Shown here in pieces: positions 1-64,000 of a stretch of DNA of 64,000 nucleotides. The first letter of the stretch is position 1, and the number at the start of each line of letters is the position of its first letter. The stretch spans positions 1,257,262 through 1,321,261 of the forward strand of contig JAEPQE010000001.1 in the NCBI GenBank assembly GCA_017640665.1, given 5' to 3'. The notes under the pieces are model-generated. The model was not told the origin of the DNA, made no database searches, and saw only the letters and a list, made by a program, of their open reading frames with translations. Origin of the DNA: Balneolaceae bacterium (GTDB lineage: Bacteria; Bacteroidota; Rhodothermia; Balneolales; Balneolaceae). Both the position numbers and the translations under genes were made by a program.

Positions 1-970
1 TGCTTCTGAAAACGCCCAAAATTTTTAGAAACTTCCATTGCTCGCTTTTAAAACGGAATCCTGGGGTAATCCATAGGCTTCGTTTTGGGGCAAAAGTATC
101 ATCAAAAGTATTGGTTGGAAAGTTTAAGAGAGTGGCATACCCAATATCTATAGAAAGACCGTCCCGAAGATTCAAATATTCTTTGAATTGACCTACAAGT
201 GAATCGGCTGCAAGTCCTGTTTCCGGGTTTGATAAAGTTCCCGTCACCATTGCATTAAAGGCGTCAAGATAGGAGTCGGTATCGTTGGGATTGAATTCAA
301 GTGTTGTTGCAGAAGCAATGACTAAATCAGATTGTTTGTTAGCCTGATCTTCTTTCTCGGGTCCAAAGCTAGTGTAGACAATTCCTCTAATGAAGGGAGA
401 CATTTTCTCAAGAAATTCTTCCCGGGTTTCGAAATCGATCTTTTCTGCTTCCGCAATAATTCTGGAGCTCATTTTTTTTAGTTCACGGATTTCCTCCCGA
501 TAGCTGGCTACTGTTTTCTTGTCGCTCTCGTTACTAAAGTAGATCGTAGTTCTGTAACCTATCCCAATTGCATTTGTTGAGGTACTGTCTTCCAATAAAA
601 AGTTTTGTGTACTGGCGATCGAAAAAGAGGAGTTCCTCCAAAGTTGAGCCAGGTATTCTTCAAAAGAAGTAGAATAGAGATACTTTTCCAGGCTAAGGCT
701 ATGATCTTTAAACCAGTAAGGGGAGAATTCCATCCCGAAATTATCGGGTACAACAATTTCGTTATTTTCATCCATAAAATTAGATAGTAAGGTTGTTTCT
801 AAAGCTTTGGCTGATTTCGGATATAAAAAAGCACTTGGCTGTACTCCAAGAACAACGGAAGCAGGGGAAGAAGGAGCTTTGATATCGTTAATTCCGGTAG
901 AATTTTCTTGTCCCAGAATAATTCCTGAGCTAAGAATCAGCCCTCCAAAACAAAGAAATATTTTTTTCAT
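1..970 (-). CDS. Secreted protein of unknown function, 3' end cut by window edge
   Basis: I read this frame directly: ATG at 970, open to base 1 with no stop, so the C-terminus lies outside the window. The first 21 residues (MKKIFLCFGGLILSSGIILGQ) form a signal peptide, and the mature part starts ENSTGINDIKAPSSPASVVLG. About 323 residues are visible, with aromatic, alternating segments (for example FGMEFSPYWF and LSIDIGYATLLNF) that suggest an outer-membrane or periplasmic beta-rich protein. Its ATG overlaps the stop of the upstream gene (ATGA), so translation is probably coupled in a three-gene operon. I do not recognise the family. Confidence 0.75.
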   Translation of the reverse strand, partial: MKKIFLCFGGLILSSGIILGQENSTGINDIKAPSSPASVVLGVQPSAFLYPKSAKALETTLLSNFMDENNEIVVPDNFGMEFSPYWFKDHSLSLEKYLYSTSFEEYLAQLWRNSSFSIASTQNFLLEDSTSTNAIGIGYRTTIYFSNESDKKTVASYREEIRELKKMSSRIIAEAEKIDFETREEFLEKMSPFIRGIVYTSFGPEKEDQANKQSDLVIASATTLEFNPNDTDSYLDAFNAMVTGTLSNPETGLAADSLVGQFKEYLNLRDGLSIDIGYATLLNFPTNTFDDTFAPKRSLWITPGFRFKSEQWKFLKILGVFRS

Positions 971-1326
971 GGCTCAGGAAATTTAATTTTTAAAACAATA
1001 ATAGGCCTTGGTTCCTCTGATTTCGGTTTATCAAAAGGAACGATTACCTCGCCATTTACTAAAAAGTTAATAGTGATTCGGTCTTCCTGATCAGCAAGGT
1101 TATCTACATCACATACAACAATGGTCTTTTCCGAACGAAGGTCACTTCCCTTTCCTAATAATGCCGATCCTTCATCATCAATTTCAGGATCATTATTACC
1201 AGGTATATCAACTAAGGTGTAGGAGGTGTTTACGTCAGAAATAAAATCGACCGTGAAGGTTACGTCTTCATTATCTTGAACAGCTACAGAAAGGTTTTTA
1301 TATCGGTAGGTTTTTCTTTGGCTCAT
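967..1326 (-). CDS. Small soluble beta-rich protein, unknown function
   Basis: This 119-residue protein has no signal peptide and no membrane segment. It is acidic and rich in short beta-type stretches (DVTFTVDFISD, RITINFLVNGEVIVPFD), ending in PRPIIVLKIKFPEP. Both ends use 4-nt ATGA overlaps with neighbours: its ATG lies in the stop of the 404-residue membrane protein, and its stop lies in the ATG of the secreted protein. That arrangement supports it being a real, stoichiometrically coupled gene. No family is recognised and no catalytic motif is visible; a binding or adaptor role would be a guess. Confidence 0.7.
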   Translation of the reverse strand: MSQRKTYRYKNLSVAVQDNEDVTFTVDFISDVNTSYTLVDIPGNNDPEIDDEGSALLGKGSDLRSEKTIVVCDVDNLADQEDRITINFLVNGEVIVPFDKPKSEEPRPIIVLKIKFPEP

Positions 1327-2537
1327 TTTTCCTCTTTTGGTTTAAGTTCTTCCTTTATGTTTATGACTTTTTTAAGCAGGTCGAACCAGAAAGGAGCTCC
1401 CATGCTAATAGCGAGTGCGGTAATCAGCCACCCAATTATGGAATACCAGTGCAACTGATTTCGAATAGCCTCCCAATAGCTTCCATGCGTTTCTATGTCC
1501 CAGCCCAATCCCAAAACCGAAGAAGCCATAGCAATTTCTTCCTGTTTTAGTCTTGCGATTTGCTGATATACTGAGTCGATTGCTATGAGATTTGGGTAAT
1601 TTTCTTTCAATAAATTGGCCAAAGAATCATCCACTGCTTTATTGAGTGCAATAATTAAAGAATCCTTCTTCACTGAATCAGTAATGGTGGTTAACTCTAT
1701 AAAGTCAGTCGCTTTGAGAGTCTTTTTTATGGTATCAGAATATTGGCTCGAATAGCTTTTTTTTATTTCACCGAGCTCTTTGGAAATCACGGTTTCATTT
1801 GGTTCATAGGTATTGGTACTGTCTTCTTTAAGAACAATCCGGCCTTGCTCATTTTCGTAAGAATCTATGAACTGGCGTGCCTGGGCTACGATGGCAGCGC
1901 GGGCTTGAGGATCATCATTAAGTTTTTTAACTATGGAAAACGTATCCACATTAAAAAAAGCGGCAGTGAGAAACCCAAGGACAATAAGTACAATTCGTAG
2001 TTTTTGCTTATACCATTCGCTGGTGTAGGTCATTATTTCATCGAACCATTTTTCTACTTCTTTTTTAAAATCGTCAGTTCCTCCTTTTGCCTTTTTGTAA
2101 GCTTTTTCTAAAAAAGGAGCTTGTTTAAAGAGTTCTTCCCTTAGTTCTTCGTCTCCAACTATATCAATAAGAGCATCAGCAAAAGTCTCACGGGATATTT
2201 TTGAGGGAAGAGCCTGATTGGTAATTTTCTTTTCGATCTGATTGGACCTGAGCTCAACCCCTGAAGAAAAGAAGTTTATCAGCCATTTATAAATCCCCCA
2301 GAATGGAGAGCCATAAAAAATGCTGGAGCGATATTTAACTTTGTTTATCCTCGAATTGCCGTAGAGGATATTTTTGAGTTTCAGTCCAATCATCCGTTCA
2401 ATGGAAAACTTCAATTCTTTTCCACGAACCTGAAGAATGCTACTGAGCATTTCGTTGATTATGCTCACAAATAAACTGAAGAGCAGATAGATAAAGATCA
2501 GCCCGATGACTATATCAAGTGCTTCAATCCCAAACAT
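1323..2537 (-). CDS. Inner-membrane protein with large extracytoplasmic or coiled domain, unknown function
   Basis: The protein has 404 residues. Hydrophobic segments are visible at about 8-30 (IVIGLIFIYLLFSLFVSII), about 182-200 (VLIVLGFLTAAFFNV) and about 365-385 (YSIIGWLITALAISMGAPFWF). Between the second and third lies a charged, helical stretch of about 160 residues with likely coiled-coil character, and the C-terminal tail is Lys/Glu-rich and presumably cytoplasmic. The opening resembles uncharacterised membrane proteins that begin LDxxIGLxFxYLLxS; I cannot name the family. It is the first gene of a coupled three-gene operon, and the region upstream to recQ is divergent and probably holds the promoter. 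Confidence 0.8.
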   Translation of the reverse strand: MFGIEALDIVIGLIFIYLLFSLFVSIINEMLSSILQVRGKELKFSIERMIGLKLKNILYGNSRINKVKYRSSIFYGSPFWGIYKWLINFFSSGVELRSNQIEKKITNQALPSKISRETFADALIDIVGDEELREELFKQAPFLEKAYKKAKGGTDDFKKEVEKWFDEIMTYTSEWYKQKLRIVLIVLGFLTAAFFNVDTFSIVKKLNDDPQARAAIVAQARQFIDSYENEQGRIVLKEDSTNTYEPNETVISKELGEIKKSYSSQYSDTIKKTLKATDFIELTTITDSVKKDSLIIALNKAVDDSLANLLKENYPNLIAIDSVYQQIARLKQEEIAMASSVLGLGWDIETHGSYWEAIRNQLHWYSIIGWLITALAISMGAPFWFDLLKKVINIKEELKPKEEK

Positions 2538-2774
2538 AATTGCACGATTAATTAATGTTGATTTCTAAAAAAGCTACGCATCAACTAACAATCACTACTC
2601 AAATATGTGGTCTTATGTCTAAATCCCTTAAAGCTCAAATATTATATTCATTGGCACCCGAAGTTCAAAATTAAAATATGACGCTAACAGTTTGATAATA
2701 AAGCGCTCTCTTTTTAGTGAATTGTTGGGTATTTTAAATACTTAATAATGTCAGTTTACAGGTTAAGTTTTTTC
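2538..2774. promoter_or_regulatory. Divergent intergenic region between the left-edge operon and recQ
   Basis: About 235 bases separate the two divergent genes. The stretch is AT-rich and contains no convincing ORF or hairpin. It must carry the promoters of both units, but I cannot assign -35/-10 boxes with confidence. Confidence 0.35.
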
Positions 2775-4946
2775 ATGATTCATCAGGCGAAGAGTATTTT
2801 AAAAGAGACGTTCGGCTACGACAGCTTCAGGCTTCAACAGGAAGCCGCCATCAGTCAGGTGCTAAACAAGAAAGATGCACTTGTGATTATGCCAACCGGG
2901 GGAGGGAAGTCAATTGTCTACCAGATTCCTGCCATGATTTTTGATGGAATGACTATCGTGGTTTCTCCGCTCATTTCACTAATGAAGGATCAGGTAGAAC
3001 AGCTTCGTGAATATGAAATCCCAGCTGTTTATCTGAACAGTTCTCTTCGCCCTGAAGAATATGATTACAACGTGAAACGAGTGATGCGGGGAGATGTGAA
3101 GCTTCTTTATCTGGCCCCGGAAACCCTGATGATGGACCGAACCCGGGACATGTTGAAAGAGCTACAAATTGATTGTTTTACTATTGACGAGGCGCACTGT
3201 ATTTCGGAATGGGGGCATGATTTTCGTCCCGAGTACCGGCAAATGGCAGAGGTAAGAAAAGATTTTCCTGAAGCAGTTTGTATAGCGTTAACCGCCACTG
3301 CTACTCCGCGTGTTCAGGAAGACATCAAAGAAAGTTTGAATCTGACCGATTCCGAAGCCTTTATTTCCAGTTTCGATAGAAAGAATCTTTTCCTGAAGAT
3401 CGCTGACAAAAAAGATGCGGAAAATCAGCTGCTGGATTTTCTGTATACCCGAAAGAATCAATCAGGGATTATTTACTGTTTCTCAAGAAGACAAGTTGAT
3501 GAACTCGCTTACTTACTGGATCAGGAAGGATATTCCGTAAAACCCTACCATGCCGGGCTCAATTCCAGAGAACGCTCAATAAACCAAAGAGAATTTATTC
3601 GGGATGATGTGCGCATCATTGTCGCCACTATCGCTTTTGGGATGGGGATTAACAAGCCGAATGTGCGCTTCGTAGTTCATTACGATATGCCACAGAATAT
3701 CGAATCGTATTACCAGCAAATTGGTAGAGCAGGTCGAGACGGACTTAGATCAGATTGCATTCTCCTTTTTGGTTATTCCGATACGCAAAAGATTAAATAC
3801 TTCATCAATCAAAAAAGCGGGAATGAAAAAGAAGTAGCCGAGAATCACCTGAAGGAGTTGGTGAAGTACCTGGAATCGCTCGATTGTAGACGGAAACCGT
3901 TGTTGAGTTACTTCGGAGAAACTTATCTGAATGACGAATGCGGAATGTGTGATAACTGTCTTTCTGTAGATGATGATGTAGAAGACATGACGATTCAGGC
4001 TCAGAAGTTCATGAGCTGTATGATCAAGAGCGGCGAGACTTTTGGAGCCGGACATGTGATCGATATTCTTCGAGGATCAAAAAACCAAAAAGTATTAGAG
4101 CACGAGCATGATCAACTGTCGACTTATGAAATTGGCATGGAGTGGTCGAAGGATCAATGGACCCAGCTCTCCAGGTTATTGCTTCGCCAGAATTACATCA
4201 GCAAAGGAGAGTTTGGTAGCCTGAATATGGAAGAACGAGGTCATGCCGTACTAAAAGGAGACGAAAACGTATTCGGAACATTGGACCGCTCCAGTACCTC
4301 TATTGATGGCGAAACGGTAGTCCGGACGTCCAGTGATGTGGAAAATAACTACAATGAAGAATTGTTCGAGCTTCTGCGCGTGAAACGAAAAGAACTCGCT
4401 GATGCTGATGATGTTCCTCCGTATGCCATTTTTCCGGATACTACCCTTATCGAAATGGCCTACTACTTCCCTCAAAATAAAGATGCATTGGAAGCACTCT
4501 ATGGAGTGGGTAAGGTTAAGAAAGAGAAGTTTGGGGATTCCTTTATCGGGATCATCAAAACCTTTACTGCCGAGCATGATATTATGGAGCGGCAGAAATC
4601 ACTCCAGAAAAAGATCAAGAAAACGACCGCTACGGCGAAACATGAAATTGTAGGTGAAGCTTTTAATGAAGGTCAATCGATCGCTTTATTAGCCGAAGAG
4701 CATGGAGTTAAGGAAGTCACCATTCTTACACACTTAAAGAAATTCATGGACGAAGACAACGAGCTTCGGCTAGACGGTTTACTGGAAGCATCAAGCCTCT
4801 CAGACCGACAACGGGATCAGGTTATGAAAGCCATGGACGATAAAAGTCCACTGATGCTACGTCCGGTATACGATTTACTGAACAAGCAGATCGGCTATGA
4901 TGAGCTACGCATTATACAGCTGTTTTATTTAGCGAGTAAGAAATAA
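2775..4946 (+). CDS. recQ: ATP-dependent DNA helicase RecQ
   Basis: This is a 3'-5' superfamily 2 DNA helicase for recombination and replication-fork repair. Numbered from the ATG at 2775, visible parts are motif I (PTGGGKS, Lys about 45), the DEAH box (about 138-141, IDEAHCISEWGHDFRPEY), motif III (TATATP), motif VI (QQIGRAGRDG), the zinc-binding Cys cluster (CRRKPLLSYFGE then CGMCDNC), a winged-helix RQC region, an HRDC domain (ELLRVKRKELADADDVPPYAIF) and a C-terminal helix-turn-helix extension typical of longer RecQ proteins. An in-frame ATG at 2748 would add nine residues (MSVYRLSFF). I prefer 2775 because MIHQAKSILKETFGYDSFR matches the usual family start. It is monocistronic. Confidence 0.95.
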   Translation: MIHQAKSILKETFGYDSFRLQQEAAISQVLNKKDALVIMPTGGGKSIVYQIPAMIFDGMTIVVSPLISLMKDQVEQLREYEIPAVYLNSSLRPEEYDYNVKRVMRGDVKLLYLAPETLMMDRTRDMLKELQIDCFTIDEAHCISEWGHDFRPEYRQMAEVRKDFPEAVCIALTATATPRVQEDIKESLNLTDSEAFISSFDRKNLFLKIADKKDAENQLLDFLYTRKNQSGIIYCFSRRQVDELAYLLDQEGYSVKPYHAGLNSRERSINQREFIRDDVRIIVATIAFGMGINKPNVRFVVHYDMPQNIESYYQQIGRAGRDGLRSDCILLFGYSDTQKIKYFINQKSGNEKEVAENHLKELVKYLESLDCRRKPLLSYFGETYLNDECGMCDNCLSVDDDVEDMTIQAQKFMSCMIKSGETFGAGHVIDILRGSKNQKVLEHEHDQLSTYEIGMEWSKDQWTQLSRLLLRQNYISKGEFGSLNMEERGHAVLKGDENVFGTLDRSSTSIDGETVVRTSSDVENNYNEELFELLRVKRKELADADDVPPYAIFPDTTLIEMAYYFPQNKDALEALYGVGKVKKEKFGDSFIGIIKTFTAEHDIMERQKSLQKKIKKTTATAKHEIVGEAFNEGQSIALLAEEHGVKEVTILTHLKKFMDEDNELRLDGLLEASSLSDRQRDQVMKAMDDKSPLMLRPVYDLLNKQIGYDELRIIQLFYLASKK

Positions 4947-4982
4947 TAAGAATATCTATTGATGAGCGAAGATTAGTTCTTT

Positions 4983-5103
4983 GTCATTTCGAACGAATGT
5001 GAGAAATCTACTTACTGTAAGCAATGCTCATTTTCTAGATCTCTCGCTCTGCTCGAAACAACAAAATAGGTGCATCCAGTCATTCCTACCTTGACAGGAA
5101 TCC
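4983..5103. repeat. REP-like imperfect inverted repeat, copy 1
   Basis: The left arm starts GTCATTTCGAACGAATG and continues GAGAAATCT. The right arm (about 5037-5062) carries its imperfect reverse complement, AGATCTCTCG...CTCGAAAC. A second half-element, GTCATTCCTACCTTGACAGG, follows at 5079. Similar GTCATTyCGA...GAGAAATCT arms occur at 43317-43406, and a GTCATyCTGA variant at 22194-22269. It lies between convergent genes recQ and the beta-barrel gene, where it could act as a transcript-end hairpin. Confidence 0.65.
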
Positions 5104-5121
5104 ATATAACAACCCGCCAGA

Positions 5122-5682
5122 TTATTGGTGCAATCTACCGAGCTGAAATCCTGCCAGCAAAATAGGTCCCTGACCCACATCTTCACCATCAGTTTTGACA
5201 TTGATCTCATACCCAAAAGAAAGAGAGGGTTTGACAAAATAGTTTCCCGAAAGAGGAAAACTATACCCAATTCCCAAAGTTGGCTGTAGCACGGTAATAT
5301 TTGTCGCTCCGGCAGACTCAATATTACCACATGGAGGAGCGACAGGACAGATGTATTGGGTATCTCTCCAATCAATATCCATAAACCAAAGGTCAGTTCG
5401 GGCATAAACAGAAAGCTTTTCCGTTAGAAAACCAGTTCTCTCAAAACCAAGACTAAAACCCGGGCCGCCACCTTCTTCATTATCATGTTCACCCCAATCA
5501 CGACGATCGGTGAAGTTGTAACCAATTCTTGAAGTCAGGGTCAGAGTTTCCGAGATACCTAAATCAAACCGAAGTCCGGGAACAACCCCTGCCGGATAAG
5601 CTTGTGCTTCAATTCCAAGGGAAGTTTGTGCATAGGTCGGGATTCCAATAAATAAAAGGAAGAAGAGGAGTAGTTGTTTCAT
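5122..5682 (-). CDS. Small outer-membrane beta-barrel protein
   Basis: The protein has 186 residues with a clear signal peptide (MKQLLLFFLLFIGIPTYAQ). The mature chain shows alternating hydrophobic and aromatic beta strands with turns rich in Gly, Asp and Asn (LRFDLGISETLTLTSRIGYNF, FFVKPSLSFGYEIN-type strands), consistent with an eight-stranded outer-membrane barrel of the generic outer membrane beta-barrel class. It ends in a polar tail. It is the last gene of a five-gene run and starts 6 nt after the sensor kinase stop. It could be the surface output of that signalling and uptake unit, but nothing in the sequence defines a ligand. Confidence 0.75.
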   Translation of the reverse strand: MKQLLLFFLLFIGIPTYAQTSLGIEAQAYPAGVVPGLRFDLGISETLTLTSRIGYNFTDRRDWGEHDNEEGGGPGFSLGFERTGFLTEKLSVYARTDLWFMDIDWRDTQYICPVAPPCGNIESAGATNITVLQPTLGIGYSFPLSGNYFVKPSLSFGYEINVKTDGEDVGQGPILLAGFQLGRLHQ

Positions 5683-5688
5683 ATAAAA

Positions 5689-7110
5689 CTAACTCTCTTT
5701 AACTGGTAATATTATCTCAAACTTAGCACCACCTTCTTTTTTATTAGATGCCCGGATAAAACCGCCGTGTTGGCGAACAATCTCATTGGAGATGGCAAGC
5801 CCCAGACCCAGTCCGAACTTCGCTCCCTGATTTTTAGTAGTAAAATTAGGCTCAAAAATACGATTGATGAGGTCTTCAGGGATACCCGGTCCGTTATCGG
5901 AAATCTCTACAATAATTTTATAATCGCCCTCTTCTTTAGTTTTTATGGTAAGCTTGCCGCCATTGGGCAGCACATCGCAGGCATTTACAATAATATTCGT
6001 CCAAACCTGATTGAGTTCTCCTAAATGCCCTTTTGTTTTGGGGATGTCAAGTAATTCAAGGGTTACATCCAAATACTTTAGTCGGTTGCTCAGCACCAAT
6101 ATGGTATCATTAATTCCATCACGTACATCAATTAGTTCTGCTTCGTTACTATCCTGTCTGCTATAACTCTTCAGGCTTTTTACCAGATTTGCAATCCGCT
6201 CGCTGGCTACCTGGATATTGTGTATAAACTTACCTGCTTCAAACTGTTGGATCAGTTTCTCGACAGGGATTCTCTTACGCCTTGATTCTATGATCTCATA
6301 AGCTTCTTCAGGCATCTGGGCTAGTTTTCGAACCAGAGATCGTTCAGCAACCCAGGGGAATCGCTTTTGAACAAAAAGCATCCGTTTCCTCACTTCTGTA
6401 CTACTCATAGGGGTTGATTTGAGCCCTAAGCTAAACACAGTCGAAAGTGCATCATCAGTGGATATCATTTCAAAATTCGTGATGAGAGCTTCCGATGACC
6501 TTAGCAAAGCCGAAGCGGGATTATTTACTTCGTGGGCAAAGCCGGCAACTAATTCGCCAAGAGTTGCCATTTTTTCCTGATGAACAAGCTTTTGATGTGA
6601 GTTTTCTAATTGTTGATAGGCTTCCTTGAGTTGCTCCCTCTCTTCTTCCAGTTTTTGATTGAGTTGATGCATTTTAGACTCCAACTGAAGGTTCTTCATA
6701 AACCGATCAGCCATATTGCTCATCATCAACTGCTGAAGTGGGTGACGCAGTCTCGGGTTATCGTTCAGGTACGTTTCGAACTCAGCCTGACCAATTTTAA
6801 GCGCTTTTGAATCTTCCAGAGCTTCCGCTGTTGTTAAAGAATCATTTCCTGTTGAAAAGGCCATAATCCCTACAAAATGCCCGGGTTCAAGTTTTAACAA
6901 GTTCAGTGAAGATTCGTCTTCATTCAGACGTTTTAACCCAACAGAACCTTTCAGAAGCAGATACAAATATTTAAGAGAATCACCTTGTCTGAAGAGCACA
7001 TCTCCTTTTCTAAATGGAACCACCAGCGAACGAAGCTCTTCAGATTCGGAGACCGCCCGGTGTATAAATTTGAGAATTACTTCTCTGTTATTGAGGAATC
7101 CTCGTTCCAT
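5689..7110 (-). CDS. Sensor histidine kinase with N-terminal cNMP-binding-like domain
   Basis: The protein has 473 residues and no membrane segment, so it is probably cytoplasmic. Residues about 20-135 form a CRP-type cyclic-nucleotide-binding fold (FRKGDVLFRQGDSLKYLYLLLKGSV). A coiled coil covers about 140-180. The dimerisation helix carries the phospho-acceptor at His193 (GELVAGFAHEVNNPAS). A HATPase_c domain follows with a G1 box (DNGPGIP), F box (IFEPNFTTK) and G2 box (GLGLGLAIS). The phosphate-binding cassette lacks the usual Gly-Glu and Arg: GIMAFSTGNDSLTTAEA replaces GEL...RxA, so canonical cAMP binding is doubtful. It follows the receiver gene by 2 nt, and the two are probably a cognate pair. 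Confidence 0.9.
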   Translation of the reverse strand: MERGFLNNREVILKFIHRAVSESEELRSLVVPFRKGDVLFRQGDSLKYLYLLLKGSVGLKRLNEDESSLNLLKLEPGHFVGIMAFSTGNDSLTTAEALEDSKALKIGQAEFETYLNDNPRLRHPLQQLMMSNMADRFMKNLQLESKMHQLNQKLEEEREQLKEAYQQLENSHQKLVHQEKMATLGELVAGFAHEVNNPASALLRSSEALITNFEMISTDDALSTVFSLGLKSTPMSSTEVRKRMLFVQKRFPWVAERSLVRKLAQMPEEAYEIIESRRKRIPVEKLIQQFEAGKFIHNIQVASERIANLVKSLKSYSRQDSNEAELIDVRDGINDTILVLSNRLKYLDVTLELLDIPKTKGHLGELNQVWTNIIVNACDVLPNGGKLTIKTKEEGDYKIIVEISDNGPGIPEDLINRIFEPNFTTKNQGAKFGLGLGLAISNEIVRQHGGFIRASNKKEGGAKFEIILPVKES

Positions 7111-7112
7111 AA

Positions 7113-7610
7113 TCAGTGATCAGTTAATTTACTTCCACGCAAAGCTTCAGCCAAACGAACGCTATCAAGAACCGCCATAAACTCCATAGGATTGTACTTT
7201 TTCTCAATTACGAAACCCGTAAGCTGATCGATAACAACTTTTTGAAACTCTTCCATATTCCAAGGCTTAGCTATGTAATGATCCAGATGCGCTTTATTAA
7301 TCGCCTGGATTGTGTCTTCGAGTCCGGCTTGACCGGTAACCAGCACTTTGCGGGCGTGTCCAAATTTCTTATCCGACTCCAGTTCGATCAAAAATTCCAC
7401 CCCGTTTTTTCCAGGAAGCACATGATCACACAAAATTAGCCCGATCTCATCTCCGGAATCGGCAATGCTTTTAACAACCTGCTCTGCCTCCTCCGCATTA
7501 TTAGCAGACTCGATGGGGAAGGTTTGTTCGAACTCTTCAAGGTCTTTGATCAGGGCGTCCATCACCTCAAGCTCATCTTCAATAACTAATATGTAGATTT
7601 GATGATCCAT
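7113..7610 (-). CDS. Stand-alone response regulator receiver protein
   Basis: The protein has 165 residues. The receiver domain spans about 5-130 with the acidic pocket Glu11/Asp12, phospho-acceptor Asp62 (LILCDHVLPG), switch Thr92 (VLVTGQA) and Lys115 (YIAKPW). The remaining 40 residues are helical and contain no DNA-binding or enzymatic output domain, so it probably acts by protein contact, for example as a phosphorelay partner of the kinase 2 nt downstream. It begins 9 nt after the DASS transporter stop, in the same operon. Confidence 0.9.
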   Translation of the reverse strand: MDHQIYILVIEDELEVMDALIKDLEEFEQTFPIESANNAEEAEQVVKSIADSGDEIGLILCDHVLPGKNGVEFLIELESDKKFGHARKVLVTGQAGLEDTIQAINKAHLDHYIAKPWNMEEFQKVVIDQLTGFVIEKKYNPMEFMAVLDSVRLAEALRGSKLTDH

Positions 7611-7619
7611 AAGTTCCTC

Positions 7620-9020
7620 TCAGTTTAAAAATAACGGCCAATAGAAAATCGCGTATACAACGACTAAAATCAGCCCAAATAGTCCTACAGAAATTCCTGC
7701 TTTTGCCATTTGTTTGGTTTCGATGGTTCCGGTACTCATCGCAATCGCGTTGGGTGGAGTTGAAATAGGTAGCATCATCGCCATACTTGCACTTACTCCA
7801 ATCACCAGACTAACGATAATCAAATTAAACCCATCTCCAGCAACTCCTGAAGTAGCAAGACTGACCGCAAGTGGTATTAATAAAGTAGCAGTTACTGTAT
7901 TCGATAAAAAATTCGACATCACGATAGCGACAGCACTAAATACAAATAGTAGCGTAATTGCTCCAAAAGCACTCCACTCTATGCTGCCTACAATCCATTC
8001 AGCCAGACCAGTACTTTTCATGGAAATTCCTAAAGAGATACCGCCGGCAACTAACCAAAGCACCTCCCATGGTAGCTTTCGGATATCGTCTTTAGTAACC
8101 ACTCCGGTCAATGTTAAAAATACTACCGGGATAAGAGCTATGATGGCACTTTTAATACCATGAAAACTTTCGGTTATCCAGAACAACACGGTGAGTCCAA
8201 AGGCGATATAAAGAATCAGCGCGTTTTTTGAGGTGTTAAATGAACCACTCATATCAATCTGTATAGAATCGGTTTCAGGTTTGAACATCCCAAGCAGTAG
8301 CATCCATGCAAAAATGAGTGCAACAATTACAAGTGGAACTGCCAGAATCATCCATTCGCCGAAAGGAATATTTATGCCTTGTTGAGAAAGCGCTCCAATA
8401 ACTACCGCGTTAGGTGGAGTTCCAATTGGAGTAGCGATACCACCAATATTTGCGGCAAAAGGAATCGAAAGAGCCAACCCTATTTTAAGAGGATCTGTTT
8501 TCTTAAGACGAGCGATAATAGGAAGGATCACTGTCATCATCATGGCGGTAGTGGCTGTATTGCTCATAAAAGCAGAAAGGAGTCCGGTGACCACCATCAA
8601 TCCAAGAAGAATATACTTTGGTTTTGAGCCAAACGGATGGAGGAGAATTCGGGTGAGGTTTTTATCCAGATTATATTTTACGGCGGCATCAGCTAGTACA
8701 AATCCCCCTAGAAACAGGATAATAATCGGGTTGGCAAGCGTTCCGACAAAAGCGGTATAACTGTCAGGAGAATAGGTTGCATCAGGGGAAGTGAAAATCA
8801 ATCCTTCTTTGCTAAGCAGCAGCACTTGGAGAAAAATAACCAACATGGAAGTTGCGTAAATTGGAAAAGGTTCAAACATCCAGAAAGCAGCTGCGAGAAA
8901 GAAAATGCCAAGGGCTACATGACCGGCTTCTGAAAGTCCAGGGATGTTCAGGAAAAAAGGGATGATCAGGCCGATAATGCCTGCAAATAATCCGATTCGT
9001 TGTGTGTTATTGAGCTTCAC
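7620..9020 (-). CDS. DASS/SLC13-family anion:sodium symporter
   Basis: This 466-residue inner-membrane transporter has many hydrophobic helices. Two inverted-repeat halves each carry the family Ser-Asn-Thr signature: FMSNTATTAMMM near residue 150 and FLSNTVTATLLIPLA near 370, each followed by a conserved Pro-rich turn (IGTPPNAVVIG and ISTPPNAIAMS). These are the Na+ and carboxylate-binding loops of divalent anion:Na+ symporters, so likely substrates are C4-dicarboxylates, or otherwise sulfate or phosphate. It starts 11 nt after the porin stop and is followed by receiver and kinase genes, suggesting outer-membrane passage, inner-membrane import and sensing encoded together. Confidence 0.9.
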   Translation of the reverse strand: MKLNNTQRIGLFAGIIGLIIPFFLNIPGLSEAGHVALGIFFLAAAFWMFEPFPIYATSMLVIFLQVLLLSKEGLIFTSPDATYSPDSYTAFVGTLANPIIILFLGGFVLADAAVKYNLDKNLTRILLHPFGSKPKYILLGLMVVTGLLSAFMSNTATTAMMMTVILPIIARLKKTDPLKIGLALSIPFAANIGGIATPIGTPPNAVVIGALSQQGINIPFGEWMILAVPLVIVALIFAWMLLLGMFKPETDSIQIDMSGSFNTSKNALILYIAFGLTVLFWITESFHGIKSAIIALIPVVFLTLTGVVTKDDIRKLPWEVLWLVAGGISLGISMKSTGLAEWIVGSIEWSAFGAITLLFVFSAVAIVMSNFLSNTVTATLLIPLAVSLATSGVAGDGFNLIIVSLVIGVSASMAMMLPISTPPNAIAMSTGTIETKQMAKAGISVGLFGLILVVVYAIFYWPLFLN

Positions 9021-9031
9021 TTACTTTCTCA

Positions 9032-10219
9032 TTAAAAACTAATAGTGAATTGTGCCAGCGACTCAAGGTATGATTTTGAGCCCTGATCCATAAATTTTTG
9101 CTGAATATATCCAAGTTGATATTGGAACTTCAGATTATGCAAAAGCATAAAATAATTTAGTCCAAGGACGAACTTTTGCTGTTCGATAAATTTATTTCGA
9201 GAAGTCTGGGCTCTATCATCTGGATTCAAGAAGCTGATTCTGAATACAGGTTCAAGATTTTCGGATATAAATTTTCCTCCCTGAATGTATAACCCCTTTC
9301 CGCTTACTTTTTCAGAAAAAAGTAGGGTATTAAATGGTGTCACCAGTAGTTCATTTTCTACAGTGCGATGAATGAATTCCCCCAAAAAAGAAAACCCATT
9401 GTACTTAAATATGGCATCCAGATAATACTCATTGATGTTGTCATTCAGGCCTTTCCACTCCGTATTTCCGTATTTGGTGTAGGCATCCTGATTAAAATAG
9501 TAAGCAGCACCAATAGATAGTTTTGGAGTTGGTTCGTGGTAAAGATCACTCTCTGAATAGTCACCGTTTGCATTAAAAAGCCCAAAAGGTAACACTTCAA
9601 ACCGGGAGGCATAGGCCCAGCCACCGGGAGCAGTAGCCATATTTTTTCCTTCTCCATGAGTTATCGAAATTCCTACTTTGAAAGCAAGGTGATCATTTAC
9701 TAAAAAAGATTTCCGGGCTGAGATTCCCAGATCCCAATCGGTAAAAAAGAATCTGGTAACATCAGATCGGTCTGCAAGTTGAAGATTTTTTGAAGAGGTT
9801 TGAAATTGCCTGCCTGTAGTAGGAAATAGTTGCCCAAATGAAACCTGTGTGGTTGAGTTTGGTTTCCAACGGTACTCTGCATTTAGCAAAGTAATTTGAC
9901 CGCGATCCACCCCAAGTTGAATGAAGTAGTTGAGCTTTTTGTCAAAAACATATCCTTTAAAAAGTAGTCTCCCTCTCCGAATGAAGAAGTTTGTTTGAAT
10001 AGATTCATCTTCAGAATATGGTGTTTCAATGATCAGTTGTTGTTGTAACCGGAAACCAAGTTTAAGTCCCATGAATCCATCCTGACTTTCAATCCAGAAT
10101 CCCCTTTCAGGACTTAGCGAGATTACAGGAGCTTGCATTTCCTGAGCTGTTACGGTAAACGAGAAGAGCAATAAACAAGCGAAAATTAAAGTTGATGAAA
10201 AGCCTGATTTAAATTTCAT
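9032..10219 (-). CDS. Phosphate-selective porin O/P-like outer-membrane porin
   Basis: Starting at the ATG at 10219, the protein has 395 residues with a signal peptide ending FTVTAQ. A longer in-frame start at 10258 adds 13 residues that spoil the signal peptide, so I reject it. The barrel contains the family-like strand pattern LKLGFRLQQQLIIETPY, FFIRRGRLLFKGYVFDKKLNYFIQLGVDRG and FGQLFPTTGRQF, and it ends in the aromatic strand ESLAQFTISF. The Porin_O/P family forms anion-selective trimers. As first gene of the operon with the anion symporter, it probably feeds the same substrate into the periplasm. Confidence 0.85.
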   Translation of the reverse strand: MKFKSGFSSTLIFACLLLFSFTVTAQEMQAPVISLSPERGFWIESQDGFMGLKLGFRLQQQLIIETPYSEDESIQTNFFIRRGRLLFKGYVFDKKLNYFIQLGVDRGQITLLNAEYRWKPNSTTQVSFGQLFPTTGRQFQTSSKNLQLADRSDVTRFFFTDWDLGISARKSFLVNDHLAFKVGISITHGEGKNMATAPGGWAYASRFEVLPFGLFNANGDYSESDLYHEPTPKLSIGAAYYFNQDAYTKYGNTEWKGLNDNINEYYLDAIFKYNGFSFLGEFIHRTVENELLVTPFNTLLFSEKVSGKGLYIQGGKFISENLEPVFRISFLNPDDRAQTSRNKFIEQQKFVLGLNYFMLLHNLKFQYQLGYIQQKFMDQGSKSYLESLAQFTISF

Positions 10220-10375
10220 GGCTGAGTGAATGATTTGTATAACCTCTATCATTTGCACAGATAGATTAGCGGTGCTATAAGAAGTTTGTGTGAAGGAAAT
10301 AGACCAAAATGGGCTGGAAGCGATTCCAAATCAAAAGAAATTCACTTTTTTCTGTAATTAGCTTTACCATCCATT

Positions 10376-11296
10376 ATGATTTTAAAACCGGAAATACTAT
10401 CAAAGCTTTCATCGCTGGAGTTACGTGCTAAGAAAATCGTGGAGGGATTTATTTCCGGACTGCACCGGAGTCCGTACCATGGTTTTAGCGTAGAGTTTGC
10501 TGAACACCGACCTTATAATCCCGGAGACGACTTCAAACACATCGACTGGAAGCAATATGGGAAGAAAGAACGGTTTTATGTGAAGCAGTATGAAGAGGAA
10601 ACTAACCTTCGCTGTTATGTGCTTCTGGATACAAGCTCCTCAATGAATTTTAAACACTTCGGTGAGTGGAGTAAGCTCAGGTATGGGATTCACTATGCAG
10701 CTTCATTGATGTACCTGATGCATCGGCAAAGGGATGCCAGTGGGTTGATTCCTTTCAATTCTGAAATTGAGACCTTTATCCCAGCAAAAGGAACGTATGC
10801 TCATTTGCGACAGATTTATCTTGAACTTGAAAAGCAATTGGTTCGCGAACGGGATGCATCCGAAGAAAAAAGAAAGACCGCATCTGCACAGGTGATCCAC
10901 GAAGTCGCCGAACGGTTAAGCCACAGAAGCCTGGTGGTGATTATCACCGATTTATTCGAGAATGTGGAACAGCATGAGGCTTTGATTTCTGCTCTGAAAC
11001 ATCTTCGTCATAGAAAACATGAAGTCTTATTATTCAATGTACTTGAAAAACGAAGCGAGCGGGAGCTCGCATTTTCAGACAATCGAATCATATTTGAAGA
11101 CATGGAAAACGAAGCTGAGATTGAAGTGCTTCCGGCACAGGTTCGGGAAGATTATAAAGCCAAAGTAGCTGAATACACAAAAGCTTTCAGGATGGCATGC
11201 AGTGAATTCGAAATCGACTTCGAGGAAATGGATACAGAAGGGCAGTTTGATTTATCGTTACTGGCGTATTTGAATAAGAGAAGGAGATTGGGGTAG
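10376..11296 (+). CDS. DUF58 domain protein with von Willebrand A-like fold
   Basis: The protein has 306 residues and is cytoplasmic. It shows the DUF58 signature HGFSVEFAEHRPYNPGDDFKHIDWKQYGK near residues 35-63 and a complete MIDAS-type DxSxS motif (Asp85, Ser87, Ser89 in LLDTSSSMNF). A second acidic position lies in IIITDLFEN. DUF58 proteins normally work with MoxR AAA+ ATPases and membrane vWA proteins; none of those partners lies next to it here. It diverges from the porin operon across about 155 bp. Its partner genes are presumably elsewhere in the genome. Confidence 0.88.
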   Translation: MILKPEILSKLSSLELRAKKIVEGFISGLHRSPYHGFSVEFAEHRPYNPGDDFKHIDWKQYGKKERFYVKQYEEETNLRCYVLLDTSSSMNFKHFGEWSKLRYGIHYAASLMYLMHRQRDASGLIPFNSEIETFIPAKGTYAHLRQIYLELEKQLVRERDASEEKRKTASAQVIHEVAERLSHRSLVVIITDLFENVEQHEALISALKHLRHRKHEVLLFNVLEKRSERELAFSDNRIIFEDMENEAEIEVLPAQVREDYKAKVAEYTKAFRMACSEFEIDFEEMDTEGQFDLSLLAYLNKRRRLG

Positions 11297-11337
11297 AGGT
11301 TTGATCGTTAATTGATCAAAGACTTCGTTGCATAAAA

Positions 11338-12135
11338 TTAAGTCACTTTACTATTCTTCAAAATGATATTCAGTAATCGAGGAGAAATTCGTTTAACAAG
11401 TAAGGCTAGTTTCTCCTTTGGGCTGGAAACATAAATCTCTTCTTTCTGTTTTTTAAGATCACTCCAGATTCGGGTAACCATCTCATCTGCATCCATAGCA
11501 GATTTGTGGAGATCCCCCATTTTACCAAAGTTAGTGCCATCTGCAGTTAATGAATTTTGGGTGATATTGGTTTTAATCGGACCGGGGCAAACCATAGTTA
11601 CTCCAACATTGTACTCGTACATTTCCTGGCGTATGCAGTCAAACAAGCCCTGTAATGCATGCTTACTGGCTGCATAGCCTGATCGGAATTTAGTGCCGAA
11701 TTTCCCCGCCACACTGCTGATTACGATGATATGTCCGCTTTTCTGTTCCATCATGGATGGAAGAACAGCGCGGGTTAATTCAGCGGAGCCAAAGAAATTC
11801 ACTTCCATTAAACGGCGAATAGTTTTCATATCGGTTTCTGCAAATAGTGAGCGCTGACTAATTCCGCCATTATTTACAAGCACATCGATTTTGCCAAAGG
11901 CTGCCAGAGCTTCTTTGGCTTTTCGTTGGAGAGAATCAGAATCAGCCAGGTCAAGAGGTAGTATGAAACAATTGCTTTCATCAGCACCTAAATCTTCTTT
12001 AACTCTCTCTAGTTCTTCTTTTCTACGTGAGGAAAGAATCAGCTTTGCTCCTTCTTTAAAAAACTTCTTAGCAAAAGCTTCTCCAATCCCAGAAGAGGCG
12101 CCGGTAATCCAAATGGTTTTATTTTTGTAATCCAT
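11338..12135 (-). CDS. Short-chain dehydrogenase/reductase (SDR), classical
   Basis: This 265-residue Rossmann oxidoreductase has the cofactor motif TGASSGIG (residues 11-18), NNGG (about 88-91), catalytic Ser140/141, Tyr154 and Lys158 (YAASK). The C-terminal stretch KLALLVKRISPRLLNIILKNSKVT resembles the membrane-proximal tail of DltE/YqjQ-type SDRs. Substrate cannot be deduced. It converges with the DUF58 gene and diverges from the two-component genes, so it is monocistronic. Confidence 0.9.
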   Translation of the reverse strand: MDYKNKTIWITGASSGIGEAFAKKFFKEGAKLILSSRRKEELERVKEDLGADESNCFILPLDLADSDSLQRKAKEALAAFGKIDVLVNNGGISQRSLFAETDMKTIRRLMEVNFFGSAELTRAVLPSMMEQKSGHIIVISSVAGKFGTKFRSGYAASKHALQGLFDCIRQEMYEYNVGVTMVCPGPIKTNITQNSLTADGTNFGKMGDLHKSAMDADEMVTRIWSDLKKQKEEIYVSSPKEKLALLVKRISPRLLNIILKNSKVT

Positions 12136-12184
12136 TCTGTGTACTTTCTTCTAAACTTAAACAATTTCAAAACCGCAAGTAAGA

Positions 12185-12886
12185 ATGAATCATAAGCATA
12201 CTCTTTTGTTGGTGGAAGACGAGATCGAATCCGGCGAAATGCTGGCTAATTTTCTGGAGCTCAATGATTATAAAGTTTATTGGGCGAAGGACGGTAAAGA
12301 AGCCTATAGATATATTGATGATCATGCCAATGAATTGGAACTTGCCATTCTTGATATCATGGTTCCGTATCACGACGGGAAGGAGATTTGTACCCATATT
12401 CGTCAGCATCCTGTAGTAAATGAAATTCCTGTTCTTTTTTTAACAGCCAGGGATGAAGAAAAGGATGAGATTGAAGGTTTGGAGCTTGGTGGCGATGACT
12501 ACATCAAAAAACCCGCAAGCCTGAATTTGATTAAAGCACACGTGGAAAGTCAACTACGCAGACAAAACCCCGAGAAGAGTAACTGGTTGCAATACGATCA
12601 TGTATATTTAGACGTAGACACCAAAGAGATGTATATCCATGAAGAAAAGATTGATCTGACGCATACTGAATACATCATTGCGGAGTTATTTTTCCAACAC
12701 CCAAAGCTGGTATATAGTCGGCATGAAATCCTGGAACATATCACCGACGAAGAGAAATATATCTTTGACAGAACAGTAGATGTTCACATCAAAAATCTGC
12801 GCATAAAAATGAAAGATGAGGGGAAGCTTATTAAAACCTATCGCGGTGTTGGGTACGGTTTCAATCGAGATTATTTGACTAGATGA
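12185..12886 (+). CDS. OmpR/PhoB-family response regulator
   Basis: The protein has 233 residues. The receiver domain has Glu11/Asp12, phospho-acceptor Asp57 (LAILDIMVPY), Thr87 and Lys109 (YIKKP). A winged-helix DNA-binding domain covers about 135-230 (DLTHTEYIIAELFFQHPKLVYSRHEILEHI, then the recognition helix DRTVDVHIKNLRIKM and wing KTYRGVGYGF). It overlaps the kinase start by 4 nt (ATGA). OmpR-type regulators bind direct repeats of about 11-bp period; a matching site lies upstream of the heme receptor at 19272, but there is no direct evidence that this regulator binds it. Confidence 0.93.
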   Translation: MNHKHTLLLVEDEIESGEMLANFLELNDYKVYWAKDGKEAYRYIDDHANELELAILDIMVPYHDGKEICTHIRQHPVVNEIPVLFLTARDEEKDEIEGLELGGDDYIKKPASLNLIKAHVESQLRRQNPEKSNWLQYDHVYLDVDTKEMYIHEEKIDLTHTEYIIAELFFQHPKLVYSRHEILEHITDEEKYIFDRTVDVHIKNLRIKMKDEGKLIKTYRGVGYGFNRDYLTR

Positions 12887-14289
12887 ATATTCAGGCTAAA
12901 CTGGCATTTGTATACATCACATTGCTATCTATAGGAGTGGTTGTAATTAGCTCGTATGCCATACTTAGTATTAGATCTTTTTTACTAGATGAAGCCATCC
13001 AGAAATTTGAGAATGATGCCCGCACGTTTGCCCAGTCTTTCGAAGAAACTACCACCAACGAAGAGCTTTTAAAGAAGACTTCCTTTGTTTCTGAACTTAC
13101 CGGATATAATGTGGCTTTATTTGATTCAATTGGTAACGTATTAGTTTCTACGCCCTTTCAGGATTCAGAGCTGGCCAATTCCAGAGAGTTTTTAAATGAT
13201 GCACTACAAAATCAACTTGATGGATCTGAAAATCAGGTGATTATAAATGAAGAAGCGCTGGATAAATTGATTTCATTTCGTCGGATTGGCGACAATGGTT
13301 CGGATGCTCAGTATCTCAGAATCAGTCAATATAAAAATGATTTGTATGCTGCAGAGGCGAGTATTCGTCATCTGATTTACGGAGCAATGATAGGGTCTAT
13401 TTTAGTAGTTGTGATCGTGAGTTTTTTCTTTGCCCGATATCTGGCCAGACCCATTAAGCAATTAAATGAAGCAGCTCTGGAAATAGCTGACGGTAATTTA
13501 GACAAAGAACTGAATGTAAATCGTAATGATGAGTTTGGAATGCTTGCAGAATCTTTGAACAAAATGGCAGGCACATTAAAAGCCGATAACGACCAACTCA
13601 AGAAACTCAATGAAAAGCAGAATCAGTTTTTCGCGGATATTACCCATGAAGTTCGCAATCCACTCCATACTATTTCGGGAGCTTTGGAGATGATTCAGGT
13701 TCCGAATCTGGATAATGAGAAGAAATCACAATATATGGCTACAGCTCAAAAGCAGGTAGAACGTGTGGTTCGTTTGTTTGAGGATATTAAATCACTTCAA
13801 CGCTATGATTACGATGAAAGTTTTATAAGAAAATCTGAGTTTGAAATAGGGATTCTCCTTCAAGAAGTAGTGGGTACTTATACTCCGATTGCAGCCGAAA
13901 AAGAACTAACATTTCAGTTGGATATTGAATCGAAGGTTTTCGTTAAAGCCGATCGGGATAAGATTGAACAGGTGCTGGATAATCTGATCTCAAATGCGGT
14001 TAAGTACACCAATGAAGGAAATATTCTGGTTGGGTGTGTTAGTAAGAGTAGTGAAGCGGAAATTTCGATTTCGGATTCCGGTATCGGGATTGGTAAGGTT
14101 CATTTAGAGCGACTATTTGATCGTTTTTATAGAACAGACAAAGCCCGATCAAGAGATAAGGGAGGGACAGGCCTGGGATTATCCGTAGTCAAAGGAATTC
14201 TCAGCGCGCATAAAAAAGATATTTATGTTGAGAGCGAGGTTGAAAAAGGCTCACGTTTCTACTTTTACCTGGATGTAGTAACCCGCTAA
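12883..14289 (+). CDS. Membrane sensor histidine kinase with HAMP domain
   Basis: The protein has 468 residues. One transmembrane helix at about 8-30 and another at about 165-185 flank a periplasmic sensor of about 130 residues. HAMP follows at about 186-240, then HisKA with phospho-acceptor His255 (DITHEVRNPLHTISG), the N box (DNLISNAVKYTNEG), G1 (ISDSGIGIG), F (LFDRFYRTDKAR) and G2 (GTGLGLSVVKG). It is translationally coupled to the OmpR-type regulator and converges with the aquaporin gene with a 4-nt end overlap. The signal it senses is unknown. Confidence 0.93.
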   Translation: MNIQAKLAFVYITLLSIGVVVISSYAILSIRSFLLDEAIQKFENDARTFAQSFEETTTNEELLKKTSFVSELTGYNVALFDSIGNVLVSTPFQDSELANSREFLNDALQNQLDGSENQVIINEEALDKLISFRRIGDNGSDAQYLRISQYKNDLYAAEASIRHLIYGAMIGSILVVVIVSFFFARYLARPIKQLNEAALEIADGNLDKELNVNRNDEFGMLAESLNKMAGTLKADNDQLKKLNEKQNQFFADITHEVRNPLHTISGALEMIQVPNLDNEKKSQYMATAQKQVERVVRLFEDIKSLQRYDYDESFIRKSEFEIGILLQEVVGTYTPIAAEKELTFQLDIESKVFVKADRDKIEQVLDNLISNAVKYTNEGNILVGCVSKSSEAEISISDSGIGIGKVHLERLFDRFYRTDKARSRDKGGTGLGLSVVKGILSAHKKDIYVESEVEKGSRFYFYLDVVTR

Positions 14290-14906
14290 TCGTTAAGGTA
14301 TTGATGAGCGAGAGCTGCAAGTGAAGCGCCGGCAATTGGAGCCAGTGTATATAACGGGATGTACTTAAAAGAGCCACCCTGTGTTGCTAGAAAATCGACA
14401 GCAGCAACTCCAATAGAAATGGCGGGATTAAATATTGAGCCGGAAATTCCTTCTCCAAGTAAAATCAGCCCTGTAAGTACAAAACCGATTGCCAAACCAT
14501 AAGCCTTATTTGAGGCAAGAATTTTAGAAGTAGTTACGCTTAAATAGGTAAACACCAGCACAAAGGTGAGAAGTAGTTCCACAATCCCCTGTTGATAAAT
14601 ATCGGTTGAAGCGGGGGGCTCTATATAGAAAACGTCTTTTGATAAAAAAAGAATTACACCTGCCGATGCAAAGACTCCTAAAATCTGGCTGGTCAGGTAC
14701 CCTGAGAAGGTGTTGAAAGAAATTTTTCTACGGATAAAATAAGCGAAGGAAATAGCCGGATTATAATGTGCTCCGGATATATGCATACCGGCATAAACTA
14801 ATGCAGCTAGCATCAGGCCTATTCCAAAGGCATCCCCGGAAAGCCCCATCGCCAACGTCAGGAAAAACGCTCCAATGGCTTCCATAACATATTTACGCAT
14901 TCTCAA
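14286..14906 (-). CDS. MIP/aquaporin family channel with atypical second NPA box
   Basis: The protein has 206 residues with six predicted membrane helices and two half-helices. The first NPA is at 49-51 (GAHYNPAISFAYF) and the second at 160-162 (SGSIFNPAISIGVA). In nearly all aquaporins and glycerol channels the second NPA is followed by Arg, which forms the ar/R selectivity filter; here that position is Ile163. The protein is short for the family because loops are trimmed. The missing Arg suggests altered selectivity, towards neutral solutes or gas, rather than a strict water channel. It is monocistronic and diverges from the small membrane protein at 15078. Confidence 0.85.
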   Translation of the reverse strand: MRMRKYVMEAIGAFFLTLAMGLSGDAFGIGLMLAALVYAGMHISGAHYNPAISFAYFIRRKISFNTFSGYLTSQILGVFASAGVILFLSKDVFYIEPPASTDIYQQGIVELLLTFVLVFTYLSVTTSKILASNKAYGLAIGFVLTGLILLGEGISGSIFNPAISIGVAAVDFLATQGGSFKYIPLYTLAPIAGASLAALAHQYLND

Positions 14907-15014
14907 CCCGTAATTTTAAGTAAATAAATCCTTCCAAATTTAGCGGAAACTACTCCCCCCAACATGGAATTGCAACCTATTTCTGATGGTTTAGTTTTTG
15001 AAAAGCACATTAAA

Positions 15015-15052
15015 TTGACAAGGATTAACTTTATTAAAGTCATTAATCTTGT
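15015..15052. promoter_or_regulatory. Long dyad symmetry upstream of the small membrane protein gene
   Basis: A perfect odd palindrome, ACTTTATTAAAGT, sits at 15028-15040. It is flanked by outer arms ACAAGGATTA (15018-15027) and TAATCTTGT (15044-15052) that are complementary with one gap. The dyad lies 25-60 bp before the ATG at 15078 and overlaps a TTGACA hexamer at 15015-15020 that has no good -10 partner. The symmetry suggests a dimeric repressor or activator site serving the gene at 15078, and possibly the divergent aquaporin gene. Confidence 0.4.
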
Positions 15053-15077
15053 ATTTTCAAAGTTTTAAATTTTCCTG

Positions 15078-15401
15078 ATGAACATATTCGACCGTCTAAA
15101 AAAACGTTGGCAAATCGAAAGCAACTGGCAGGTAATCATAATACTTATTGTATTTTCCTGTACAGGTTTTAGTGCTATGTATGCGAAAGATTTTGTGTTC
15201 AACATATTGGGAGTGACTCCAGATCTTCCTTTATGGCTTAGAATTCTTATCTGGTTGGTTACTATTCTTCCGCTCTATAATCTGCTGCTTATTATTTACG
15301 GAACTTTATTTGGTCAGCGTGAATTTTTCTGGTGGTTTCTCAAGAAAACATTTGGGCGCTTTGTACCCGGTAAAGGAAAAAAAGTTACTTCAGAGCCTTA
15401 A
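15078..15401 (+). CDS. Small membrane protein, DUF6787-like
   Basis: The protein has 107 residues with two hydrophobic helices, about 19-40 (VIIILIVFSCTGFSAMY) and about 55-80 (LRILIWLVTILPLYNLLLIIYGTLFG). A basic N-terminus (FDRLKKRWQIESNWQ) and a C-terminal amphipathic stretch rich in Phe and Lys (REFFWWFLKKTFGRFVPGKGKK) flank them. The pattern KKRWxIESNWQ resembles the DUF6787 family of Bacteroidota, recalled rather than searched. Its last 17 nt overlap the end of the convergent YjbR gene. Confidence 0.75.
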   Translation: MNIFDRLKKRWQIESNWQVIIILIVFSCTGFSAMYAKDFVFNILGVTPDLPLWLRILIWLVTILPLYNLLLIIYGTLFGQREFFWWFLKKTFGRFVPGKGKKVTSEP

Positions 15402-15741
15402 GCTCCTCTTTTTTCTTTTTGGTGAGACTTTCTACAATGAGCTCATACGAATGGGTAATTAATTCCTGAATCATTTCGTCATCGAGCATCCCATCAGGAT
15501 ATACCGAATTCCAGTGGGCCTTATTCATGTGCCAGCCCGGCTTTATTTCTTCATGCTGTTCTCTAAGGATTACGGCGCGGTCAGGATCACACTTTAAGTT
15601 GATGAATTCAAAATCATCAACTCCGGTAATTGCGAATATTTTGCCCATTACTTTATACACCAGAGTATCATCACCAAAAGGTAAGCCTTCAGTAACACCG
15701 GGAAAGGAAAGGCAATAATCACGGAACTCTTCGATATTCAT
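15385..15741 (-). CDS. MmcQ/YjbR family protein
   Basis: This 118-residue cytoplasmic protein matches the YjbR/CyaY-like fold: FRDYCLSFPGVTEGLPFGDDTLVYKVMGKIFA at the start, then INLKCDPDRAVILREQ and WNSVYPDGMLDDEMIQELITHSYELIV. Family members are described as having a double-wing DNA-binding-like motif, but the function is not established. Its ATG overlaps the upstream gene stop by one base (TAATG), so it is co-translated with the secreted protein at 15741-16238. Confidence 0.88.
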   Translation of the reverse strand: MNIEEFRDYCLSFPGVTEGLPFGDDTLVYKVMGKIFAITGVDDFEFINLKCDPDRAVILREQHEEIKPGWHMNKAHWNSVYPDGMLDDEMIQELITHSYELIVESLTKKKKEELKALK

Positions 15742-16238
15742 TAATTAACCTCTTCGAATTCGTCTTTAAATAAATTAGTAGCATTCACAGCTTCAGCTGC
15801 AATTATATGCATCATATTTTCTGAAACCACTCCAACCTGTCCTTTATTCCAGGTAGATGCCATTGTCTGCAAGTCTCTGTTCAACACCAGTTTCACAGGT
15901 TGGTAAAAGTTCATTTCGATAGAAAAAGGATAGGTTTGATTGGAAGCACGCATAATATTTATGTGCACATGAAGAATAGGAAATTCATCCGATTGTCGTA
16001 GTGTTCGATCACTTAGGATGGTGAGAGGTAAGCCTTCAAAATTTTCTATGATGGCTTTTCGGATTAGACCAGTATTTAGAGATTCGTGACTCAATCCTAT
16101 GGACTTTTCTACATTTACTACAATACCAAGTTCCTGAAGCCCTCTTAGCGATGCTCGTTCTCTCGCAATTTCGTTTTGGGCGTAGCTGGCTTGATAAGTA
16201 AAAATCCCAATCAAACACAGAAAAACTACTTTTTTCAT
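15741..16238 (-). CDS. Secreted hypothetical protein
   Basis: The protein has 165 residues with a signal peptide (MKKVVFLCLIGIFTYQASYAQ). The mature part reads as one alpha/beta domain (LRGLQELGIVVNVEKSIG, then FPILHVHINIMRAS, YPFSIEMNFYQPVKLVLN). No lipobox, catalytic motif or known family is recognised. It is probably periplasmic, and it is transcribed with the yjbR-like gene. Confidence 0.7.
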   Translation of the reverse strand: MKKVVFLCLIGIFTYQASYAQNEIARERASLRGLQELGIVVNVEKSIGLSHESLNTGLIRKAIIENFEGLPLTILSDRTLRQSDEFPILHVHINIMRASNQTYPFSIEMNFYQPVKLVLNRDLQTMASTWNKGQVGVVSENMMHIIAAEAVNATNLFKDEFEEVN

Positions 16239-16291
16239 AGTTAAATAATTTGATGTTAGAAAAGCGCTCTTCCCTCAATGAAATATATTGC

Positions 16292-16328
16292 ACAAAAAAA
16301 GGCAACAAGTAAAAAACTTGCTGCCTTT
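16292..16328 (-). terminator. Rho-independent terminator of the heme-uptake operon
   Basis: The inverted repeat AAAGGCAACAAGT (16298-16310) / ACTTGCTGCCTTT (16316-16328), with a 5-nt A loop, is followed on the minus strand by a T run (16292-16297). It lies 19 nt beyond the HmuY-like gene stop, so it ends that operon. One mismatch in 13 pairs is seen. Confidence 0.8.
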
Positions 16329-16347
16329 AGAATTGAGATAAAATAGA

Positions 16348-16953
16348 TCAGTTAATTACTTCATATTTAAACGTGAAGTATCCTGATTCAGGTCGGGTTC
16401 TTAAATCAACAAACTCAGGAGATGAAGTATCCGGGTTGCCTTCGTAGTAACTCATTACTTCGATTTTTGCGTAATCGCCATTAGCAGTACGTACCAGAAT
16501 AGTATGAGGTGTTTTAGGTAATACGGCATGGTTAGCTTCGTAAGCAGGGTTTTCGCCAGTGTAAATCCACCATCCGCCCGGAGCCGGGTTAATGGCATAT
16601 TCGCCATCCGCCTCAACATTAAACTGATCGTTAGCAGGGACTTCCAGAATCTCATCGAAGGCCACGTCAAGCAGAACGGCACCACCATTACCAGGACCAC
16701 GAACACCACCGTTTGTAATTATAAAGATTTCGAACCCGGCATCTTTAAAGCCGATATCCCAGTTGGTTGAGTTGGAATCAGAAACCACTTCTCCGTTTGA
16801 GAGATTGTAGAAAGTGAACCCATTTGTTCCTGCCTGAATATCAGACGCAGTTTCGAACTCTCCGGTAAATGTGTCTTTAGTTTTGTTATCGTCGCAGGCT
16901 GTAAAAAGTACTGCAAACATTAAGATGAATAGAGTTAGTGCGTTATTTTGCAT
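16348..16953 (-). CDS. hmuY: HmuY-family heme-binding lipoprotein
   Basis: The protein has 201 residues. A lipoprotein signal peptide has its lipobox at Leu-Phe-Thr-Ala-Cys20. The mature chain shows the HmuY pattern: FTFYNLSNGEVVSDSNSTNWDIGF, IFITNGGVRGPGNGGAVLLD, WWIYTGEN and TILVRTANGDYAKIEVMSYY. HmuY hemophores bind heme at the cell surface and pass it to a TonB-dependent receptor; here such a receptor lies immediately upstream (18 nt). Two His residues (NHAVLPKTPH) could serve as heme ligands, but I cannot align them to the known ligands by eye. Confidence 0.87.
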   Translation of the reverse strand: MQNNALTLFILMFAVLFTACDDNKTKDTFTGEFETASDIQAGTNGFTFYNLSNGEVVSDSNSTNWDIGFKDAGFEIFIITNGGVRGPGNGGAVLLDVAFDEILEVPANDQFNVEADGEYAINPAPGGWWIYTGENPAYEANHAVLPKTPHTILVRTANGDYAKIEVMSYYEGNPDTSSPEFVDLRTRPESGYFTFKYEVIN

Positions 16954-16971
16954 TTTATCTTTGGTTTGATT

Positions 16972-19272
16972 TTAGAATTCAAATAAAATTTTTGTGAAAA
17001 ACGAGATCCCGGGCTGAAATCTTAAAAACTCAGGATTCGTGTAGTTGAATACATTATTTACGCCGGCCTGAGCTCGAATTTTGGTTGTAAACTGTTTTGA
17101 TAAAGAGAAATTCCAGATGCTGTATGGGTCGGTAAACTCATTACTATCAGCACGTCTGTTCGCATTGCTATCGTTAAAGAAATATTTACTTTTAAGTACT
17201 CCACGTATAGAAATCTGAGTATCAAAAAATGGTTCTTCGTAGAATAGCTTTATCGAACCGGAATGCTTCGGACGCTTTGTGAGTGGGATTTCATATTCTA
17301 CATCTTTGGTAACAACCTGGCCATTTTCAATTACCGTTCTGGATTCTTGAGCAATTTGGATGGCATCGAGATATTGATAACCCAGTGAAATTTGCAGATC
17401 ATTAGTAACAAAGTAATTTAGATCAGATTCAATGCCCTGAGTCTGTGCCTTATTAATATTTACATACCCGAAAATGGTATTGTTATTAGTGAGCTCAGCA
17501 ATTTCTATTGCTTCGATCAGATTCTGAGCATTATTTCTGAAAAAGTTGATGTTACTCGTTAATCTGGAATCTGAGGTCTTGATTAAAAAACCGGCATTAT
17601 ATGCAGTGGAATACTCAGGGTCTAAATCAGTGCTTAAATCAGGATTGATAAAGTATTGTCGGACTAAGCCTTGATTTTCAAAGGAAGTTAATTGAGCCCC
17701 AATATTTTTCACTCCATAAATAAGGTATCCACTTCCCGCATTATCAAAATCGAGATATAACGTTCTGAAATCCGGAGCTTTGAATCCGTTACCCGCGGAT
17801 GCCTTAAAAGCCAGATTTTCAAAAATCTCATACCTTAGCGAAAGCTTTGGGCTCAAATAAGAAGTATAGGAGGAGTGATTGTCGAGACGAGCGCCGGCTA
17901 CTATGTTCAGCTTTTCACCAACAAGAAACTGATGTTGGGCAAAGAGAAAAAGGCCTTCCTGATTTCGCCGACCCTGATAACGTTCGGCATCAACGAACTC
18001 TTTAGTAAAGCCAGTGCCAAAGGTAGAAATATGATTATTAGCCCAAGAGTAATTATTCTGGACTTCTATCTTGTTAAACCCCTGTTGGTTGTTGTTGGTA
18101 ACATTCTCAAAGTTAGAGTCTTCAAAAACGGTTTCAGAATAGTCTTCATATAACGTAGAATAAAGATTTACAGAGGTTTGAAACCTGGAGAAAGGTGAAG
18201 AGTCAAGCTGTAGTTGAAAAGACAAGTCATCCTGCCAACCTTCTTCTCCAACGCCAAGTTGTTGTCCTTGTACAGAGGCGATAGTTAGACCGGAGAAATT
18301 ATTTTTGTAGTACCGACTGGAAGCACTAAGTGATGTCAGATCAGAAAACTCGTATTTAAGTGAAGAATTAATCGTGAAATTATCATACGGATTTTGATTC
18401 TGCCCAAACTCCTCTTTATCCAGATCAAAGCCATCACTTCCGTCTATCACAAAACCAGCAGTACCGGAAAGCTTATTTTTGTTAAAAGAAATGGTTGCTC
18501 CACCGTTGTAACTTGCCCGGGAACCATATTGTGTAAACGCATTTCCCGAAATAGCTTCATTTGGTTTTTTTGTGATAATATTAATCACACCAGCCAGTGC
18601 ATCACTACCCCATAACGCTGATGATGGACCTTTTACAATTTCAATTTGCTGGATATTTGAAGTATTGATGCGACTTATATCCATCGCGCCGCGAACACGG
18701 CCAACCAGAGGTTGGCCATCAATGAGTATAAGCGTGTAATCCGATTCAAAACCTTGTACCTGAATGGCATTCCCTTCATTAGGAGAGAGAGAAATCCCTG
18801 CCTGCTCAAGCAAAATATCTTTTAGATTTGTGGATCCTGAATACTGGATTTCATCTTCGGAGATCACATCTACAGCAATAGAAACATCTTCAATATCCTG
18901 AACGGTACGCGTTGCGGTAACAACCGCAGAACCGGATTCATAAATAATCTCTTCTAAGATTATTTCTATAAATGCATTCTTGTCTTCTTCAATTTCAATC
19001 ATTTTTGAAGCGGACTTAAATCCAACCCGGCTTACTTTTATCGTATACTCACCAGGAGGGAGTGAAGGAATTTGGAAAGAGCCATCCGAATTAGAAACAG
19101 CCCATTTTGAAGCACTGAGATAAATATTTGCTTCAGCAACAGACTCTCCTGTAGCAGATAAAATCTGCCCACTAAGGGAAGAAGTTGATTGTGCTTTCAC
19201 ACTCAAACTGACAGCAAAAAAAATACTTCCCAGAAGGAAGTGTTTTAATAAGTACACGCAGGTAAAACTCAC
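16972..19272 (-). CDS. TonB-dependent outer-membrane receptor, probable heme receptor
   Basis: The protein has 766 residues with a signal peptide ending SVKAQ. Residues about 29-110 form a carboxypeptidase-regulatory-like beta domain (LSGQILSATGESVAEANIYL). A plug domain (about 120-235) carries SGSTNLKDILLEQAGISLSPNEGNAIQ, LILIDGQPLVGRVRGAMDISRI and IEIVKGPSSALWGSDALAGVINIITKKP. A 22-strand barrel follows, with KASAGNGFKAPDFRTLYL and a terminal Phe (FFTKILFEF). Together with the HmuY-like lipoprotein 18 nt downstream it probably imports heme. Paired 11-bp-period repeats lie just upstream. Confidence 0.92.
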   Translation of the reverse strand: MSFTCVYLLKHFLLGSIFFAVSLSVKAQSTSSLSGQILSATGESVAEANIYLSASKWAVSNSDGSFQIPSLPPGEYTIKVSRVGFKSASKMIEIEEDKNAFIEIILEEIIYESGSAVVTATRTVQDIEDVSIAVDVISEDEIQYSGSTNLKDILLEQAGISLSPNEGNAIQVQGFESDYTLILIDGQPLVGRVRGAMDISRINTSNIQQIEIVKGPSSALWGSDALAGVINIITKKPNEAISGNAFTQYGSRASYNGGATISFNKNKLSGTAGFVIDGSDGFDLDKEEFGQNQNPYDNFTINSSLKYEFSDLTSLSASSRYYKNNFSGLTIASVQGQQLGVGEEGWQDDLSFQLQLDSSPFSRFQTSVNLYSTLYEDYSETVFEDSNFENVTNNNQQGFNKIEVQNNYSWANNHISTFGTGFTKEFVDAERYQGRRNQEGLFLFAQHQFLVGEKLNIVAGARLDNHSSYTSYLSPKLSLRYEIFENLAFKASAGNGFKAPDFRTLYLDFDNAGSGYLIYGVKNIGAQLTSFENQGLVRQYFINPDLSTDLDPEYSTAYNAGFLIKTSDSRLTSNINFFRNNAQNLIEAIEIAELTNNNTIFGYVNINKAQTQGIESDLNYFVTNDLQISLGYQYLDAIQIAQESRTVIENGQVVTKDVEYEIPLTKRPKHSGSIKLFYEEPFFDTQISIRGVLKSKYFFNDSNANRRADSNEFTDPYSIWNFSLSKQFTTKIRAQAGVNNVFNYTNPEFLRFQPGISFFTKILFEF

Positions 19273-19304
19273 ATTGTTTAGATTCGGTCCAAATAAACGA
19301 GAGT

Positions 19305-19378
19305 TTTATGAAGATTTTGTGAAGAAGAGCGAACTACACCTATTAACAGTAAAAAAGATTTATGAATAGTTTGTGAAG
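19305..19378. promoter_or_regulatory. Two 20-bp direct repeats, each a tandem TTTRTGAA pair with 11-bp period
   Basis: Copies at 19305-19324 and 19359-19378 match at 18 of 20 positions. Each reads TTTATGAA-N3-TTTGTGAA, so each contains two octamers spaced 11 bp, and the two copies are 54 bp apart (about five helical turns). They lie 33-106 bp upstream of the TonB receptor ATG (19272, minus strand). Tandem 11-bp spacing is the classical layout for OmpR/PhoB-type regulators. The binding protein is unknown. Confidence 0.6.
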
Positions 19379-19385
19379 ATAGGTG

Positions 19386-19667
19386 TTACTCCGTCACTTC
19401 AACACCTTTCCAAAAAGCAACATGGTCTTTTATTTGCTTAGCAGCGTCTTTTGGTTCCGGATAGTACCACGCCGCATTTTGATTAGTTCGCCCATCTACG
19501 TTAATAGAATAATAACTGGCTAAACCTTTCCATGGGCAAGTGGTATGATGGTCTGATTCCACAAAAAAGTCTCTATTGATTGAGTCAGCCGGAAAATAAT
19601 GATTGTTCTCGACAACCTCAGTGTGGTCGCTTTCGGCAAGTACTTTACCATTCCAGATTGCTTTCAT
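19386..19667 (-). CDS. DUF427 domain protein
   Basis: This 93-residue cytoplasmic protein matches the DUF427 family over its full length: KAIWNGKVLAESDHTEVVENNHYFP, then HHTTCPWKGLASYYSINVDG and NAAWYYPEPKDAAKQIKDHVAFW. Cys and several His residues are conserved in the family; no enzymatic role is established. It starts 17 nt after the lipoprotein stop, in an operon with DUF423. Confidence 0.9.
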   Translation of the reverse strand: MKAIWNGKVLAESDHTEVVENNHYFPADSINRDFFVESDHHTTCPWKGLASYYSINVDGRTNQNAAWYYPEPKDAAKQIKDHVAFWKGVEVTE

Positions 19668-19684
19668 AATACTATAAGTTAGAA

Positions 19685-20032
19685 TTACAGTTTAATAGTT
19701 TTTGAATCTCCTGAACCTCTACAATCTGTCCACATAAACCAAACAGATTCTGCTCCTTCTTCCCATCCTGCAATATCAGAGTAGCTTAATTGGGAGCTAC
19801 TTCGGGCCTCCAAATTAGGACTAAAATCTGCACAAGGATCAGCCAAATCGATAACACTTGCAAGGTTAGTTTCAATAACCAGATAGAGAATCGGTTTTTC
19901 AGATTTATTCAGAACGGAAAACAAAGGTTCGTTAGCGGTAGCTATTACGTCCGCATCAGATATACTTTGCTCATTATCGAATACTGAGCAGGCAGATAAT
20001 AATACAACAGAAAAGAGCATGAGGACTTTCAT
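19685..20032 (-). CDS. Small lipoprotein, unknown function
   Basis: I choose the ATG at 20032, giving MKVLMLFSVVLLSACSV with a lipobox (Leu-Ser-Ala-Cys14) and 115 residues. The longer open frame up to 20146 overlaps DUF423 and adds a non-secretory N-terminus, so it is rejected. The mature part has an Asp/Glu-rich linker and a beta domain with two further Cys (DLADPCADF and MWTDCRG) that could form a disulfide. It starts 5 nt after the DUF423 stop. Confidence 0.75.
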   Translation of the reverse strand: MKVLMLFSVVLLSACSVFDNEQSISDADVIATANEPLFSVLNKSEKPILYLVIETNLASVIDLADPCADFSPNLEARSSSQLSYSDIAGWEEGAESVWFMWTDCRGSGDSKTIKL

Positions 20033-20037
20033 TGCTG

Positions 20038-20415
20038 TTACTTTTTCAGAGTTAGTAGCTTCCATCCAAATAAACTCCACCCAATAATAAAAAGTATCCC
20101 CCCGATGGGAGTAATCGCACCAAACCATCCGAGATCGGTTAGGCATAGTACATATAAGCTTCCGGAGAAGATTAAAATCCCTGTTAATAAAAGAATGGTG
20201 GAAGCTTTTATATCAACCATGAATGATTTTCCTGTCAATACCATCAATATAATTCCCAAGGCATTCCAGGCCTGATATTGAACGGCAGTTTCCCAGGTTT
20301 GAAGCCGTTCGGGGCTTAGGACATCTTCGAACGCATGCGCTCCAAATGCGCCCAGCGCAATTGCAAGAGCCATCAGCAGGCCCGCAAAGCTAAGAATTTT
20401 ATCAGGTGAACTCAT
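20038..20415 (-). CDS. DUF423 (YgdD-like) membrane protein
   Basis: The protein has 125 residues and four hydrophobic helices. It has the family signature LGAFGAHAFEDVLSPERLQTWETAVQYQAWNALGI and a later GILIFSGSLYVLCLTDLGWFGAITPIGGILFIIGW. The function of the family is not known. It is first gene of a three-gene operon (DUF423, lipoprotein, DUF427). Confidence 0.92.
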   Translation of the reverse strand: MSSPDKILSFAGLLMALAIALGAFGAHAFEDVLSPERLQTWETAVQYQAWNALGIILMVLTGKSFMVDIKASTILLLTGILIFSGSLYVLCLTDLGWFGAITPIGGILFIIGWSLFGWKLLTLKK

Positions 20416-20553
20416 TGAAGCGCTTTTATGTTAATCGGAAATAATAACTATTTGAAAGAAAATGTAAAGACTGTATTCTTTTTTGATTCAAAATAAGGTT
20501 ACTCAGTAAATGATTCCTATCTTTAAATAAATCCTGAATGAAATTAATTATCC

Positions 20554-21045
20554 ATGACTAATAACAAGATTTTAATACTCGGACTCCTTTTTACTGTTGG
20601 ATTTACAGCGGCGCTGTTTCTATCCGGTGGCGAGAAATCAGAACAACAGGTACCAACCGTTGAGGAAGGAAAACTGGAAGTAGTAATGTATAAAAATGAA
20701 GGCTGCCAGTGTTGTACAAAATGGGCAGCTCAAATGAATGAGGCAGAATTTGCAGTAATTGAAAAGCCGGTTCCTAATCTCGGCGAGATTAAAGCAGAAA
20801 ATGGAATCAGCCGCGAGCTAGCATCCTGCCATACCGCTTTTGTTGATGGATACATTGTAGAAGGTCATGTGCCGATTGAAGATGTGGAACGCTTGCTGGA
20901 AGAACGCCCGGACGCTATTGGGCTAACTGTTCCGGGAATGCCTATTGGCTCACCGGGAATGGAAGTTCCAGGACGCGAACCGGATAACTATGATGTTCTA
21001 TTAATTGCAAAAGACGGATCTACCACCGTATTCGCATCCCACTAA
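20554..21045 (+). CDS. DUF411 metal-binding protein, copper-related
   Basis: The protein has 163 residues. A membrane-spanning or signal segment (KILILGLLFTVGFTAALFL) is followed by a thioredoxin-like DUF411 domain with Cys51, Cys53 and Cys54 (EGCQCCTKWAAQM), Cys92-His93 (ASCHTAFVDGYIVEGHVP) and His105. DUF411 proteins (CopG-like) accompany copper resistance or copper-oxidase genes. It faces the PCuAC/SCO1 operon, sharing a bidirectional terminator, which strengthens a copper role. Confidence 0.9.
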   Translation: MTNNKILILGLLFTVGFTAALFLSGGEKSEQQVPTVEEGKLEVVMYKNEGCQCCTKWAAQMNEAEFAVIEKPVPNLGEIKAENGISRELASCHTAFVDGYIVEGHVPIEDVERLLEERPDAIGLTVPGMPIGSPGMEVPGREPDNYDVLLIAKDGSTTVFASH

Positions 21046-21130
21046 CCAATCCGACATTACTAGTATTTCGTATGATTTATTGAACACTCATAAGTGTTAT
21101 TATTCATACTCCGAATAACTCAAAACCGAG

Positions 21131-21161
21131 AAAAGCCCGAATCTGAACCGTTCGGGCTTTT
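21131..21161. terminator. Bidirectional terminator between DUF411 and PCuAC genes
   Basis: Perfect 11-bp arms AAAAGCCCGAA (21131-21141) and TTCGGGCTTTT (21151-21161) enclose a 9-nt loop, with A and T runs on both sides. It sits between convergent genes and overlaps the stop of the PCuAC gene by two bases. Confidence 0.85.
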
Positions 21162-21606
21162 AGTTTCCGGAAGCTTTTATTGGAAGTGAAATCTCCAGAT
21201 CTTTTGAAGATGAAAACTGAAGCGTAAGTGTTACACTATCACCTTCTACCAAGTCTAGATCGGGCTGGATAATCATCACATGAAGCCCACCTTGCTTAAA
21301 GGCTATGGTTTCACCTTTAGGAAGTGCTACAAACTTCTGTTCTCTCATTCCCATCAAACCGTCATCAGTTTCAAAAGACTCATGGATTTGAGTCGTGGAA
21401 GTTACATCAGATGAAATCCTTAACAGGGTATCAGTAGTTGCAGTCTCGTTTTTTAGTTTGAAATACGCTGCGCTCATCTTTCCGGCCTTAGTGGGGCGAA
21501 CCCATCCATCCGTTATTTCAATGACACCGGAAGAGGCTTTTTTTTTTGGTGATGTACAGTTGAACAGCAAAAAGCATGAAAGTGTTAAAAAAGAAAGTAT
21601 TTTCAT
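21160..21606 (-). CDS. Periplasmic copper chaperone PCu(A)C
   Basis: The 148-residue lipoprotein has its lipobox at Leu-Phe-Asn-Cys17. The copper motif H(M)X10MX21HXM is seen as His75, Met85/Met87, His109 and Met111 (QIHESFETDDGLMGM ... GGLHVMI). PCuAC delivers Cu(I) to cytochrome c oxidase CuA or CuB sites together with SCO1. Its ATG overlaps the SCO1 stop (ATGA), so both are co-translated. Confidence 0.93.
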   Translation of the reverse strand: MKILSFLTLSCFLLFNCTSPKKKASSGVIEITDGWVRPTKAGKMSAAYFKLKNETATTDTLLRISSDVTSTTQIHESFETDDGLMGMREQKFVALPKGETIAFKQGGLHVMIIQPDLDLVEGDSVTLTLQFSSSKDLEISLPIKASGN

Positions 21607-22181
21607 TTTAATGATTGAAAGTCTTCGATTATAAGATTGGGGACCTGAGGCATACTGCCGCCATATTCTATAATTACCCGTGATTTAGGATCAAGTACCA
21701 TAATCTTATCAGAGTGGTTCATGAAGTAGATTTCTTTTCCTTCACTGGTTATTGTTGAAAGGGAAACCTGGCTTCTAACCCGAACGCTATCCATAAACGC
21801 GCTGATGGTTTCCGAAGTACCCGTTAAGAAATCAAAGTTTTCGTCAAGCTTAAACACCTCTTTATAATCTGCAAGTACAGAAGGAGTATCTCTTTCAGGA
21901 TCGAAAGTGACGCCTAGAAATTGAACGTCTTCCGGATAGCCAAGCTCTCGCTGAATTTTAATCAGGTTTTGGGTGATAAGTGGACAGATATCAGGGCAGT
22001 TAGTGTAGATGAAGCCCATCACTATATATTTACCTTGGTAATCATCAGGGAACGTAACCGTCACGCTATCCTGATTAAGAAGTTTAAAGGAGGTGTCACT
22101 CAGGTCATCGATTACTTCAGGACCGGATTGGCAGTTTATGAGTACTACTAAAGGAAAAAATAATATAAGTAATTGCTTCAT
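21603..22181 (-). CDS. SCO1/SenC family copper chaperone
   Basis: The 192-residue lipoprotein has its lipobox at Leu-Ile-Asn-Cys17. The thioredoxin-like domain shows the copper ligands Cys62 and Cys66 (YTNCPDICP) and His156 (FMNHSDKI). Other family blocks are VQFLGVTFDPERDTPSVL and YGGSMPQVPNLIIEDF near the end. It acts in cytochrome oxidase CuA assembly with PCuAC, the next gene. Confidence 0.94.
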   Translation of the reverse strand: MKQLLILFFPLVVLINCQSGPEVIDDLSDTSFKLLNQDSVTVTFPDDYQGKYIVMGFIYTNCPDICPLITQNLIKIQRELGYPEDVQFLGVTFDPERDTPSVLADYKEVFKLDENFDFLTGTSETISAFMDSVRVRSQVSLSTITSEGKEIYFMNHSDKIMVLDPKSRVIIEYGGSMPQVPNLIIEDFQSLK

Positions 22182-22193
22182 AATGAGTTATTA

Positions 22194-22269
22194 GTCATCC
22201 TGAGGATACTTCCGAAGGATCTGCAAAATTACCGGTTGTGCAGATCCTTCGCTAATCGCTCAGAATGAC
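22194..22269. repeat. REP-like inverted repeat, copy 2
   Basis: The hairpin GTCATCCTGAGGATACTTCC...GGATCTGCA / TGCAGATCC...GCTCAGAATGAC spans the gap between the SCO1 gene and the outer-membrane protein gene, with a loop of about 11 nt. The ends resemble the elements at 4983 and 43317. It could attenuate read-through from the upstream outer-membrane gene into SCO1/PCuAC. Confidence 0.65.
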
Positions 22270-22285
22270 TTTTAAATTTTAAATG

Positions 22286-23314
22286 TTAGTGTATGGTATA
22301 CTGCAACCCAAAGGTAAGGATTCCTTTGTTCCACATTTGGGGTCCATCCAGATTTTGATAAATCGGTAGATCAAAGTTCACTCCGAGGCGCAAATCATGA
22401 AGCGGTCCTTCCGGTCCCTGAATGTTTAGCCCTAATCCAAGATCTAGTCTGGATCCGGCTTTTAAATCTGGATCAACAGTATGCACTACATCGTTTGCAT
22501 TAGCCATAGCCAAATCAGGGCTTTCCCCGCTGATATCACCCCAGTTTAAAAAAGTGAGGCTCAACTGTGGGCTAAATACATCAGAGAGCCTGTAGCCCAG
22601 CCAGTTGGTGAAGCCCAATCGGTTTCCAAAGGAATACTCTTGATCATTCTCACCTAAACGAATAACACCGTTCAATTGAGATCCGAACGAGAAATCATCG
22701 CTTTGAGCGAGGTAAGTGATCCCCGGAAGCAGATCGAAGGTGCCGGAACCAATTTGCATTGGATAAGGAAGAGTGACTTCATTGCCGTTACTCATTGGGG
22801 TTACATCTTTTTCTTCGGTAGAACCTGTTGGTATACTAACACCTAATTGTATGTGAGACTTGGATCTTCCTCCGGCATACACATTATACATTCCGGAAAG
22901 CTTGATATCTCCCAGGCCGGAAGATTCGGTAGTGAAGGTTCCACCCATTGCGGTAACGTGATCCATTTCTGATGATTGATAGGGCAGCATCAGCATTAAG
23001 GTGAGATCGTTCGAAACTGCGTACATGGCACCAAGCATGTGCATTTGCATGGGCATAGTTTCGGGAGCAACCATATATGCACCACCATTAGGGCGAAGTA
23101 AGCTGGCGGCTGAAACTTCATCGGTTCCATCTCCATTTCCGTCCATATTCATAAGCATGAACCGGTAGGAGAACATGATTTCTCCCCTAGTGTGTGTGTG
23201 ATCTCCCATAACTTGTATAGGAGCATGTCCATCAGGCCTGCCGGACGACCACTGGGCAAAAGTTAAGGTTGTAGTTGCAAACATAATAGTTGCACAAAGA
23301 AATAGTCTTTTCAT
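22286..23314 (-). CDS. Met/His-rich outer-membrane beta-barrel, probable copper-related transporter
   Basis: The protein has 342 residues with a signal peptide ending TLTFAQ. The barrel is annotated as a generic transporter in relatives. It is strikingly rich in Met and His near the N-terminus (APIQVMGDHTHTRGEIMFSYR, MLMNMDGN, MPMQMHMLGAMY, SEMDHVTAMGG), fitting Cu(I) contact. Strand-turn patterns (YRLSDVFSPQLSLTFLNWGD) and a final ILTFGLQYTIH support a beta-barrel. It lies 104 nt upstream of SCO1 across a REP-like hairpin. Confidence 0.8.
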   Translation of the reverse strand: MKRLFLCATIMFATTTLTFAQWSSGRPDGHAPIQVMGDHTHTRGEIMFSYRFMLMNMDGNGDGTDEVSAASLLRPNGGAYMVAPETMPMQMHMLGAMYAVSNDLTLMLMLPYQSSEMDHVTAMGGTFTTESSGLGDIKLSGMYNVYAGGRSKSHIQLGVSIPTGSTEEKDVTPMSNGNEVTLPYPMQIGSGTFDLLPGITYLAQSDDFSFGSQLNGVIRLGENDQEYSFGNRLGFTNWLGYRLSDVFSPQLSLTFLNWGDISGESPDLAMANANDVVHTVDPDLKAGSRLDLGLGLNIQGPEGPLHDLRLGVNFDLPIYQNLDGPQMWNKGILTFGLQYTIH

Positions 23315-23527
23315 ATCCTTAGTTGATTGAATTAAAATTTTTGGAATTAAACTAGCTCAACAAGGCAACGAGATAAAGGTGTGCACATTAAACATCCCTT
23401 TCTTCCATCTGACGGATACATCGCCTAACGGAAATACTGATCTATTGGTCAGACGGAATTACCATCAAAACAGATATTTATCCTGGAATAATTCTTAAAT
23501 ATTGAGCTAATAAGTTTGATGAAAAGA

Positions 23528-23908
23528 CTAAGCCTTGGGAGGTGGGGAGGAGACTTCCAAATAGATATCCTGAGGTAGAGAATCGTGATGAATAAATCGT
23601 TTTTTTCGTTCGTTCAGATGCATTGAAGCCAGGTTTTCAGAACGGATTTCGGGAAGATAAACGTATGGAACCTTCGGAACAGTAGCAGGTGTGCTATGGG
23701 AATCCATATCGTGATCCTTATGTTCATCGATTTGCTTCTTCAGGTAACAGAATCCGTCACAATCGCTAAACTCTGGCTGAGTGAGTGATCGGCACAAATG
23801 TGTTTTGATGTATTCATGATTCATGTGAAAGCTGATTACGGGAATCAATGTTTGAATCATCGAAAACATGTATAACGCTAAGAGCAGTATAGACCCTGAT
23901 TTTTTCAC
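23528..23908 (-). CDS. Small Cys/His membrane-anchored protein, probably metal-linked
   Basis: The protein has 126 residues. A single hydrophobic segment (ILLLALYMFSMIQTLIPVISF, about 7-27) is followed by HMNHEYIKTHLCRS, SDCDGFCYLKKQIDEHKDHDMDSH and a Pro-rich tail. The CxGxCYLKKQ motif with nearby His recurs, from memory, in small Bacteroidota proteins near copper or TonB genes. Its function is not known; metal binding is inferred from residue content and its place between copper genes and a CDF exporter. Confidence 0.7.
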   Translation of the reverse strand: MKKSGSILLLALYMFSMIQTLIPVISFHMNHEYIKTHLCRSLTQPEFSDCDGFCYLKKQIDEHKDHDMDSHSTPATVPKVPYVYLPEIRSENLASMHLNERKKRFIHHDSLPQDIYLEVSSPPPKA

Positions 23909-23979
23909 GAATCAAAAATACGGGCATTAAGTACAAAATGCCTAATCAAAGAAGTAGACAAGGGGTAAATTTACAGGAT

Positions 23980-24909
23980 TTAATGGTGATGATGCTCAAG
24001 CTCGTGATGAGCTGCGCCACAAGGCTCAAACTCGAACTCGAGGGTAGAATGATAGATATTAAAATCATCGTGCAGGATTTTTTTCAGGCGTGATTTCACT
24101 TCTTCCATTCGCCGAAGATCTTCTTCTTTAATAACTACATGACATTCGAGCATTGCCTGTGTTTCATCCAGTTGCCAAACATGTATATGATGAACCCCGC
24201 AAACTCCATCAATGGTTTGCATTGCGGTCTGTAGTTCAGTCAGATCGAGTCCGGTAGGTTTAGCTTGCATCAAAATATCGATTGTTTCGCGAAGCATGTG
24301 ATAGGAGTGATATAAAATATATGCCCCGATTCCAATGGTTAAAATCGTATCTACAATAAACCACTCGTACTTGTAAATCAGCCATCCGCCAATGATTACA
24401 CCAACTGATGAAAGTCCATCTGAAAGTATGTGAATGTATGCGCTACGCATATTCAGATTTTCCTTCGACTCCTTGAAAAGCAGCGCAGCCGTGATGAAAT
24501 TTCCGAATAACCCTACAATAGCCACCCAAAACATGGTGAAGCCATCTATGGGTTGTGGATCGAAAAAACGTTCTACCCCTTCCTTAATCAGAAATAATGC
24601 CACAATTACCAGGGTGATCAGGTTTATAAAAGCTCCAATAATCTCTGCTCTTTTATAGCCAAAAGTTTTATCCTCATTAACTCCTTTTCTTGAAATTTTC
24701 CGGGCAACAAGGCTGATGATTAATGAGAGGGTATCATTAAGATTGTGAACCGCATCGGAAAGAAGGGCGAGACTATTCGATAAAATTCCGCCAACAAATT
24801 CTGCCAGTGTAATGGCTAGGTTGAGAAAGATGGAAATCCAAAGTTTCCAAATTGAGGTATCATCTATATTTGGGTGATGATGATGGTGATGTTTGTGATC
24901 GTGAGCCAT
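23980..24909 (-). CDS. Cation diffusion facilitator, zinc-type (CzcD-like)
   Basis: The protein has 309 residues with His-rich termini (MAHDHKHHHHHH and HHELEHHHH), six membrane helices and a cytoplasmic ferredoxin-like domain from about 210. Helix 2 carries HxxxD (SDAVHNLNDTL) and helix 5 carries HILSDGLSS, the His/Asp site of zinc-transporting CDFs. The C-terminal domain includes GVHHIHVWQLDETQAMLECHVVI, also typical. It probably exports Zn2+, perhaps Cd2+ or Co2+, by proton exchange. Confidence 0.93.
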   Translation of the reverse strand: MAHDHKHHHHHHPNIDDTSIWKLWISIFLNLAITLAEFVGGILSNSLALLSDAVHNLNDTLSLIISLVARKISRKGVNEDKTFGYKRAEIIGAFINLITLVIVALFLIKEGVERFFDPQPIDGFTMFWVAIVGLFGNFITAALLFKESKENLNMRSAYIHILSDGLSSVGVIIGGWLIYKYEWFIVDTILTIGIGAYILYHSYHMLRETIDILMQAKPTGLDLTELQTAMQTIDGVCGVHHIHVWQLDETQAMLECHVVIKEEDLRRMEEVKSRLKKILHDDFNIYHSTLEFEFEPCGAAHHELEHHHH

Positions 24910-24940
24910 TAGCAGAAATTAAAATTGATTGGGTCAGTTA

Positions 24941-25393
24941 TCAACCCAAAAACCATATCAGAAAGCTAACCACTAAAGAAGAAAGCATTAAAAAGTAAGC
25001 TTGTTTAACAGGTTTATCCGGCAAAAACTGATATACAGGTTTTTCAGAAAAAATAGCCAATAATTGGTCCCGCATGGTGCGCTCTTCATCAGTAAGCTCT
25101 ATCTCTTTTTTTACCAAAACTTCGGGGTTAGCAGAAAGTTCATCGACCTGCTCATTCAGAAAAATAGCAATGGTATGTTCATCGATACTTGCGAGCCTGC
25201 TTAAGATTAGATAGGTAGGCACCCCAACCATAAAGACTGCTATTGCTACAATGGTCTTATCAAATACGGTTAATTCCAGAAAAAGACCAAGAAGCATACT
25301 AGTCATTGCAGCAAGCCCCATCATACAGAGCAAAGCGCTGAGTATAAGTCGCAACTTCCAGTTCGTAAGTCCTTCGGATAGCACGTTCATCAC
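24941..25393 (-). CDS. Small membrane protein, unknown function
   Basis: The protein has 150 residues. Two N-terminal hydrophobic helices (about 15-38 and 45-65), a charged cytoplasmic middle (LASIDEHTIAIFLNEQVDEL, KEIELTDEERTMRDQLL) and a C-terminal helix (AYFLMLSSLVVSFLIWFLG) are visible. No family is recognised. It starts 7 nt after the carboxypeptidase stop and precedes the CDF gene by 31 nt. Confidence 0.7.
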   Translation of the reverse strand: MMNVLSEGLTNWKLRLILSALLCMMGLAAMTSMLLGLFLELTVFDKTIVAIAVFMVGVPTYLILSRLASIDEHTIAIFLNEQVDELSANPEVLVKKEIELTDEERTMRDQLLAIFSEKPVYQFLPDKPVKQAYFLMLSSLVVSFLIWFLG

Positions 25394-25400
25394 AAATACA

Positions 25401-26666
25401 TTATTCCTCGGTTTCCATGCGCTGCCACTCTTCTATCAACAATTTCATAAGTGAACGAGCTGCATTCGCTCCAAGTTCGCGGGTTTCAAACTCATCCAGC
25501 TCATCATCTACCTCAAAAGTGACCGCATCAGAACCAAAGGTTTTGTATATCCAGTTTTTCGAAATAGGAGAACTGGTATCAAATTCTTCATTTCTGAAAT
25601 TAAGGTCCGGGTTATCTTCCTTAATAAAGACCGACCATCGCTGGGTGAGGTTATCGGGTTTTGTTTCTATTTCTTCATTAATCGGATAAAAAATGTTTTC
25701 ATTAGTTGAATGAAAGTCGATCCCATAAAGCACTTTTTTGGATGCATCTTCTTTCAAAGATAAAAGAGCATCCCGGATGGCTTGTGTTTCAGGTTGATTG
25801 AAATTTTCCCAATCTCTGTTAAGGTCAACGCCCCGAACATTATGCCTCCAATGCCCGTTTGCAACTCCATCCGGATTAACCATAGGGTAAGCTTTGATAA
25901 TGAAATGTGAACGAAACCTTCTGGCTAACTCTGAATCAGAGATTAATTCGTTCCAGAAAGCCTGATAGGTTCGGTAGCCCGAAACTTCGGGGGGATGTTG
26001 TCTGCTCAGTAAAACCAGTACACCTGCTTTCGGGGCGTCAGTTTCGTTAGCAGTAAACTCAAAAACAGGTCTGTTTTCGTGGGTATACCCAACTGTATCT
26101 ATAGTTACGAATGGTTTTTGCGTCCGTTTGGCTTTAGCAACCAGATCAGAGTAACGAATCCCTTCAAGAAAATGAGCAGAGACTGTTTTCGGCTGTTGAT
26201 CGACATGTAAACTAAAGGATGTGCTTCCGGTTGCGGTATCGTATTCGGCATCCTGAATTACATGCGAATATATTATAGAACCCTGGGTACCACTAATTTT
26301 AGGAAGGTAACGATGTTTACCGGATTTGTAGCTAAGGCGCAGATTCACAGCATGAGAAGAATCGCTCCAGATTTTAAATGCAAACCAGGGACTATTATTG
26401 ATAGGTGCATTCTCAGGACGGATTAATATCTCGAACGTATTAGCGTCTATTTGATAGAAGTCGCTCGCACGAGCCCCTCCAAACTCATTGCTTATCCATA
26501 TCTTTGGTGTTCCTGCTCCGATTACCCTTCGGTTTTGCGGTTCAGTGGTTTTGCCAACCGTGTTTGTTACCCCCGGAGGATCATAAGAAAATCCTGTAAA
26601 ATTTGATGATGATTTGCACGCCATTAGAATAAATGGAACAAACAGAAGAAATTTTGTTTTAAACAT
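25401..26666 (-). CDS. M14-family zinc carboxypeptidase lipoprotein
   Basis: The protein has 421 residues with a lipobox at Leu-Met-Ala-Cys17. An N-terminal beta domain (about 45-165) precedes an M14 domain with zinc ligands His223/Glu226 (QHPPEVSGY) and His318 (IDFHST), substrate residues Arg278/Asn282-Arg283 (RGVDLNRDW), the block YPMVNPDG and the catalytic Glu384 (VTFEVDDE). The layout (N-terminal domain plus AGBL-like M14) resembles bacterial M14-type peptidases that trim peptides at the cell surface or periplasm. The substrate is unknown. Confidence 0.9.
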   Translation of the reverse strand: MFKTKFLLFVPFILMACKSSSNFTGFSYDPPGVTNTVGKTTEPQNRRVIGAGTPKIWISNEFGGARASDFYQIDANTFEILIRPENAPINNSPWFAFKIWSDSSHAVNLRLSYKSGKHRYLPKISGTQGSIIYSHVIQDAEYDTATGSTSFSLHVDQQPKTVSAHFLEGIRYSDLVAKAKRTQKPFVTIDTVGYTHENRPVFEFTANETDAPKAGVLVLLSRQHPPEVSGYRTYQAFWNELISDSELARRFRSHFIIKAYPMVNPDGVANGHWRHNVRGVDLNRDWENFNQPETQAIRDALLSLKEDASKKVLYGIDFHSTNENIFYPINEEIETKPDNLTQRWSVFIKEDNPDLNFRNEEFDTSSPISKNWIYKTFGSDAVTFEVDDELDEFETRELGANAARSLMKLLIEEWQRMETEE

Positions 26667-26724
26667 ATATGAGCCCTTTTAATTCTCTAATAGTAATGAA
26701 TAGTCGTAAACTTTTTCACCTCAT

Positions 26725-26752
26725 TTTGAATAATAAAACTTCAGGTTATACT
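26725..26752 (+). promoter_or_regulatory. Candidate sigma70-type promoter of tamA-tamB
   Basis: TTTGAA (26725-26730), a 16-bp spacer and TATACT (26747-26752) predict a start near 26759, about 23 nt before the proposed ATT start codon. Bacteroidota often use a different promoter consensus, so this is a weak call. Confidence 0.35.
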
Positions 26753-26781
26753 TTATCTTTTAAATGTTGTGAGGTTTAACC

Positions 26782-28806
26782 ATTTATCGGATAAAATATA
26801 TCGTTCGGCTGCTACTAACCATTTGTGCTCTGTTATTTATTTCCATATCCATTTCTGCCCAGGAAACGGATGAAGGTAAGACCGATCGCGTCTGGAAAGT
26901 GAGCATTAGTGGAAACGAGAGATTTGAAGATATTGTAATCAAAAAATATATCGCTACCGAGCAGCCATCCATCTGGAAAAAACTCACGTTTTGGAACAGA
27001 AGTGGGTTTAGATTTTCAGAAACTGAAATAAGAAAGGACGTAATTCGGATAGAACGCTTTTATCAGCGGCGGGGCTTTAATGACGTTGAAGTATCATATC
27101 AGGTTAAACCGAAGCGAAAGGGCTGGAAAAAGCACATCACTTTTTTAGTTACAGAGAACCTCCCTATCCGAATCGATTCTGTGGATTTACAATTATCTGC
27201 TACACAAGAGGATAGTCTGTTTATTCGAAATCATTTGGATTTTACCCGCACACTTCAGCGTTCTCCTTACCGGAAAGGGAGAATTTATGAACCAATTGAA
27301 GAAACAGAAGTTATTGCCCGGTTTGAACAATCGTTACGCCAAACCGGGTATCCATATTCAAATACCGCGATCACAGCTTATACTGATTCAGTTGCTAAAA
27401 GAACAGATTTGGTAATTAAAATGGAAGCGGGGCCAAGAGCACGTTTTGATAGTATTTTAGTGGAAGGAGAAACCACATTAGCCGATAAGTACATCATAAG
27501 AGAGACCGGAATAAAGAAAGGTGATTATTACAACGAAAGAGATATGCGGGAGGCACAAAGAGAGGTATTTAAACATCACTTATTCAGGTTAGCGTTAGTT
27601 TCTATTCCTGATCAACCAAAGGATACCACTCTAAATGTTTTATTGAGAGTTAAAGAACTCCCACTTCGTTCCATTCAATGGCAGTTTGGGGCGGGTGATT
27701 TCGATCGGGTGGTAGAAGATGATGATAGAATTACCGCGAATAATTTTTGGCATCTGTTCAGAACTCAGACTACCTGGATATATCGGAATGTAAGAGGGAG
27801 AGGGGAACAGTTTAGTACCTCTGCTAAATTATCTTTTTATGATCGGAAATTGAGTGCTGAGTATCTGTTTCCGTATGTATATAACACGAAGAGTAGCATC
27901 AATATTAATCCGTTTTATCAGTTCAGGGACGAACGTAGTTATGATATACTTACCGGAGGAATCATTAATACATTCGGATATGAATACAACCAGAATTTGA
28001 CGGGCACTTTTTCCTATGAATTCGCAATCAATAATGAGTCTAATATTGTAAGTACCAACGAGCGAATGAGTGTAGAAGAAGTTTTGCCTGATGAGTTTTT
28101 ATCCTATAATATTTCTTCATTTGCACTAAACCTGTATTACACAAAAAACCTGAGAAGGGGGCGAAGGGGATTTATTATTCAACCCTTTATGGAATTCTCA
28201 GGACTATTTGGTGAGTCTACTTTTAGTTTTAATAAAGCTTCGCTAGATATTCGTAAGTATACCGAGTTAAACCGGAGCTTAGTGATGGCAACCCGGGTAA
28301 GAGGTGGGGCTATTTATACCGCCGGCCAGGATTCACTTCCTTCTGATGTGAAATACTTTGTAGGAGGAACGAACTCAGTACGGGGTTGGTCTACTCAGTT
28401 TCTGGGTCCAAAACGCATAGTTGAGATTATATCCTCTGATTCTAAAGATGGAGTTGAAACCACAGATACTACTTTGAGTTATATTCCGGTTGGTGGTCGT
28501 GCTTTACTTAATTTTAATGTTGAATTCAGGCAGCAATTAGATGGACTTTTAAAAGGGTTTGGAGTAGCTGCCTTTTTAGATGGAGGGCAGGTTTGGAGGA
28601 GAACAAGTGACATAAACCTTGAGAATCTTCAGTTTGGGATTGGGGGAGGTATAAGATATGAGTCTCCGATAGGTCCCATTAGAATAGATGTTGGGTACAA
28701 AGTAAATCCCAACTTACAGGATCTCAAACAGTTCCCTGGTGGCATTGATAGAGGGAGTAATCTCGAACGTTGGGATATTCATTTCACTATAGGTCAGGCA
28801 TTTTAA
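26782..28806 (+). CDS. tamA: TamA/BamA-family outer-membrane assembly protein, probable ATT start
   Basis: The open frame runs unbroken from the TGA at 26770. The first standard start is a GTG at 26899, but it would discard the signal peptide encoded just upstream (RLLLTICALLFISISISAQ, then ETDEGKTDRVWKVSISGNERF). Upstream of that there is no ATG, GTG or TTG in frame. An ATT at 26782 lies 6 nt after GAGGT, so I place the start there (674 residues). POTRA domains (ISGNERFEDIVIKKYI; LVEGETTLADKYIIRETGIKKGDYY) precede a 16-strand Omp85 barrel with VRGW (GTNSVRGWSTQF) and a C-terminal aromatic strand. It is coupled to tamB by TAATG. Confidence 0.87.
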   Translation: MYRIKYIVRLLLTICALLFISISISAQETDEGKTDRVWKVSISGNERFEDIVIKKYIATEQPSIWKKLTFWNRSGFRFSETEIRKDVIRIERFYQRRGFNDVEVSYQVKPKRKGWKKHITFLVTENLPIRIDSVDLQLSATQEDSLFIRNHLDFTRTLQRSPYRKGRIYEPIEETEVIARFEQSLRQTGYPYSNTAITAYTDSVAKRTDLVIKMEAGPRARFDSILVEGETTLADKYIIRETGIKKGDYYNERDMREAQREVFKHHLFRLALVSIPDQPKDTTLNVLLRVKELPLRSIQWQFGAGDFDRVVEDDDRITANNFWHLFRTQTTWIYRNVRGRGEQFSTSAKLSFYDRKLSAEYLFPYVYNTKSSININPFYQFRDERSYDILTGGIINTFGYEYNQNLTGTFSYEFAINNESNIVSTNERMSVEEVLPDEFLSYNISSFALNLYYTKNLRRGRRGFIIQPFMEFSGLFGESTFSFNKASLDIRKYTELNRSLVMATRVRGGAIYTAGQDSLPSDVKYFVGGTNSVRGWSTQFLGPKRIVEIISSDSKDGVETTDTTLSYIPVGGRALLNFNVEFRQQLDGLLKGFGVAAFLDGGQVWRRTSDINLENLQFGIGGGIRYESPIGPIRIDVGYKVNPNLQDLKQFPGGIDRGSNLERWDIHFTIGQAF

Positions 28807-31800
28807 TGAGTGAAAACAAACAACATAATAAACATAAAGCATTAAGGATTTTCCTGACTGTTCTTGTTGTATTTGTTGGGCTACAGTTACTGGGTAGATA
28901 TCTGCTTACTACAAACTGGGTGCACCAAATAGCCAAGAATAAGATAGAATCGATTGCAAACGAGCAGTTAAATGGAACGCTTTTTATTGGTGATTTGGAA
29001 GGAGACTTATGGACTGAAGTTCGATTGACTAACCTGTCTGTGGTTGACAGGGATACCATTTTTTCGGCAGACACGATATATGCCAATTACAATATTTGGA
29101 GTTTCTTAAGAGGTCCGTACACCATCAACACCATTGATTTGACCGGAATACAATCACAAATCAAAGAACGTCAAGATACCGTGTTCAATATCCAACAGCT
29201 TGTTAAGGACAGTCCCGATTCAGTTGAAGCGTCAGAGCCTCTGGAGTTGATCATTAGTTCTATAAACCTGCAGGATATTAATGCAAGGGTTTACTCGCCT
29301 TCGTATTTGCCCGACTCATTGGTGAGTATCCAAAACCTGAATGCGAATGCTTCTTTCAGTAAAACAGATACTCTTGCGTTTTCACTTTCATCCCTCAGTT
29401 TTTGGCTGGAAGAGGGTAGGTTGCCTGAACCCATAAAAGTAAACACCTCAGCGAATATTCTTGAAGACCAAATCACTTTACAAGAATTGGTGATTGAATC
29501 GAGCCGGTCGATCTTAAAGACTTCTGCCTCTGCAAACATTTCAGATTCAACGTTCGAGGCCGAAGCATCGACCAATCCATTTTCTCTTGCAGACATTCAA
29601 CCCTATCTGGATGCAGATATACCGGAAGAGGAGATCGACCTACAGTTTTTTGCATCAGGATCATTGGATAGCTTGAAGATTAGATTATTGATAGACCACG
29701 AATATGCGCCTAACATGGAGTTAGTAGCTGGTGTAGGATTTACCGGAGAACCCTCGCTGTACCAGTTTGGGGTAAATGGGGATGGGATTGACATTACCGC
29801 TTTCACAAATGATTCAATAGATGCGGAGTTTGGTGAATTCAGGATCGCAGCAAACGGTCTCATCACCCCTGAAATCGAAGAGGCGTTTGTAGTATGGGGG
29901 TTTACATTTACGGAATTAAGATTTCAAAATTACTACTTGAATAAGGTTAATGGAAGTGGAACACTAAACGACGATAATCTGATTGGGCATGTTGGAGTTC
30001 ATCCCCAAGTTGATCAGCAGCTTGAAGTCTATCCAAGCATTTACAAACTTTCTTCAGAAACCCCTGAATGGCACTTCAATGCATTGTTCAGAAACCTGGA
30101 TATATCAAATTGGGTAGAATTGGGTGTTAGCACCGATCTGAGTTTTGGTATCAGTTTAGAAGGAGAAGGATTTGAACTTTCCGATAAACTTTGGACGTAT
30201 TCATTGACTAACAGCTTTGAAACATTTGTGAAATCTCTGAATCAAAATGAAAGGAGTAGAATCCGGCTAAATAGGTTTTCTAAAAACAGTGTAAATGATC
30301 AGGAATTTGGCGAATATTTGCTGATAGGTGAGGTAAATAAGAACATATTAACTGGAAAAGGTCATATAACGTTGGAAGAAAATCGGGTCGATTTTGAGTT
30401 TGATGCATTAGAGTATCTTGATATACCGCAATATAATTACCTCGTTTCTACAAAAGGATTTAATCTGGAAGAGATTAATCAACTTTCCGATTTCCCCACT
30501 TACCTTACAATGACATTGGAAGGAGAAGGTCGTGGGACCGATCCTGAAGAATGCACAATTACCACTTCCGTTAGAGTTGATTCCAGTATCATTAATGGCG
30601 CACGTTTCCAGAAGCTGGATGCTTCGGCTACGTTTAGCGACGGTGTTCTTTCCATTACGGAAGGCTTATTAAACAGCGATATTATCGAAGGTGAATTTAC
30701 CGGGCGTAAAAATGTAATGGATGAAACCGACCCGGAGAACTGGCTTAGCCTGGATATGAGGGTGAAAGACATCCAGCCTCTGGCTCCTTTGGCAAATCTG
30801 GAAGTGCTAAACGCCCGGGGAGATGTTTCAGGAAGAATTACTCAGGATACAACCGGGGTTCTTAAAGGAAATATGAGTATCGACTTTCAGAATATAATCG
30901 TTGATTCGTTAATAACGGCTTCCCGAATTTCAGGTAGTACTAATGTGTCCATGCAAGAATTCAGAACATTTGATTTGAATCTCGAAATTGAGTCGCCGGT
31001 TATTTCAGGGATCATATTTCAGGATATTGAGCTCGTTTCCAATGGTATTGCTAATCAGGACACCCTGAATGCCAACTTTAATCTGGATATAGTGGGTAGT
31101 GATCGTGGTAAGTTGATACAAGACGGATCGCTCGTAATGGATATTTCGGAAGAGTTAATTGATGTTAGGTTTGATCAGTTCGATTTTATTACACCAGAAT
31201 CAGAACTATCCATGACCCGGCCATTCAATATCAGGCTCAAGGGACAGTCAATCGGAACTGATACCTTAGACCTGAGTTCAACTACCGGCGCGTTTCTGAA
31301 GTTTTCCGTTCCTTATGCCGACAGTGTAGAACAATATGGCTGGATGAACGGTCAAAATTTTGATTTTGGAATTATACAGGAAGTAATTTTCGGAGAACGG
31401 TTTCTGGATGGAGTACTTTCGGGAGAGTTGTTTTTTAATCGGTCGGAAGAGCAAACTTCCGGAAATGGAGCGTTCAATTTAACCCGACTGAAATATGGGG
31501 ATACTGAAGCTGATTCTCTGGATTTACGATTCGAAATCTTTAACGAACGCCTCAAGGGGAACGGGCTGCTTAGCTGGGACAATGAGGAGCGGGTAATTGG
31601 AAGCCTGGATATACCATTTATCCTTGAGGATCAATCAAAACTGGACGATGAGTTTTATGATAAACCAGTAGAAGGAAGTTTACGAATCAATCCTTCAGAG
31701 CTAACCCGCTTTAAAGCATTACTCAATGACTTCGGTGTAAGTAATACGGATGGAATCCTGAGCTTTAATGGAAGCATGTCTGGAACAGCAGGAGAGCCAA

Positions 31801-33317
31801 GTTTTGAAGGGCGATTTATTCTGAACGAACCTGTGCTGTCCGGAATCAGAGTGGATACCGTAAACGCCAGTTTCAAGTATGATAACAACCAAAGCGGCTT
31901 GATAATTGAAAGCGAAATTATTGCGGCGAATCAAAAAGCCGCACAGGTTTCTATCAACTACCCGGTTGAGTACGACTTTAGAAGGTTTGAGGTGGTTTTA
32001 CCTGAGGGAGAAGAAATAATTCAGGTAACTGCGAAAACCGAAAATTTTAACATTGCAGTATTCAATGACTTCCTTGATAAAGAGTATTTAATGGGGTTAA
32101 CCGGCATCCTTAACGCAGATCTCAAATTAGAAGGGGTCAGTGAAAGCCTAGTACCTTCAGGTTACCTGAGGTTAACCGGAGCTAAAGTTTCGGTTCCCAA
32201 GGCCGGCATTACGTTAGAAGGGGTAAAATCAGACGTTGAATTCACAGAAGCAGGACTTAGAGTGAAAGAATTTGTAGCCAGAAGTGGGCGAGGTTCTTTT
32301 AATGCAAATGGTACAATTAGTTTAGAAGGGATTATACCAAACACTATAAATCTTACTGCTAAGGCGAGTCAGTTCAGATTAGCAAATACAGAGGATTACA
32401 ATCTTGTTATCGATCTGGATAGCCGGTTGACAGGAAAAGCGCTCACCCCAAAAGCTACAGGTAAATTAACAGTTCGAAACGGGTTTGTGTACTTACAGGA
32501 CTTTGGTGAAAACAATGTCGAGGAGGTAACCCTTGATGGTGAAGAACCTGCTTCTTTTAGCCCATATGACTCTCTTGCCATGGATATGGAAATTGAAATA
32601 GAACGCAATTTTTATGTGCGGAACAGGACTTATTTGGATATGGAAATTGAGCTTATCGGAGAGTTGGATGCTCAAAAGGAAACCAATGGCGATCTTTCAT
32701 TATTTGGAAGTTTGAATGGAGTGGATGGTTACGTTCGCCCACTTGGTAAGCTTTTCATTATGGAAGAAGCAAATTTCACCTTCAGTGGTCCAATCGAAGA
32801 TCCTGATTTAAATATTAAGAGCCGGTACACCCCGCCAACACGGCAAAAAGGAGAGCCGGTAGTACTGTACTATATAATTCAAGGTACTGCACAAGACCCG
32901 GATTTTAAATTCGAAAGCGACCCGTATATGGATGAAGGAGATATAATTTGCTACGCTTTATTTAATGGGCCATGTACTGAGTCGTGGCAAAGTGTACTGG
33001 CATCCGGCGGCGGAACTTCAGCAACCGATGTACTGGCTGATGTACTCTTAGATGAAGTAGAAGCTTTAGCTACTCAAAGGCTAGGTGTAGATGTAGTGCA
33101 AATCGATAACTCCGGAGCTTCAGGTGGAACCGCGATTAAAACAGGTTGGTATCTGAATCAGCGCACTTTCTTTGCAATCATTAATGAGATTTCAGGTTCG
33201 TCACCAAAAACGCTTTTCATGCTGGAATATATACTCTCGGAAAAATGGGATTTGATTATGACTCAGGGTGATGATAACAGACGAGGAATCGATTTCAGGT
33301 TCCAGCACGATTACTGA
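28806..33317 (+). CDS. tamB: Translocation and assembly module TamB-like protein (DUF490)
   Basis: Starting at the ATG at 28806, which overlaps the tamA stop (TAATG), the protein has 1503 residues. The frame is open from 28770, but those extra residues lie in tamA. An N-terminal membrane anchor (LRIFLTVLVVFVGLQLLGRYLL) is followed by an AsmA-like start (LFIGDLEGDLWTEVRLTNLSV) and very long beta-helical repeats typical of TamB lipid-transfer proteins. The C-terminal DUF490 domain appears in YVRPLGKLFIMEEANFTFSGPIEDPDLNIKSRY and LLDEVEALATQRLGVDVVQI. TamA and TamB span the envelope to support outer-membrane protein or lipid delivery. Confidence 0.93.
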   Translation: MSENKQHNKHKALRIFLTVLVVFVGLQLLGRYLLTTNWVHQIAKNKIESIANEQLNGTLFIGDLEGDLWTEVRLTNLSVVDRDTIFSADTIYANYNIWSFLRGPYTINTIDLTGIQSQIKERQDTVFNIQQLVKDSPDSVEASEPLELIISSINLQDINARVYSPSYLPDSLVSIQNLNANASFSKTDTLAFSLSSLSFWLEEGRLPEPIKVNTSANILEDQITLQELVIESSRSILKTSASANISDSTFEAEASTNPFSLADIQPYLDADIPEEEIDLQFFASGSLDSLKIRLLIDHEYAPNMELVAGVGFTGEPSLYQFGVNGDGIDITAFTNDSIDAEFGEFRIAANGLITPEIEEAFVVWGFTFTELRFQNYYLNKVNGSGTLNDDNLIGHVGVHPQVDQQLEVYPSIYKLSSETPEWHFNALFRNLDISNWVELGVSTDLSFGISLEGEGFELSDKLWTYSLTNSFETFVKSLNQNERSRIRLNRFSKNSVNDQEFGEYLLIGEVNKNILTGKGHITLEENRVDFEFDALEYLDIPQYNYLVSTKGFNLEEINQLSDFPTYLTMTLEGEGRGTDPEECTITTSVRVDSSIINGARFQKLDASATFSDGVLSITEGLLNSDIIEGEFTGRKNVMDETDPENWLSLDMRVKDIQPLAPLANLEVLNARGDVSGRITQDTTGVLKGNMSIDFQNIIVDSLITASRISGSTNVSMQEFRTFDLNLEIESPVISGIIFQDIELVSNGIANQDTLNANFNLDIVGSDRGKLIQDGSLVMDISEELIDVRFDQFDFITPESELSMTRPFNIRLKGQSIGTDTLDLSSTTGAFLKFSVPYADSVEQYGWMNGQNFDFGIIQEVIFGERFLDGVLSGELFFNRSEEQTSGNGAFNLTRLKYGDTEADSLDLRFEIFNERLKGNGLLSWDNEERVIGSLDIPFILEDQSKLDDEFYDKPVEGSLRINPSELTRFKALLNDFGVSNTDGILSFNGSMSGTAGEPSFEGRFILNEPVLSGIRVDTVNASFKYDNNQSGLIIESEIIAANQKAAQVSINYPVEYDFRRFEVVLPEGEEIIQVTAKTENFNIAVFNDFLDKEYLMGLTGILNADLKLEGVSESLVPSGYLRLTGAKVSVPKAGITLEGVKSDVEFTEAGLRVKEFVARSGRGSFNANGTISLEGIIPNTINLTAKASQFRLANTEDYNLVIDLDSRLTGKALTPKATGKLTVRNGFVYLQDFGENNVEEVTLDGEEPASFSPYDSLAMDMEIEIERNFYVRNRTYLDMEIELIGELDAQKETNGDLSLFGSLNGVDGYVRPLGKLFIMEEANFTFSGPIEDPDLNIKSRYTPPTRQKGEPVVLYYIIQGTAQDPDFKFESDPYMDEGDIICYALFNGPCTESWQSVLASGGGTSATDVLADVLLDEVEALATQRLGVDVVQIDNSGASGGTAIKTGWYLNQRTFFAIINEISGSSPKTLFMLEYILSEKWDLIMTQGDDNRRGIDFRFQHDY

Positions 33318-33493
33318 TCAAACGCACAACTCTCACCCCTGCAACACTCCTCAGTATTGATGCCACACGCCGAACACTGCCCGTGACCATGCACCCATAC
33401 CAGTTCGGCATGTTGACCACAATAAACACACCTTCTGGGTTGTTGCGCCTGCTTTTTGGGCTCTTTAGAATCAGCTTGTGGTAAGTTCATCAT
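33311..33493 (-). CDS. Zinc-ribbon mini-protein overlapping the end of the MBL-fold gene
   Basis: A 60-residue protein starting MMNLPQADSKEP, then Cys-rich: CVYCGQHAELVWVHGHGQC, SACGINTEECC and RGESCAFDQ. Eight Cys arranged as CxxC, CxxC, CC and C suggest one or two zinc sites. The frame is open further upstream to 33640, but that part lies inside the MBL gene. The start at 33493 leaves a 23-nt overlap with it, implying translational coupling. Its 3' end overlaps the end of tamB by 7 nt. The function is unknown. Confidence 0.65.
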   Translation of the reverse strand: MMNLPQADSKEPKKQAQQPRRCVYCGQHAELVWVHGHGQCSACGINTEECCRGESCAFDQ

Positions 33494-34379
33494 AAGCAGT
33501 GTTGATACTGAATTCCAAAGTAAGTCCCCAACCGGGAGCCTGGAAATCTTCGAAGCCCTTAAGTACTGGAGTGCTTGCAATTTCTTCTTTGGATTGTCCG
33601 GCATCAATTCCTTTTTGAGTGAATGCGAGAAGTTCTTCAAGGAAGTCTGCTTTTCTTAGCACATCACCCTTCGAGGCTTGAATTCCATAGTTTGCATTTC
33701 CGTGACCACATATATAAATAGCATCAGAAGGGAGCTCATCAGCAGCCGTTCTAAGTACTTTCACCCAGTTTTCGATAATCGCACCGGCGCCCGGATCGAT
33801 ATAAGGATACGCGCGATTGAATACCAGGTCACCCATGTGCGCAATATTGGCCTTTTCAAAATAAATCACGGAATCACCACCCGTATGAGCTGGTCCGTAA
33901 TGTGTTGCGTGAACAGTTTCATCACCCACATCCTGACTCCATTTTTCTGCAAAAGTCATGTCTGCTGTAACCTGAGCATCAACAGCTTCCTGCCCTCGAT
34001 TCTCCGCAGCTTTCATTTGATAGCCCGGTACATTTTCATGGGCCACTATATGCTCCGTGTAATCTTTAAACTCTGAATTACCTGCCGTGTGATCTCCGTG
34101 ATGATGAGTATTGATCAGATAATCCATTTTACGAGTGGTACGCTCCTTAAGGCGTGCAATACAGTTTGCAGCCGAATTCGGAAATTGGGAGTCTACTGCA
34201 ACCAATGCATTGTCATTAATCAACCAGCCGATGGTCCCACCTCTTTCAGTATAGACCCCTACATTTCTTCTGATGGTAGAAAAATCCCTTCGAAAAAAGA
34301 GGTTTGAAAAAGCATTAAGTGGGAGCATGGTTCCGGCGCTTGCCAGAGCGGTATTGAGAAGGAATTTTCGGCGATCCAT
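33471..34379 (-). CDS. Tat-exported metallo-beta-lactamase fold hydrolase
   Basis: The protein has 302 residues. The N-terminus carries a Tat-like signal (MDRRKFLLNTALASAGTML). The MBL fold shows the zinc motif HHHGDH (INTHHHGDHTAGN), a third-ligand His (YGPAHTGGDSVIYF), Asp (HMGDLVFNRAYP) and a C-terminal His (ICGHGNAN). The HxGGD block and Tat signal resemble quinoprotein-linked or SoxH-like periplasmic MBL hydrolases. The substrate is not deducible. It overlaps the zinc-ribbon mini-gene downstream. Confidence 0.9.
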   Translation of the reverse strand: MDRRKFLLNTALASAGTMLPLNAFSNLFFRRDFSTIRRNVGVYTERGGTIGWLINDNALVAVDSQFPNSAANCIARLKERTTRKMDYLINTHHHGDHTAGNSEFKDYTEHIVAHENVPGYQMKAAENRGQEAVDAQVTADMTFAEKWSQDVGDETVHATHYGPAHTGGDSVIYFEKANIAHMGDLVFNRAYPYIDPGAGAIIENWVKVLRTAADELPSDAIYICGHGNANYGIQASKGDVLRKADFLEELLAFTQKGIDAGQSKEEIASTPVLKGFEDFQAPGWGLTLEFSINTAYDELTTS

Positions 34380-34430
34380 AAGGGTGATTTTTTAAAAGGT
34401 TGAAATCTTAAGAAGATCTGTCTTTTTCGT

Positions 34431-35621
34431 TTATTTTAATAATGAATCAGTTGCAGTAATGTTGATGATGCCACGATCCAGAAAATCGGAAACTATTTTT
34501 TTACTGATTAGTTGGTTGCCAAAACCAGTGTAATGGTAATTATAGGTTTTTTCAATGGGATATTTGGCTAACAAACTATCTGTACGGATTAATGTATACC
34601 GTGCAGAAATACTGTCAATTACTTTAGGGTTTGGATGGGCTCTATGCTCTATTACAAAATTATTGAGGTCATTATTTGGCAGTTGAACCATAGTAAATTG
34701 TGAATTATGCTCCGTCGAAACCGTATTGAACTGATCCATGATGTAGTACATAATTTTCAATCCTTCTGAGTTATCCTCTATTTGTTCACCTTCAGCGGAA
34801 GCAGCCTCTGAAAAAAATGAATTCATAATTCTGTATGTATAAGACCAACTTAAGAGATGTTCTTCCGCCATCAGTTTGTTATTGGTGAAGTACTCATAGT
34901 CATAAAATTTTGACTGGCCGAAGGCAAGCGGCAGCGTTTTTAAGTATTTCAGGTCAACCTCAGAAATATCGATAAAAGCTAAAGAGTCATTCCGGGAATA
35001 AAGCCTCGGTTTTACAAATGGGAAGCCGGTATATAAATAATAATTCGGGCGGTATACATTCAAATTCCGCCAAAAATTTTCTATTTGAAGCCCAAATAAG
35101 ACGATATCTAATTCGTAATCTACTCCTTCAGTTTTGTATCGCAAATAGGCTTGGGTCATATCGTAGCCACTTACCCCAAAATTGATTATTTCTGTAGAAA
35201 CTCCTTTTTTTTGCAACTCATTTTCTAAGTGAAAAGCCAGTGATTCATCAAAATAAACATCATCGCTATGCATAAAAGAATCACCAAATAATCCGATTCT
35301 GATAACAGAGTCACTTTTTGCTCCAAATTCTTTAAAAGATCGTACGCCGTTAGAGTTCGATACATAAAGTGAATCACGGAATGTACCACGTTCTTTTATT
35401 CTCCAACCTAATGTGTCGTCCAACACAAAGTATTCTGATTTACTAATCTCGGATGTGAGTTCTTCCCAATATGTTTTATCCGGGGTTAATTGAAAAAAAG
35501 AATAAAAGCCCCTGGTGTCGCCTGAGAAATTAACATAGAGATGTAAAAGCGACTCGAGGATGATTAAAGAAACAAGAACTAAATAAATTAGATAAAGGAT
35601 TTTTTTGAAGAAAGACTTCAT
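34431..35621 (-). CDS. Membrane-anchored SGNH/GDSL-type hydrolase
   Basis: The protein has 396 residues with an N-terminal anchor (ILYLIYLVLVSLIILESLL). The SGNH blocks are visible: block I with the nucleophile in GLFGDSFMHSDDV, block II in INFGVSGYDMTQ, and a late His in YNYHYTGFGNQLIS in place of the usual DxxH, so the Asp of the dyad is not obvious. Such proteins include acyl-transferase-like carbohydrate esterases (AlgX/OafB-like). The substrate is probably a surface or secreted polysaccharide, by inference only. Its start follows the GroES-like stop with no gap. Confidence 0.75.
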   Translation of the reverse strand: MKSFFKKILYLIYLVLVSLIILESLLHLYVNFSGDTRGFYSFFQLTPDKTYWEELTSEISKSEYFVLDDTLGWRIKERGTFRDSLYVSNSNGVRSFKEFGAKSDSVIRIGLFGDSFMHSDDVYFDESLAFHLENELQKKGVSTEIINFGVSGYDMTQAYLRYKTEGVDYELDIVLFGLQIENFWRNLNVYRPNYYLYTGFPFVKPRLYSRNDSLAFIDISEVDLKYLKTLPLAFGQSKFYDYEYFTNNKLMAEEHLLSWSYTYRIMNSFFSEAASAEGEQIEDNSEGLKIMYYIMDQFNTVSTEHNSQFTMVQLPNNDLNNFVIEHRAHPNPKVIDSISARYTLIRTDSLLAKYPIEKTYNYHYTGFGNQLISKKIVSDFLDRGIINITATDSLLK

Positions 35622-35984
35622 CTAATGGTCGCGAATTAATAGAAGAATAGAACTGTGCGGGACAATAAGATACTTCTCGTTCTCAAATTCAATTTCAAAA
35701 GAACGGCTTTTCAGGAAAATGGCAAGATCGCCTTCATCAGCCTGCATTCCAATGTATTTTGTGTCTTCGGAAGCTTTCCAGGCTTCATCAACCTCGGGAT
35801 TGGGAATCGGGTAACCCGGACCGGTTTTAAGGATATAACCGCTTTGGATTTCTTCTTTCTCTTTAACGGATGCAGGCAGCACTAAGCCGCTGCGGGTATG
35901 GGTTTCCATATCACGTGGCTTTATCAATACCCGGTCGCCTACTACCACAAACTTGTCAATAGAATTAAGATATTCCTGAATCAT
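35622..35984 (-). CDS. GroES-like (Cpn10 family) protein with an extra insertion
   Basis: The protein has 120 residues. The Cpn10 barrel is recognisable: VVVGDRVLIKPRDMETHTRSGLVLP, the IQSGYILKTGPG strand and the end KYLIVPHSSILLLIRD. It carries an insertion of about 25 residues after GPG (YPIPNPEVDEAWKASEDTKY) not found in ordinary GroES, and there is no groEL beside it. It could be a second, specialised co-chaperone; the main groESL operon is expected elsewhere. Confidence 0.85.
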   Translation of the reverse strand: MIQEYLNSIDKFVVVGDRVLIKPRDMETHTRSGLVLPASVKEKEEIQSGYILKTGPGYPIPNPEVDEAWKASEDTKYIGMQADEGDLAIFLKSRSFEIEFENEKYLIVPHSSILLLIRDH

Positions 35985-36071
35985 TGAATTTTTTTTAGCG
36001 AAGATACAAATTACGAACCTTTTCTGTTCAACCTCGTGTTATACTCTTAGTTCAAACAAATATTTTTAATA

Positions 36072-36917
36072 ATGGATATGAATAACAAACTCTGTGTGAT
36101 AACGGGAGCTAATTCCGGAATAGGTTTCGAAACAGCAAAAGAATTGGCAAAACAAGGCGCTTTTATTGTGATGGTGTGTAGGAATGAGGATAAAGCCGAG
36201 TCAGCTAAAAGGGAGATTTTGCAAGAAAGTCCGAGTAGTGGAATTGACATCATTATATGTGATTTTTCCATTCAGGATGAAATCAGAGCGGCTGCAGATA
36301 AGATAAAAACATCGTATGAAAAGATAGATGTGCTGATCAATAACCATGGTTTCATAGCTGGATCTTATAATGAAACCGTAGATGGTTTAGAGGAAACTTT
36401 CGGAGTAAATCACATTGGATATTTTCTGTTTACCAATTTGTTGTTGGATTCTGTTAAAGCTGCCGGAAATGCACGTATAATTAATGTTGCCTCAGATGCG
36501 CACAAAGGAGGAGAATTCAATCCGGATACCCTCCAATTAAAGGAAAATTACAGTTACTGGAAGGCATATCAGAACTCTAAATTATTCAATATTCTTTTCA
36601 CCATCGAGCTAGCAGAACGCCTAAAAGGAGCCGGAATAACTGCTAATTGTCTGCATCCGGGTGTAATCAAATCAAATTTTGGTAGCAATAGCACCTTACT
36701 GATTCAAATATTTTGGAAGCTGGCGGCACCTTTTATGAAGTCGAATAAGCAGGGAGCACAAACAACGATTTATCTGGCTACTTCTGATGAGGTTGAAGAG
36801 GTAAATGGAGCATATTTCAAGAACAGCAAAGTTACAGCTCCGGCGGATCACGCCTTTGACAAAGAAGCTGCTGAAAAGCTTTGGGAGATTAGTGAAGAAT
36901 TATGTGACATGAACTAG
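36072..36917 (+). CDS. Short-chain dehydrogenase, retinol-dehydrogenase-like
   Basis: The protein has 281 residues. The cofactor motif is TGANSGIG (about 11-18). The NADP-type Arg (VCRNEDKAES), NNHG (about 91-94) and the active site YQNSK with the upstream Ser in VASDAHKGGEF are visible. The long loop between Ser and Tyr and the sequence LHPGVIKSNFG are typical of the RDH/WWOX-type SDR branch. Its end overlaps the convergent PLD gene by 4 nt. Confidence 0.9.
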   Translation: MDMNNKLCVITGANSGIGFETAKELAKQGAFIVMVCRNEDKAESAKREILQESPSSGIDIIICDFSIQDEIRAAADKIKTSYEKIDVLINNHGFIAGSYNETVDGLEETFGVNHIGYFLFTNLLLDSVKAAGNARIINVASDAHKGGEFNPDTLQLKENYSYWKAYQNSKLFNILFTIELAERLKGAGITANCLHPGVIKSNFGSNSTLLIQIFWKLAAPFMKSNKQGAQTTIYLATSDEVEEVNGAYFKNSKVTAPADHAFDKEAAEKLWEISEELCDMN

Positions 36918-38056
36918 AGTTCCTGCTTAAAAATCCGCATAAAACCTTCTGTGGCTCTTCTGAAAATGCTACGTTTTTTCCACCTTCGGGGTAGCACTTT
37001 TTCTGAGTTGGAAAGATCTTCTTCATAATGCCCGGAAAGCTCTTTGTTGATCTTTTCATCAATCAGAACAAGATTAATTTCATCGTCTTTAAGCATAGAA
37101 CGTTGATTGAAATTTCCTGAGCCGACGCAGCTAAGTTCGTCATCCACCAAAATGATCTTAGCATGAAGCATAGTTTTTGTGTAGTAAAAAACTTGTACAC
37201 CTGCGCCTAATAGTTCCTCGAACGAATCCTCGGCTATTACTTTGGTTACTGGTTGATCGGTATGGTTTCCGGGAATCAGAATCCGAACGTCAATTCCGGA
37301 TTCTGATGCAGAAGTAAGTAAGTCTATCATAGCACGATCCGGATTAAAATAAGCGGTACAAATCCAGATTCTTTTTTTAGCTAGTTTGATGAGCGATTGA
37401 TATAGTAATACAATATCGCTCCATCGTACCGAAGAAGAGGTGCGAACGGTTTGAATTAAGGTAGCACCTTTTTCTTCTGATTGATCTTCTCCGACCACTT
37501 CCAGATTGAGATTATCATTTGCTTCAATCCAGTTTTCAATAAAAGCCGATTTAATTCCCGAAACTGCCGGGCCGGTTATTTTAAAATGGGTGTCTCTCCA
37601 TTCAGAAGGATTTCGGGCATCACCTTCCCACTCTTCGGCTATTCCAACACCGCCGGTGAAAGCAACCTTATCATCACAAATCAAAATCTTGCGATGGGTC
37701 CGGTTATCCGTTTTCCAGATTTTCCATCGAATTAAAGGTCGGAACCAAATAACATTCACCCCGGATTCGCTCATCATGTCTACCAGCTTCTGCTCCATGG
37801 GCAGTGCACCGTACGCATCCAAAAGTACCCGTACAGTAACACCGTTTTGAGCTTTTTTCGATAATGCTTTAGCAAATTCAGTAGCTATATCTCCTTTCCA
37901 ATAAACAAAGGTAAGAAAGTCGATGCTGGAGGTAGCTTCCTTTATAGCACCCAGCATGGCAGGAAAAATCCGATCACCATTTTTTAAAACAGAAACGGAA
38001 TTCCCTTCAGAAAAGGGAATTCCGATCGTTTGTTCTAAAACTTTTTGACTATCCAA
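36914..38056 (-). CDS. Phospholipase D-like cardiolipin synthase family protein
   Basis: The protein has 380 residues. Two HKD motifs are visible: THRKILICDDKVAFTGGVG and HAKIILVDDELSCVGSGNFNQRS. It lacks the N-terminal double transmembrane segment of classic ClsA, so it may be the ClsB-like or a soluble type. A basic C-terminal tail (WKKRSIFRRATEGFMRIFKQ) may bind the membrane. The probable reaction is phosphatidyl transfer to make cardiolipin, although other PLD activities are possible. Its start lies 11 nt after the stop of the DUF1328 gene upstream, so it is part of a three-gene operon. Confidence 0.9.
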   Translation of the reverse strand: MDSQKVLEQTIGIPFSEGNSVSVLKNGDRIFPAMLGAIKEATSSIDFLTFVYWKGDIATEFAKALSKKAQNGVTVRVLLDAYGALPMEQKLVDMMSESGVNVIWFRPLIRWKIWKTDNRTHRKILICDDKVAFTGGVGIAEEWEGDARNPSEWRDTHFKITGPAVSGIKSAFIENWIEANDNLNLEVVGEDQSEEKGATLIQTVRTSSSVRWSDIVLLYQSLIKLAKKRIWICTAYFNPDRAMIDLLTSASESGIDVRILIPGNHTDQPVTKVIAEDSFEELLGAGVQVFYYTKTMLHAKIILVDDELSCVGSGNFNQRSMLKDDEINLVLIDEKINKELSGHYEEDLSNSEKVLPRRWKKRSIFRRATEGFMRIFKQEL

Positions 38057-38067
38057 TTATAGGAGTG

Positions 38068-38232
38068 CTAGGTTTTGGGTTTCTTTCCCATAATAAGCGA
38101 AACCACAAAAAGAACAACAAATACATAAAAGAAAATTTTTGCTATTCCTACGGCCGCTCCCGCAATTCCTCCAAATCCAAGTATGGCTGCAATTAATGCG
38201 ACTACAAAAAAGGTAATACTCCATCTTAACAT
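38068..38232 (-). CDS. DUF1328 (YtjA/UPF0391) small membrane protein
   Basis: I translated this short frame by hand: ATG at 38232, TAG at 38070-38068, 54 residues, preceded by AGGAG seven nucleotides before the start. It reads [19 protein letters not shown], then [20 protein letters not shown] and [15 protein letters not shown], an almost full-length match to the YtjA pattern (RWxIxFLVIALIAAxLGFGGxAGxAxxIAKI). It lies 9 nt downstream of another small membrane gene and 11 nt before the PLD gene. Such genes are often induced by envelope or osmotic stress. Confidence 0.9.
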
Positions 38233-38241
38233 AATTTTCTC

Positions 38242-38439
38242 CTATTTAACTCTTGTAATTACGATTCCTGCCAGCATAACAATGGCAGAAACAAGAACGG
38301 GAACATAATCACCGGTACTTATTGCGACATCTGCTCCGAGGGCTTCAAATGATTCTGAATCCTGGAAATATTGGTATCCGAAATACAGAACACCTAATAA
38401 TCCTCCTCCTGCTAAAATGCTTCCTATTGTTTTTTTCAT
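38242..38439 (-). CDS. Small membrane protein, probable stress-type
   Basis: This 65-residue protein has two hydrophobic helices: IGSILAGGGLLGVLYFGYQYF (about 5-25) and VPVLVSAIVMLAGIVITRV (about 46-64). They are joined by a short acidic loop (DSESFEALGADVAISTGD). Similar small proteins occur beside DUF1328 genes. It is first gene of a three-gene operon with DUF1328 and the PLD protein. Its function is unknown. Confidence 0.75.
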   Translation of the reverse strand: MKKTIGSILAGGGLLGVLYFGYQYFQDSESFEALGADVAISTGDYVPVLVSAIVMLAGIVITRVK

Positions 38440-38591
38440 AATGCGTGTGATTAGTTAGTATTTATATATATATAGAAAGGCGAAAAGAGCACTAATTGTT
38501 TCAATAATTAATAATCACAGATGTTCTGTAAAAAATTGTAGAGACTGCATCTCTCATAGCGGCATTTCGTTTAGGGTTGAAAAATCATGCT

Positions 38592-39536
38592 ATGAGAAAA
38601 ATATTACTAACTTTTTGCCTAACTACTTTTTCAATATTTGTATCCGCCCAGGAGTTTGATGCCACATCGGTGGTTACAGAGCTAGCAGATTTAATGAATC
38701 GAAACTATGTGTACCCTGAACATGGGGAAGCCATGTATACGTTACTGATCAACAAACTGAATAACGGGGAATACGATCAGTTTGAAACCAAAAAAGAGCT
38801 GGCCAGCGCGTTAGATGCTGACCTAAAGTCAGTTGTTTACGATAAACATATACGAGTGAGTTTTGATCGGGAGCGTGCAAACCGAATTCAAAACAGAGAC
38901 CCAAATGGAGGCAGGGAACCCTTGGCGAATAGCGGGTTCGAGAAAGTAGAAATTCTAGAGCATAATATCGGATATCTTGATTTAAGAGGATTTGTTGACA
39001 TTCGTTATGCGGAAGACGATGCAATACCGGCGATGGATAAACTCATTCAGGCGGATGCCATAATCTTTGATTTACGACAAAATGGTGGAGGATCTCCCTC
39101 TATGATTAGGTTCATATCCAGTTATATTTTCGGGGACGTACCAGTTCACTTAAATACGTTTTACTGGAGGCCCGGCGATAGCTATTCCGAAACCTGGACT
39201 AATCCCGAATTTGCTTCAGTACGAAAACCGGATATCCCTGTTTTTGTGCTTACCAGCGACTACACTTTCTCAGCTGCCGAGGAATTTACCTACAATTTGA
39301 AGCATACAAAACGGGCAACCATTGTGGGAGAAGTAACTGGGGGAGGCGCTCATCCGGGCGGTCCTTCTGTATTCGGTGATGGGTTTATTGTGAATATTCC
39401 AAGGGGTCGGGCTATCAACCCAATCACAAAAAAAAACTGGGAGGGTGTTGGAGTGGTGCCACATATTTTAACTTCCAGTGAAGATGCACTCGATAAAGCG
39501 ATTGAACTTGCAGAAAAGGCTCTCAATAAGAACTAG
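38592..39536 (+). CDS. S41-family peptidase, secreted
   Basis: I choose the ATG at 38592 (MRKILLTFCLTTFSIFVSAQ, a signal peptide); a TTG at 38577 would add five residues. The 314-residue protein has the N-terminal helical bundle (VVTELADLMNRNYVYPEHG) and the S41 core IGYLDLRGF, AIIFDLRQNGGGSPSMIRFIS, VLTSDYTFSAAEEFTYNLK (nucleophile Ser in FSAAEEF) and GEVTGGGAHPGG. No PDZ domain is visible, unlike CtpA, so it resembles the tricorn/retinol-binding-protein-like S41B branch. It is monocistronic. Confidence 0.9.
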   Translation: MRKILLTFCLTTFSIFVSAQEFDATSVVTELADLMNRNYVYPEHGEAMYTLLINKLNNGEYDQFETKKELASALDADLKSVVYDKHIRVSFDRERANRIQNRDPNGGREPLANSGFEKVEILEHNIGYLDLRGFVDIRYAEDDAIPAMDKLIQADAIIFDLRQNGGGSPSMIRFISSYIFGDVPVHLNTFYWRPGDSYSETWTNPEFASVRKPDIPVFVLTSDYTFSAAEEFTYNLKHTKRATIVGEVTGGGAHPGGPSVFGDGFIVNIPRGRAINPITKKNWEGVGVVPHILTSSEDALDKAIELAEKALNKN

Positions 39537-40208
39537 CTAATCCTGAAAGTGGCGTGTTAGTACTTCACTCATATAGTCAAAAAATGGACGGATAGTTAAG
39601 AATGATTTAGTTACTTCGAAAACGAAATCCTCCGAAAAGACTTCCTTCTCAGTAAACTGCTTTGAGAAAATGTACCCCTTATGCCGGATCAAATCTATGT
39701 TGGGGTCGTCTTTTGCATATCCACGAGGAGCCGTTTTAACCGTTTCTCCTTCCAGTTCACCCCACACTTTTTTGAAGCCCGGGTTATTGATGATTTCCCG
39801 GAAAGGGTTGGCATCGTGGGATAACTCATCGCGAATAAGCTTAATGTCGTCTTTGTCAGGCTGCCAGAACCCTGCTGCTATAAAGGTTTTTCCCGGCTCA
39901 AAATGAATGTAATATCCTCCACGCAGCCATCGTGTAGCCCGCTTCAGGGAAGCGGCAAAATGAGTTTTATAGGGTGATTTATCTTTCGCAAAACGAACAT
40001 CCCGGTAGATTCTGAACATCGCTTTCTTTCCAGAATCATTTTCAATGTTGTCTATCTTTTTCATCTCGGCTATTAAGGCGTCTATGAAATGGATAATGTT
40101 TTGATGAGCTTTCAGATAAATTGGTTTGTTCTCTGTAAACCACTCCCGGTTGTTATTCTTTTTAAGGTCTTCCAGAAATTGATAGGATTTTTTTTGTATC
40201 TGACTCAT
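39537..40208 (-). CDS. DUF2461 domain protein
   Basis: The protein has 223 residues and matches DUF2461 (TIGR02453) throughout: FLEDLKKNNNREWFTENKPIYL, AMFRIYRDVRFAKDKSPYKTHFAA, RGGYYIHFEPGKTFIAAGFW, APRGYAKDDPNIDLIRHKGYIFSKQF. The function is unknown. It overlaps the YdeI-like gene start region by 4 nt (ATGA), so the two are coupled. Confidence 0.92.
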   Translation of the reverse strand: MSQIQKKSYQFLEDLKKNNNREWFTENKPIYLKAHQNIIHFIDALIAEMKKIDNIENDSGKKAMFRIYRDVRFAKDKSPYKTHFAASLKRATRWLRGGYYIHFEPGKTFIAAGFWQPDKDDIKLIRDELSHDANPFREIINNPGFKKVWGELEGETVKTAPRGYAKDDPNIDLIRHKGYIFSKQFTEKEVFSEDFVFEVTKSFLTIRPFFDYMSEVLTRHFQD

Positions 40209-40834
40209 TTTAATTTCTTGCCCTCGCTTAAAAGTTGGATTGTTTTTTTGATTCTGTGCTTTCGGGTTTCTTCCTTTTTAGCATCATGAATCCACCCCAC
40301 ATATTCTCTTTTGTGACTGAAGGCAAGCTCATCAAAAAATTTCCTGACCTCTGGATTTAAATTAAATTCAGCAATCAAGTCATCAGGAGGAATTACCGTT
40401 TTAGTTTTGCGGTCTACCCCGGGAGGATCCTGCCCAAGTTTAGAGGGTTTCTTACGGTCCTTCTTTTTGACTAGTCGCATGCTCGACCAGTTTTCATTCA
40501 TTGAAATCAACCGGACAGGCTCCATTCCAAACACCTTTAATGCATTCCAGGTAATATCCCGGTTTAGATCAGTTTCAATATCTCCGGATTTCTTCGGATA
40601 ACTCAACCAAAGTTGACCGTCTTTTTTGGGGAGATCAGACGCTTGAGGAATCCATTTTTTTAGTTCTTCTTCACTCCGCGTGAATAAGATCACAGAGTCG
40701 TAATCCTGATCAGTAGCTGCATTAAACTCAACGCGAACCCCTTCAAAAAGAGGATGAATAGATGGGTTAGAGTTCATTAGTAAAACAGAAAACTCTTCTT
40801 TTATTTGAAGTTTTTTGAGCAGTGTGTTGTTCAT
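40205..40834 (-). CDS. YdeI/OmpD-associated family protein with DUF3052-like N-terminus
   Basis: The protein has 209 residues. The N-terminal half (LLKKLQIKEEFSVLLMNSNP, then WLSYPKKSGDIETDLNRDITWNALKVFGMEPVRLIS) resembles the small DUF3052 domain. The C-terminal half holds the OmdA/YdeI motif (FFDELAFSHKREYVGWIHDAKKEETRKHRIKKTIQLL). Family members are linked to acid or antimicrobial peptide tolerance, but the mechanism is unclear. It is coupled to DUF2461 by ATGA. Confidence 0.85.
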   Translation of the reverse strand: MNNTLLKKLQIKEEFSVLLMNSNPSIHPLFEGVRVEFNAATDQDYDSVILFTRSEEELKKWIPQASDLPKKDGQLWLSYPKKSGDIETDLNRDITWNALKVFGMEPVRLISMNENWSSMRLVKKKDRKKPSKLGQDPPGVDRKTKTVIPPDDLIAEFNLNPEVRKFFDELAFSHKREYVGWIHDAKKEETRKHRIKKTIQLLSEGKKLK

Positions 40835-40999
40835 TAAAGTCTATATAAACCATTTTTGTATTCCATGAAAGTGAACAATCCAAAGTTATCATTCAACATC
40901 TCCTTTCAATTTAAAATCTTTCTTCATTTATTAGCCGTGGTTTGCGGGAGCACACGTTCTTAAACAACCAAAATATGGATCACTAAACACATTGGAGAC

Positions 41000-42160
41000 A
41001 TGAAGAACAGAAAGTTAAGAATGGGCATGGTAGGTGGAGGAGTTGGCGCATTTATTGGCGCGGTTCATCGATTGGCTGCAAACCTGGATGGACAAATTGA
41101 ATTAGTTTGCGGGGCATTCAGCAGTAGTCCCGAGAAGTCAAAGCTAACCGGCGAAGAGCTTTATTTAGATCCTACACGAGTGTATGGAAGCTTTAAAGAA
41201 ATGATTGAAACCGAAGCGGGGCTTCCCGAGGATGTTCGGATGGATTTTGTTTCGATTGTTACTCCAAATCACGTACACGCCGACCCGGCACTAATGGCGC
41301 TTGAACATGGTTTCCCTGTAATTATTGATAAGCCACTTTGCTTCAATATGGAAGAAGCCTTTGCAATTCGTAATAAAGTGAAGGAGACAGGATTGCCATT
41401 CGCACTCACCCATACCTATACAGGTTATCCTATGGTGAAGGAAGCCAGACAACAAGTGAAGTCCGGGAAGTTCGGGGAAATCAGGAAAATTATGGTGGAA
41501 TACCCACAAGGATGGTTAGCAGAGAAACTCGAAGATTCTGACCAAAAGCAGGCTGCCTGGAGAACCGATCCTAAACGTTCCGGGAAGAGCGGAGCTTACG
41601 GAGATATTGGAACCCATGCAGCTAATATGGCTGAGTATGTATCAGGATTAAAGGTCACTAAAGTGCTTTCTCAACTTACAAAGGTAGTTCCCGGTCGGTT
41701 ATTGGATGACGATGCCAATGCTCTCCTCGAATTTGAAGGCGGGGTTCCGGGCGTGCTTTCTGTGTCGCAGGTTTCTGCGGGAGAAGAGAACGCCATCAAA
41801 GTAAGAGTATATGGCGAAAAGGGCGGAGTGATCTGGACTCAGCGTGACCCAAATAGCCTGATTGTAACCTGGGGAGATAAACCACACGAGACCTATCGAA
41901 CCGGAACAGGTTATGTATCTGAAGCAGCGCAAGCGAATTCAAGAACACCGGCAGGACATCCCGAGGGATACTTGGAAGCATTCGCTAACATCTACCGGAA
42001 TTTTGTGATGCATCTCAGAGCTCGGGCAGCAGGCGAAAAACATGACATGGAAATCTATGACTATCCGGATATTGACGAAGGAGTTCATGGGATGAGCATG
42101 GTGGATGCAGTAGTAGAATCTACCGAAAATGGAAATCTATGGACGGAAGTGAAATTTTAA
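41000..42160 (+). CDS. Gfo/Idh/MocA-family sugar oxidoreductase
   Basis: The protein has 386 residues and a GGAGA ribosome site 1 nt before the ATG region. The Rossmann motif is GMVGGGVGAFIGAVHRLAA, followed by DFVSIVTPNHVHADPALMAL, the catalytic Lys in VIIDKPLCFNMEEA, and GAYGDIGTHAANMAEYV in the substrate domain. The family oxidises or epimerises sugars and cyclitols with NAD(P). It is followed 67 nt later by a TIM-barrel isomerase, a usual catabolic pairing; the sugar is not identifiable. Confidence 0.93.
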   Translation: MKNRKLRMGMVGGGVGAFIGAVHRLAANLDGQIELVCGAFSSSPEKSKLTGEELYLDPTRVYGSFKEMIETEAGLPEDVRMDFVSIVTPNHVHADPALMALEHGFPVIIDKPLCFNMEEAFAIRNKVKETGLPFALTHTYTGYPMVKEARQQVKSGKFGEIRKIMVEYPQGWLAEKLEDSDQKQAAWRTDPKRSGKSGAYGDIGTHAANMAEYVSGLKVTKVLSQLTKVVPGRLLDDDANALLEFEGGVPGVLSVSQVSAGEENAIKVRVYGEKGGVIWTQRDPNSLIVTWGDKPHETYRTGTGYVSEAAQANSRTPAGHPEGYLEAFANIYRNFVMHLRARAAGEKHDMEIYDYPDIDEGVHGMSMVDAVVESTENGNLWTEVKF

Positions 42161-42227
42161 CTGTTAAGTGATTAATGCTGAATGTTTCATTTAACACTTT
42201 ACATTTAGCATTCAAAATTGGAGAATT

Positions 42228-43283
42228 ATGAAGACTATAAAAGGTCCCGCAATTTTTTTAGCTCAATTTATGGACGATACCGAGCCATTCAATAACCTTA
42301 AAAATATATGTGAATGGGCATCCGGATTAGGCTATAAAGCCGTTCAGATTCCGAGCTGGGATGCTCGTGTGATCGACTTAGAAAAAGCGGGAACAAGCAA
42401 AGACTATTGCGATGAAATAAAAGGCATTGCCAACGAAGCCGGAGTAGAAATTTCGGAACTTTCTACTCATTTGCAGGGACAGTTAGTTGCTGTGCATCCT
42501 GCTTTCGATACGATGTTTGATGGATTTGCTCCGGAACACCTTCACGGCAAACCAAAAGAAAGAACGGAATGGGCAAAACAACAGGTGAAGTGGGCAGCTA
42601 CGGCGAGTAAACATTTTGGCATTGATGTAATGGCAAGTTTCTCCGGCGCCTTAGCGTGGCCGTTTGTGTATCCCTGGCCGCAGCGACCGGCTGGATTAAT
42701 AGAAAATGCTTTCGAAGAATTAGCGAAACGTTGGATGCCTGTTTTAGATCATTGTAAAAACGAAGGTGTGGATGTATGCTATGAAATCCATCCCGGAGAA
42801 GATCTGCACGATGGGGTAACTTTTGAGCGTTTTCTTGAAGCAACAAATAATCATAGTGCGGTAAAGATGTTGTATGATCCGAGTCATTATGTGCTTCAGC
42901 AACTGGATTACTTACAACACATCGACTTTTATCACGAGCACATCCGCATGTTTCATGTAAAGGACGCAGAATTCAACCCAACTGGAAAATCAGGTGTTTA
43001 TGGTGGATACCAGGGCTGGGCAGATCGCCCGGGAAGATTCCGTTCTTTAGGCGACGGTCAGGTTGATTTTGCAGCGATTTTCTCTAAGCTAAGTCAGTAT
43101 GGGTTTGATGGCTGGGCCGTAATGGAATGGGAGTGCTGCATTAAATCACCGCAACAAGGGGCTGAAGAAGGTGCGCCTTTTATTGATGCCCATATTATCA
43201 ACGTAACCGAAAAAGCCTTCGATGACTTTGCCGGTGGCGATGTGGATGAGGCAACCAATAAGAAGATTTTGGGGATTGATTAG
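42228..43283 (+). CDS. Sugar phosphate isomerase/epimerase, xylose-isomerase-like TIM barrel
   Basis: The protein has 351 residues. Metal-ligand blocks of the AP-endonuclease-2 fold are visible: Glu in VCYEIHPGEDLHDG, Asp in MLYDPSHYVLQ, His in MFHVKDAEF, and a late Glu in AVMEWECCIKSP. The barrel opens with FNNLKNICEWASGLGYKAVQI. Together with the upstream oxidoreductase it probably converts a sugar or cyclitol. The region after it (43284-43535) holds repeats, not a gene. Confidence 0.9.
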   Translation: MKTIKGPAIFLAQFMDDTEPFNNLKNICEWASGLGYKAVQIPSWDARVIDLEKAGTSKDYCDEIKGIANEAGVEISELSTHLQGQLVAVHPAFDTMFDGFAPEHLHGKPKERTEWAKQQVKWAATASKHFGIDVMASFSGALAWPFVYPWPQRPAGLIENAFEELAKRWMPVLDHCKNEGVDVCYEIHPGEDLHDGVTFERFLEATNNHSAVKMLYDPSHYVLQQLDYLQHIDFYHEHIRMFHVKDAEFNPTGKSGVYGGYQGWADRPGRFRSLGDGQVDFAAIFSKLSQYGFDGWAVMEWECCIKSPQQGAEEGAPFIDAHIINVTEKAFDDFAGGDVDEATNKKILGID

Positions 43284-43316
43284 TACAATTAATCAATGAT
43301 CAATTAATTTTGGCTT

Positions 43317-43406
43317 GTCATTTCGAGCGAATGCGAGAAATCTAAAGAGTGAGTACCGAGAAAGGATTCTTTAGATTTCTCAGTAGCTATACTCCTTCGG
43401 AATGAC
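43317..43406. repeat. REP-like inverted repeat, copy 3
   Basis: The left arm GTCATTTCGAGCGAATGCGA continues GAAATCTAAAGA; the right arm is its imperfect reverse complement, TCTTTAGATTTCTCAG...CTTCGGAATGAC. It is the clearest copy and shares its outer end with the element at 4983. Beyond it (43407-43535) is a second set of short inverted segments (GTCCTGTTCGAGGCAGGAC; CTTCTCCAAAAGAGGGACAGG). The whole 43284-43535 gap holds no gene. Confidence 0.7.
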
Positions 43407-43535
43407 AGGAGAAAAGTCCTGTTCGAGGCAGGACTGGGGTAGGAAGTGGTTATGAAGCAGCTCCGCCTTCTCTCTGATCAACACCCAAGTGCGCTGATCT
43501 TGTCCTTCTCCAAAAGAGGGACAGGCCCTCAAACC

Positions 43536-46500
43536 TTACTCTTCCTCCTTCAAAGGCCTTCTATTATCCTCCGAAACGGTATCAATGAGTTTGTTGTAGG
43601 GATCAATTCCGGCAGATTTAGGTTCTTCATCAACAGTGATGGTCAAAGTGGTTTCTATGGTATCGAATTTGTGTTTCTGGAGGTAGAGCACGGTTTCATT
43701 TCCATCCTCATCCACACCAAAAACTCCTACATCAATCCAGTCTTGAAGCGGAAGAGATTGAATTGGCTTCGAAAGTCCTTCTACTTCCAGAGCCAGACTG
43801 TCGCCGTAAGCATCTTTATAAATTCGTCTCCCTTGTGGACTGTTAGCATATTTAGAAGTCTGAACTGTCAAGCTGACTTCATACATGCCATCTTCGGTTT
43901 CTGTGAAGGTCGATTCTTTTACCTGGTTATCATACAACGTGATGGTTTCGAACATGTCATGGAGCAGGTATTTCAGAGAATCAGGCGTGGCTTCGTCCAA
44001 ATAACTCAGGAACTCAGTAGAAGTGGTGTATGGTGCGTTTTGGAAAGCAACTGCATCAATATATCTGCTCAAAGCAGCATTCATATTCTCTTCTCCGATG
44101 TAATCACTCAAAGCATACAACACCAGCGAACCTTTGTTGTAGTGGATGTACGGTTGGTTTTCATTGTATAACAATGGTTTTTCTTTGATGCCCTCAGATG
44201 CACGTCCCAGCAGATAACTATCCAGCGCATCTTTCAGGAATACTCGCATCTGAGTTTCACCATGTTCTTTTTCCAGTACTTTAAGTGCACTGTACTCAGA
44301 CATACTTTCTGACATCACCGTAGCGCCTTGAACATTGGCTCCAATTACCTGGTGCGCCCACCACTGGTGCGCCACCTCATGTGCAGTAATGTTGAACGGA
44401 TAATCAACACCGGAGTCGTCTTCGTCATCAACCTGGGCGATAAAACCGATAGCCTCTGAGTATGGAATGGTATTCGCAAACGATTGAGCAAAGCCCCCGC
44501 TTGTTCGAGGAAATTCCAGAATTCTAACCTGTTTATGCTGGTATGGACTGAACTCTTCGGTATAATAATCTAAACCGCGCTTCACTCCACTGATCATACG
44601 ATCAATATTGTAATCATGCTCGTTGTGATAATAGACTTCGATTGGCATGCCATTCCATTCATCTTTTGCTACTTCATACCTGGCGGAGATAAACGAATAG
44701 AAATTGAGCATTTTGGAATCCATTTTGTAATGGAAATATCGCCGACCATCTTCTTCCCATTCATCCTGAAGATACCCCGGGGCTATCGCAATTTGATCAG
44801 GAGAGGTGCTGATAGTGGTTTCAAAGTCAATCCAATCTGCATCGTAAGAAATGTAATTGTTTTGTAGCGAAGCACTGTCAGATTGAGGAGGCATCCGGTC
44901 TTTTGGAGGAAGTCCGAATTTCTCGCGGGATGATTCTCCGATAAGCTCGCTTTGAGGATTATATCCTATTCTTGGGAAAAGTCCGTTGTTGATGAACGTG
45001 CCATTTTCAAGGATCGGCGAGTTATTTCTCAGGATGGTATTAGGCTCATTCCAAACTTCAAAATTGAAGACTATTGAATCACCGGGTTGCAGAGCCTCGG
45101 CAAGCAGGAAGATGTCGTAGTTCATGGTATCGTCTTCCATCACCAGTTCGTAATCAGTCTCAAAACTGAAGACGGTCTCGCTGCTACTGTGATCGATGTG
45201 AATGGAGTCTATGGCAAAAGGAGTCTTGTTTTTAAGCACATACGTTCCCTTTGCCTTAAAATCTTTTGCCTCAGGATAGATATCGAGATTAATTTTTGCA
45301 CTTGTTATTCTGGGTTGTGGAATGTGCTCATATTTCCCGTAAGTAATTTCCCATTGAGCTCTCAGAGCTTCCGCCTCTTTGGAAGAGATATACTCATTCT
45401 CAATATTGTTTACATAATAGATGTATCCTCCGATAAAGAAGAAAGAACCCAGAGAAAACATAAAAATAAGAGAGAGCAGTGGAGAGAATTCCTTCTTAGC
45501 ATTTTGCCATCGTTGCTTAAACCGGTCGGTTATCCCTCTTCTAAAAAACATAATAGATACCACATAAAAGAAAACCCCCAGCATCAACCAGTAAATTTTA
45601 TACACAAAATACGGAGCCAGAGAGCTTCCGTATCCATTCATATCAGAATATGGAGTTCCCGGAGCCTGGTTGTATTTAAATATATCCTGTTCAATACCTA
45701 CTCCATCCAAAAACGTGATTCCTATCGAAATCAAAAGAAGGAGGAAAAATCCGATGTAGTAATTCTTGAACCAGGTGTGAACAAAAATTCCGAGTAGCGC
45801 CCAAATCACCACATGAATGAGCTGGATTCCGTAAAGATCAAACAGGTAGAGACCGAGCTCAAAATTGGAGTATCCACTATAAATTTGTACTCCTACTCCA
45901 ACAAACATGATGGTACTAAGAAGGATGGCTTGCATTTTTACCACAGAGAAAAGGGTAGAGAGCAGCAACGCCCAGTTGGGGATGGGAGTAGCGTGCAGGA
46001 GTTGATCTACATTATAAGTTTGGCTTCTGTGTAGCAGAATTCCTGCGTATAGGAACGTTAGTAAATTGATGAACAGCCCGAAGAATGTGCCGGGAAGTTC
46101 GAGCATTTGCCAGGTTACCGGAAGGGTGTCCGTCCCAAAGATCTCGCCGCTGATGGTAATGGTAAGCAACGAAATTAATACTCCGATGATCGAAATAATA
46201 ATGAATGGCCAGCCCTTAATGATGTAGAGCAAATCGGTATTAGAAATGCTCCAGGATAATTTTAAATGCTGAACAAAAGAGTGATCAAATTTTACTTTCG
46301 GAAGCTGTACCGCCATAATACTACCGAAGTTTTTCTTCAGAACGGCTTCTCCCTTCTTTCGGAAAAAGCTAAAAGAAAATGCTTGTTGACTAAAACTGAA
46401 GGTTCGGTACACAAAGCCAAAAACAAGTAACCCAATACCGGTCCAAAGCAAACGGTTATAGATTATGATCGGGCCAAATGGGAGTGGGTTTTCATTTTGT

Positions 46501-47192
46501 TCATACACCGACCAATACTCTGTGTAATATTGATTTGCTGCTGCTCCGAAAGGGTCAAGCATTGCCGAGAAAATTTTATTATCGAGACCGGAAGTAAGAT
46601 TGCTGGCAACTATTTGGAGCAGAATCAGGGTAAGCACAGTGATAAAACCTACACTCACACTTCTTGAAAAAGTAACCACAGCGAAGACAATCGCCCCATA
46701 AAAAAACAGGTTTGGTATAATGTAGATGATGAAAGACTGGATATAATTCATCAATTCGAAGGGTCCCAGCAAGTCAGGGTTTGTCCCCGGCATCACGCTT
46801 CCAATCATAATTCCAATCGCTGCAAAAACCACGATAAAAAGAGCGATTACCAATCCACTGAAGAACTTTGCAAGCAGGTATTCCCATTTCCTGAACGGGT
46901 AGGAAAAGGTGATGGAATACATCTCATATTTAAAGTCTTTGTAGATGGTTCCACCAACAATGGAAGGGAGCAGAAAATAAATGAACAATATCATTTCGTT
47001 CAACAAAGCATTTATAGCCGATGCGGAGTTAACAATAGTGACAGAGTTAATGGCTACAGTGATACCTTCAAAAATACCGGCTGCCGCAGCCATAGTAAAA
47101 GTGGCAAACATGAAAATAATTCCACCGTACACATAAAATAGCGGCCTCTTGAACCAAGCCCTGATTTCGTATACAAAAATATTCAGAAACAT
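43536..47192 (-). CDS. ABC transporter permease fused to M1-family aminopeptidase
   Basis: The protein has 1218 residues. Residues 1 to about 590 form an ABC-2-type permease with about 12 hydrophobic helices. Residues about 620-1218 form an M1 peptidase domain: GGFAQSFANTIPYSE, then the zinc site HEVAHQWWAHQVIGANVQGA (His938, Glu939, His942) with the third ligand Glu962 (MSESMSEY) and a Tyr-containing block. The zinc-site spacing is 19 residues between His942 and Glu962, one more than the 18 of classic M1. The neighbouring ATPase gene starts upstream, 1 nt away. Such fusions occur in Bacteroidota; a role in peptide processing coupled to export is plausible but unproven. Confidence 0.9.
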   Translation of the reverse strand: MFLNIFVYEIRAWFKRPLFYVYGGIIFMFATFTMAAAAGIFEGITVAINSVTIVNSASAINALLNEMILFIYFLLPSIVGGTIYKDFKYEMYSITFSYPFRKWEYLLAKFFSGLVIALFIVVFAAIGIMIGSVMPGTNPDLLGPFELMNYIQSFIIYIIPNLFFYGAIVFAVVTFSRSVSVGFITVLTLILLQIVASNLTSGLDNKIFSAMLDPFGAAANQYYTEYWSVYEQNENPLPFGPIIIYNRLLWTGIGLLVFGFVYRTFSFSQQAFSFSFFRKKGEAVLKKNFGSIMAVQLPKVKFDHSFVQHLKLSWSISNTDLLYIIKGWPFIIISIIGVLISLLTITISGEIFGTDTLPVTWQMLELPGTFFGLFINLLTFLYAGILLHRSQTYNVDQLLHATPIPNWALLLSTLFSVVKMQAILLSTIMFVGVGVQIYSGYSNFELGLYLFDLYGIQLIHVVIWALLGIFVHTWFKNYYIGFFLLLLISIGITFLDGVGIEQDIFKYNQAPGTPYSDMNGYGSSLAPYFVYKIYWLMLGVFFYVVSIMFFRRGITDRFKQRWQNAKKEFSPLLSLIFMFSLGSFFFIGGYIYYVNNIENEYISSKEAEALRAQWEITYGKYEHIPQPRITSAKINLDIYPEAKDFKAKGTYVLKNKTPFAIDSIHIDHSSSETVFSFETDYELVMEDDTMNYDIFLLAEALQPGDSIVFNFEVWNEPNTILRNNSPILENGTFINNGLFPRIGYNPQSELIGESSREKFGLPPKDRMPPQSDSASLQNNYISYDADWIDFETTISTSPDQIAIAPGYLQDEWEEDGRRYFHYKMDSKMLNFYSFISARYEVAKDEWNGMPIEVYYHNEHDYNIDRMISGVKRGLDYYTEEFSPYQHKQVRILEFPRTSGGFAQSFANTIPYSEAIGFIAQVDDEDDSGVDYPFNITAHEVAHQWWAHQVIGANVQGATVMSESMSEYSALKVLEKEHGETQMRVFLKDALDSYLLGRASEGIKEKPLLYNENQPYIHYNKGSLVLYALSDYIGEENMNAALSRYIDAVAFQNAPYTTSTEFLSYLDEATPDSLKYLLHDMFETITLYDNQVKESTFTETEDGMYEVSLTVQTSKYANSPQGRRIYKDAYGDSLALEVEGLSKPIQSLPLQDWIDVGVFGVDEDGNETVLYLQKHKFDTIETTLTITVDEEPKSAGIDPYNKLIDTVSEDNRRPLKEEE

Positions 47193-47193
47193 C

Positions 47194-48090
47194 TTATCCC
47201 TCTGTAGTTAAGACGTTTTCACCCTCATGTAGTGTCACAAAATAGACATCTTCCAGTTCGGGGATTTTAGGGGTGAAGCTTTCATCAGGGCGTTCGAGGC
47301 TGTGTACCCGAATATTTAGGCTGTTATCCTCATTGAAGTTAGAAGAAATCACATTGAAGCTTGCTTCATAGCTATCGAGTTCCTCCCGTGGGATATCTTT
47401 AGTCCAGATTTGACCCGATAAACTTTGAGTAGCTTCTCTCGGTGTTTGATGGGAAAGTATTTTTCCGCCGTTCAAAATGGCCATATCGGTGCAAAGCTCT
47501 TTCACATCATCCACAATATGCGTAGAGAAAATCACAATATTATTGGTTCCAATTTCCCGAAGTACATTCAGGAATCGTTGCCGTTCTGCCGGATCAAGCC
47601 CAGCGGTAGGTTCGTCTACAATGATAAGTTTAGGGTCGTTAAGCAGTAGTTGGGCAATCCCGAAACGCTGCTTCATCCCTCCTGAATATCCGGCTACATG
47701 TTTTCTGCGGACTTCATACAGGTTTGTTACTTCCAGCGCAGCTGTAACAATCTTTTTTCGATCGGTTTTATCTGATATCCCTTTAAGCTTTGCGAAGTAA
47801 TCCAACAAATCTTCGGCACTCATTTTCGGGTATACACCAAACGATTGTGGTAAATAGCCAAGTAATTTCCGAAGTGAGATCTGATCGCTAAGGATATCAA
47901 GATCATCTAAAAAAGCAGTTCCACTATCGGGAGCTTGAAGGGTGGCAATCGTTCTCATTAACGTTGATTTACCGGCACCGTTAGGTCCAAGCAAGCCAAA
48001 CATCCCGGCTTCAATTTCGATGGATACATCATCAAGGGCTTTTACCCCGTTTTTGTAAGTCTTGGAAATATTAGATAGTGAAAGCTTCAT
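47194..48090 (-). CDS. ABC transporter ATP-binding protein
   Basis: The protein has 298 residues. Walker A is GLLGPNGAGKSTLMRT, the Q loop LGYLPQSFGVYPKM, the signature YSGGMKQRFGIAQLLL, Walker B KLIIVDEPTAGLDP and the H loop IFSTHIVDDVKELC. The C-terminal 90 residues (after IWTKDIPREELDS) form an extra domain typical of ABC-2 type ATPases. It powers the fused permease/M1 peptidase encoded 1 nt downstream. Confidence 0.95.
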   Translation of the reverse strand: MKLSLSNISKTYKNGVKALDDVSIEIEAGMFGLLGPNGAGKSTLMRTIATLQAPDSGTAFLDDLDILSDQISLRKLLGYLPQSFGVYPKMSAEDLLDYFAKLKGISDKTDRKKIVTAALEVTNLYEVRRKHVAGYSGGMKQRFGIAQLLLNDPKLIIVDEPTAGLDPAERQRFLNVLREIGTNNIVIFSTHIVDDVKELCTDMAILNGGKILSHQTPREATQSLSGQIWTKDIPREELDSYEASFNVISSNFNEDNSLNIRVHSLERPDESFTPKIPELEDVYFVTLHEGENVLTTEG

Positions 48091-48365
48091 AAGTAGTTAG
48101 TTTTTTGTCCGGGTAACATTGCATCCAACGATACTGCATTAGTTACAAAATCGCACGGATTATTACAGGTCAATTAAGAATTAGGAATGATCCAATTAGG
48201 AGTAAAAAGGTGATCCAAGATTCTCACTTTTTGCCAATGTTTCCAGAATAATTTTTGAGTAGATGATTTTAAATCCCCGCTTTTCACCGATCGTACATTT
48301 TCAGATTCTTCCGAAGGGATGCCTTTGGCGTAGAATAACAAAGGGGATATTTTCTTATCGGAATG
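48091..48365. other. Intergenic region without a recognised gene
   Basis: About 275 bases lie between the ABC ATPase start and the OprB-like gene end. The stretch 48300-48350 (TTCTTCCGAAGGGATG and following) resembles a single arm of the REP-like elements. No convincing ORF or tRNA is seen. Confidence 0.4.
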
Positions 48366-49526
48366 TTAAAACCCAAACACACTTCGAATGCCTACTAGAA
48401 AAGCATCTTCAATATCCGGAGCCTGGTTTGGGTGTTGGATGTACTGCGTATCAAACTGGAAGCTGACATGTTCGGAGATGCTCATTAAGTACGTAAGTTC
48501 AATGTTTAACTCATTCCGCGAAAAATCATTTCCCCGACGTTCTTCAACTAATACAAAATCATCGCTATTGATGGGTAACGCTACCGCCAATCCAAGCATG
48601 TCATCAAATCTGTTTTTGAACAAGCCGGAATAATTTAGTCCTGCTCCCAAATAATAATTGAAACGATTGATATCCCGGTTAGCTGCTCCTGCTCTTCCAA
48701 AAAAGGAGAATCCATTTTGCAGCGTAATTTCTCCAAAGGCATATACCCCATGGTCTGATTCCGACTCATCAAGCCAGCCGGTTCGTTCTTCGGTATACTT
48801 CCACCCACCTAAAACCAGACGAAAAGGAGTGTCCCTATTTATACCTCTGCCCAATAGTGCTTCGGTATTTTCTCCCGGTTTTGATACCGAGATCTCCGAA
48901 ACCAACAAAGCACCTTCACTTTCCCTTAAATACACCGAAGTACCCTTTGTGTTTGTCGGATCGGAAGGAACAGCATCAAGTACAGCAAACTTAAAAACGA
49001 TCCCTTTGACTGGGTTTATTTTAAGCCGGGCGGCTAAAGAGGTTAATGGAAAAATCGAAGGACCGGTTATCCCGGAAGAAGAAAATGCTCTTCCGATACC
49101 ATGCGAACTGTTAATGAATAAACTGCCGGTATTAATAACATCAAATTCCGAATTCAGATTATACAGGCCAAATAGCACAGAGCTTTTGATTGACTGCATT
49201 GGCTTATTAATCCACGCCTCATATAATCTCCACGAATTCAGGGCATCAATATTGGAAACGGTTTGGATATCGCCAACGATTTCAGAGATACTTTTTCCCT
49301 GATTTCCCAACCCATAGAAAAAGAAGTTTGCTCCCTTAATATCAAAACCAGCTTTAACATCGATGTTATCCATATACCGAACCCCGGTTTCAAGTCCACC
49401 GGATAGGTTGGCATACACATCCCCGGAATAAGTAAAACTAGTTTGCAGGTTTCGTAGGAGAGGCTCCTGAGCCTGACCTCGGAAAGAAATCATCAACAGA
49501 AAAAAAAGAGGTATTTTTTTAAGCAT
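48366..49526 (-). CDS. Carbohydrate-selective porin, OprB family
   Basis: The start is placed at 49526 (MLKKIPLFFLLMISFRGQAQ, a signal peptide); an ATG at 49547 would overlap the upstream gene stop. The 386-residue barrel carries the OprB-like blocks NSWRLYEAWINKPM, SVLFGLYNLNSEFDV, GRAFSSSGITGPSIFPLTSLAARL, FKFAVLDAVPSDP and a final FLVGIRSVFGF. Relatives pass sugars or small solutes through the outer membrane. It follows the alanine-dehydrogenase-like gene by 4 nt. Confidence 0.85.
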   Translation of the reverse strand: MLKKIPLFFLLMISFRGQAQEPLLRNLQTSFTYSGDVYANLSGGLETGVRYMDNIDVKAGFDIKGANFFFYGLGNQGKSISEIVGDIQTVSNIDALNSWRLYEAWINKPMQSIKSSVLFGLYNLNSEFDVINTGSLFINSSHGIGRAFSSSGITGPSIFPLTSLAARLKINPVKGIVFKFAVLDAVPSDPTNTKGTSVYLRESEGALLVSEISVSKPGENTEALLGRGINRDTPFRLVLGGWKYTEERTGWLDESESDHGVYAFGEITLQNGFSFFGRAGAANRDINRFNYYLGAGLNYSGLFKNRFDDMLGLAVALPINSDDFVLVEERRGNDFSRNELNIELTYLMSISEHVSFQFDTQYIQHPNQAPDIEDAFLVGIRSVFGF

Positions 49527-49530
49527 GAAT

Positions 49531-50928
49531 TCAGTCAAATTTTCCACACACCAGGGCTTTTTTCACTCCGGGTGCTAAGTAATCAAGCCCACGAATGAAC
49601 TGATCTTCTCCCAGAAGAATTTCTGCAATTTGTCCGCTGTATTTGATGGCAGTTTCACGCATAAAACCCATCATGGGCCATCCCCAAAGAGCTGAGAATA
49701 AAACCCCATCCTCCTCAAAGTAAGGATCGGTGAGGTAGGTGCATTCAATTACGTTCTCTACCGCGCTTCGGTTGGTAGCACTACCACCTACTAAGTCTAT
49801 GACTACCGTGCCATTTTCAAGGAGTGATTTAGCGTGTTCGCGGGTAACCAAATAATTCACACCGCGGAGATGTGGAGGTTGTTCGGCTCCATTGATAATT
49901 AAGTCAGCATTTTCCAGATACGCTTCGATTACACCTTTCTTAGTTTGAGCTTTTCCGAGTACCCGAATCGATCTCACCCCGGCATCATAACATTCATGGA
50001 TGGCACCCATTCCAACATTTCCATAACCTAAAACAGTCGCAGTAACTTCAGATGCCGCTTTTCTTTTTGGGCTGGTTTCACTCAGCAGTTTCAGTCCATA
50101 TCGTGCACCTGCACGGCCGGTTTCATGTAACGCTTCAATTTTACGCTTCCCAAATTCCGGGGCTGGATTTACATGTCGGTAATATTTTAATGCCTCACGA
50201 CCATGATCTTCTACAAATGGTTGAACGTCATACAATCGGGCTCCTGTTTCTTTCAGGTTATCAACCAGACTGTGATCATCTTTTAAGAATCCAGAATCGA
50301 ATACGATAATCGAGTTGTAAGTAAGTTCCCCAAGTTCTGCAATGGAAACGTCCACAGGGTGAAGAGTAAGGCTTGCAGGCGTATGATTCATCAATCGGCG
50401 AATAACCCCGCTCATGCGCTCGTTATAACCAATCACGTGGAACTCATCCATGTCAACACCGGCACGGCGCAGGTCAATCTCCACACAGTTATCTGCGGCC
50501 ATAAGTCCCAAGACTAATTCCTTCGGGAGTTTTTCAGGCGACTGAACCACATATTCCATCGCTACTACATTGATCTTATGCTTCTCAAGTAATTTTGCTC
50601 GCTCTGGAAATGAGCTGAAATGCGCCATACAAAACAAAGTACACCCGGGCTTCATCAAAGGAATGCTTTGCATGGCAGGTCCTTTGAATTTAATGACAAG
50701 ATCTTTGTCTTGGTATAGTTCTTTATTGGATTGAAGAGATGCGCCGGCGGTTAGATATTCTTCATCAGAAAAACCAACTCCTTCCCCTGCTCCATATTCA
50801 ACAAATACTTCGCAGCCATAATCCACGAGTTTCTTTACATCTTCGGGGATGAGTGCCACCCGGTTCTCTAAAGCTCCCGGATTTTCAGGAGATTCAATTT
50901 CTTTGGCCAGGCCTATAACTTTATACAT
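49531..50928 (-). CDS. Alanine dehydrogenase/transhydrogenase-fold enzyme
   Basis: The protein has 465 residues. The N-terminal AlaDH/PNT domain shows ENRVALIPEDVKKLVDYGCEVFVEYGAG and LVIKFKGPAMQSIPLMKPGCTLFCMAHF. The NAD domain shows VTATVLGYGNVGMGAIHECYDAGV and DLIINGAEQPPHLRGVNYLVTRE. It is longer than ordinary alanine dehydrogenase (about 370), with an extra stretch of about 90 residues between the two blocks (about 180-290). It could be an alanine, lysine or saccharopine-type dehydrogenase; the substrate is uncertain. It lies between MscS and OprB genes in one operon. Confidence 0.8.
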   Translation of the reverse strand: MYKVIGLAKEIESPENPGALENRVALIPEDVKKLVDYGCEVFVEYGAGEGVGFSDEEYLTAGASLQSNKELYQDKDLVIKFKGPAMQSIPLMKPGCTLFCMAHFSSFPERAKLLEKHKINVVAMEYVVQSPEKLPKELVLGLMAADNCVEIDLRRAGVDMDEFHVIGYNERMSGVIRRLMNHTPASLTLHPVDVSIAELGELTYNSIIVFDSGFLKDDHSLVDNLKETGARLYDVQPFVEDHGREALKYYRHVNPAPEFGKRKIEALHETGRAGARYGLKLLSETSPKRKAASEVTATVLGYGNVGMGAIHECYDAGVRSIRVLGKAQTKKGVIEAYLENADLIINGAEQPPHLRGVNYLVTREHAKSLLENGTVVIDLVGGSATNRSAVENVIECTYLTDPYFEEDGVLFSALWGWPMMGFMRETAIKYSGQIAEILLGEDQFIRGLDYLAPGVKKALVCGKFD

Positions 50929-50940
50929 GTACCCTGATGC

Positions 50941-51777
50941 TCAATTCTTTAAAATTTCGATTGCAGTACTTACTTCAGAACTTACCGTAAAGTTATTTTT
51001 CAAAAGCTGTTCCTTAGTGTTCTCCATAACTTGGGTTTTTACATCTCCCAAACTCGAGAATTCTGAAAAGGTATTTATCCAGAAAAAGATTTCCAATTCA
51101 ATATAGTTAGCCGTGAAGTTAGCGACTTGAATATTAGGGGCAGGATCGCTTAAAACTCCATTTATTTTTTTGATTGTTTCTAAAATGAGTTTTCGGGCAT
51201 CTCTGGAGTCATCCCTGAAATCTATGCCGATCGTAAATTTACCCCTGCGCAGCCCATCTTTTGTGTAATTATAAAGTGGATTTTTGAAGATGTTCGCACT
51301 TGGTATAAAAATATCAATTCCGTCACCCGCCCGCACATGTACATCTCTGATGTTGATGGTTTTCACGATTCCCAGAATTCCATTGCTCTCGATCAAATCC
51401 CCAACATCAAAAGCTCTGCTAAATGACATGAAAAGTCCTGCTAATAAATTCTCTCCGATTTCACGGAAAGCAAAACCCAGCACCACAGTAAGTATACCAC
51501 CTGCAGCCAGTAAACCTGAAGCAGCTTTTGTCAAGCCCATGAGATGGAGCGAGATGATAATCCCAACAAGGTAGAAAACCCATCGTGTGAACCTTCTTAT
51601 GAGAAGGATTCTTTTTGGAGATGTGCTCGTGCGTTCAAGGATTTTTTTTGCTCCTCTCCCGGCAGTAAGCCCGATAAAAATAAAGAGAGTCAGGATAATT
51701 AGTCCAAGCAGTATCTCGGGTGCAGATTCTTTAATTGATAGAAAAAAGCCTTCAAAACTTTGAGTTATTTCATTCAT
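50941..51777 (-). CDS. MscS-family mechanosensitive ion channel
   Basis: The protein has 278 residues. Three N-terminal helices end in the pore helix (LLAAGGILTVVLGFAFREIGENLLAGLFM). A beta domain follows (VGDLIESNGILGIVKTINIRDVHVRAGDGIDIFIPSANIFKNPLYNYT), then an alpha/beta C-terminal domain. It is a small-conductance mechanosensitive channel releasing solutes on osmotic downshift. It is in an operon between amidase and the dehydrogenase, with 12-nt gaps on both sides. Confidence 0.93.
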   Translation of the reverse strand: MNEITQSFEGFFLSIKESAPEILLGLIILTLFIFIGLTAGRGAKKILERTSTSPKRILLIRRFTRWVFYLVGIIISLHLMGLTKAASGLLAAGGILTVVLGFAFREIGENLLAGLFMSFSRAFDVGDLIESNGILGIVKTINIRDVHVRAGDGIDIFIPSANIFKNPLYNYTKDGLRRGKFTIGIDFRDDSRDARKLILETIKKINGVLSDPAPNIQVANFTANYIELEIFFWINTFSEFSSLGDVKTQVMENTKEQLLKNNFTVSSEVSTAIEILKN

Positions 51778-51789
51778 TGATGAATCGTA

Positions 51790-53454
51790 TTAATTTGAAA
51801 ATAAAGGAGGGTGTTTTTTATGATGGTTGGTTGCTTCCTGATACGCTTTTGCAACAGAAAGTACCGTAGCTTCATCAAACAAATCTCCCATAAAAGTGAT
51901 GCTAGTTGGTCTTCCGTTCTCATCAAAACCATTAGGTAGTACAACCGTTGGGTGACTGGTTAAATTTGTGGTAACCAAGTTACTGTTTCCGAAAGAAGGT
52001 GTAATATAAACATCTACGGTCTGCATAAGTTTATCCATTTCCTGGATAAGTTGGTACCGAGCCCTGTTTGCATTTATATATTCAACCGCTGGTGTAAAAC
52101 GAGCTGATCTGAATCGGTTAGGCCATGCATTGGGGGTCTGCCGTACCAGCATGTCATCGTCATTCGATAAGGTAAGTTGATCAAAAGCTGCTGCTGCCTC
52201 AGAAGCTAAGATGATTCGTAAAGCATTCACATTAACATCAGGAAGTTCAATAGGAATCAACTCAACGCCAAGATTTCTTAGCACGTCTAAAACCAAGCTA
52301 TCTTGTTTTTTTGTTCGATAGTCCCTTTCAAAAGCTGATTTCAGGTAACCAATTTTTAACGATTTGATGTCTAGCTCAGCATTATAGTTAAAAGGTAAAT
52401 CGATAATTGTTTGGTCAACTCCATCGGGACCGTAAATCGCGTTGAACACCAATGCAAGATCTTCCACATTACGGGTAATCGGGCCGATTTTATCCATCGT
52501 CCAGCTCAGCGCCATAGCTCCATGTCTGCTTACACGACCATAAGTAGGTCGGAGCCCGGTAGCTCCGTTTCTGTTTGATGGTGAAACAATAGACCCCAGT
52601 GTTTCGGTACCGATGGCGAAAGGGAAAAGTCCTGCAGAGGTTCCTGAAGCAGAACCAGCGGAAGAACCGCTTGATCCCTGATCTAAATCCCATGGATTTC
52701 TGGTGCGTCCGCCAAACCAGACATCACCTGATGCCAGCGCTCCAAGAGTTGTCTTTGCAATTAAAACTGCCCCGGCTTCATCCAGTTTTTGAATTACAGT
52801 TGCAGTTTCATCAATCACCTGATCTTTAAATGGAGTAGCGCCCCAGGTAGTTTTATAACCTTCTACGGCAAACAAGTCTTTAGCACCATAAGGTATTCCA
52901 TGCAGTGGCCCCCGGTACATTCCTCTGGCCAGTTCCTCATCCATTTTTCCAGCCTGTTCTAATGCTCGCTCTCTGGTAACCGTTACAATCGCGTGGAGCT
53001 GAGGGTCATACTCTTCAATTCTGGAAAGAAAAAACTCTGTGAGTTCAACAGAAGTAAGCTTCTTTTCTTTGATAAGAGAAGAAAGTTTGGCAACAGAGTA
53101 GAAAGCCAGATCATCTCTATTCTGTGGAAGCTCTACGTTTTCCGGAAGATCCCATTTTATATCATGCTGAGCCGTCTCAAAATTTTTACCAACAGGAACC
53201 GGATTAAAGACCAATGCCGGAGGAACGGAATTATCCAGTTTCATTTCTCTTATTGTCTGGAGTCTGTTGCGTGTACTTTCCAGGCTACTAATCATGGAGT
53301 CAGCTTCTGCAGCAGTAAATTCAAGCCCAATAATAGTCGATGCTTTAGTAATGACGGCTTTAGTAATTGGGGCATCAGAGTTTTTCAACAGGGTAAATGC
53401 AGAAATAAAGCCTAGTGTGATCCCTAAAAGAAAAAGTATAATTTTTTTATTCAT
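51790..53454 (-). CDS. Amidase-signature family hydrolase, membrane-anchored or secreted
   Basis: The protein has 554 residues with an N-terminal hydrophobic segment (IILFLLGITLGFISAFTLL). The amidase signature is intact: catalytic Lys192 (GIPYGAKDLF), the cis-Ser loop at about 261-268 (QGSSGSSAGSASG) and nucleophile Ser288 (TETLGSIVSPSN). An N-terminal extension of about 110 residues precedes the domain. It probably hydrolyses an amide or peptide outside the cytoplasm and releases amino acids or ammonia. It is the first gene of a four-gene operon. Confidence 0.92.
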   Translation of the reverse strand: MNKKIILFLLGITLGFISAFTLLKNSDAPITKAVITKASTIIGLEFTAAEADSMISSLESTRNRLQTIREMKLDNSVPPALVFNPVPVGKNFETAQHDIKWDLPENVELPQNRDDLAFYSVAKLSSLIKEKKLTSVELTEFFLSRIEEYDPQLHAIVTVTRERALEQAGKMDEELARGMYRGPLHGIPYGAKDLFAVEGYKTTWGATPFKDQVIDETATVIQKLDEAGAVLIAKTTLGALASGDVWFGGRTRNPWDLDQGSSGSSAGSASGTSAGLFPFAIGTETLGSIVSPSNRNGATGLRPTYGRVSRHGAMALSWTMDKIGPITRNVEDLALVFNAIYGPDGVDQTIIDLPFNYNAELDIKSLKIGYLKSAFERDYRTKKQDSLVLDVLRNLGVELIPIELPDVNVNALRIILASEAAAAFDQLTLSNDDDMLVRQTPNAWPNRFRSARFTPAVEYINANRARYQLIQEMDKLMQTVDVYITPSFGNSNLVTTNLTSHPTVVLPNGFDENGRPTSITFMGDLFDEATVLSVAKAYQEATNHHKKHPPLFSN

Positions 53455-53598
53455 GGTAGCGCGAGGTTTTGAAGGTGATTTCTCAAATCGAAAAGTAAAT
53501 TATTGAAATAATCATTCATTAATCCAAATTAAGGGAGGAATAAGAGATAATTATATAGCATAAGATTTGGTATTGACTCGAATAAAGGAGACCTTTAG

Positions 53599-53670
53599 AT
53601 GCAAGTTAAAGGTCAGGAATCGGTAACTCAGTACAGTATTTGTTTTCCCTTCTCTAGTTTGTTTAACTAA
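53599..53670 (+). CDS. Candidate 23-residue micro-ORF in the cold-shock gene leader
   Basis: ATG at 53599 is preceded by AAAGGAG with an 8-nt spacer and reads MQVKGQESVTQYSICFPFSS, then LFN and a stop at 53668-53670. The start lies in the loop of a perfect 8-bp inverted repeat, GACCTTTA (53590-53597) / TAAAGGTC (53607-53614). It ends 93 nt before the cold-shock gene. It could be a leader peptide, or chance: the support is the ribosome site and the hairpin only. Confidence 0.35.
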   Translation: MQVKGQESVTQYSICFPFSSLFN

Positions 53671-53699
53671 ATTTTTAACCCTACAGCCGAATTGATTAC

Positions 53700-53723
53700 A
53701 AAGCACAGTTTACTATGTGCTTT
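53700..53723 (+). promoter_or_regulatory. Hairpin in the 5' leader of the cold-shock gene
   Basis: Perfect 8-bp arms AAAGCACA (53700-53707) and TGTGCTTT (53716-53723) enclose an 8-nt loop, 40 nt before the ATG at 53764. Cold-shock mRNAs often have long structured leaders that change fold with temperature; this hairpin and the one at 53590 could be part of such a switch. The rest of the 53455-53763 gap shows no other gene. Confidence 0.45.
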
Positions 53724-53763
53724 CCACTGTACCTGCAGGGCCCAATACACATATTTTTATATA

Positions 53764-53973
53764 ATGGAATACGGTAAAGTAAAATGGTTTGATACTGAAA
53801 AAGGATTTGGATTTATCAAGCCGGACAATGGTGGCAAAGATGTATTTGTACACCGAAATAACATCGAAAACTTAGGCTTTGAAGAAAGTCTTCAGGATGG
53901 CGAAGAAGTAGAGTTTACTATTTCTGAGACTCCAAAAGGCTTGAGTGCTGTTGATGTTTACAGACTTCAATAA
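53764..53973 (+). CDS. Cold-shock domain protein
   Basis: Starting at the ATG at 53764 ([20 protein letters not shown]), the protein has 69 residues. The frame is open from 53692, but the extra residues are not part of the domain. RNP1 (KGFGFIKP) and RNP2 (DVFVHRN) are intact, with the final [20 protein letters not shown]. It binds single-stranded RNA and DNA and acts as an RNA chaperone. A strong terminator follows. Confidence 0.95.
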
Positions 53974-53991
53974 GCAAATTGCTTAGAGATT

Positions 53992-54024
53992 AAAGCCACG
54001 CCTAACAGCGTGGCTTTTTTTGTT
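53992..54024 (+). terminator. Rho-independent terminator of the cold-shock gene
   Basis: Perfect 10-bp arms AAAGCCACGC (53992-54001) and GCGTGGCTTT (54008-54017) with a 6-nt loop are followed by TTTTGTTT. It begins 18 nt after the cold-shock stop and touches the end of the convergent VOC gene. Confidence 0.9.
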
Positions 54025-54383
54025 TAAGATCGTGTTTCAAAGTTTGGATTCTGAATTATACCAAGCAGATTTCCAAATGGATCAATCACAGTAGCCACGT
54101 ACACTTCCCCTCCTACATGCATGATTTCTTCATCGGGTTGGGCTCCCAGATCCATAAGTTTTTTCCATGCATCTTTTATATTACCTACGCCCCAATAGAC
54201 AATACTACCCTGACTTCCTGGTTTGCGATCAGGTTGAAGTCCGAGTTCGTATCCCCCAATATCAAAACCTACATAGTACGATTCATCGAAATACGGGTCT
54301 TCTCCGGTGATCTGGGTGTACCAATTTTTAGCCTTTTCAATATCAGGAGCTGGATATATAACAGTTCTTAAGCCTTTTAGCAT
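54024..54383 (-). CDS. VOC (glyoxalase/bleomycin-resistance fold) family protein
   Basis: The protein has 119 residues. Two beta-alpha-beta-beta-beta modules are visible (RTVIYPAPDIEKAKNWYTQITGEDPYFDESYYVGFDIGGYELGL and WGVGNIKDAWKKLMDLGAQPDEEIMHVGGEVYVATVIDPFGNLLGI). Candidate metal residues are not clearly complete, so the activity is unknown. It is monocistronic. Confidence 0.88.
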   Translation of the reverse strand: MLKGLRTVIYPAPDIEKAKNWYTQITGEDPYFDESYYVGFDIGGYELGLQPDRKPGSQGSIVYWGVGNIKDAWKKLMDLGAQPDEEIMHVGGEVYVATVIDPFGNLLGIIQNPNFETRS

Positions 54384-54442
54384 AGAAACAGATAAATTTC
54401 AGGTTGCCTGAATGTAGATAAAATCTATTCACAAAAAGGCAT

Positions 54443-54478
54443 AAAAAAAGCCTCAACGGTTTCAACCGATTGAGGCTT
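54443..54478 (-). terminator. Rho-independent terminator of the secreted-protein gene
   Basis: The arms AAGCCTCAACGGTT (54449-54462) and AACCGATTGAGGCTT (54464-54478) pair with one bulged base. On the minus strand the 3' side is a T run (54443-54448). It lies 20 nt beyond the stop of the gene at 54499. Confidence 0.85.
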
Positions 54479-54498
54479 GGGGTACAGAATAAAAATGC

Positions 54499-54903
54499 TT
54501 ATAAATAATTGATGGTAGTGGTCAAATCTCCCTGATAATGACCGTGCATGTGTTGAGTTGATGGAAGTTCAACAGATGCTTTTAAAATTATACGATGTTT
54601 CCCATTTCTGGCCTGATGCTCACTTTCAGAAATAAATTCAATTTGATCTCCAAATTCATTTTTGAGAATAATTTTTTCTTTTACTTCAACGTCAGAGTCA
54701 AGATGCCTGGGAGTTGTAAACTCAAAGCTGCTTATAGCTTGATTTCCTTCATTCACATCCACATCAATAGCTTTAACATGATTAAGAGTAACGCCGCTTA
54801 GAATTGTTGCAGAAATTCTCATTGTAGCAGTGGCCGTTTTCTGAGCAAAAGCATTTAAGCTAAATAGAAGAACGAAAATTAATATGTAGAAGAGTTTTTG
54901 CAT
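54499..54903 (-). CDS. Secreted hypothetical protein, possibly DUF4402-like
   Basis: The protein has 134 residues with a signal peptide ending LNAFAQ. The mature part begins KTATATMRISATILSGVTLNH and has beta-strand texture with DLDSDVEVKEKII and GDLTTTINYL at the end. The opening resembles pilin-like DUF4402 proteins, but the match is weak and made by eye. It is monocistronic, with its own terminator and an AT-rich upstream region. Confidence 0.65.
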   Translation of the reverse strand: MQKLFYILIFVLLFSLNAFAQKTATATMRISATILSGVTLNHVKAIDVDVNEGNQAISSFEFTTPRHLDSDVEVKEKIILKNEFGDQIEFISESEHQARNGKHRIILKASVELPSTQHMHGHYQGDLTTTINYL

Positions 54904-55167
54904 GCAGTTTTTTATCCGGGAGCAATATATTATAAAATATTAACATTAGAAAATTTTAATATTAAGAATTTGCAATATTTTTTTATTTCTTAATCACCTT
55001 GTTTGCAAAAGACTTGTGTGAAAGGATTGATGGTGTATAATTTTCTAAGTGCCAGTGAGTAAAGATTCTTTTCAGTAATCTCTATTTTTTAAGGTGTTTA
55101 AATAGAAAGGCCTTTACTATTTAGATAAGAAAGAGGCGTAGGAATGATGTTTTAGAGAGATAAGGCA
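54904..55167. other. AT-rich intergenic region
   Basis: About 260 bases between the secreted-protein gene and the tRNA terminator are strongly AT-rich (for example TATTATAAAATATTAACATT). This presumably includes the promoter for the minus-strand gene at 54903. No ORF, RNA or repeat could be supported. Confidence 0.35.
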
Positions 55168-55202
55168 AAAAAAGGTGCTGATTTAAAAACAGCACCTTTT
55201 TT
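55168..55202 (-). terminator. Terminator downstream of tRNA-Pro
   Basis: Arms AAAAAAGGTGCTG (55168-55180) and CAGCACCTTTTTT (55190-55202) enclose a 9-nt loop. The minus-strand T run follows the stem immediately, 3 nt after the tRNA 3' end. Confidence 0.85.
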
Positions 55203-55204
55203 AG

Positions 55205-55278
55205 TCGAGGCGACAGGATTTGAACCTGCGACCCCTCGGCCCCCAGCCGAGTGCGCTACCGGACTACGCCACGCCTCG
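55205..55278 (-). tRNA. tRNA-Pro (anticodon GGG)
   Basis: The 74-nt cloverleaf reads on the minus strand with acceptor stem CGAGGCG/CGCCTCG, D arm GCG...CGC, anticodon stem CTCGG/CCGAG with loop CTGGGGG (anticodon GGG), and T arm GCAGG-TTCAAAT-CCTGT. The discriminator base is A and the CCA end is not encoded. It is followed by a terminator. Confidence 0.95.
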
Positions 55279-55337
55279 TTGACTAAAAGATACTATGAAA
55301 TCACGGGTAAACTCAATGTGTATCAACAAAGATTCTT

Positions 55338-55733
55338 CTAAACGGATTGACAGAGCTCTACCAAAACGCCACAATTATCTTTCGGATGAATAAAGGCTAC
55401 CAATTTATTGTCAGCTCCTTTTTTGGGTTGTTCGTTCAGAACAGTAAATCCTTCTTCCCTCAATCGTTCCAGTTCTGCACGGATATTTTCAACTTCAAAT
55501 GCTACGTGATGGAGTCCTTCTCCTTTCTTCTCTACGTATTTTGCAATTACTGAGTCTGAAGAAGTAGCTCCTAATAACTCAACTTTAGATTCTCCGGTTT
55601 CAAAAAAAGCTGTTTCTACTTTTTCCGACTCAACAATCTCCCTTTTATTACAGGTTGAATTAAGAATGGTTTCGTATGTGGAAATAGCTGATTCTAAATC
55701 TCTCACTGCTATTCCTATATGATCGATATGCAT
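55338..55733 (-). CDS. mce: Methylmalonyl-CoA epimerase
   Basis: The protein has 131 residues and interconverts (R)- and (S)-methylmalonyl-CoA in propionyl-CoA metabolism. It has a VOC fold with metal ligands: His in IDHIGIAVRDLESA, Glu in SKVELLGAT, His in GEGLHHVAFEVENI and Glu in GVLVELCQ. The block ENIRAELERLREEGFTVLNEQPKKGADNK fits the family. It is monocistronic and diverges from the cyclophilin gene. Confidence 0.93.
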   Translation of the reverse strand: MHIDHIGIAVRDLESAISTYETILNSTCNKREIVESEKVETAFFETGESKVELLGATSSDSVIAKYVEKKGEGLHHVAFEVENIRAELERLREEGFTVLNEQPKKGADNKLVAFIHPKDNCGVLVELCQSV

Positions 55734-55825
55734 GATTGGTTGAATTAAGGCAGATTAAAAGTGAGGTATTTCGTACTATCAGGCGCACGAAATATACAGC
55801 TGAACTTATCAAATCTTACTACCTG

Positions 55826-56695
55826 ATGAAAAAAATTTCCTTATTACTTTTGCTGATTACTGTAACCCTGGCATGTAATAAATCCGACGAAAGCGAACCT
55901 GAAACCGATCAAATAGCCATAATACGTACAGACTTCGGAGATATGTATGTTCTTCTTTATGACGAAACGCCACTTCATAAAGAGAATTTCCTGAAACTTG
56001 CCAAAGAGGGTTTTTACGATAGTACCACTTTCCATAGGGTAATTGAAGGTTTTATGATTCAGGGTGGAGACCCAAACTCAAAAGACGACATTCCCTTTAA
56101 TGATGGTCAGGGTGGGCCGGGTTATACCATTGATGCAGAGTTCAACTCAAAATTTATTCATAAAAAAGGTGCTCTTGCGGCGGCACGTCTGGGAGACCAA
56201 CAAAACCCGGATAGAAAATCCAGCGGTTCTCAGTTCTACATCGTTCACGGTCAAATTTTTCCAAGCCTTCAGTTAGATCAGATTCTTGGAAATGCCAACA
56301 ATGCAGAGCGCCAGAATATGATTCGTAAATATGTTCAGGCTCCTGAGAATATGAGTGTACTGCAGGCTCTACAGGAAAATCAAAGGGCGGGAAGAATCGA
56401 TAGTGTTCAGGCAATTATCGAGCGAATAGAACCACTCGCTACCGAAGGGTTCATTCCAAGAACATACACTACAGATCAACGAGAGATTTATAACAGCCTG
56501 GGTGGATATGCCCCTTTAGATGGAAGCTACACTGTTTTTGGGGAGGTTATTAAAGGGGTCTCCGTGATAGACTCAATTGCTGTGAAGCAAACCGGTCAGG
56601 CAGACCGACCCTTGGAAAAAATCATGATGGAAGTACGAGTTGAAGAAATGAAAAAAGAAGCCATTACCAAGGAGTTTGGTTATTCCTATAATTAA
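55826..56695 (+). CDS. Cyclophilin-type peptidyl-prolyl isomerase lipoprotein
   Basis: The start is placed at the ATG at 55826, which gives a lipoprotein signal peptide (MKKISLLLLLITVTLACNKS, lipobox Thr-Leu-Ala-Cys). The upstream frame from 55736 is not secretory. The 289-residue protein has cyclophilin blocks FHRVIEGFMIQGGDP, SSGSQFYIVHGQIF and VFGEVIKGVSVIDSIA, with a helical insertion of about 60 residues (QILGNANNAERQN ... RIDSVQAIIERI) between them. It assists folding in the periplasm or at the cell surface. Confidence 0.92.
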   Translation: MKKISLLLLLITVTLACNKSDESEPETDQIAIIRTDFGDMYVLLYDETPLHKENFLKLAKEGFYDSTTFHRVIEGFMIQGGDPNSKDDIPFNDGQGGPGYTIDAEFNSKFIHKKGALAAARLGDQQNPDRKSSGSQFYIVHGQIFPSLQLDQILGNANNAERQNMIRKYVQAPENMSVLQALQENQRAGRIDSVQAIIERIEPLATEGFIPRTYTTDQREIYNSLGGYAPLDGSYTVFGEVIKGVSVIDSIAVKQTGQADRPLEKIMMEVRVEEMKKEAITKEFGYSYN

Positions 56696-56700
56696 GGCTC

Positions 56701-57450
56701 ATGAATCTAAACCGGCTTTATATTATTCTTTTTGCATTGGTCGTCTGTACGGGGTGTAATAGGAATAATGAAAGAGTCCATTTCTTTCTGGATGGATACC
56801 CGGAGCTTTTTTTTGTAAATAATGATGGAAATCCCGTTCCCACAAGTTTTTTTGTACAGCATATTAACCAAAACGGGATGTCGGTATATCAGGTTCAGGA
56901 CACTTCATTAACTTTAGTGTACCGAAAATCCAGAGAACCTTACACCGGATTTATTAGGATTTACCACTGGGATATATACAACATTGAAGGGATTTTTGAA
57001 GAAGGCAAAGTAAAACGGCTTAGGTACTGGCATCCAAACCGGCAGCTGGCGATGGATGCTGATTTTACGACCGGAGTAGGAAATGTGTGGACCTTCTCAG
57101 GACAATTATCTGTGAGCTGGGACAGGGAAGAGGTGCAAACCAGAAATCATCTTACAGGCAAAATTAAATCGATCAGTAATGACAGTATCAGCTACTATTT
57201 TGATTTCGAGGGAGAACTGGATTACTACACTACGCGAAACGATTCTGTTTACTACCAATATTATGGGGATGGTTCCCCACGCTTTCAGCTACCTATATGG
57301 CATAACGGAACCCGTGAAGGAATAGTAAAAAGATGGCATTCAAACGGACAGTTACAGGCGGTAGGGCAATACCTGAACGGAGTTGAATCAGGAACCTGGA
57401 TTGAATACGACTCACTAGGAAATGAGGTGGAACGAATTGAGTATGATTGA
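56701..57450 (+). CDS. Lipoprotein with MORN-like (YwqK) repeats
   Basis: The protein has 249 residues with a lipobox (Cys-Thr-Gly-Cys19). Four to five WxxNGQL-type repeats are visible: RYWHPNRQLAMDADF, then GIVKRWHSNGQLQAVGQYLN and GVESGTWIEYDSLGNEV. This is the YwqK/MORN_2 pattern, often in toxin-antitoxin or secretion-linked proteins, but no toxin is nearby. It starts 5 nt after the cyclophilin stop, so the two are co-transcribed. Its function is unknown. Confidence 0.85.
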   Translation: MNLNRLYIILFALVVCTGCNRNNERVHFFLDGYPELFFVNNDGNPVPTSFFVQHINQNGMSVYQVQDTSLTLVYRKSREPYTGFIRIYHWDIYNIEGIFEEGKVKRLRYWHPNRQLAMDADFTTGVGNVWTFSGQLSVSWDREEVQTRNHLTGKIKSISNDSISYYFDFEGELDYYTTRNDSVYYQYYGDGSPRFQLPIWHNGTREGIVKRWHSNGQLQAVGQYLNGVESGTWIEYDSLGNEVERIEYD

Positions 57451-57519
57451 GTAAATGTTTTGGTTTTGCATTGTCAACCGGGCATATATTTTATACTGTA
57501 CAAATAAGTAAGTTCTATT

Positions 57520-59328
57520 ATGAAACTATCATTGCCATCTCTTGATCAGGTCGGAGCCGATTTGTTTCGTATATATAAACGGTTTCCGGTCGTAATATTT
57601 GTATCTGTGATCGGCAGTGTTTCTGCTATATGGCTAGCAGAGTTATCATATGCTGAGCAGGATAACCATCCGGGAATACTTGCACTGGCATTTTGCAGTG
57701 GGTTAGGTATTTCGTTTTTATTTGGTCTGGCAACATTTCTAGAGCAAAAGAACTGGAGTGCCATTGCTAAATACGGAATTCAATTCTCAGGATTGCTTCT
57801 TATGGCTCTTTATTGGATTCTTTTGGGAGATAAGATGATGGAAGGTCCTTCGGAAGTATGGTATCGGTTTTTTCTGTTTGCATTGGCTTCACACCTTTTT
57901 GTGGCTTTTGCTCCTTTTTTGAATTCGGGGAACGTTGATCAGTTCTGGGAATACAATAAAACACTCTTTCTCAGGATTTTACTTTCGGCATTATATTCAG
58001 GTGTACTCTTTGTTGGCTTAAGTGTCGCATTGCTGGCACTCGATAATTTGTTGGATTTAGATGTAGATGGTGAAACCTATTTCCAGCTATTTCTTTTTCT
58101 GGGAGGGATTTTTAACACCTGGTTTTTCTTAACAGGCGTACCTGAAAAAGATGCTATTCAGGAAAAAGAAACTACGTACCCAAAAGGTCTCCGGGTATTT
58201 GTCCAGTATGTACTCATTCCATTGGTCACGGTATATATTGTAATTTTATATCTTTATCTGGGGAAAATCATTCTGCAATGGGAGCTGCCCAATGGCTGGG
58301 TTTCAAATCTGGTACTTACTTTTTCTATAGCCGGTATTCTTTCGCTTTTACTGCTTTACCCGATTCGGAATAGCAAAGAGTATGAATGGATTCATATTTA
58401 TTCGAAGGGCTATTACCTGGCGCTGATTCCATTAATTGGTTTGCTCATGTTTTCGATCTGGGTTCGTATCTCAGAATATGGGGCAACCATTAACCGATAC
58501 TTTGTGGCTACACTGGGAGTCTGGCTAACCGGAATTGTGATCTACTTCATTATTAGCAAAACCAAAAGCATTAAAGTGATTCCGGTTTCCTTGTGTCTTA
58601 TTGCACTCGGAGTTTCCTTCGGCCCAATGGGAGCTTTTACAGTGTCAGAGAGAAGTCAGTTGGGAAGATTTGAGGAGATGTTATCGAGGAATAATTTATT
58701 GAATCAGGAATTCAGGTTTCAGAAATCAGAAACCGAAGTTTCTTTTGAAGACAGAAAAGAGTTGAGTTCTATAGTTTCATATATAACAGAATCACATGGA
58801 GCGAGTCTGTTCGAATCTTATTTTGAAGATTTCTCAGATTCAGTGGATAATCCTCAGGAAGTATTCGACTTGATGGGACTTACTTATGTTGTAAGATGGG
58901 CAAACATAGATCATGAAATGAATACCTATTATTTCTCAAGTAAAAATACATGGGCAGGAGATATATCAGGGTTTGATGTGTATTTAAATAATATCATTCT
59001 AAATCCTTCAACAAATACTCAGACTGAAATTGAATCAGGCGAAAAAACCTGGATTATATCTATGGATAAAGAGAAAAATAGATATACTGTCAGAGAGGAA
59101 AGCTCTCAAAAAGAAATTAATATTGATGTGACACCAATCATTATTAAGCTGCAACAAAAAAGCATAAATTTTGAAGATAATTATTCTATTCCAATTTCAG
59201 AGTTGGCTTTCGATTTTGAAAATGTGGATTTAATGACCCGATTATATGTGAATACTATTTCCGGATCATTTAACTTCGATACCACAGTGTCCAATATTAC
59301 TACTGATATTCTTATCAAAATAAAATAA
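57520..59328 (+). CDS. DUF4153 multi-pass membrane protein
   Basis: The protein has 602 residues with about 11 hydrophobic helices over residues 25-400, then a soluble C-terminal domain of about 210 residues (SQLGRFEEMLSRNNLLN onward). The middle block ALLALDNLLDLDVDGETYFQLFLFLGGIFNTWFFL fits DUF4153. The function is unknown. Its stop is directly followed by ATAAATG of a decayed AI-2E transporter start, which shows what once came next. Confidence 0.88.
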   Translation: MKLSLPSLDQVGADLFRIYKRFPVVIFVSVIGSVSAIWLAELSYAEQDNHPGILALAFCSGLGISFLFGLATFLEQKNWSAIAKYGIQFSGLLLMALYWILLGDKMMEGPSEVWYRFFLFALASHLFVAFAPFLNSGNVDQFWEYNKTLFLRILLSALYSGVLFVGLSVALLALDNLLDLDVDGETYFQLFLFLGGIFNTWFFLTGVPEKDAIQEKETTYPKGLRVFVQYVLIPLVTVYIVILYLYLGKIILQWELPNGWVSNLVLTFSIAGILSLLLLYPIRNSKEYEWIHIYSKGYYLALIPLIGLLMFSIWVRISEYGATINRYFVATLGVWLTGIVIYFIISKTKSIKVIPVSLCLIALGVSFGPMGAFTVSERSQLGRFEEMLSRNNLLNQEFRFQKSETEVSFEDRKELSSIVSYITESHGASLFESYFEDFSDSVDNPQEVFDLMGLTYVVRWANIDHEMNTYYFSSKNTWAGDISGFDVYLNNIILNPSTNTQTEIESGEKTWIISMDKEKNRYTVREESSQKEINIDVTPIIIKLQQKSINFEDNYSIPISELAFDFENVDLMTRLYVNTISGSFNFDTTVSNITTDILIKIK

Positions 59329-59385
59329 ATGAAACACCACCCCATTAAAACTCAACGAATCTATCCATTCTGGATTAAGACTTAA
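59329..59385 (+). pseudogene. Remnant of the 5' end of an AI-2E family transporter gene
   Basis: ATG at 59329 begins MKHHPIKTQRIYPFWIKT and meets a stop at 59383. The intact transporter at 63304 begins MKHHPIKTVREYPFWLKA, 14 of 18 residues identical. The preceding bases, AAAATAAATGAAACACCA, are identical for 18 nt at both sites. After about 60 nt the similarity is lost. It is a decayed copy of the transporter start left after DUF4153, with the giant T9SS gene between the two copies. Confidence 0.8.
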
Positions 59386-59445
59386 AAGAGTCACATTCAC
59401 TGTTGATTTAGTACCTTTAAGTTAAATTAATTAAAAAGTCATCTT

Positions 59446-62400
59446 TTGAGACAAAAACTCATAATTATAACGCTCACTTTGTTACCCTGTATCGTTTTTG
59501 GTGGGGATAGTACTATTGAGTTTCAGGAAATTAATACCAAACCAGATAGTATAGATTTTGGATCGATCACAACGAGTGACACCTTAATTCAAGAAGTATT
59601 AATCTATAATGATACAGAAAGTGTTTTCAATATTGATTCGGTGAAAACAGAGAGTTCATTTTTTTGGGTTAGAGGGTTAACCGAAGAAACAATAAAAGAT
59701 TCTTTAATCGTTGGTAATGATTCTTTGAAGCTTGTTGTCTATTTTAAATCTGAGGAACCCGGTGATTATATAGATACCCTTACAATTTACACCACTTCCA
59801 ATAATGTAAGTATCAGTTTAAGTGCTAAAAGGGTATTGCCTGCTAAAATTGGAGCTCCTACGGGGTCAAGTTATTTCTACACTATAGCAACAGGTGATTC
59901 AGTTTTAGGCGAACTAGGTATCTGGAATTCTGGTGGGACTAACCTAGAATACTCTATGGGAATTACCTCCACACCGTTGCCTGAAGAACCCAGCTATTAT
60001 GGGGTTAGAGAAGCCTATTTTCCTGAGTCGGGTGAGAATGTTGACCTTATCTTACAAATCTCAAAAAATACTGGTTTGGTTTTGGATACAGTTTTTATTG
60101 TAGTTGATAACTCAGTTACGATCGATGCCCTTGCTCAAAAAGGAGAGGAACTATATTTCAACCATCCGGAGGACCGAAACAAAATTTCTGTTCTAAATCT
60201 CAGAAAAGGAATAATAGATAGGGAATTGGAACTGGGTTTCGCTCAAGACACGGAGAATTATATAAGTTCTCTTGCCCATTCTGGAAAAAAGTTGTTCATG
60301 GTATTCTATAGTAAAGATGAGAAGATTGAATATCTGGTTGAGGTAGATGAAAACACAGGAGGATTTACGGATACATTATCATATTCGAACAATGAGCTCA
60401 CCAATATAGCTTCTGTTTCTGTAAATCCACTTAAGGAACTTTTATATACAACAGATCACACTTCAAGTGTGGTTAAAGCTTTTGATTTAAATACAAATAC
60501 GGAATTAGATACATTAGTATCAGGAGAAGGCTTCTATCTATACAACCTCAGTTACTCTGTAAAAAGCAATACTATTCTGGCCTTAGGTAACAGAGGTCCA
60601 TATTCTTTTTTCGAATTCGATGCGGAAAATGGTGAATTAATAAGGGAATTTGAGTACCCGGAATATTTTTTTGCCGATATAACAGCTAATGAGTCTTCAT
60701 ATGTTGACTACTTTGAGATTATCTCAGAAAACAAAAAAGGAATAATTACTCCTGATTCGGTTGTATTTATTCAATTCAAGGTTAAAGCATTGAAGAAGCT
60801 TGAACTGGGATTGTACAATTCTGAGATCATATTAGAGTCTAATGATGTGGAAAATTCCCGAATTATAATTCCGTTGACAATGAGTGTGGTGGGAAGTCCT
60901 AAAATCGAAGTAAGTCAAAGTTTTTTCGATCTTGTGTTTGAAAAAGAAGATTCTTTGCTTTTAAGTTTTGATGTCACGAATACCGGGTTGTCAACGCTGG
61001 AGTACCAAACAAGCATACATACAAAAAAGGCAGGAGAAGAAGTTACTTTTTATACGGCTGAAGTAGATGACAACACCAACATAATTGAGTATTCATTATC
61101 CGGAGGGACTATCCTTATGAAGGATACCCTTTATTCCAGACCATTTGGAGCATGGGGTATAAGAGGAATGAGTTTGTATAAAAATGAGCTGTTTTTTATT
61201 GATGACAAGGACGACTTCGAGATTCTGAAAATTGATGTTAACAACTATGAGATAACAGGAAAAACGGAATTTGTGGGGTATCCTGAGGTGCTTTCTCTGG
61301 CTCATTATAATAGCCAGTTGCTTTCCTTAAACTTTGATCATGAAAGAAACCAACAGTCAGTGATTTCTGTAAGTCTTAGGCATGCAGAATTCAGAGATAC
61401 ACTCGCAAGAAATTCGGAATTCGGTAATATTCAAATTCATTCTTTTTCGGTAAACCCGGAAAGAAATGAGTTATATGTGCTATCTGGTTCTTCTATTCAC
61501 ATTAAAAACCTCATGAATGGCGAAACACGCGAGCTTATTCCAGAAAATGTAAACCTGAGATTTCATCATTCCGGATATTCTTATACAGAAGATAAACTTT
61601 ATGTGTCTGGGTATGATCTCACCAAACCGGAAGGCGAAAACCTGGGTATTTTTGTAATCGACCCTAATGTAACTGATGAGATAGAATTCATTAGTTTTCA
61701 TCATGAAGTTGGTGCACTTGTTTTCGATGAAACGGGCATTCCGCCATTTATTGAAGATTTTTGGGAGTCAGGAGGGAGTATGTCGCCCGGATATTCTCAG
61801 GAAGTTACTTTTGAAGTAGATGCTACTCAATTACCAGCGGGGGAGTACTATGCAGAACTTAAAGTAACCTCAAATGATCCCGAAAAGAGAGAATTAAAAA
61901 TTCCAATAAATCTCACTATTGTAGAACCGTCTATTATTTCAATAGAGTCGGGACAACTTGAATTTACTGTTGAACAGGGAGATTCTGCTTATGGCAGTAT
62001 AAGTATCAGCAATACAGGAGGAAGAGACCTTATTTACAGAGGAGAATTCCGGGGTACTGTAAGGGAGCAACGGCCTGGTGAGGAAACGGACTTTTTTTAT
62101 GCATCTATTACAAGTCAACTGGAATCTGATGAGGGTTCGTATATCATCAAAAAGTCATACAGTACGGGAGAAGTATTGGATACACTTTACACTGTTTCGC
62201 ACGATATAGATTTCATCAGAGCACTTGCTGTTAATGGAAACCACCTATATTTCAATAATCCTGCGAATGGAAAAGAAATTTTAGTTTTTGATATAGCGGA
62301 AAAAGCTATAAGAAAGAAGATTTCAATAAACGCAGATATTAATACAGAAATTGGTGGGCCAGTTCAATCATTTTCCCATACGGGAAGTTCTATTTACAGC

Positions 62401-63303
62401 ATTATGAGACTGGGAGAAAATAGGAGTTTAGTTGAGATTGATGAGTTTTCAGGAAGTATTTTAGACACACTTATTATTACTGAGGCAAGTGATATCCAAT
62501 TCGTCTCATCAACAGTAAATACAAACAGAAATCTAGTATTTACAGCCAATTATTTTGATGGCTTGGTAAGGGTTTTTGATATCGAAACAAAAGAGCGACT
62601 TTCTAATTTAGCAGTAATTCCAACAAGGCATAGTTTAAGTAATATCGGGTATTCTTATTCCAGAAACTCTGTTTTAGTTCAAATTTTGGATGATGACTCA
62701 GGAGAATCAGTAGCTAGGCTTGTTGAAATAGATGCGGATACAGGAGAGGAAATCCAAAGGATAGAACTTCACGGGCAATATCTTACTGGATTAGCAACGG
62801 ATGAATCAAATCTGATTACCAGTTATGTAGAGTTTGATTCACCTGGCTATGATACACTTGGCTTTAATTCTACGAGAGAGATTAACTTTACGGTTAGAAC
62901 TGAGGATTTGGATCCCGGTGTATACGAATCTGAGCTTATCCTTCATTCGAATGCTTCTGCCAACCCTTCAATTCAAATTCCTTTTTTGTTAACTGTAACA
63001 ATGCCTACTTCTGCCGAGTTTGAACATGGCATACCCGAAAATGTTGAATTAAGTCAGAATTACCCAAACCCTTTTAATCCCACAACAACAATTCAATACG
63101 GATTGCCAAAAGCAGGTAATGTGCTTTTAATGGTTTATAACTCCATTGGGCAGGAAGTATTAACACTGGTTGATGATTTTAAATCCGCTGGCAGGTATAG
63201 TATTTCACTGGACGCTCGTAGTCTTTCCAGTGGGGTATATTTTTATCAGTTTAAGATAGACGGAAAGACTTATGAAGTTAAAAAAATGTTGTTGGTAAAA
63301 TAA
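59446..63303 (+). CDS. Giant secreted modular protein with T9SS type A sorting domain
   Basis: The protein has 1285 residues and starts at TTG (59446), with a signal peptide MRQKLIIITLTLLPCIVFGG. It is built of three modules (about 135-470, 480-800, 805-1190). Each has an ASH/Hydin-like Ig strand block (GTNLEYSM; LSTLEYQTSI; GGRDLIYRGEF) followed by a beta-propeller-like region with repeats such as ELYFNHPEDRNKISVLNLRKG, ELFFIDDKDDFEILKIDV and HLYFNNPANGKEILVFDI. The last 80 residues are a T9SS tail (VELSQNYPNPFNPTTTIQYG, then GVYFYQFKIDGKTYEVKKML). It is secreted or cell-surface attached. It appears inserted between DUF4153 and an AI-2E transporter. Confidence 0.9.
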   Translation: MRQKLIIITLTLLPCIVFGGDSTIEFQEINTKPDSIDFGSITTSDTLIQEVLIYNDTESVFNIDSVKTESSFFWVRGLTEETIKDSLIVGNDSLKLVVYFKSEEPGDYIDTLTIYTTSNNVSISLSAKRVLPAKIGAPTGSSYFYTIATGDSVLGELGIWNSGGTNLEYSMGITSTPLPEEPSYYGVREAYFPESGENVDLILQISKNTGLVLDTVFIVVDNSVTIDALAQKGEELYFNHPEDRNKISVLNLRKGIIDRELELGFAQDTENYISSLAHSGKKLFMVFYSKDEKIEYLVEVDENTGGFTDTLSYSNNELTNIASVSVNPLKELLYTTDHTSSVVKAFDLNTNTELDTLVSGEGFYLYNLSYSVKSNTILALGNRGPYSFFEFDAENGELIREFEYPEYFFADITANESSYVDYFEIISENKKGIITPDSVVFIQFKVKALKKLELGLYNSEIILESNDVENSRIIIPLTMSVVGSPKIEVSQSFFDLVFEKEDSLLLSFDVTNTGLSTLEYQTSIHTKKAGEEVTFYTAEVDDNTNIIEYSLSGGTILMKDTLYSRPFGAWGIRGMSLYKNELFFIDDKDDFEILKIDVNNYEITGKTEFVGYPEVLSLAHYNSQLLSLNFDHERNQQSVISVSLRHAEFRDTLARNSEFGNIQIHSFSVNPERNELYVLSGSSIHIKNLMNGETRELIPENVNLRFHHSGYSYTEDKLYVSGYDLTKPEGENLGIFVIDPNVTDEIEFISFHHEVGALVFDETGIPPFIEDFWESGGSMSPGYSQEVTFEVDATQLPAGEYYAELKVTSNDPEKRELKIPINLTIVEPSIISIESGQLEFTVEQGDSAYGSISISNTGGRDLIYRGEFRGTVREQRPGEETDFFYASITSQLESDEGSYIIKKSYSTGEVLDTLYTVSHDIDFIRALAVNGNHLYFNNPANGKEILVFDIAEKAIRKKISINADINTEIGGPVQSFSHTGSSIYSIMRLGENRSLVEIDEFSGSILDTLIITEASDIQFVSSTVNTNRNLVFTANYFDGLVRVFDIETKERLSNLAVIPTRHSLSNIGYSYSRNSVLVQILDDDSGESVARLVEIDADTGEEIQRIELHGQYLTGLATDESNLITSYVEFDSPGYDTLGFNSTREINFTVRTEDLDPGVYESELILHSNASANPSIQIPFLLTVTMPTSAEFEHGIPENVELSQNYPNPFNPTTTIQYGLPKAGNVLLMVYNSIGQEVLTLVDDFKSAGRYSISLDARSLSSGVYFYQFKIDGKTYEVKKMLLVK

Positions 63304-64000
63304 ATGAAACACCATCCAATAAAAACAGTTCGTGAATATCCATTTTGGCTAAAGGCTTCGGTCACTCTAATCGGGCTTTCCCTGCTTTTTGTAATTATGA
63401 GTTACGGCAAGTTCATTCTGATGCCATTAGCTTTTGCTGCTTTTTTATCCATGCTGTTAAATCCAATTGTGAGTAAACTGGAAAGCTGGAAGCTTGGGCG
63501 GGCATTCAGCATTCTACTTACCATTTTATTAGTGTTAGTAGTATTTGCTGGAATCATCACATTAATTTCGGCTCAGTTTGTACAGTTTGCAGAGCGTATT
63601 CCGGAAGTAACGGAACGTCTCAAGTCAGTCACTGCGGATGGGATTCAGTTTCTTGAAGAAACGGTAGGTTTATCTCAGGAACAGCGTACCAATTACCTGC
63701 AGCAAGGGCTAACAAACTTGATTGATAGCAGTGGTCAGTACGCGAGCTCGTTTTTAGGAGCAACCACGAATGCCTTCACATTGATGTCGCTGATTCCGAT
63801 TTTCATCTTCTTTATGCTCTACTACAAAGAGATGTATCAAACCTTCTTCGAGAAGTTATTTGAGCAAAAAGAGGGCAGCTCCAGAATTGATATCGTTCTT
63901 ACTGATGTTCAGGAAGTTACACAGAATTATCTGGTAGGAATGCTAACCGTAATCGGGATTCTCGCCATTTTAAATACCACCGGACTATTTATCATTGGAC
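63304..64000 (+). CDS. AI-2E family (PerM-like) transporter, 3' part beyond window
   Basis: I read the frame from ATG 63304: MKHHPIKTVREYPFWLKASV, then LIGLSLLFVIMSYGKFILMPLAFAAFLSMLLNPIVSKLESWKLGRAF and further helices, running open to the window end. About 232 residues are visible. The pattern (two N-terminal helices, PLAFAAFLSMLLNPIV, central amphipathic region QFVQFAERIPEVTERLKS) fits the PerM/AI-2E exporter family. Its start sequence is duplicated at 59329. The C-terminal third lies outside the window. Confidence 0.88.
   Translation, partial: MKHHPIKTVREYPFWLKASVTLIGLSLLFVIMSYGKFILMPLAFAAFLSMLLNPIVSKLESWKLGRAFSILLTILLVLVVFAGIITLISAQFVQFAERIPEVTERLKSVTADGIQFLEETVGLSQEQRTNYLQQGLTNLIDSSGQYASSFLGATTNAFTLMSLIPIFIFFMLYYKEMYQTFFEKLFEQKEGSSRIDIVLTDVQEVTQNYLVGMLTVIGILAILNTTGLFIIG

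Follow-up and report, generated by a model that had tools for sequence, protein, structure and literature searches.

The paired direct repeats upstream of the heme receptor gene hmuR in the window, i.e. the whole 64,000-nucleotide stretch of Balneolaceae DNA analysed here, are probably operator sites of a heme-homeostasis two-component system (TCS) that controls hmuRY. The TCS consists of the response regulator (RR) at 12185-12886 and the sensor histidine kinase (HK) at 12883-14289. The reading is based on conservation of the repeats upstream of orthologous receptors, on their recurrence at heme and respiration genes with a fixed spacing to the promoter, and on the linkage of orthologous regulators to box-bearing hem genes.

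Paired repeats upstream of hmuRY

The two copies, at 19305-19324 and 19359-19378, are identical at 18 of 20 positions and spaced 54 bp apart, and each consists of two TTTRTGAA octamers with an internal period of 11 bp. All of these features, as given in the initial annotation, were confirmed in the sequence. Its label of a heme receptor also holds, since the gene of the TonB-dependent receptor is followed directly by that of HmuY (PF14064). Read on the minus strand toward hmuR, the distal copy is TTCACAAACTATTCATAAA and the proximal copy is TTCACAAAATCTTCATAAA. Both have the form TTCAC-N6-TTCAT (GTGAA-type on the opposite strand), with the consensus half-site TTCAY. An operator of two head-to-tail half-sites about one helical turn apart, beside a promoter, fits the OmpR/PhoB class of regulators, and the earlier suggestion of such a class is the best reading of the repeats. 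The features of the locus are listed in Table 1.

Table 1. Features of the hmuRY promoter region and of the neighboring two-component system in the window
Feature	Position	Strand	Remarks
Proximal box TTCACAAAATCTTCATAAA	19305..19323	-	Two half-sites, 11-bp period; 7 bp from its end to the -7-like element
Distal box TTCACAAACTATTCATAAA	19359..19377	-	54 bp upstream of the proximal box
Putative -7 promoter element TTTATTTG, TAnnTTTG type	19290..19297	-	Fixed spacing in the aligned sites
Imperfect Fur-family-like palindrome TTATTTGGACCGAATCTAAACAA	19274..19296	-	Overlaps the -7 element; 5 mismatches to TTATTTAGAATNATTCTAAATAA, promoter shuffles at least 7
hmuR, TonB-dependent heme-type receptor	16972..19272	-	Preceded by the boxes
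hmuY, heme-binding lipoprotein family PF14064	16348..16953	-	Downstream of hmuR
165-aa exported protein, no Pfam match	15741..16238	-	Syntenic member of the TCS block
OmpR/PhoB-family response regulator (RR), candidate box binder	12185..12886	+	Adjoins its HK
Sensor histidine kinase (HK), HAMP-HisKA-HATPase	12883..14289	+	Partner of the regulator at 12185

Comparison with relatives makes the GTG at 19257 the more likely start of hmuR. It is noted that an 8-bp perfect inverted repeat, ACACCTAT/ATAGGTGT at 19336-19343 and 19379-19386, flanks the distal box at the end of the DUF427 gene; it may be a terminator or serve as a structured spacer.

Gracilimonas, Balneola, Fodinibius and Rhodohalobacter are the nearest named relatives. 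The first two keep the block SDR-RR-HK-aquaporin-DUF6787-YjbR-165aa, within which hmuRY was not found in these two genera; in the window, hmuRY lies just past the 165-aa gene. The 165-aa exported protein accompanies the TCS in Gracilimonas and Balneola as well as in the window's genus, and its gene possibly belongs to the hmu transcription unit.

Conservation of the box upstream of hmuR

The hmuR receptor was detected in 33 of 92 Balneolaceae genomes, including the window's own (G000), and 30 loci were retained. Of these 30, 16 have an exact TTCAYAWW-N3-TTCAYAWW box no more than 300 bp upstream of the matched hmuR start, compared to 0 of 1500 shuffled hmuR promoters. The repeats are thus conserved upstream of orthologous receptors. 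By genus, the exact box was found in every sampled member of g1, g2, g6, g8 and g19, and at none of the 14 loci from g3, g4, g11, g16 and g21. G022 and G025, both of g4, carry the box at other genes but not at hmuR. The 54-bp pair recurs in G040 (before hmuR; before the small gene preceding hmuR) and in G036, and G032 has an exact pair with a spacing of 62 bp.

Genes carrying the box

In a genome scan with TTTRTGAA-N3-TTTGTGAA, as proposed in the initial annotation, the two window copies are the only exact matches in the 3.8-Mb genome, and with up to 3 mismatches there are 222 matches genome-wide vs 199 in the backward control, which is no enrichment. Being no commoner than its backward control, the literal pattern is too narrow to reveal the regulon. 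The generalised box, on the other hand, is found at heme and respiration genes. Eight genomes contain 40 exact sites of TTCAYAWW-N3-TTCAYAWW vs 5 for the backward control, with 6 vs 1 in the window's own genome. Summed by genus, g1, g2, g4, g5, g6, g8 and g19 together give 147 exact sites vs 11, and g3 gives 4 vs 4. The strict pattern is mildly enriched in g11 (25 vs 8 in the control over 28 genomes).

The downstream genes were read at 79 sites, a selection that was made before the genes were known, partly for good-looking sequence, and that covers all listed sites for G000, G039, G040, G033, G006 and G001. Most numerous are the sites at hmuR (17, one of which, in G025, precedes an 888-aa relative), azurin (13), the glutamyl-tRNA reductase HemA (7), the ferrochelatase HemH (5), a PD40 lipoprotein and YceI (4 each), followed by those at TonB and a cytochrome c (2 each) and at CydA and KatG (1 each). 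The assignments of HemH, azurin, TonB, YceI, PD40 and thioredoxin have Pfam support, and HemA, cytochrome c, CydA and KatG were named by eye from sequence. At some of the 79 sites the downstream gene has no obvious connection with heme, and no pst or pho genes were recognised among the downstream genes of the 79. The box marks a heme and respiration regulon that is not phosphate-related, and further copies of the repeat are indeed found near such genes.

Among the relatives with the corresponding form of hemA, the box upstream of this gene is exact in 7 of 8, with one deviation in the eighth. Upstream of hemH it is exact in 5 of 8, or 7 of 8 when copies one base off are counted, and the hemH of G022 is without a box. 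In the window's own genome, each of the 6 exact sites is followed at 17-87 bp by a gene on the same strand; the targets are hmuR (two sites), azurin, TonB, the PD40 lipoprotein and a membrane protein that has no Pfam match.

Several observations on individual targets should be mentioned. The best box of the window's own genome (C1:349830; L061:5831-9050) precedes genes for a PD40/TolB-like lipoprotein, a thioredoxin-like protein and a DUF6029 protein, and the PD40 lipoprotein gene carries the box in G032, G033 and G036 as well. The membrane protein, 237 aa long (L063:6181-6891) and without Pfam match, has the box in G000, G040 and G034 and is a candidate member of the heme regulon. Two HemA forms, 36-41% identical, split the family, one standing alone with the strict box and the other residing in an RR-HK-hemH-hemA cluster (L227-L247). 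The HemH forms diverge in the same way, and the split looks like gene replacement.

An independent profile and the promoter spacing

A profile, R1, was built by sequence only from 44 of the 79 sites, with no hmuR site and no site of the window's own genome among them. Sites more than 125 bp from a gene start, sites inside ORFs (except for four loci that were kept) and seven hand-picked doubtful loci were left out. The best match of R1 in the 64-kb window is the proximal copy (19290-19325; E 9.9e-7, 25.4 bits). The distal copy ranks second (E 5.6e-4, 16.9 bits), and the third match is at E 0.09. The genome-wide search with R1 covered 15 of the 30 genomes. In the window's own genome the first six matches are the PD40 lipoprotein (E 5.4e-5), the proximal copy at hmuR (5.9e-5), the membrane protein (2.7e-4), azurin (5.8e-4), TonB (1.8e-3) and the distal copy at hmuR (0.035).

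In the 69 sites that have a gene start no more than 125 bp away, conservation extends to positions not fixed by the search pattern. There is a C at -1 in 50 of the 69, and the ATC between the half-sites is kept in 52, 53 and 48 of them, respectively. Past a gap of seven columns, the alignment is conserved again at T26 (46), A27 (43), T30 (50), T31 (64) and G33 (30). We take columns 26-33 to be the TAnnTTTG -7 element of this bacterial group. With this element at a fixed distance, the box occupies the place of the -33 element. PhoB at E. coli promoters likewise sits in place of the upstream promoter element. At the same spacing after the distal box there are poor -7 elements: TACTGTTA in the window, TAGTATTA in G040 and TACCATTA in G036.

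The candidate regulator

Matches to PF00486 number 2-7 per genome in 14 genomes, and all 76 were placed in a tree. Orthologues of the regulator at 12185 were found in 30 of 30 genomes. Among the 13 prototrophs of g3, g7, g11 and g17, 12 have the RR at a distance of 2.8-4.1 kb from hemA, and hemH immediately precedes hemA; the thirteenth, G057, is split across broken contigs. The order RR-HK-hemH-hemA is seen in Fodinibius halophilus, F. salsisoli and Rhodohalobacter halophilus, and the HK of the window is 44-47% identical to the HKs of these Fodinibius and Rhodohalobacter clusters. A variant box, TTCA-N7-TTCAYA, is present at hemH in 16 of 16 RR-HK clusters, vs 0.0017 per shuffled promoter; this pattern was set after the sequences had been viewed, and R1 had flagged two of them blind. 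When R1 was applied to 194 kb of such hem-cluster loci, all 9 matches at E ≤ 0.1 were hemH promoters. Among PDB structures, PhoB is the best match to the DNA-binding domain of the 12185 regulator (helix FDRTVDVHIKNLR vs EDRTVDVHIRRLR). This PhoB-like domain and the orthologues in box-bearing hem clusters point to the regulator at 12185, already suggested for a binding test, as the best candidate for the protein that binds the box.

Binding by another OmpR-family regulator, e.g. that of the L117 group (G000 C1:180640), is unlikely. It is true that the L117 group and the group of the 12185 regulator are the only two OmpR-family groups common to both small box-bearing g19 genomes. However, in the genomes examined the coordinates of L117 do not place it near hmuR or hemA, whereas orthologues of the 12185 regulator are linked to hem genes or hmuR in many genera.

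The repeats could also be Pho boxes bound by the PhoB-type regulator (G000 C1:965233, L104 group), which would place heme uptake in the phosphate regulon. The half-site TTCAYAWW does resemble the E. coli Pho half-site GTCATAAA and has the same period, and a PhoB-like regulator with an RTVDVH helix exists. We consider this very unlikely because the targets described above are heme and respiration genes, R1 has no match at the scanned loci of the L104 group, and the hemH box adjoins genes of the 12185-type regulator and not of the PhoB type.

Further properties of the regulator family were considered. A change of the recognition helix between genera with and without the strict box, suspected from a long tree branch, was rejected: the helix FDRTVDVHxKNLR is constant across genera except for one I/V and one Y/F position. 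It is the box that differs between genera instead, as in the variants TTCAAATT and TTCACGAT. Autoregulation of the RR was rejected as well, as R1 gave 0 matches at E ≤ 0.05 at the regulator's own gene and other OmpR-family genes (44 RR loci), and none was seen by eye in 30 RR promoters. Most RR promoters of the Fodinibius type (g3) share a stretch around GTTCAGATACT...TATTTTA that is distinct from the box (L273-L280), and which may represent a separate control of the TCS. An apparent duplication of the regulator in G040 was discarded because the identical copies, 3,722,684 bp apart on a contig of 3,747,071 bp, reflect contig-end redundancy. About 24 kb at both ends of this contig (C1; L146, L147) appears redundant, through assembly overlap and not duplication. 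Beyond Balneolales, relatives of the RR are 31-41% identical (73 loci, L293-L365); no hem genes were found near these 73 loci, one of which has a weak hmuR-like match.

A Fur-like site over the same promoter

A palindrome within 5 mismatches of TTATTTAGAATNATTCTAAATAA is found in 24 of 30 hmuR promoters and is perfect in G022, although for one of the 24 (L019) a shuffled copy matched TTATTTAGAATNATTCTAAATAA equally well. The six g19 hmuR promoters lack it. Its 7-1-7 form points to a site for the Fur family. The initial annotation considered the layout unusual for a heme locus, where control by Fur or by extracytoplasmic sigma factors is more usual. Fur-type control is apparently overlaid and not replaced here, the palindrome overlapping the same promoter.

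That a Fur-family repressor alone controls the gene, with the direct repeats as a conserved promoter feature of no regulatory meaning, is most improbable. The frequency of the palindrome and the lack of the direct repeat in 14 of 30 hmuR promoters would agree with it, but the repeat is found at many other promoters with a fixed spacing to the -7 element, and the six g19 hmuR promoters keep the repeat while lacking the palindrome. Chance or local duplication is scarcely credible: the literal pattern does not exceed chance in the window when 3 mismatches are allowed, but the box is far more frequent in real than in shuffled promoters and the blind profile finds both copies.

Proposed mechanism

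We propose that operator control of hmuRY by the TCS works as follows. On each 11-bp direct repeat, the phosphorylated 12185 regulator would sit as a dimer in head-to-tail arrangement, in the fashion of PhoB. Activation of hmuRY would proceed from the proximal site, in the -33 place and separated from the -7 element by 7 bp, and the distal site would provide either a further dimer or another start. Iron control would come from a Fur-family repressor whose site overlaps the -7 element. The box is also found at hemA and hemH in related Balneolaceae, and in the window's lineage it would serve heme import. The boxes, their conservation and spacing, the content of the regulon, the lack of HemA, HemB and HemH hits and the gene linkage are observed. 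We infer binding by the 12185 regulator, activation, the Fur site and the signal; it is the geometry by itself that points to activation rather than repression.

Apparent loss of heme synthesis and linkage of hmuR to the regulator

The genes of heme synthesis were searched for in 30 genomes, hand-chosen from the 92 for the survey of heme genes and regulators, using a HemA query from G001 (E ≤ 1e-30), PF00490 for HemB and PF00762 for HemH. All three proteins are present in 21 of the 30 and jointly undetected in 9: G000, G039, G040, G003, G006, G032, G033, G036 and G084. G040 and G003 are single-contig assemblies. The loss in G084, which is 93% complete, may be an assembly gap, the three genes being close together in G082 of the same genus. 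The window's lineage appears to have lost heme synthesis.

All nine genomes without these genes have an hmuR with an exact box and the regulator 2.7-10.2 kb away. By comparison, hmuR is within 11 kb of the regulator in none of the 8 prototrophs with hmuR (G001, G022, G091, G009, G011, G012, G015 and G043), in four of which hmuR and the regulator are on different contigs. In the prototroph G082, HmuY and a box are found beside the TCS, with no hmuR at E ≤ 1e-60. Considering G082 and the box at hmuR in the prototroph G001, neither the linkage nor the box is confined to auxotrophs. G081, which has a box-bearing hemA, likewise carries the box at hmuR, so that the box follows the clade and not auxotrophy alone.

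One reading of this distribution, which we regard as evenly balanced between true and false, is that the regulon has been re-aimed: in Balneolaceae without HemA, HemB and HemH, the TCS of the hem cluster and its operator would survive beside hmuRY, having passed from the making of heme to its import. If the regulon has been re-aimed in auxotrophs, the sensor must read something other than the flux of internal heme precursors.

If operator control by the TCS is true, it predicts regulator, operator and target genes across a family of bacteria from marine and saline settings. It would also provide a natural experiment, in which one regulator and one box accompany heme synthesis in some genera and its loss in others, and what such a kinase senses would become directly testable.

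Comparison with known systems

No Balneolaceae heme regulon was found in the literature searched on heme regulation in Balneolaceae or Bacteroidetes. The proposed system resembles PhoB and the Pho box of E. coli in its best PDB match and in a head-to-tail 11-bp repeat that replaces the upstream promoter element. It differs in that the regulon concerns heme and respiration instead of phosphate, and in the half-site, which is TTCAYA here and TGTCA in the Pho box.

The regulator of HrrSA is of the NarL/LuxR type. HrrSA of Corynebacterium glutamicum is similar as a heme-responsive TCS that, according to the part of the source consulted, bears on terminal oxidase expression, but it belongs to Actinobacteria and has a different DNA site (PMC7337898). 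An OmpR-family regulator also acts at heme-receptor genes in Yersinia enterocolitica; in the portion of that report available to us it is the global osmoregulator OmpR, in contrast to the dedicated heme TCS proposed here (PMC6158557).

A dedicated heme TCS of the HemKR type has been described for Leptospira, as far as the excerpts used here go (PMC11426443, PMC2266917). In these excerpts, the OmpR/PhoB-like HemR binds the hem-box TGACA-N6-TGACA, and HemKR, which responds to 5-aminolevulinate, controls hemA, hmuO, exbB1/exbD1 and a TonB-linked transport gene (PMC11426443); in L. interrogans the HemKR pair is located between hemE and hemL (PMC2266917). Sensing of a precursor such as 5-aminolevulinate could not be the whole story in an auxotroph. 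Within what these sources cover, HemKR with its hem-box is the nearest known system, by likeness in its working and not by membership. Both have an OmpR/PhoB-type RR beside an HK and a direct repeat of 11-bp period (PMC11426443). Their targets are alike in that hemA (in relatives) and tonB are under the box here, compared with hemA, the TonB energizer and TonB-dependent transport in the Leptospira data seen. The TCS lies among hem genes in L. interrogans (PMC2266917) as in Fodinibius and Rhodohalobacter, which is not so in the window. Unlike in the Leptospira system as described there, the box is TTCAY-N6-TTCAY, the bacteria are of a different phylum, and azurin, cytochrome and katG genes are also under the box. 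The window's genome, moreover, is without detectable heme synthesis, and the target there is heme import.
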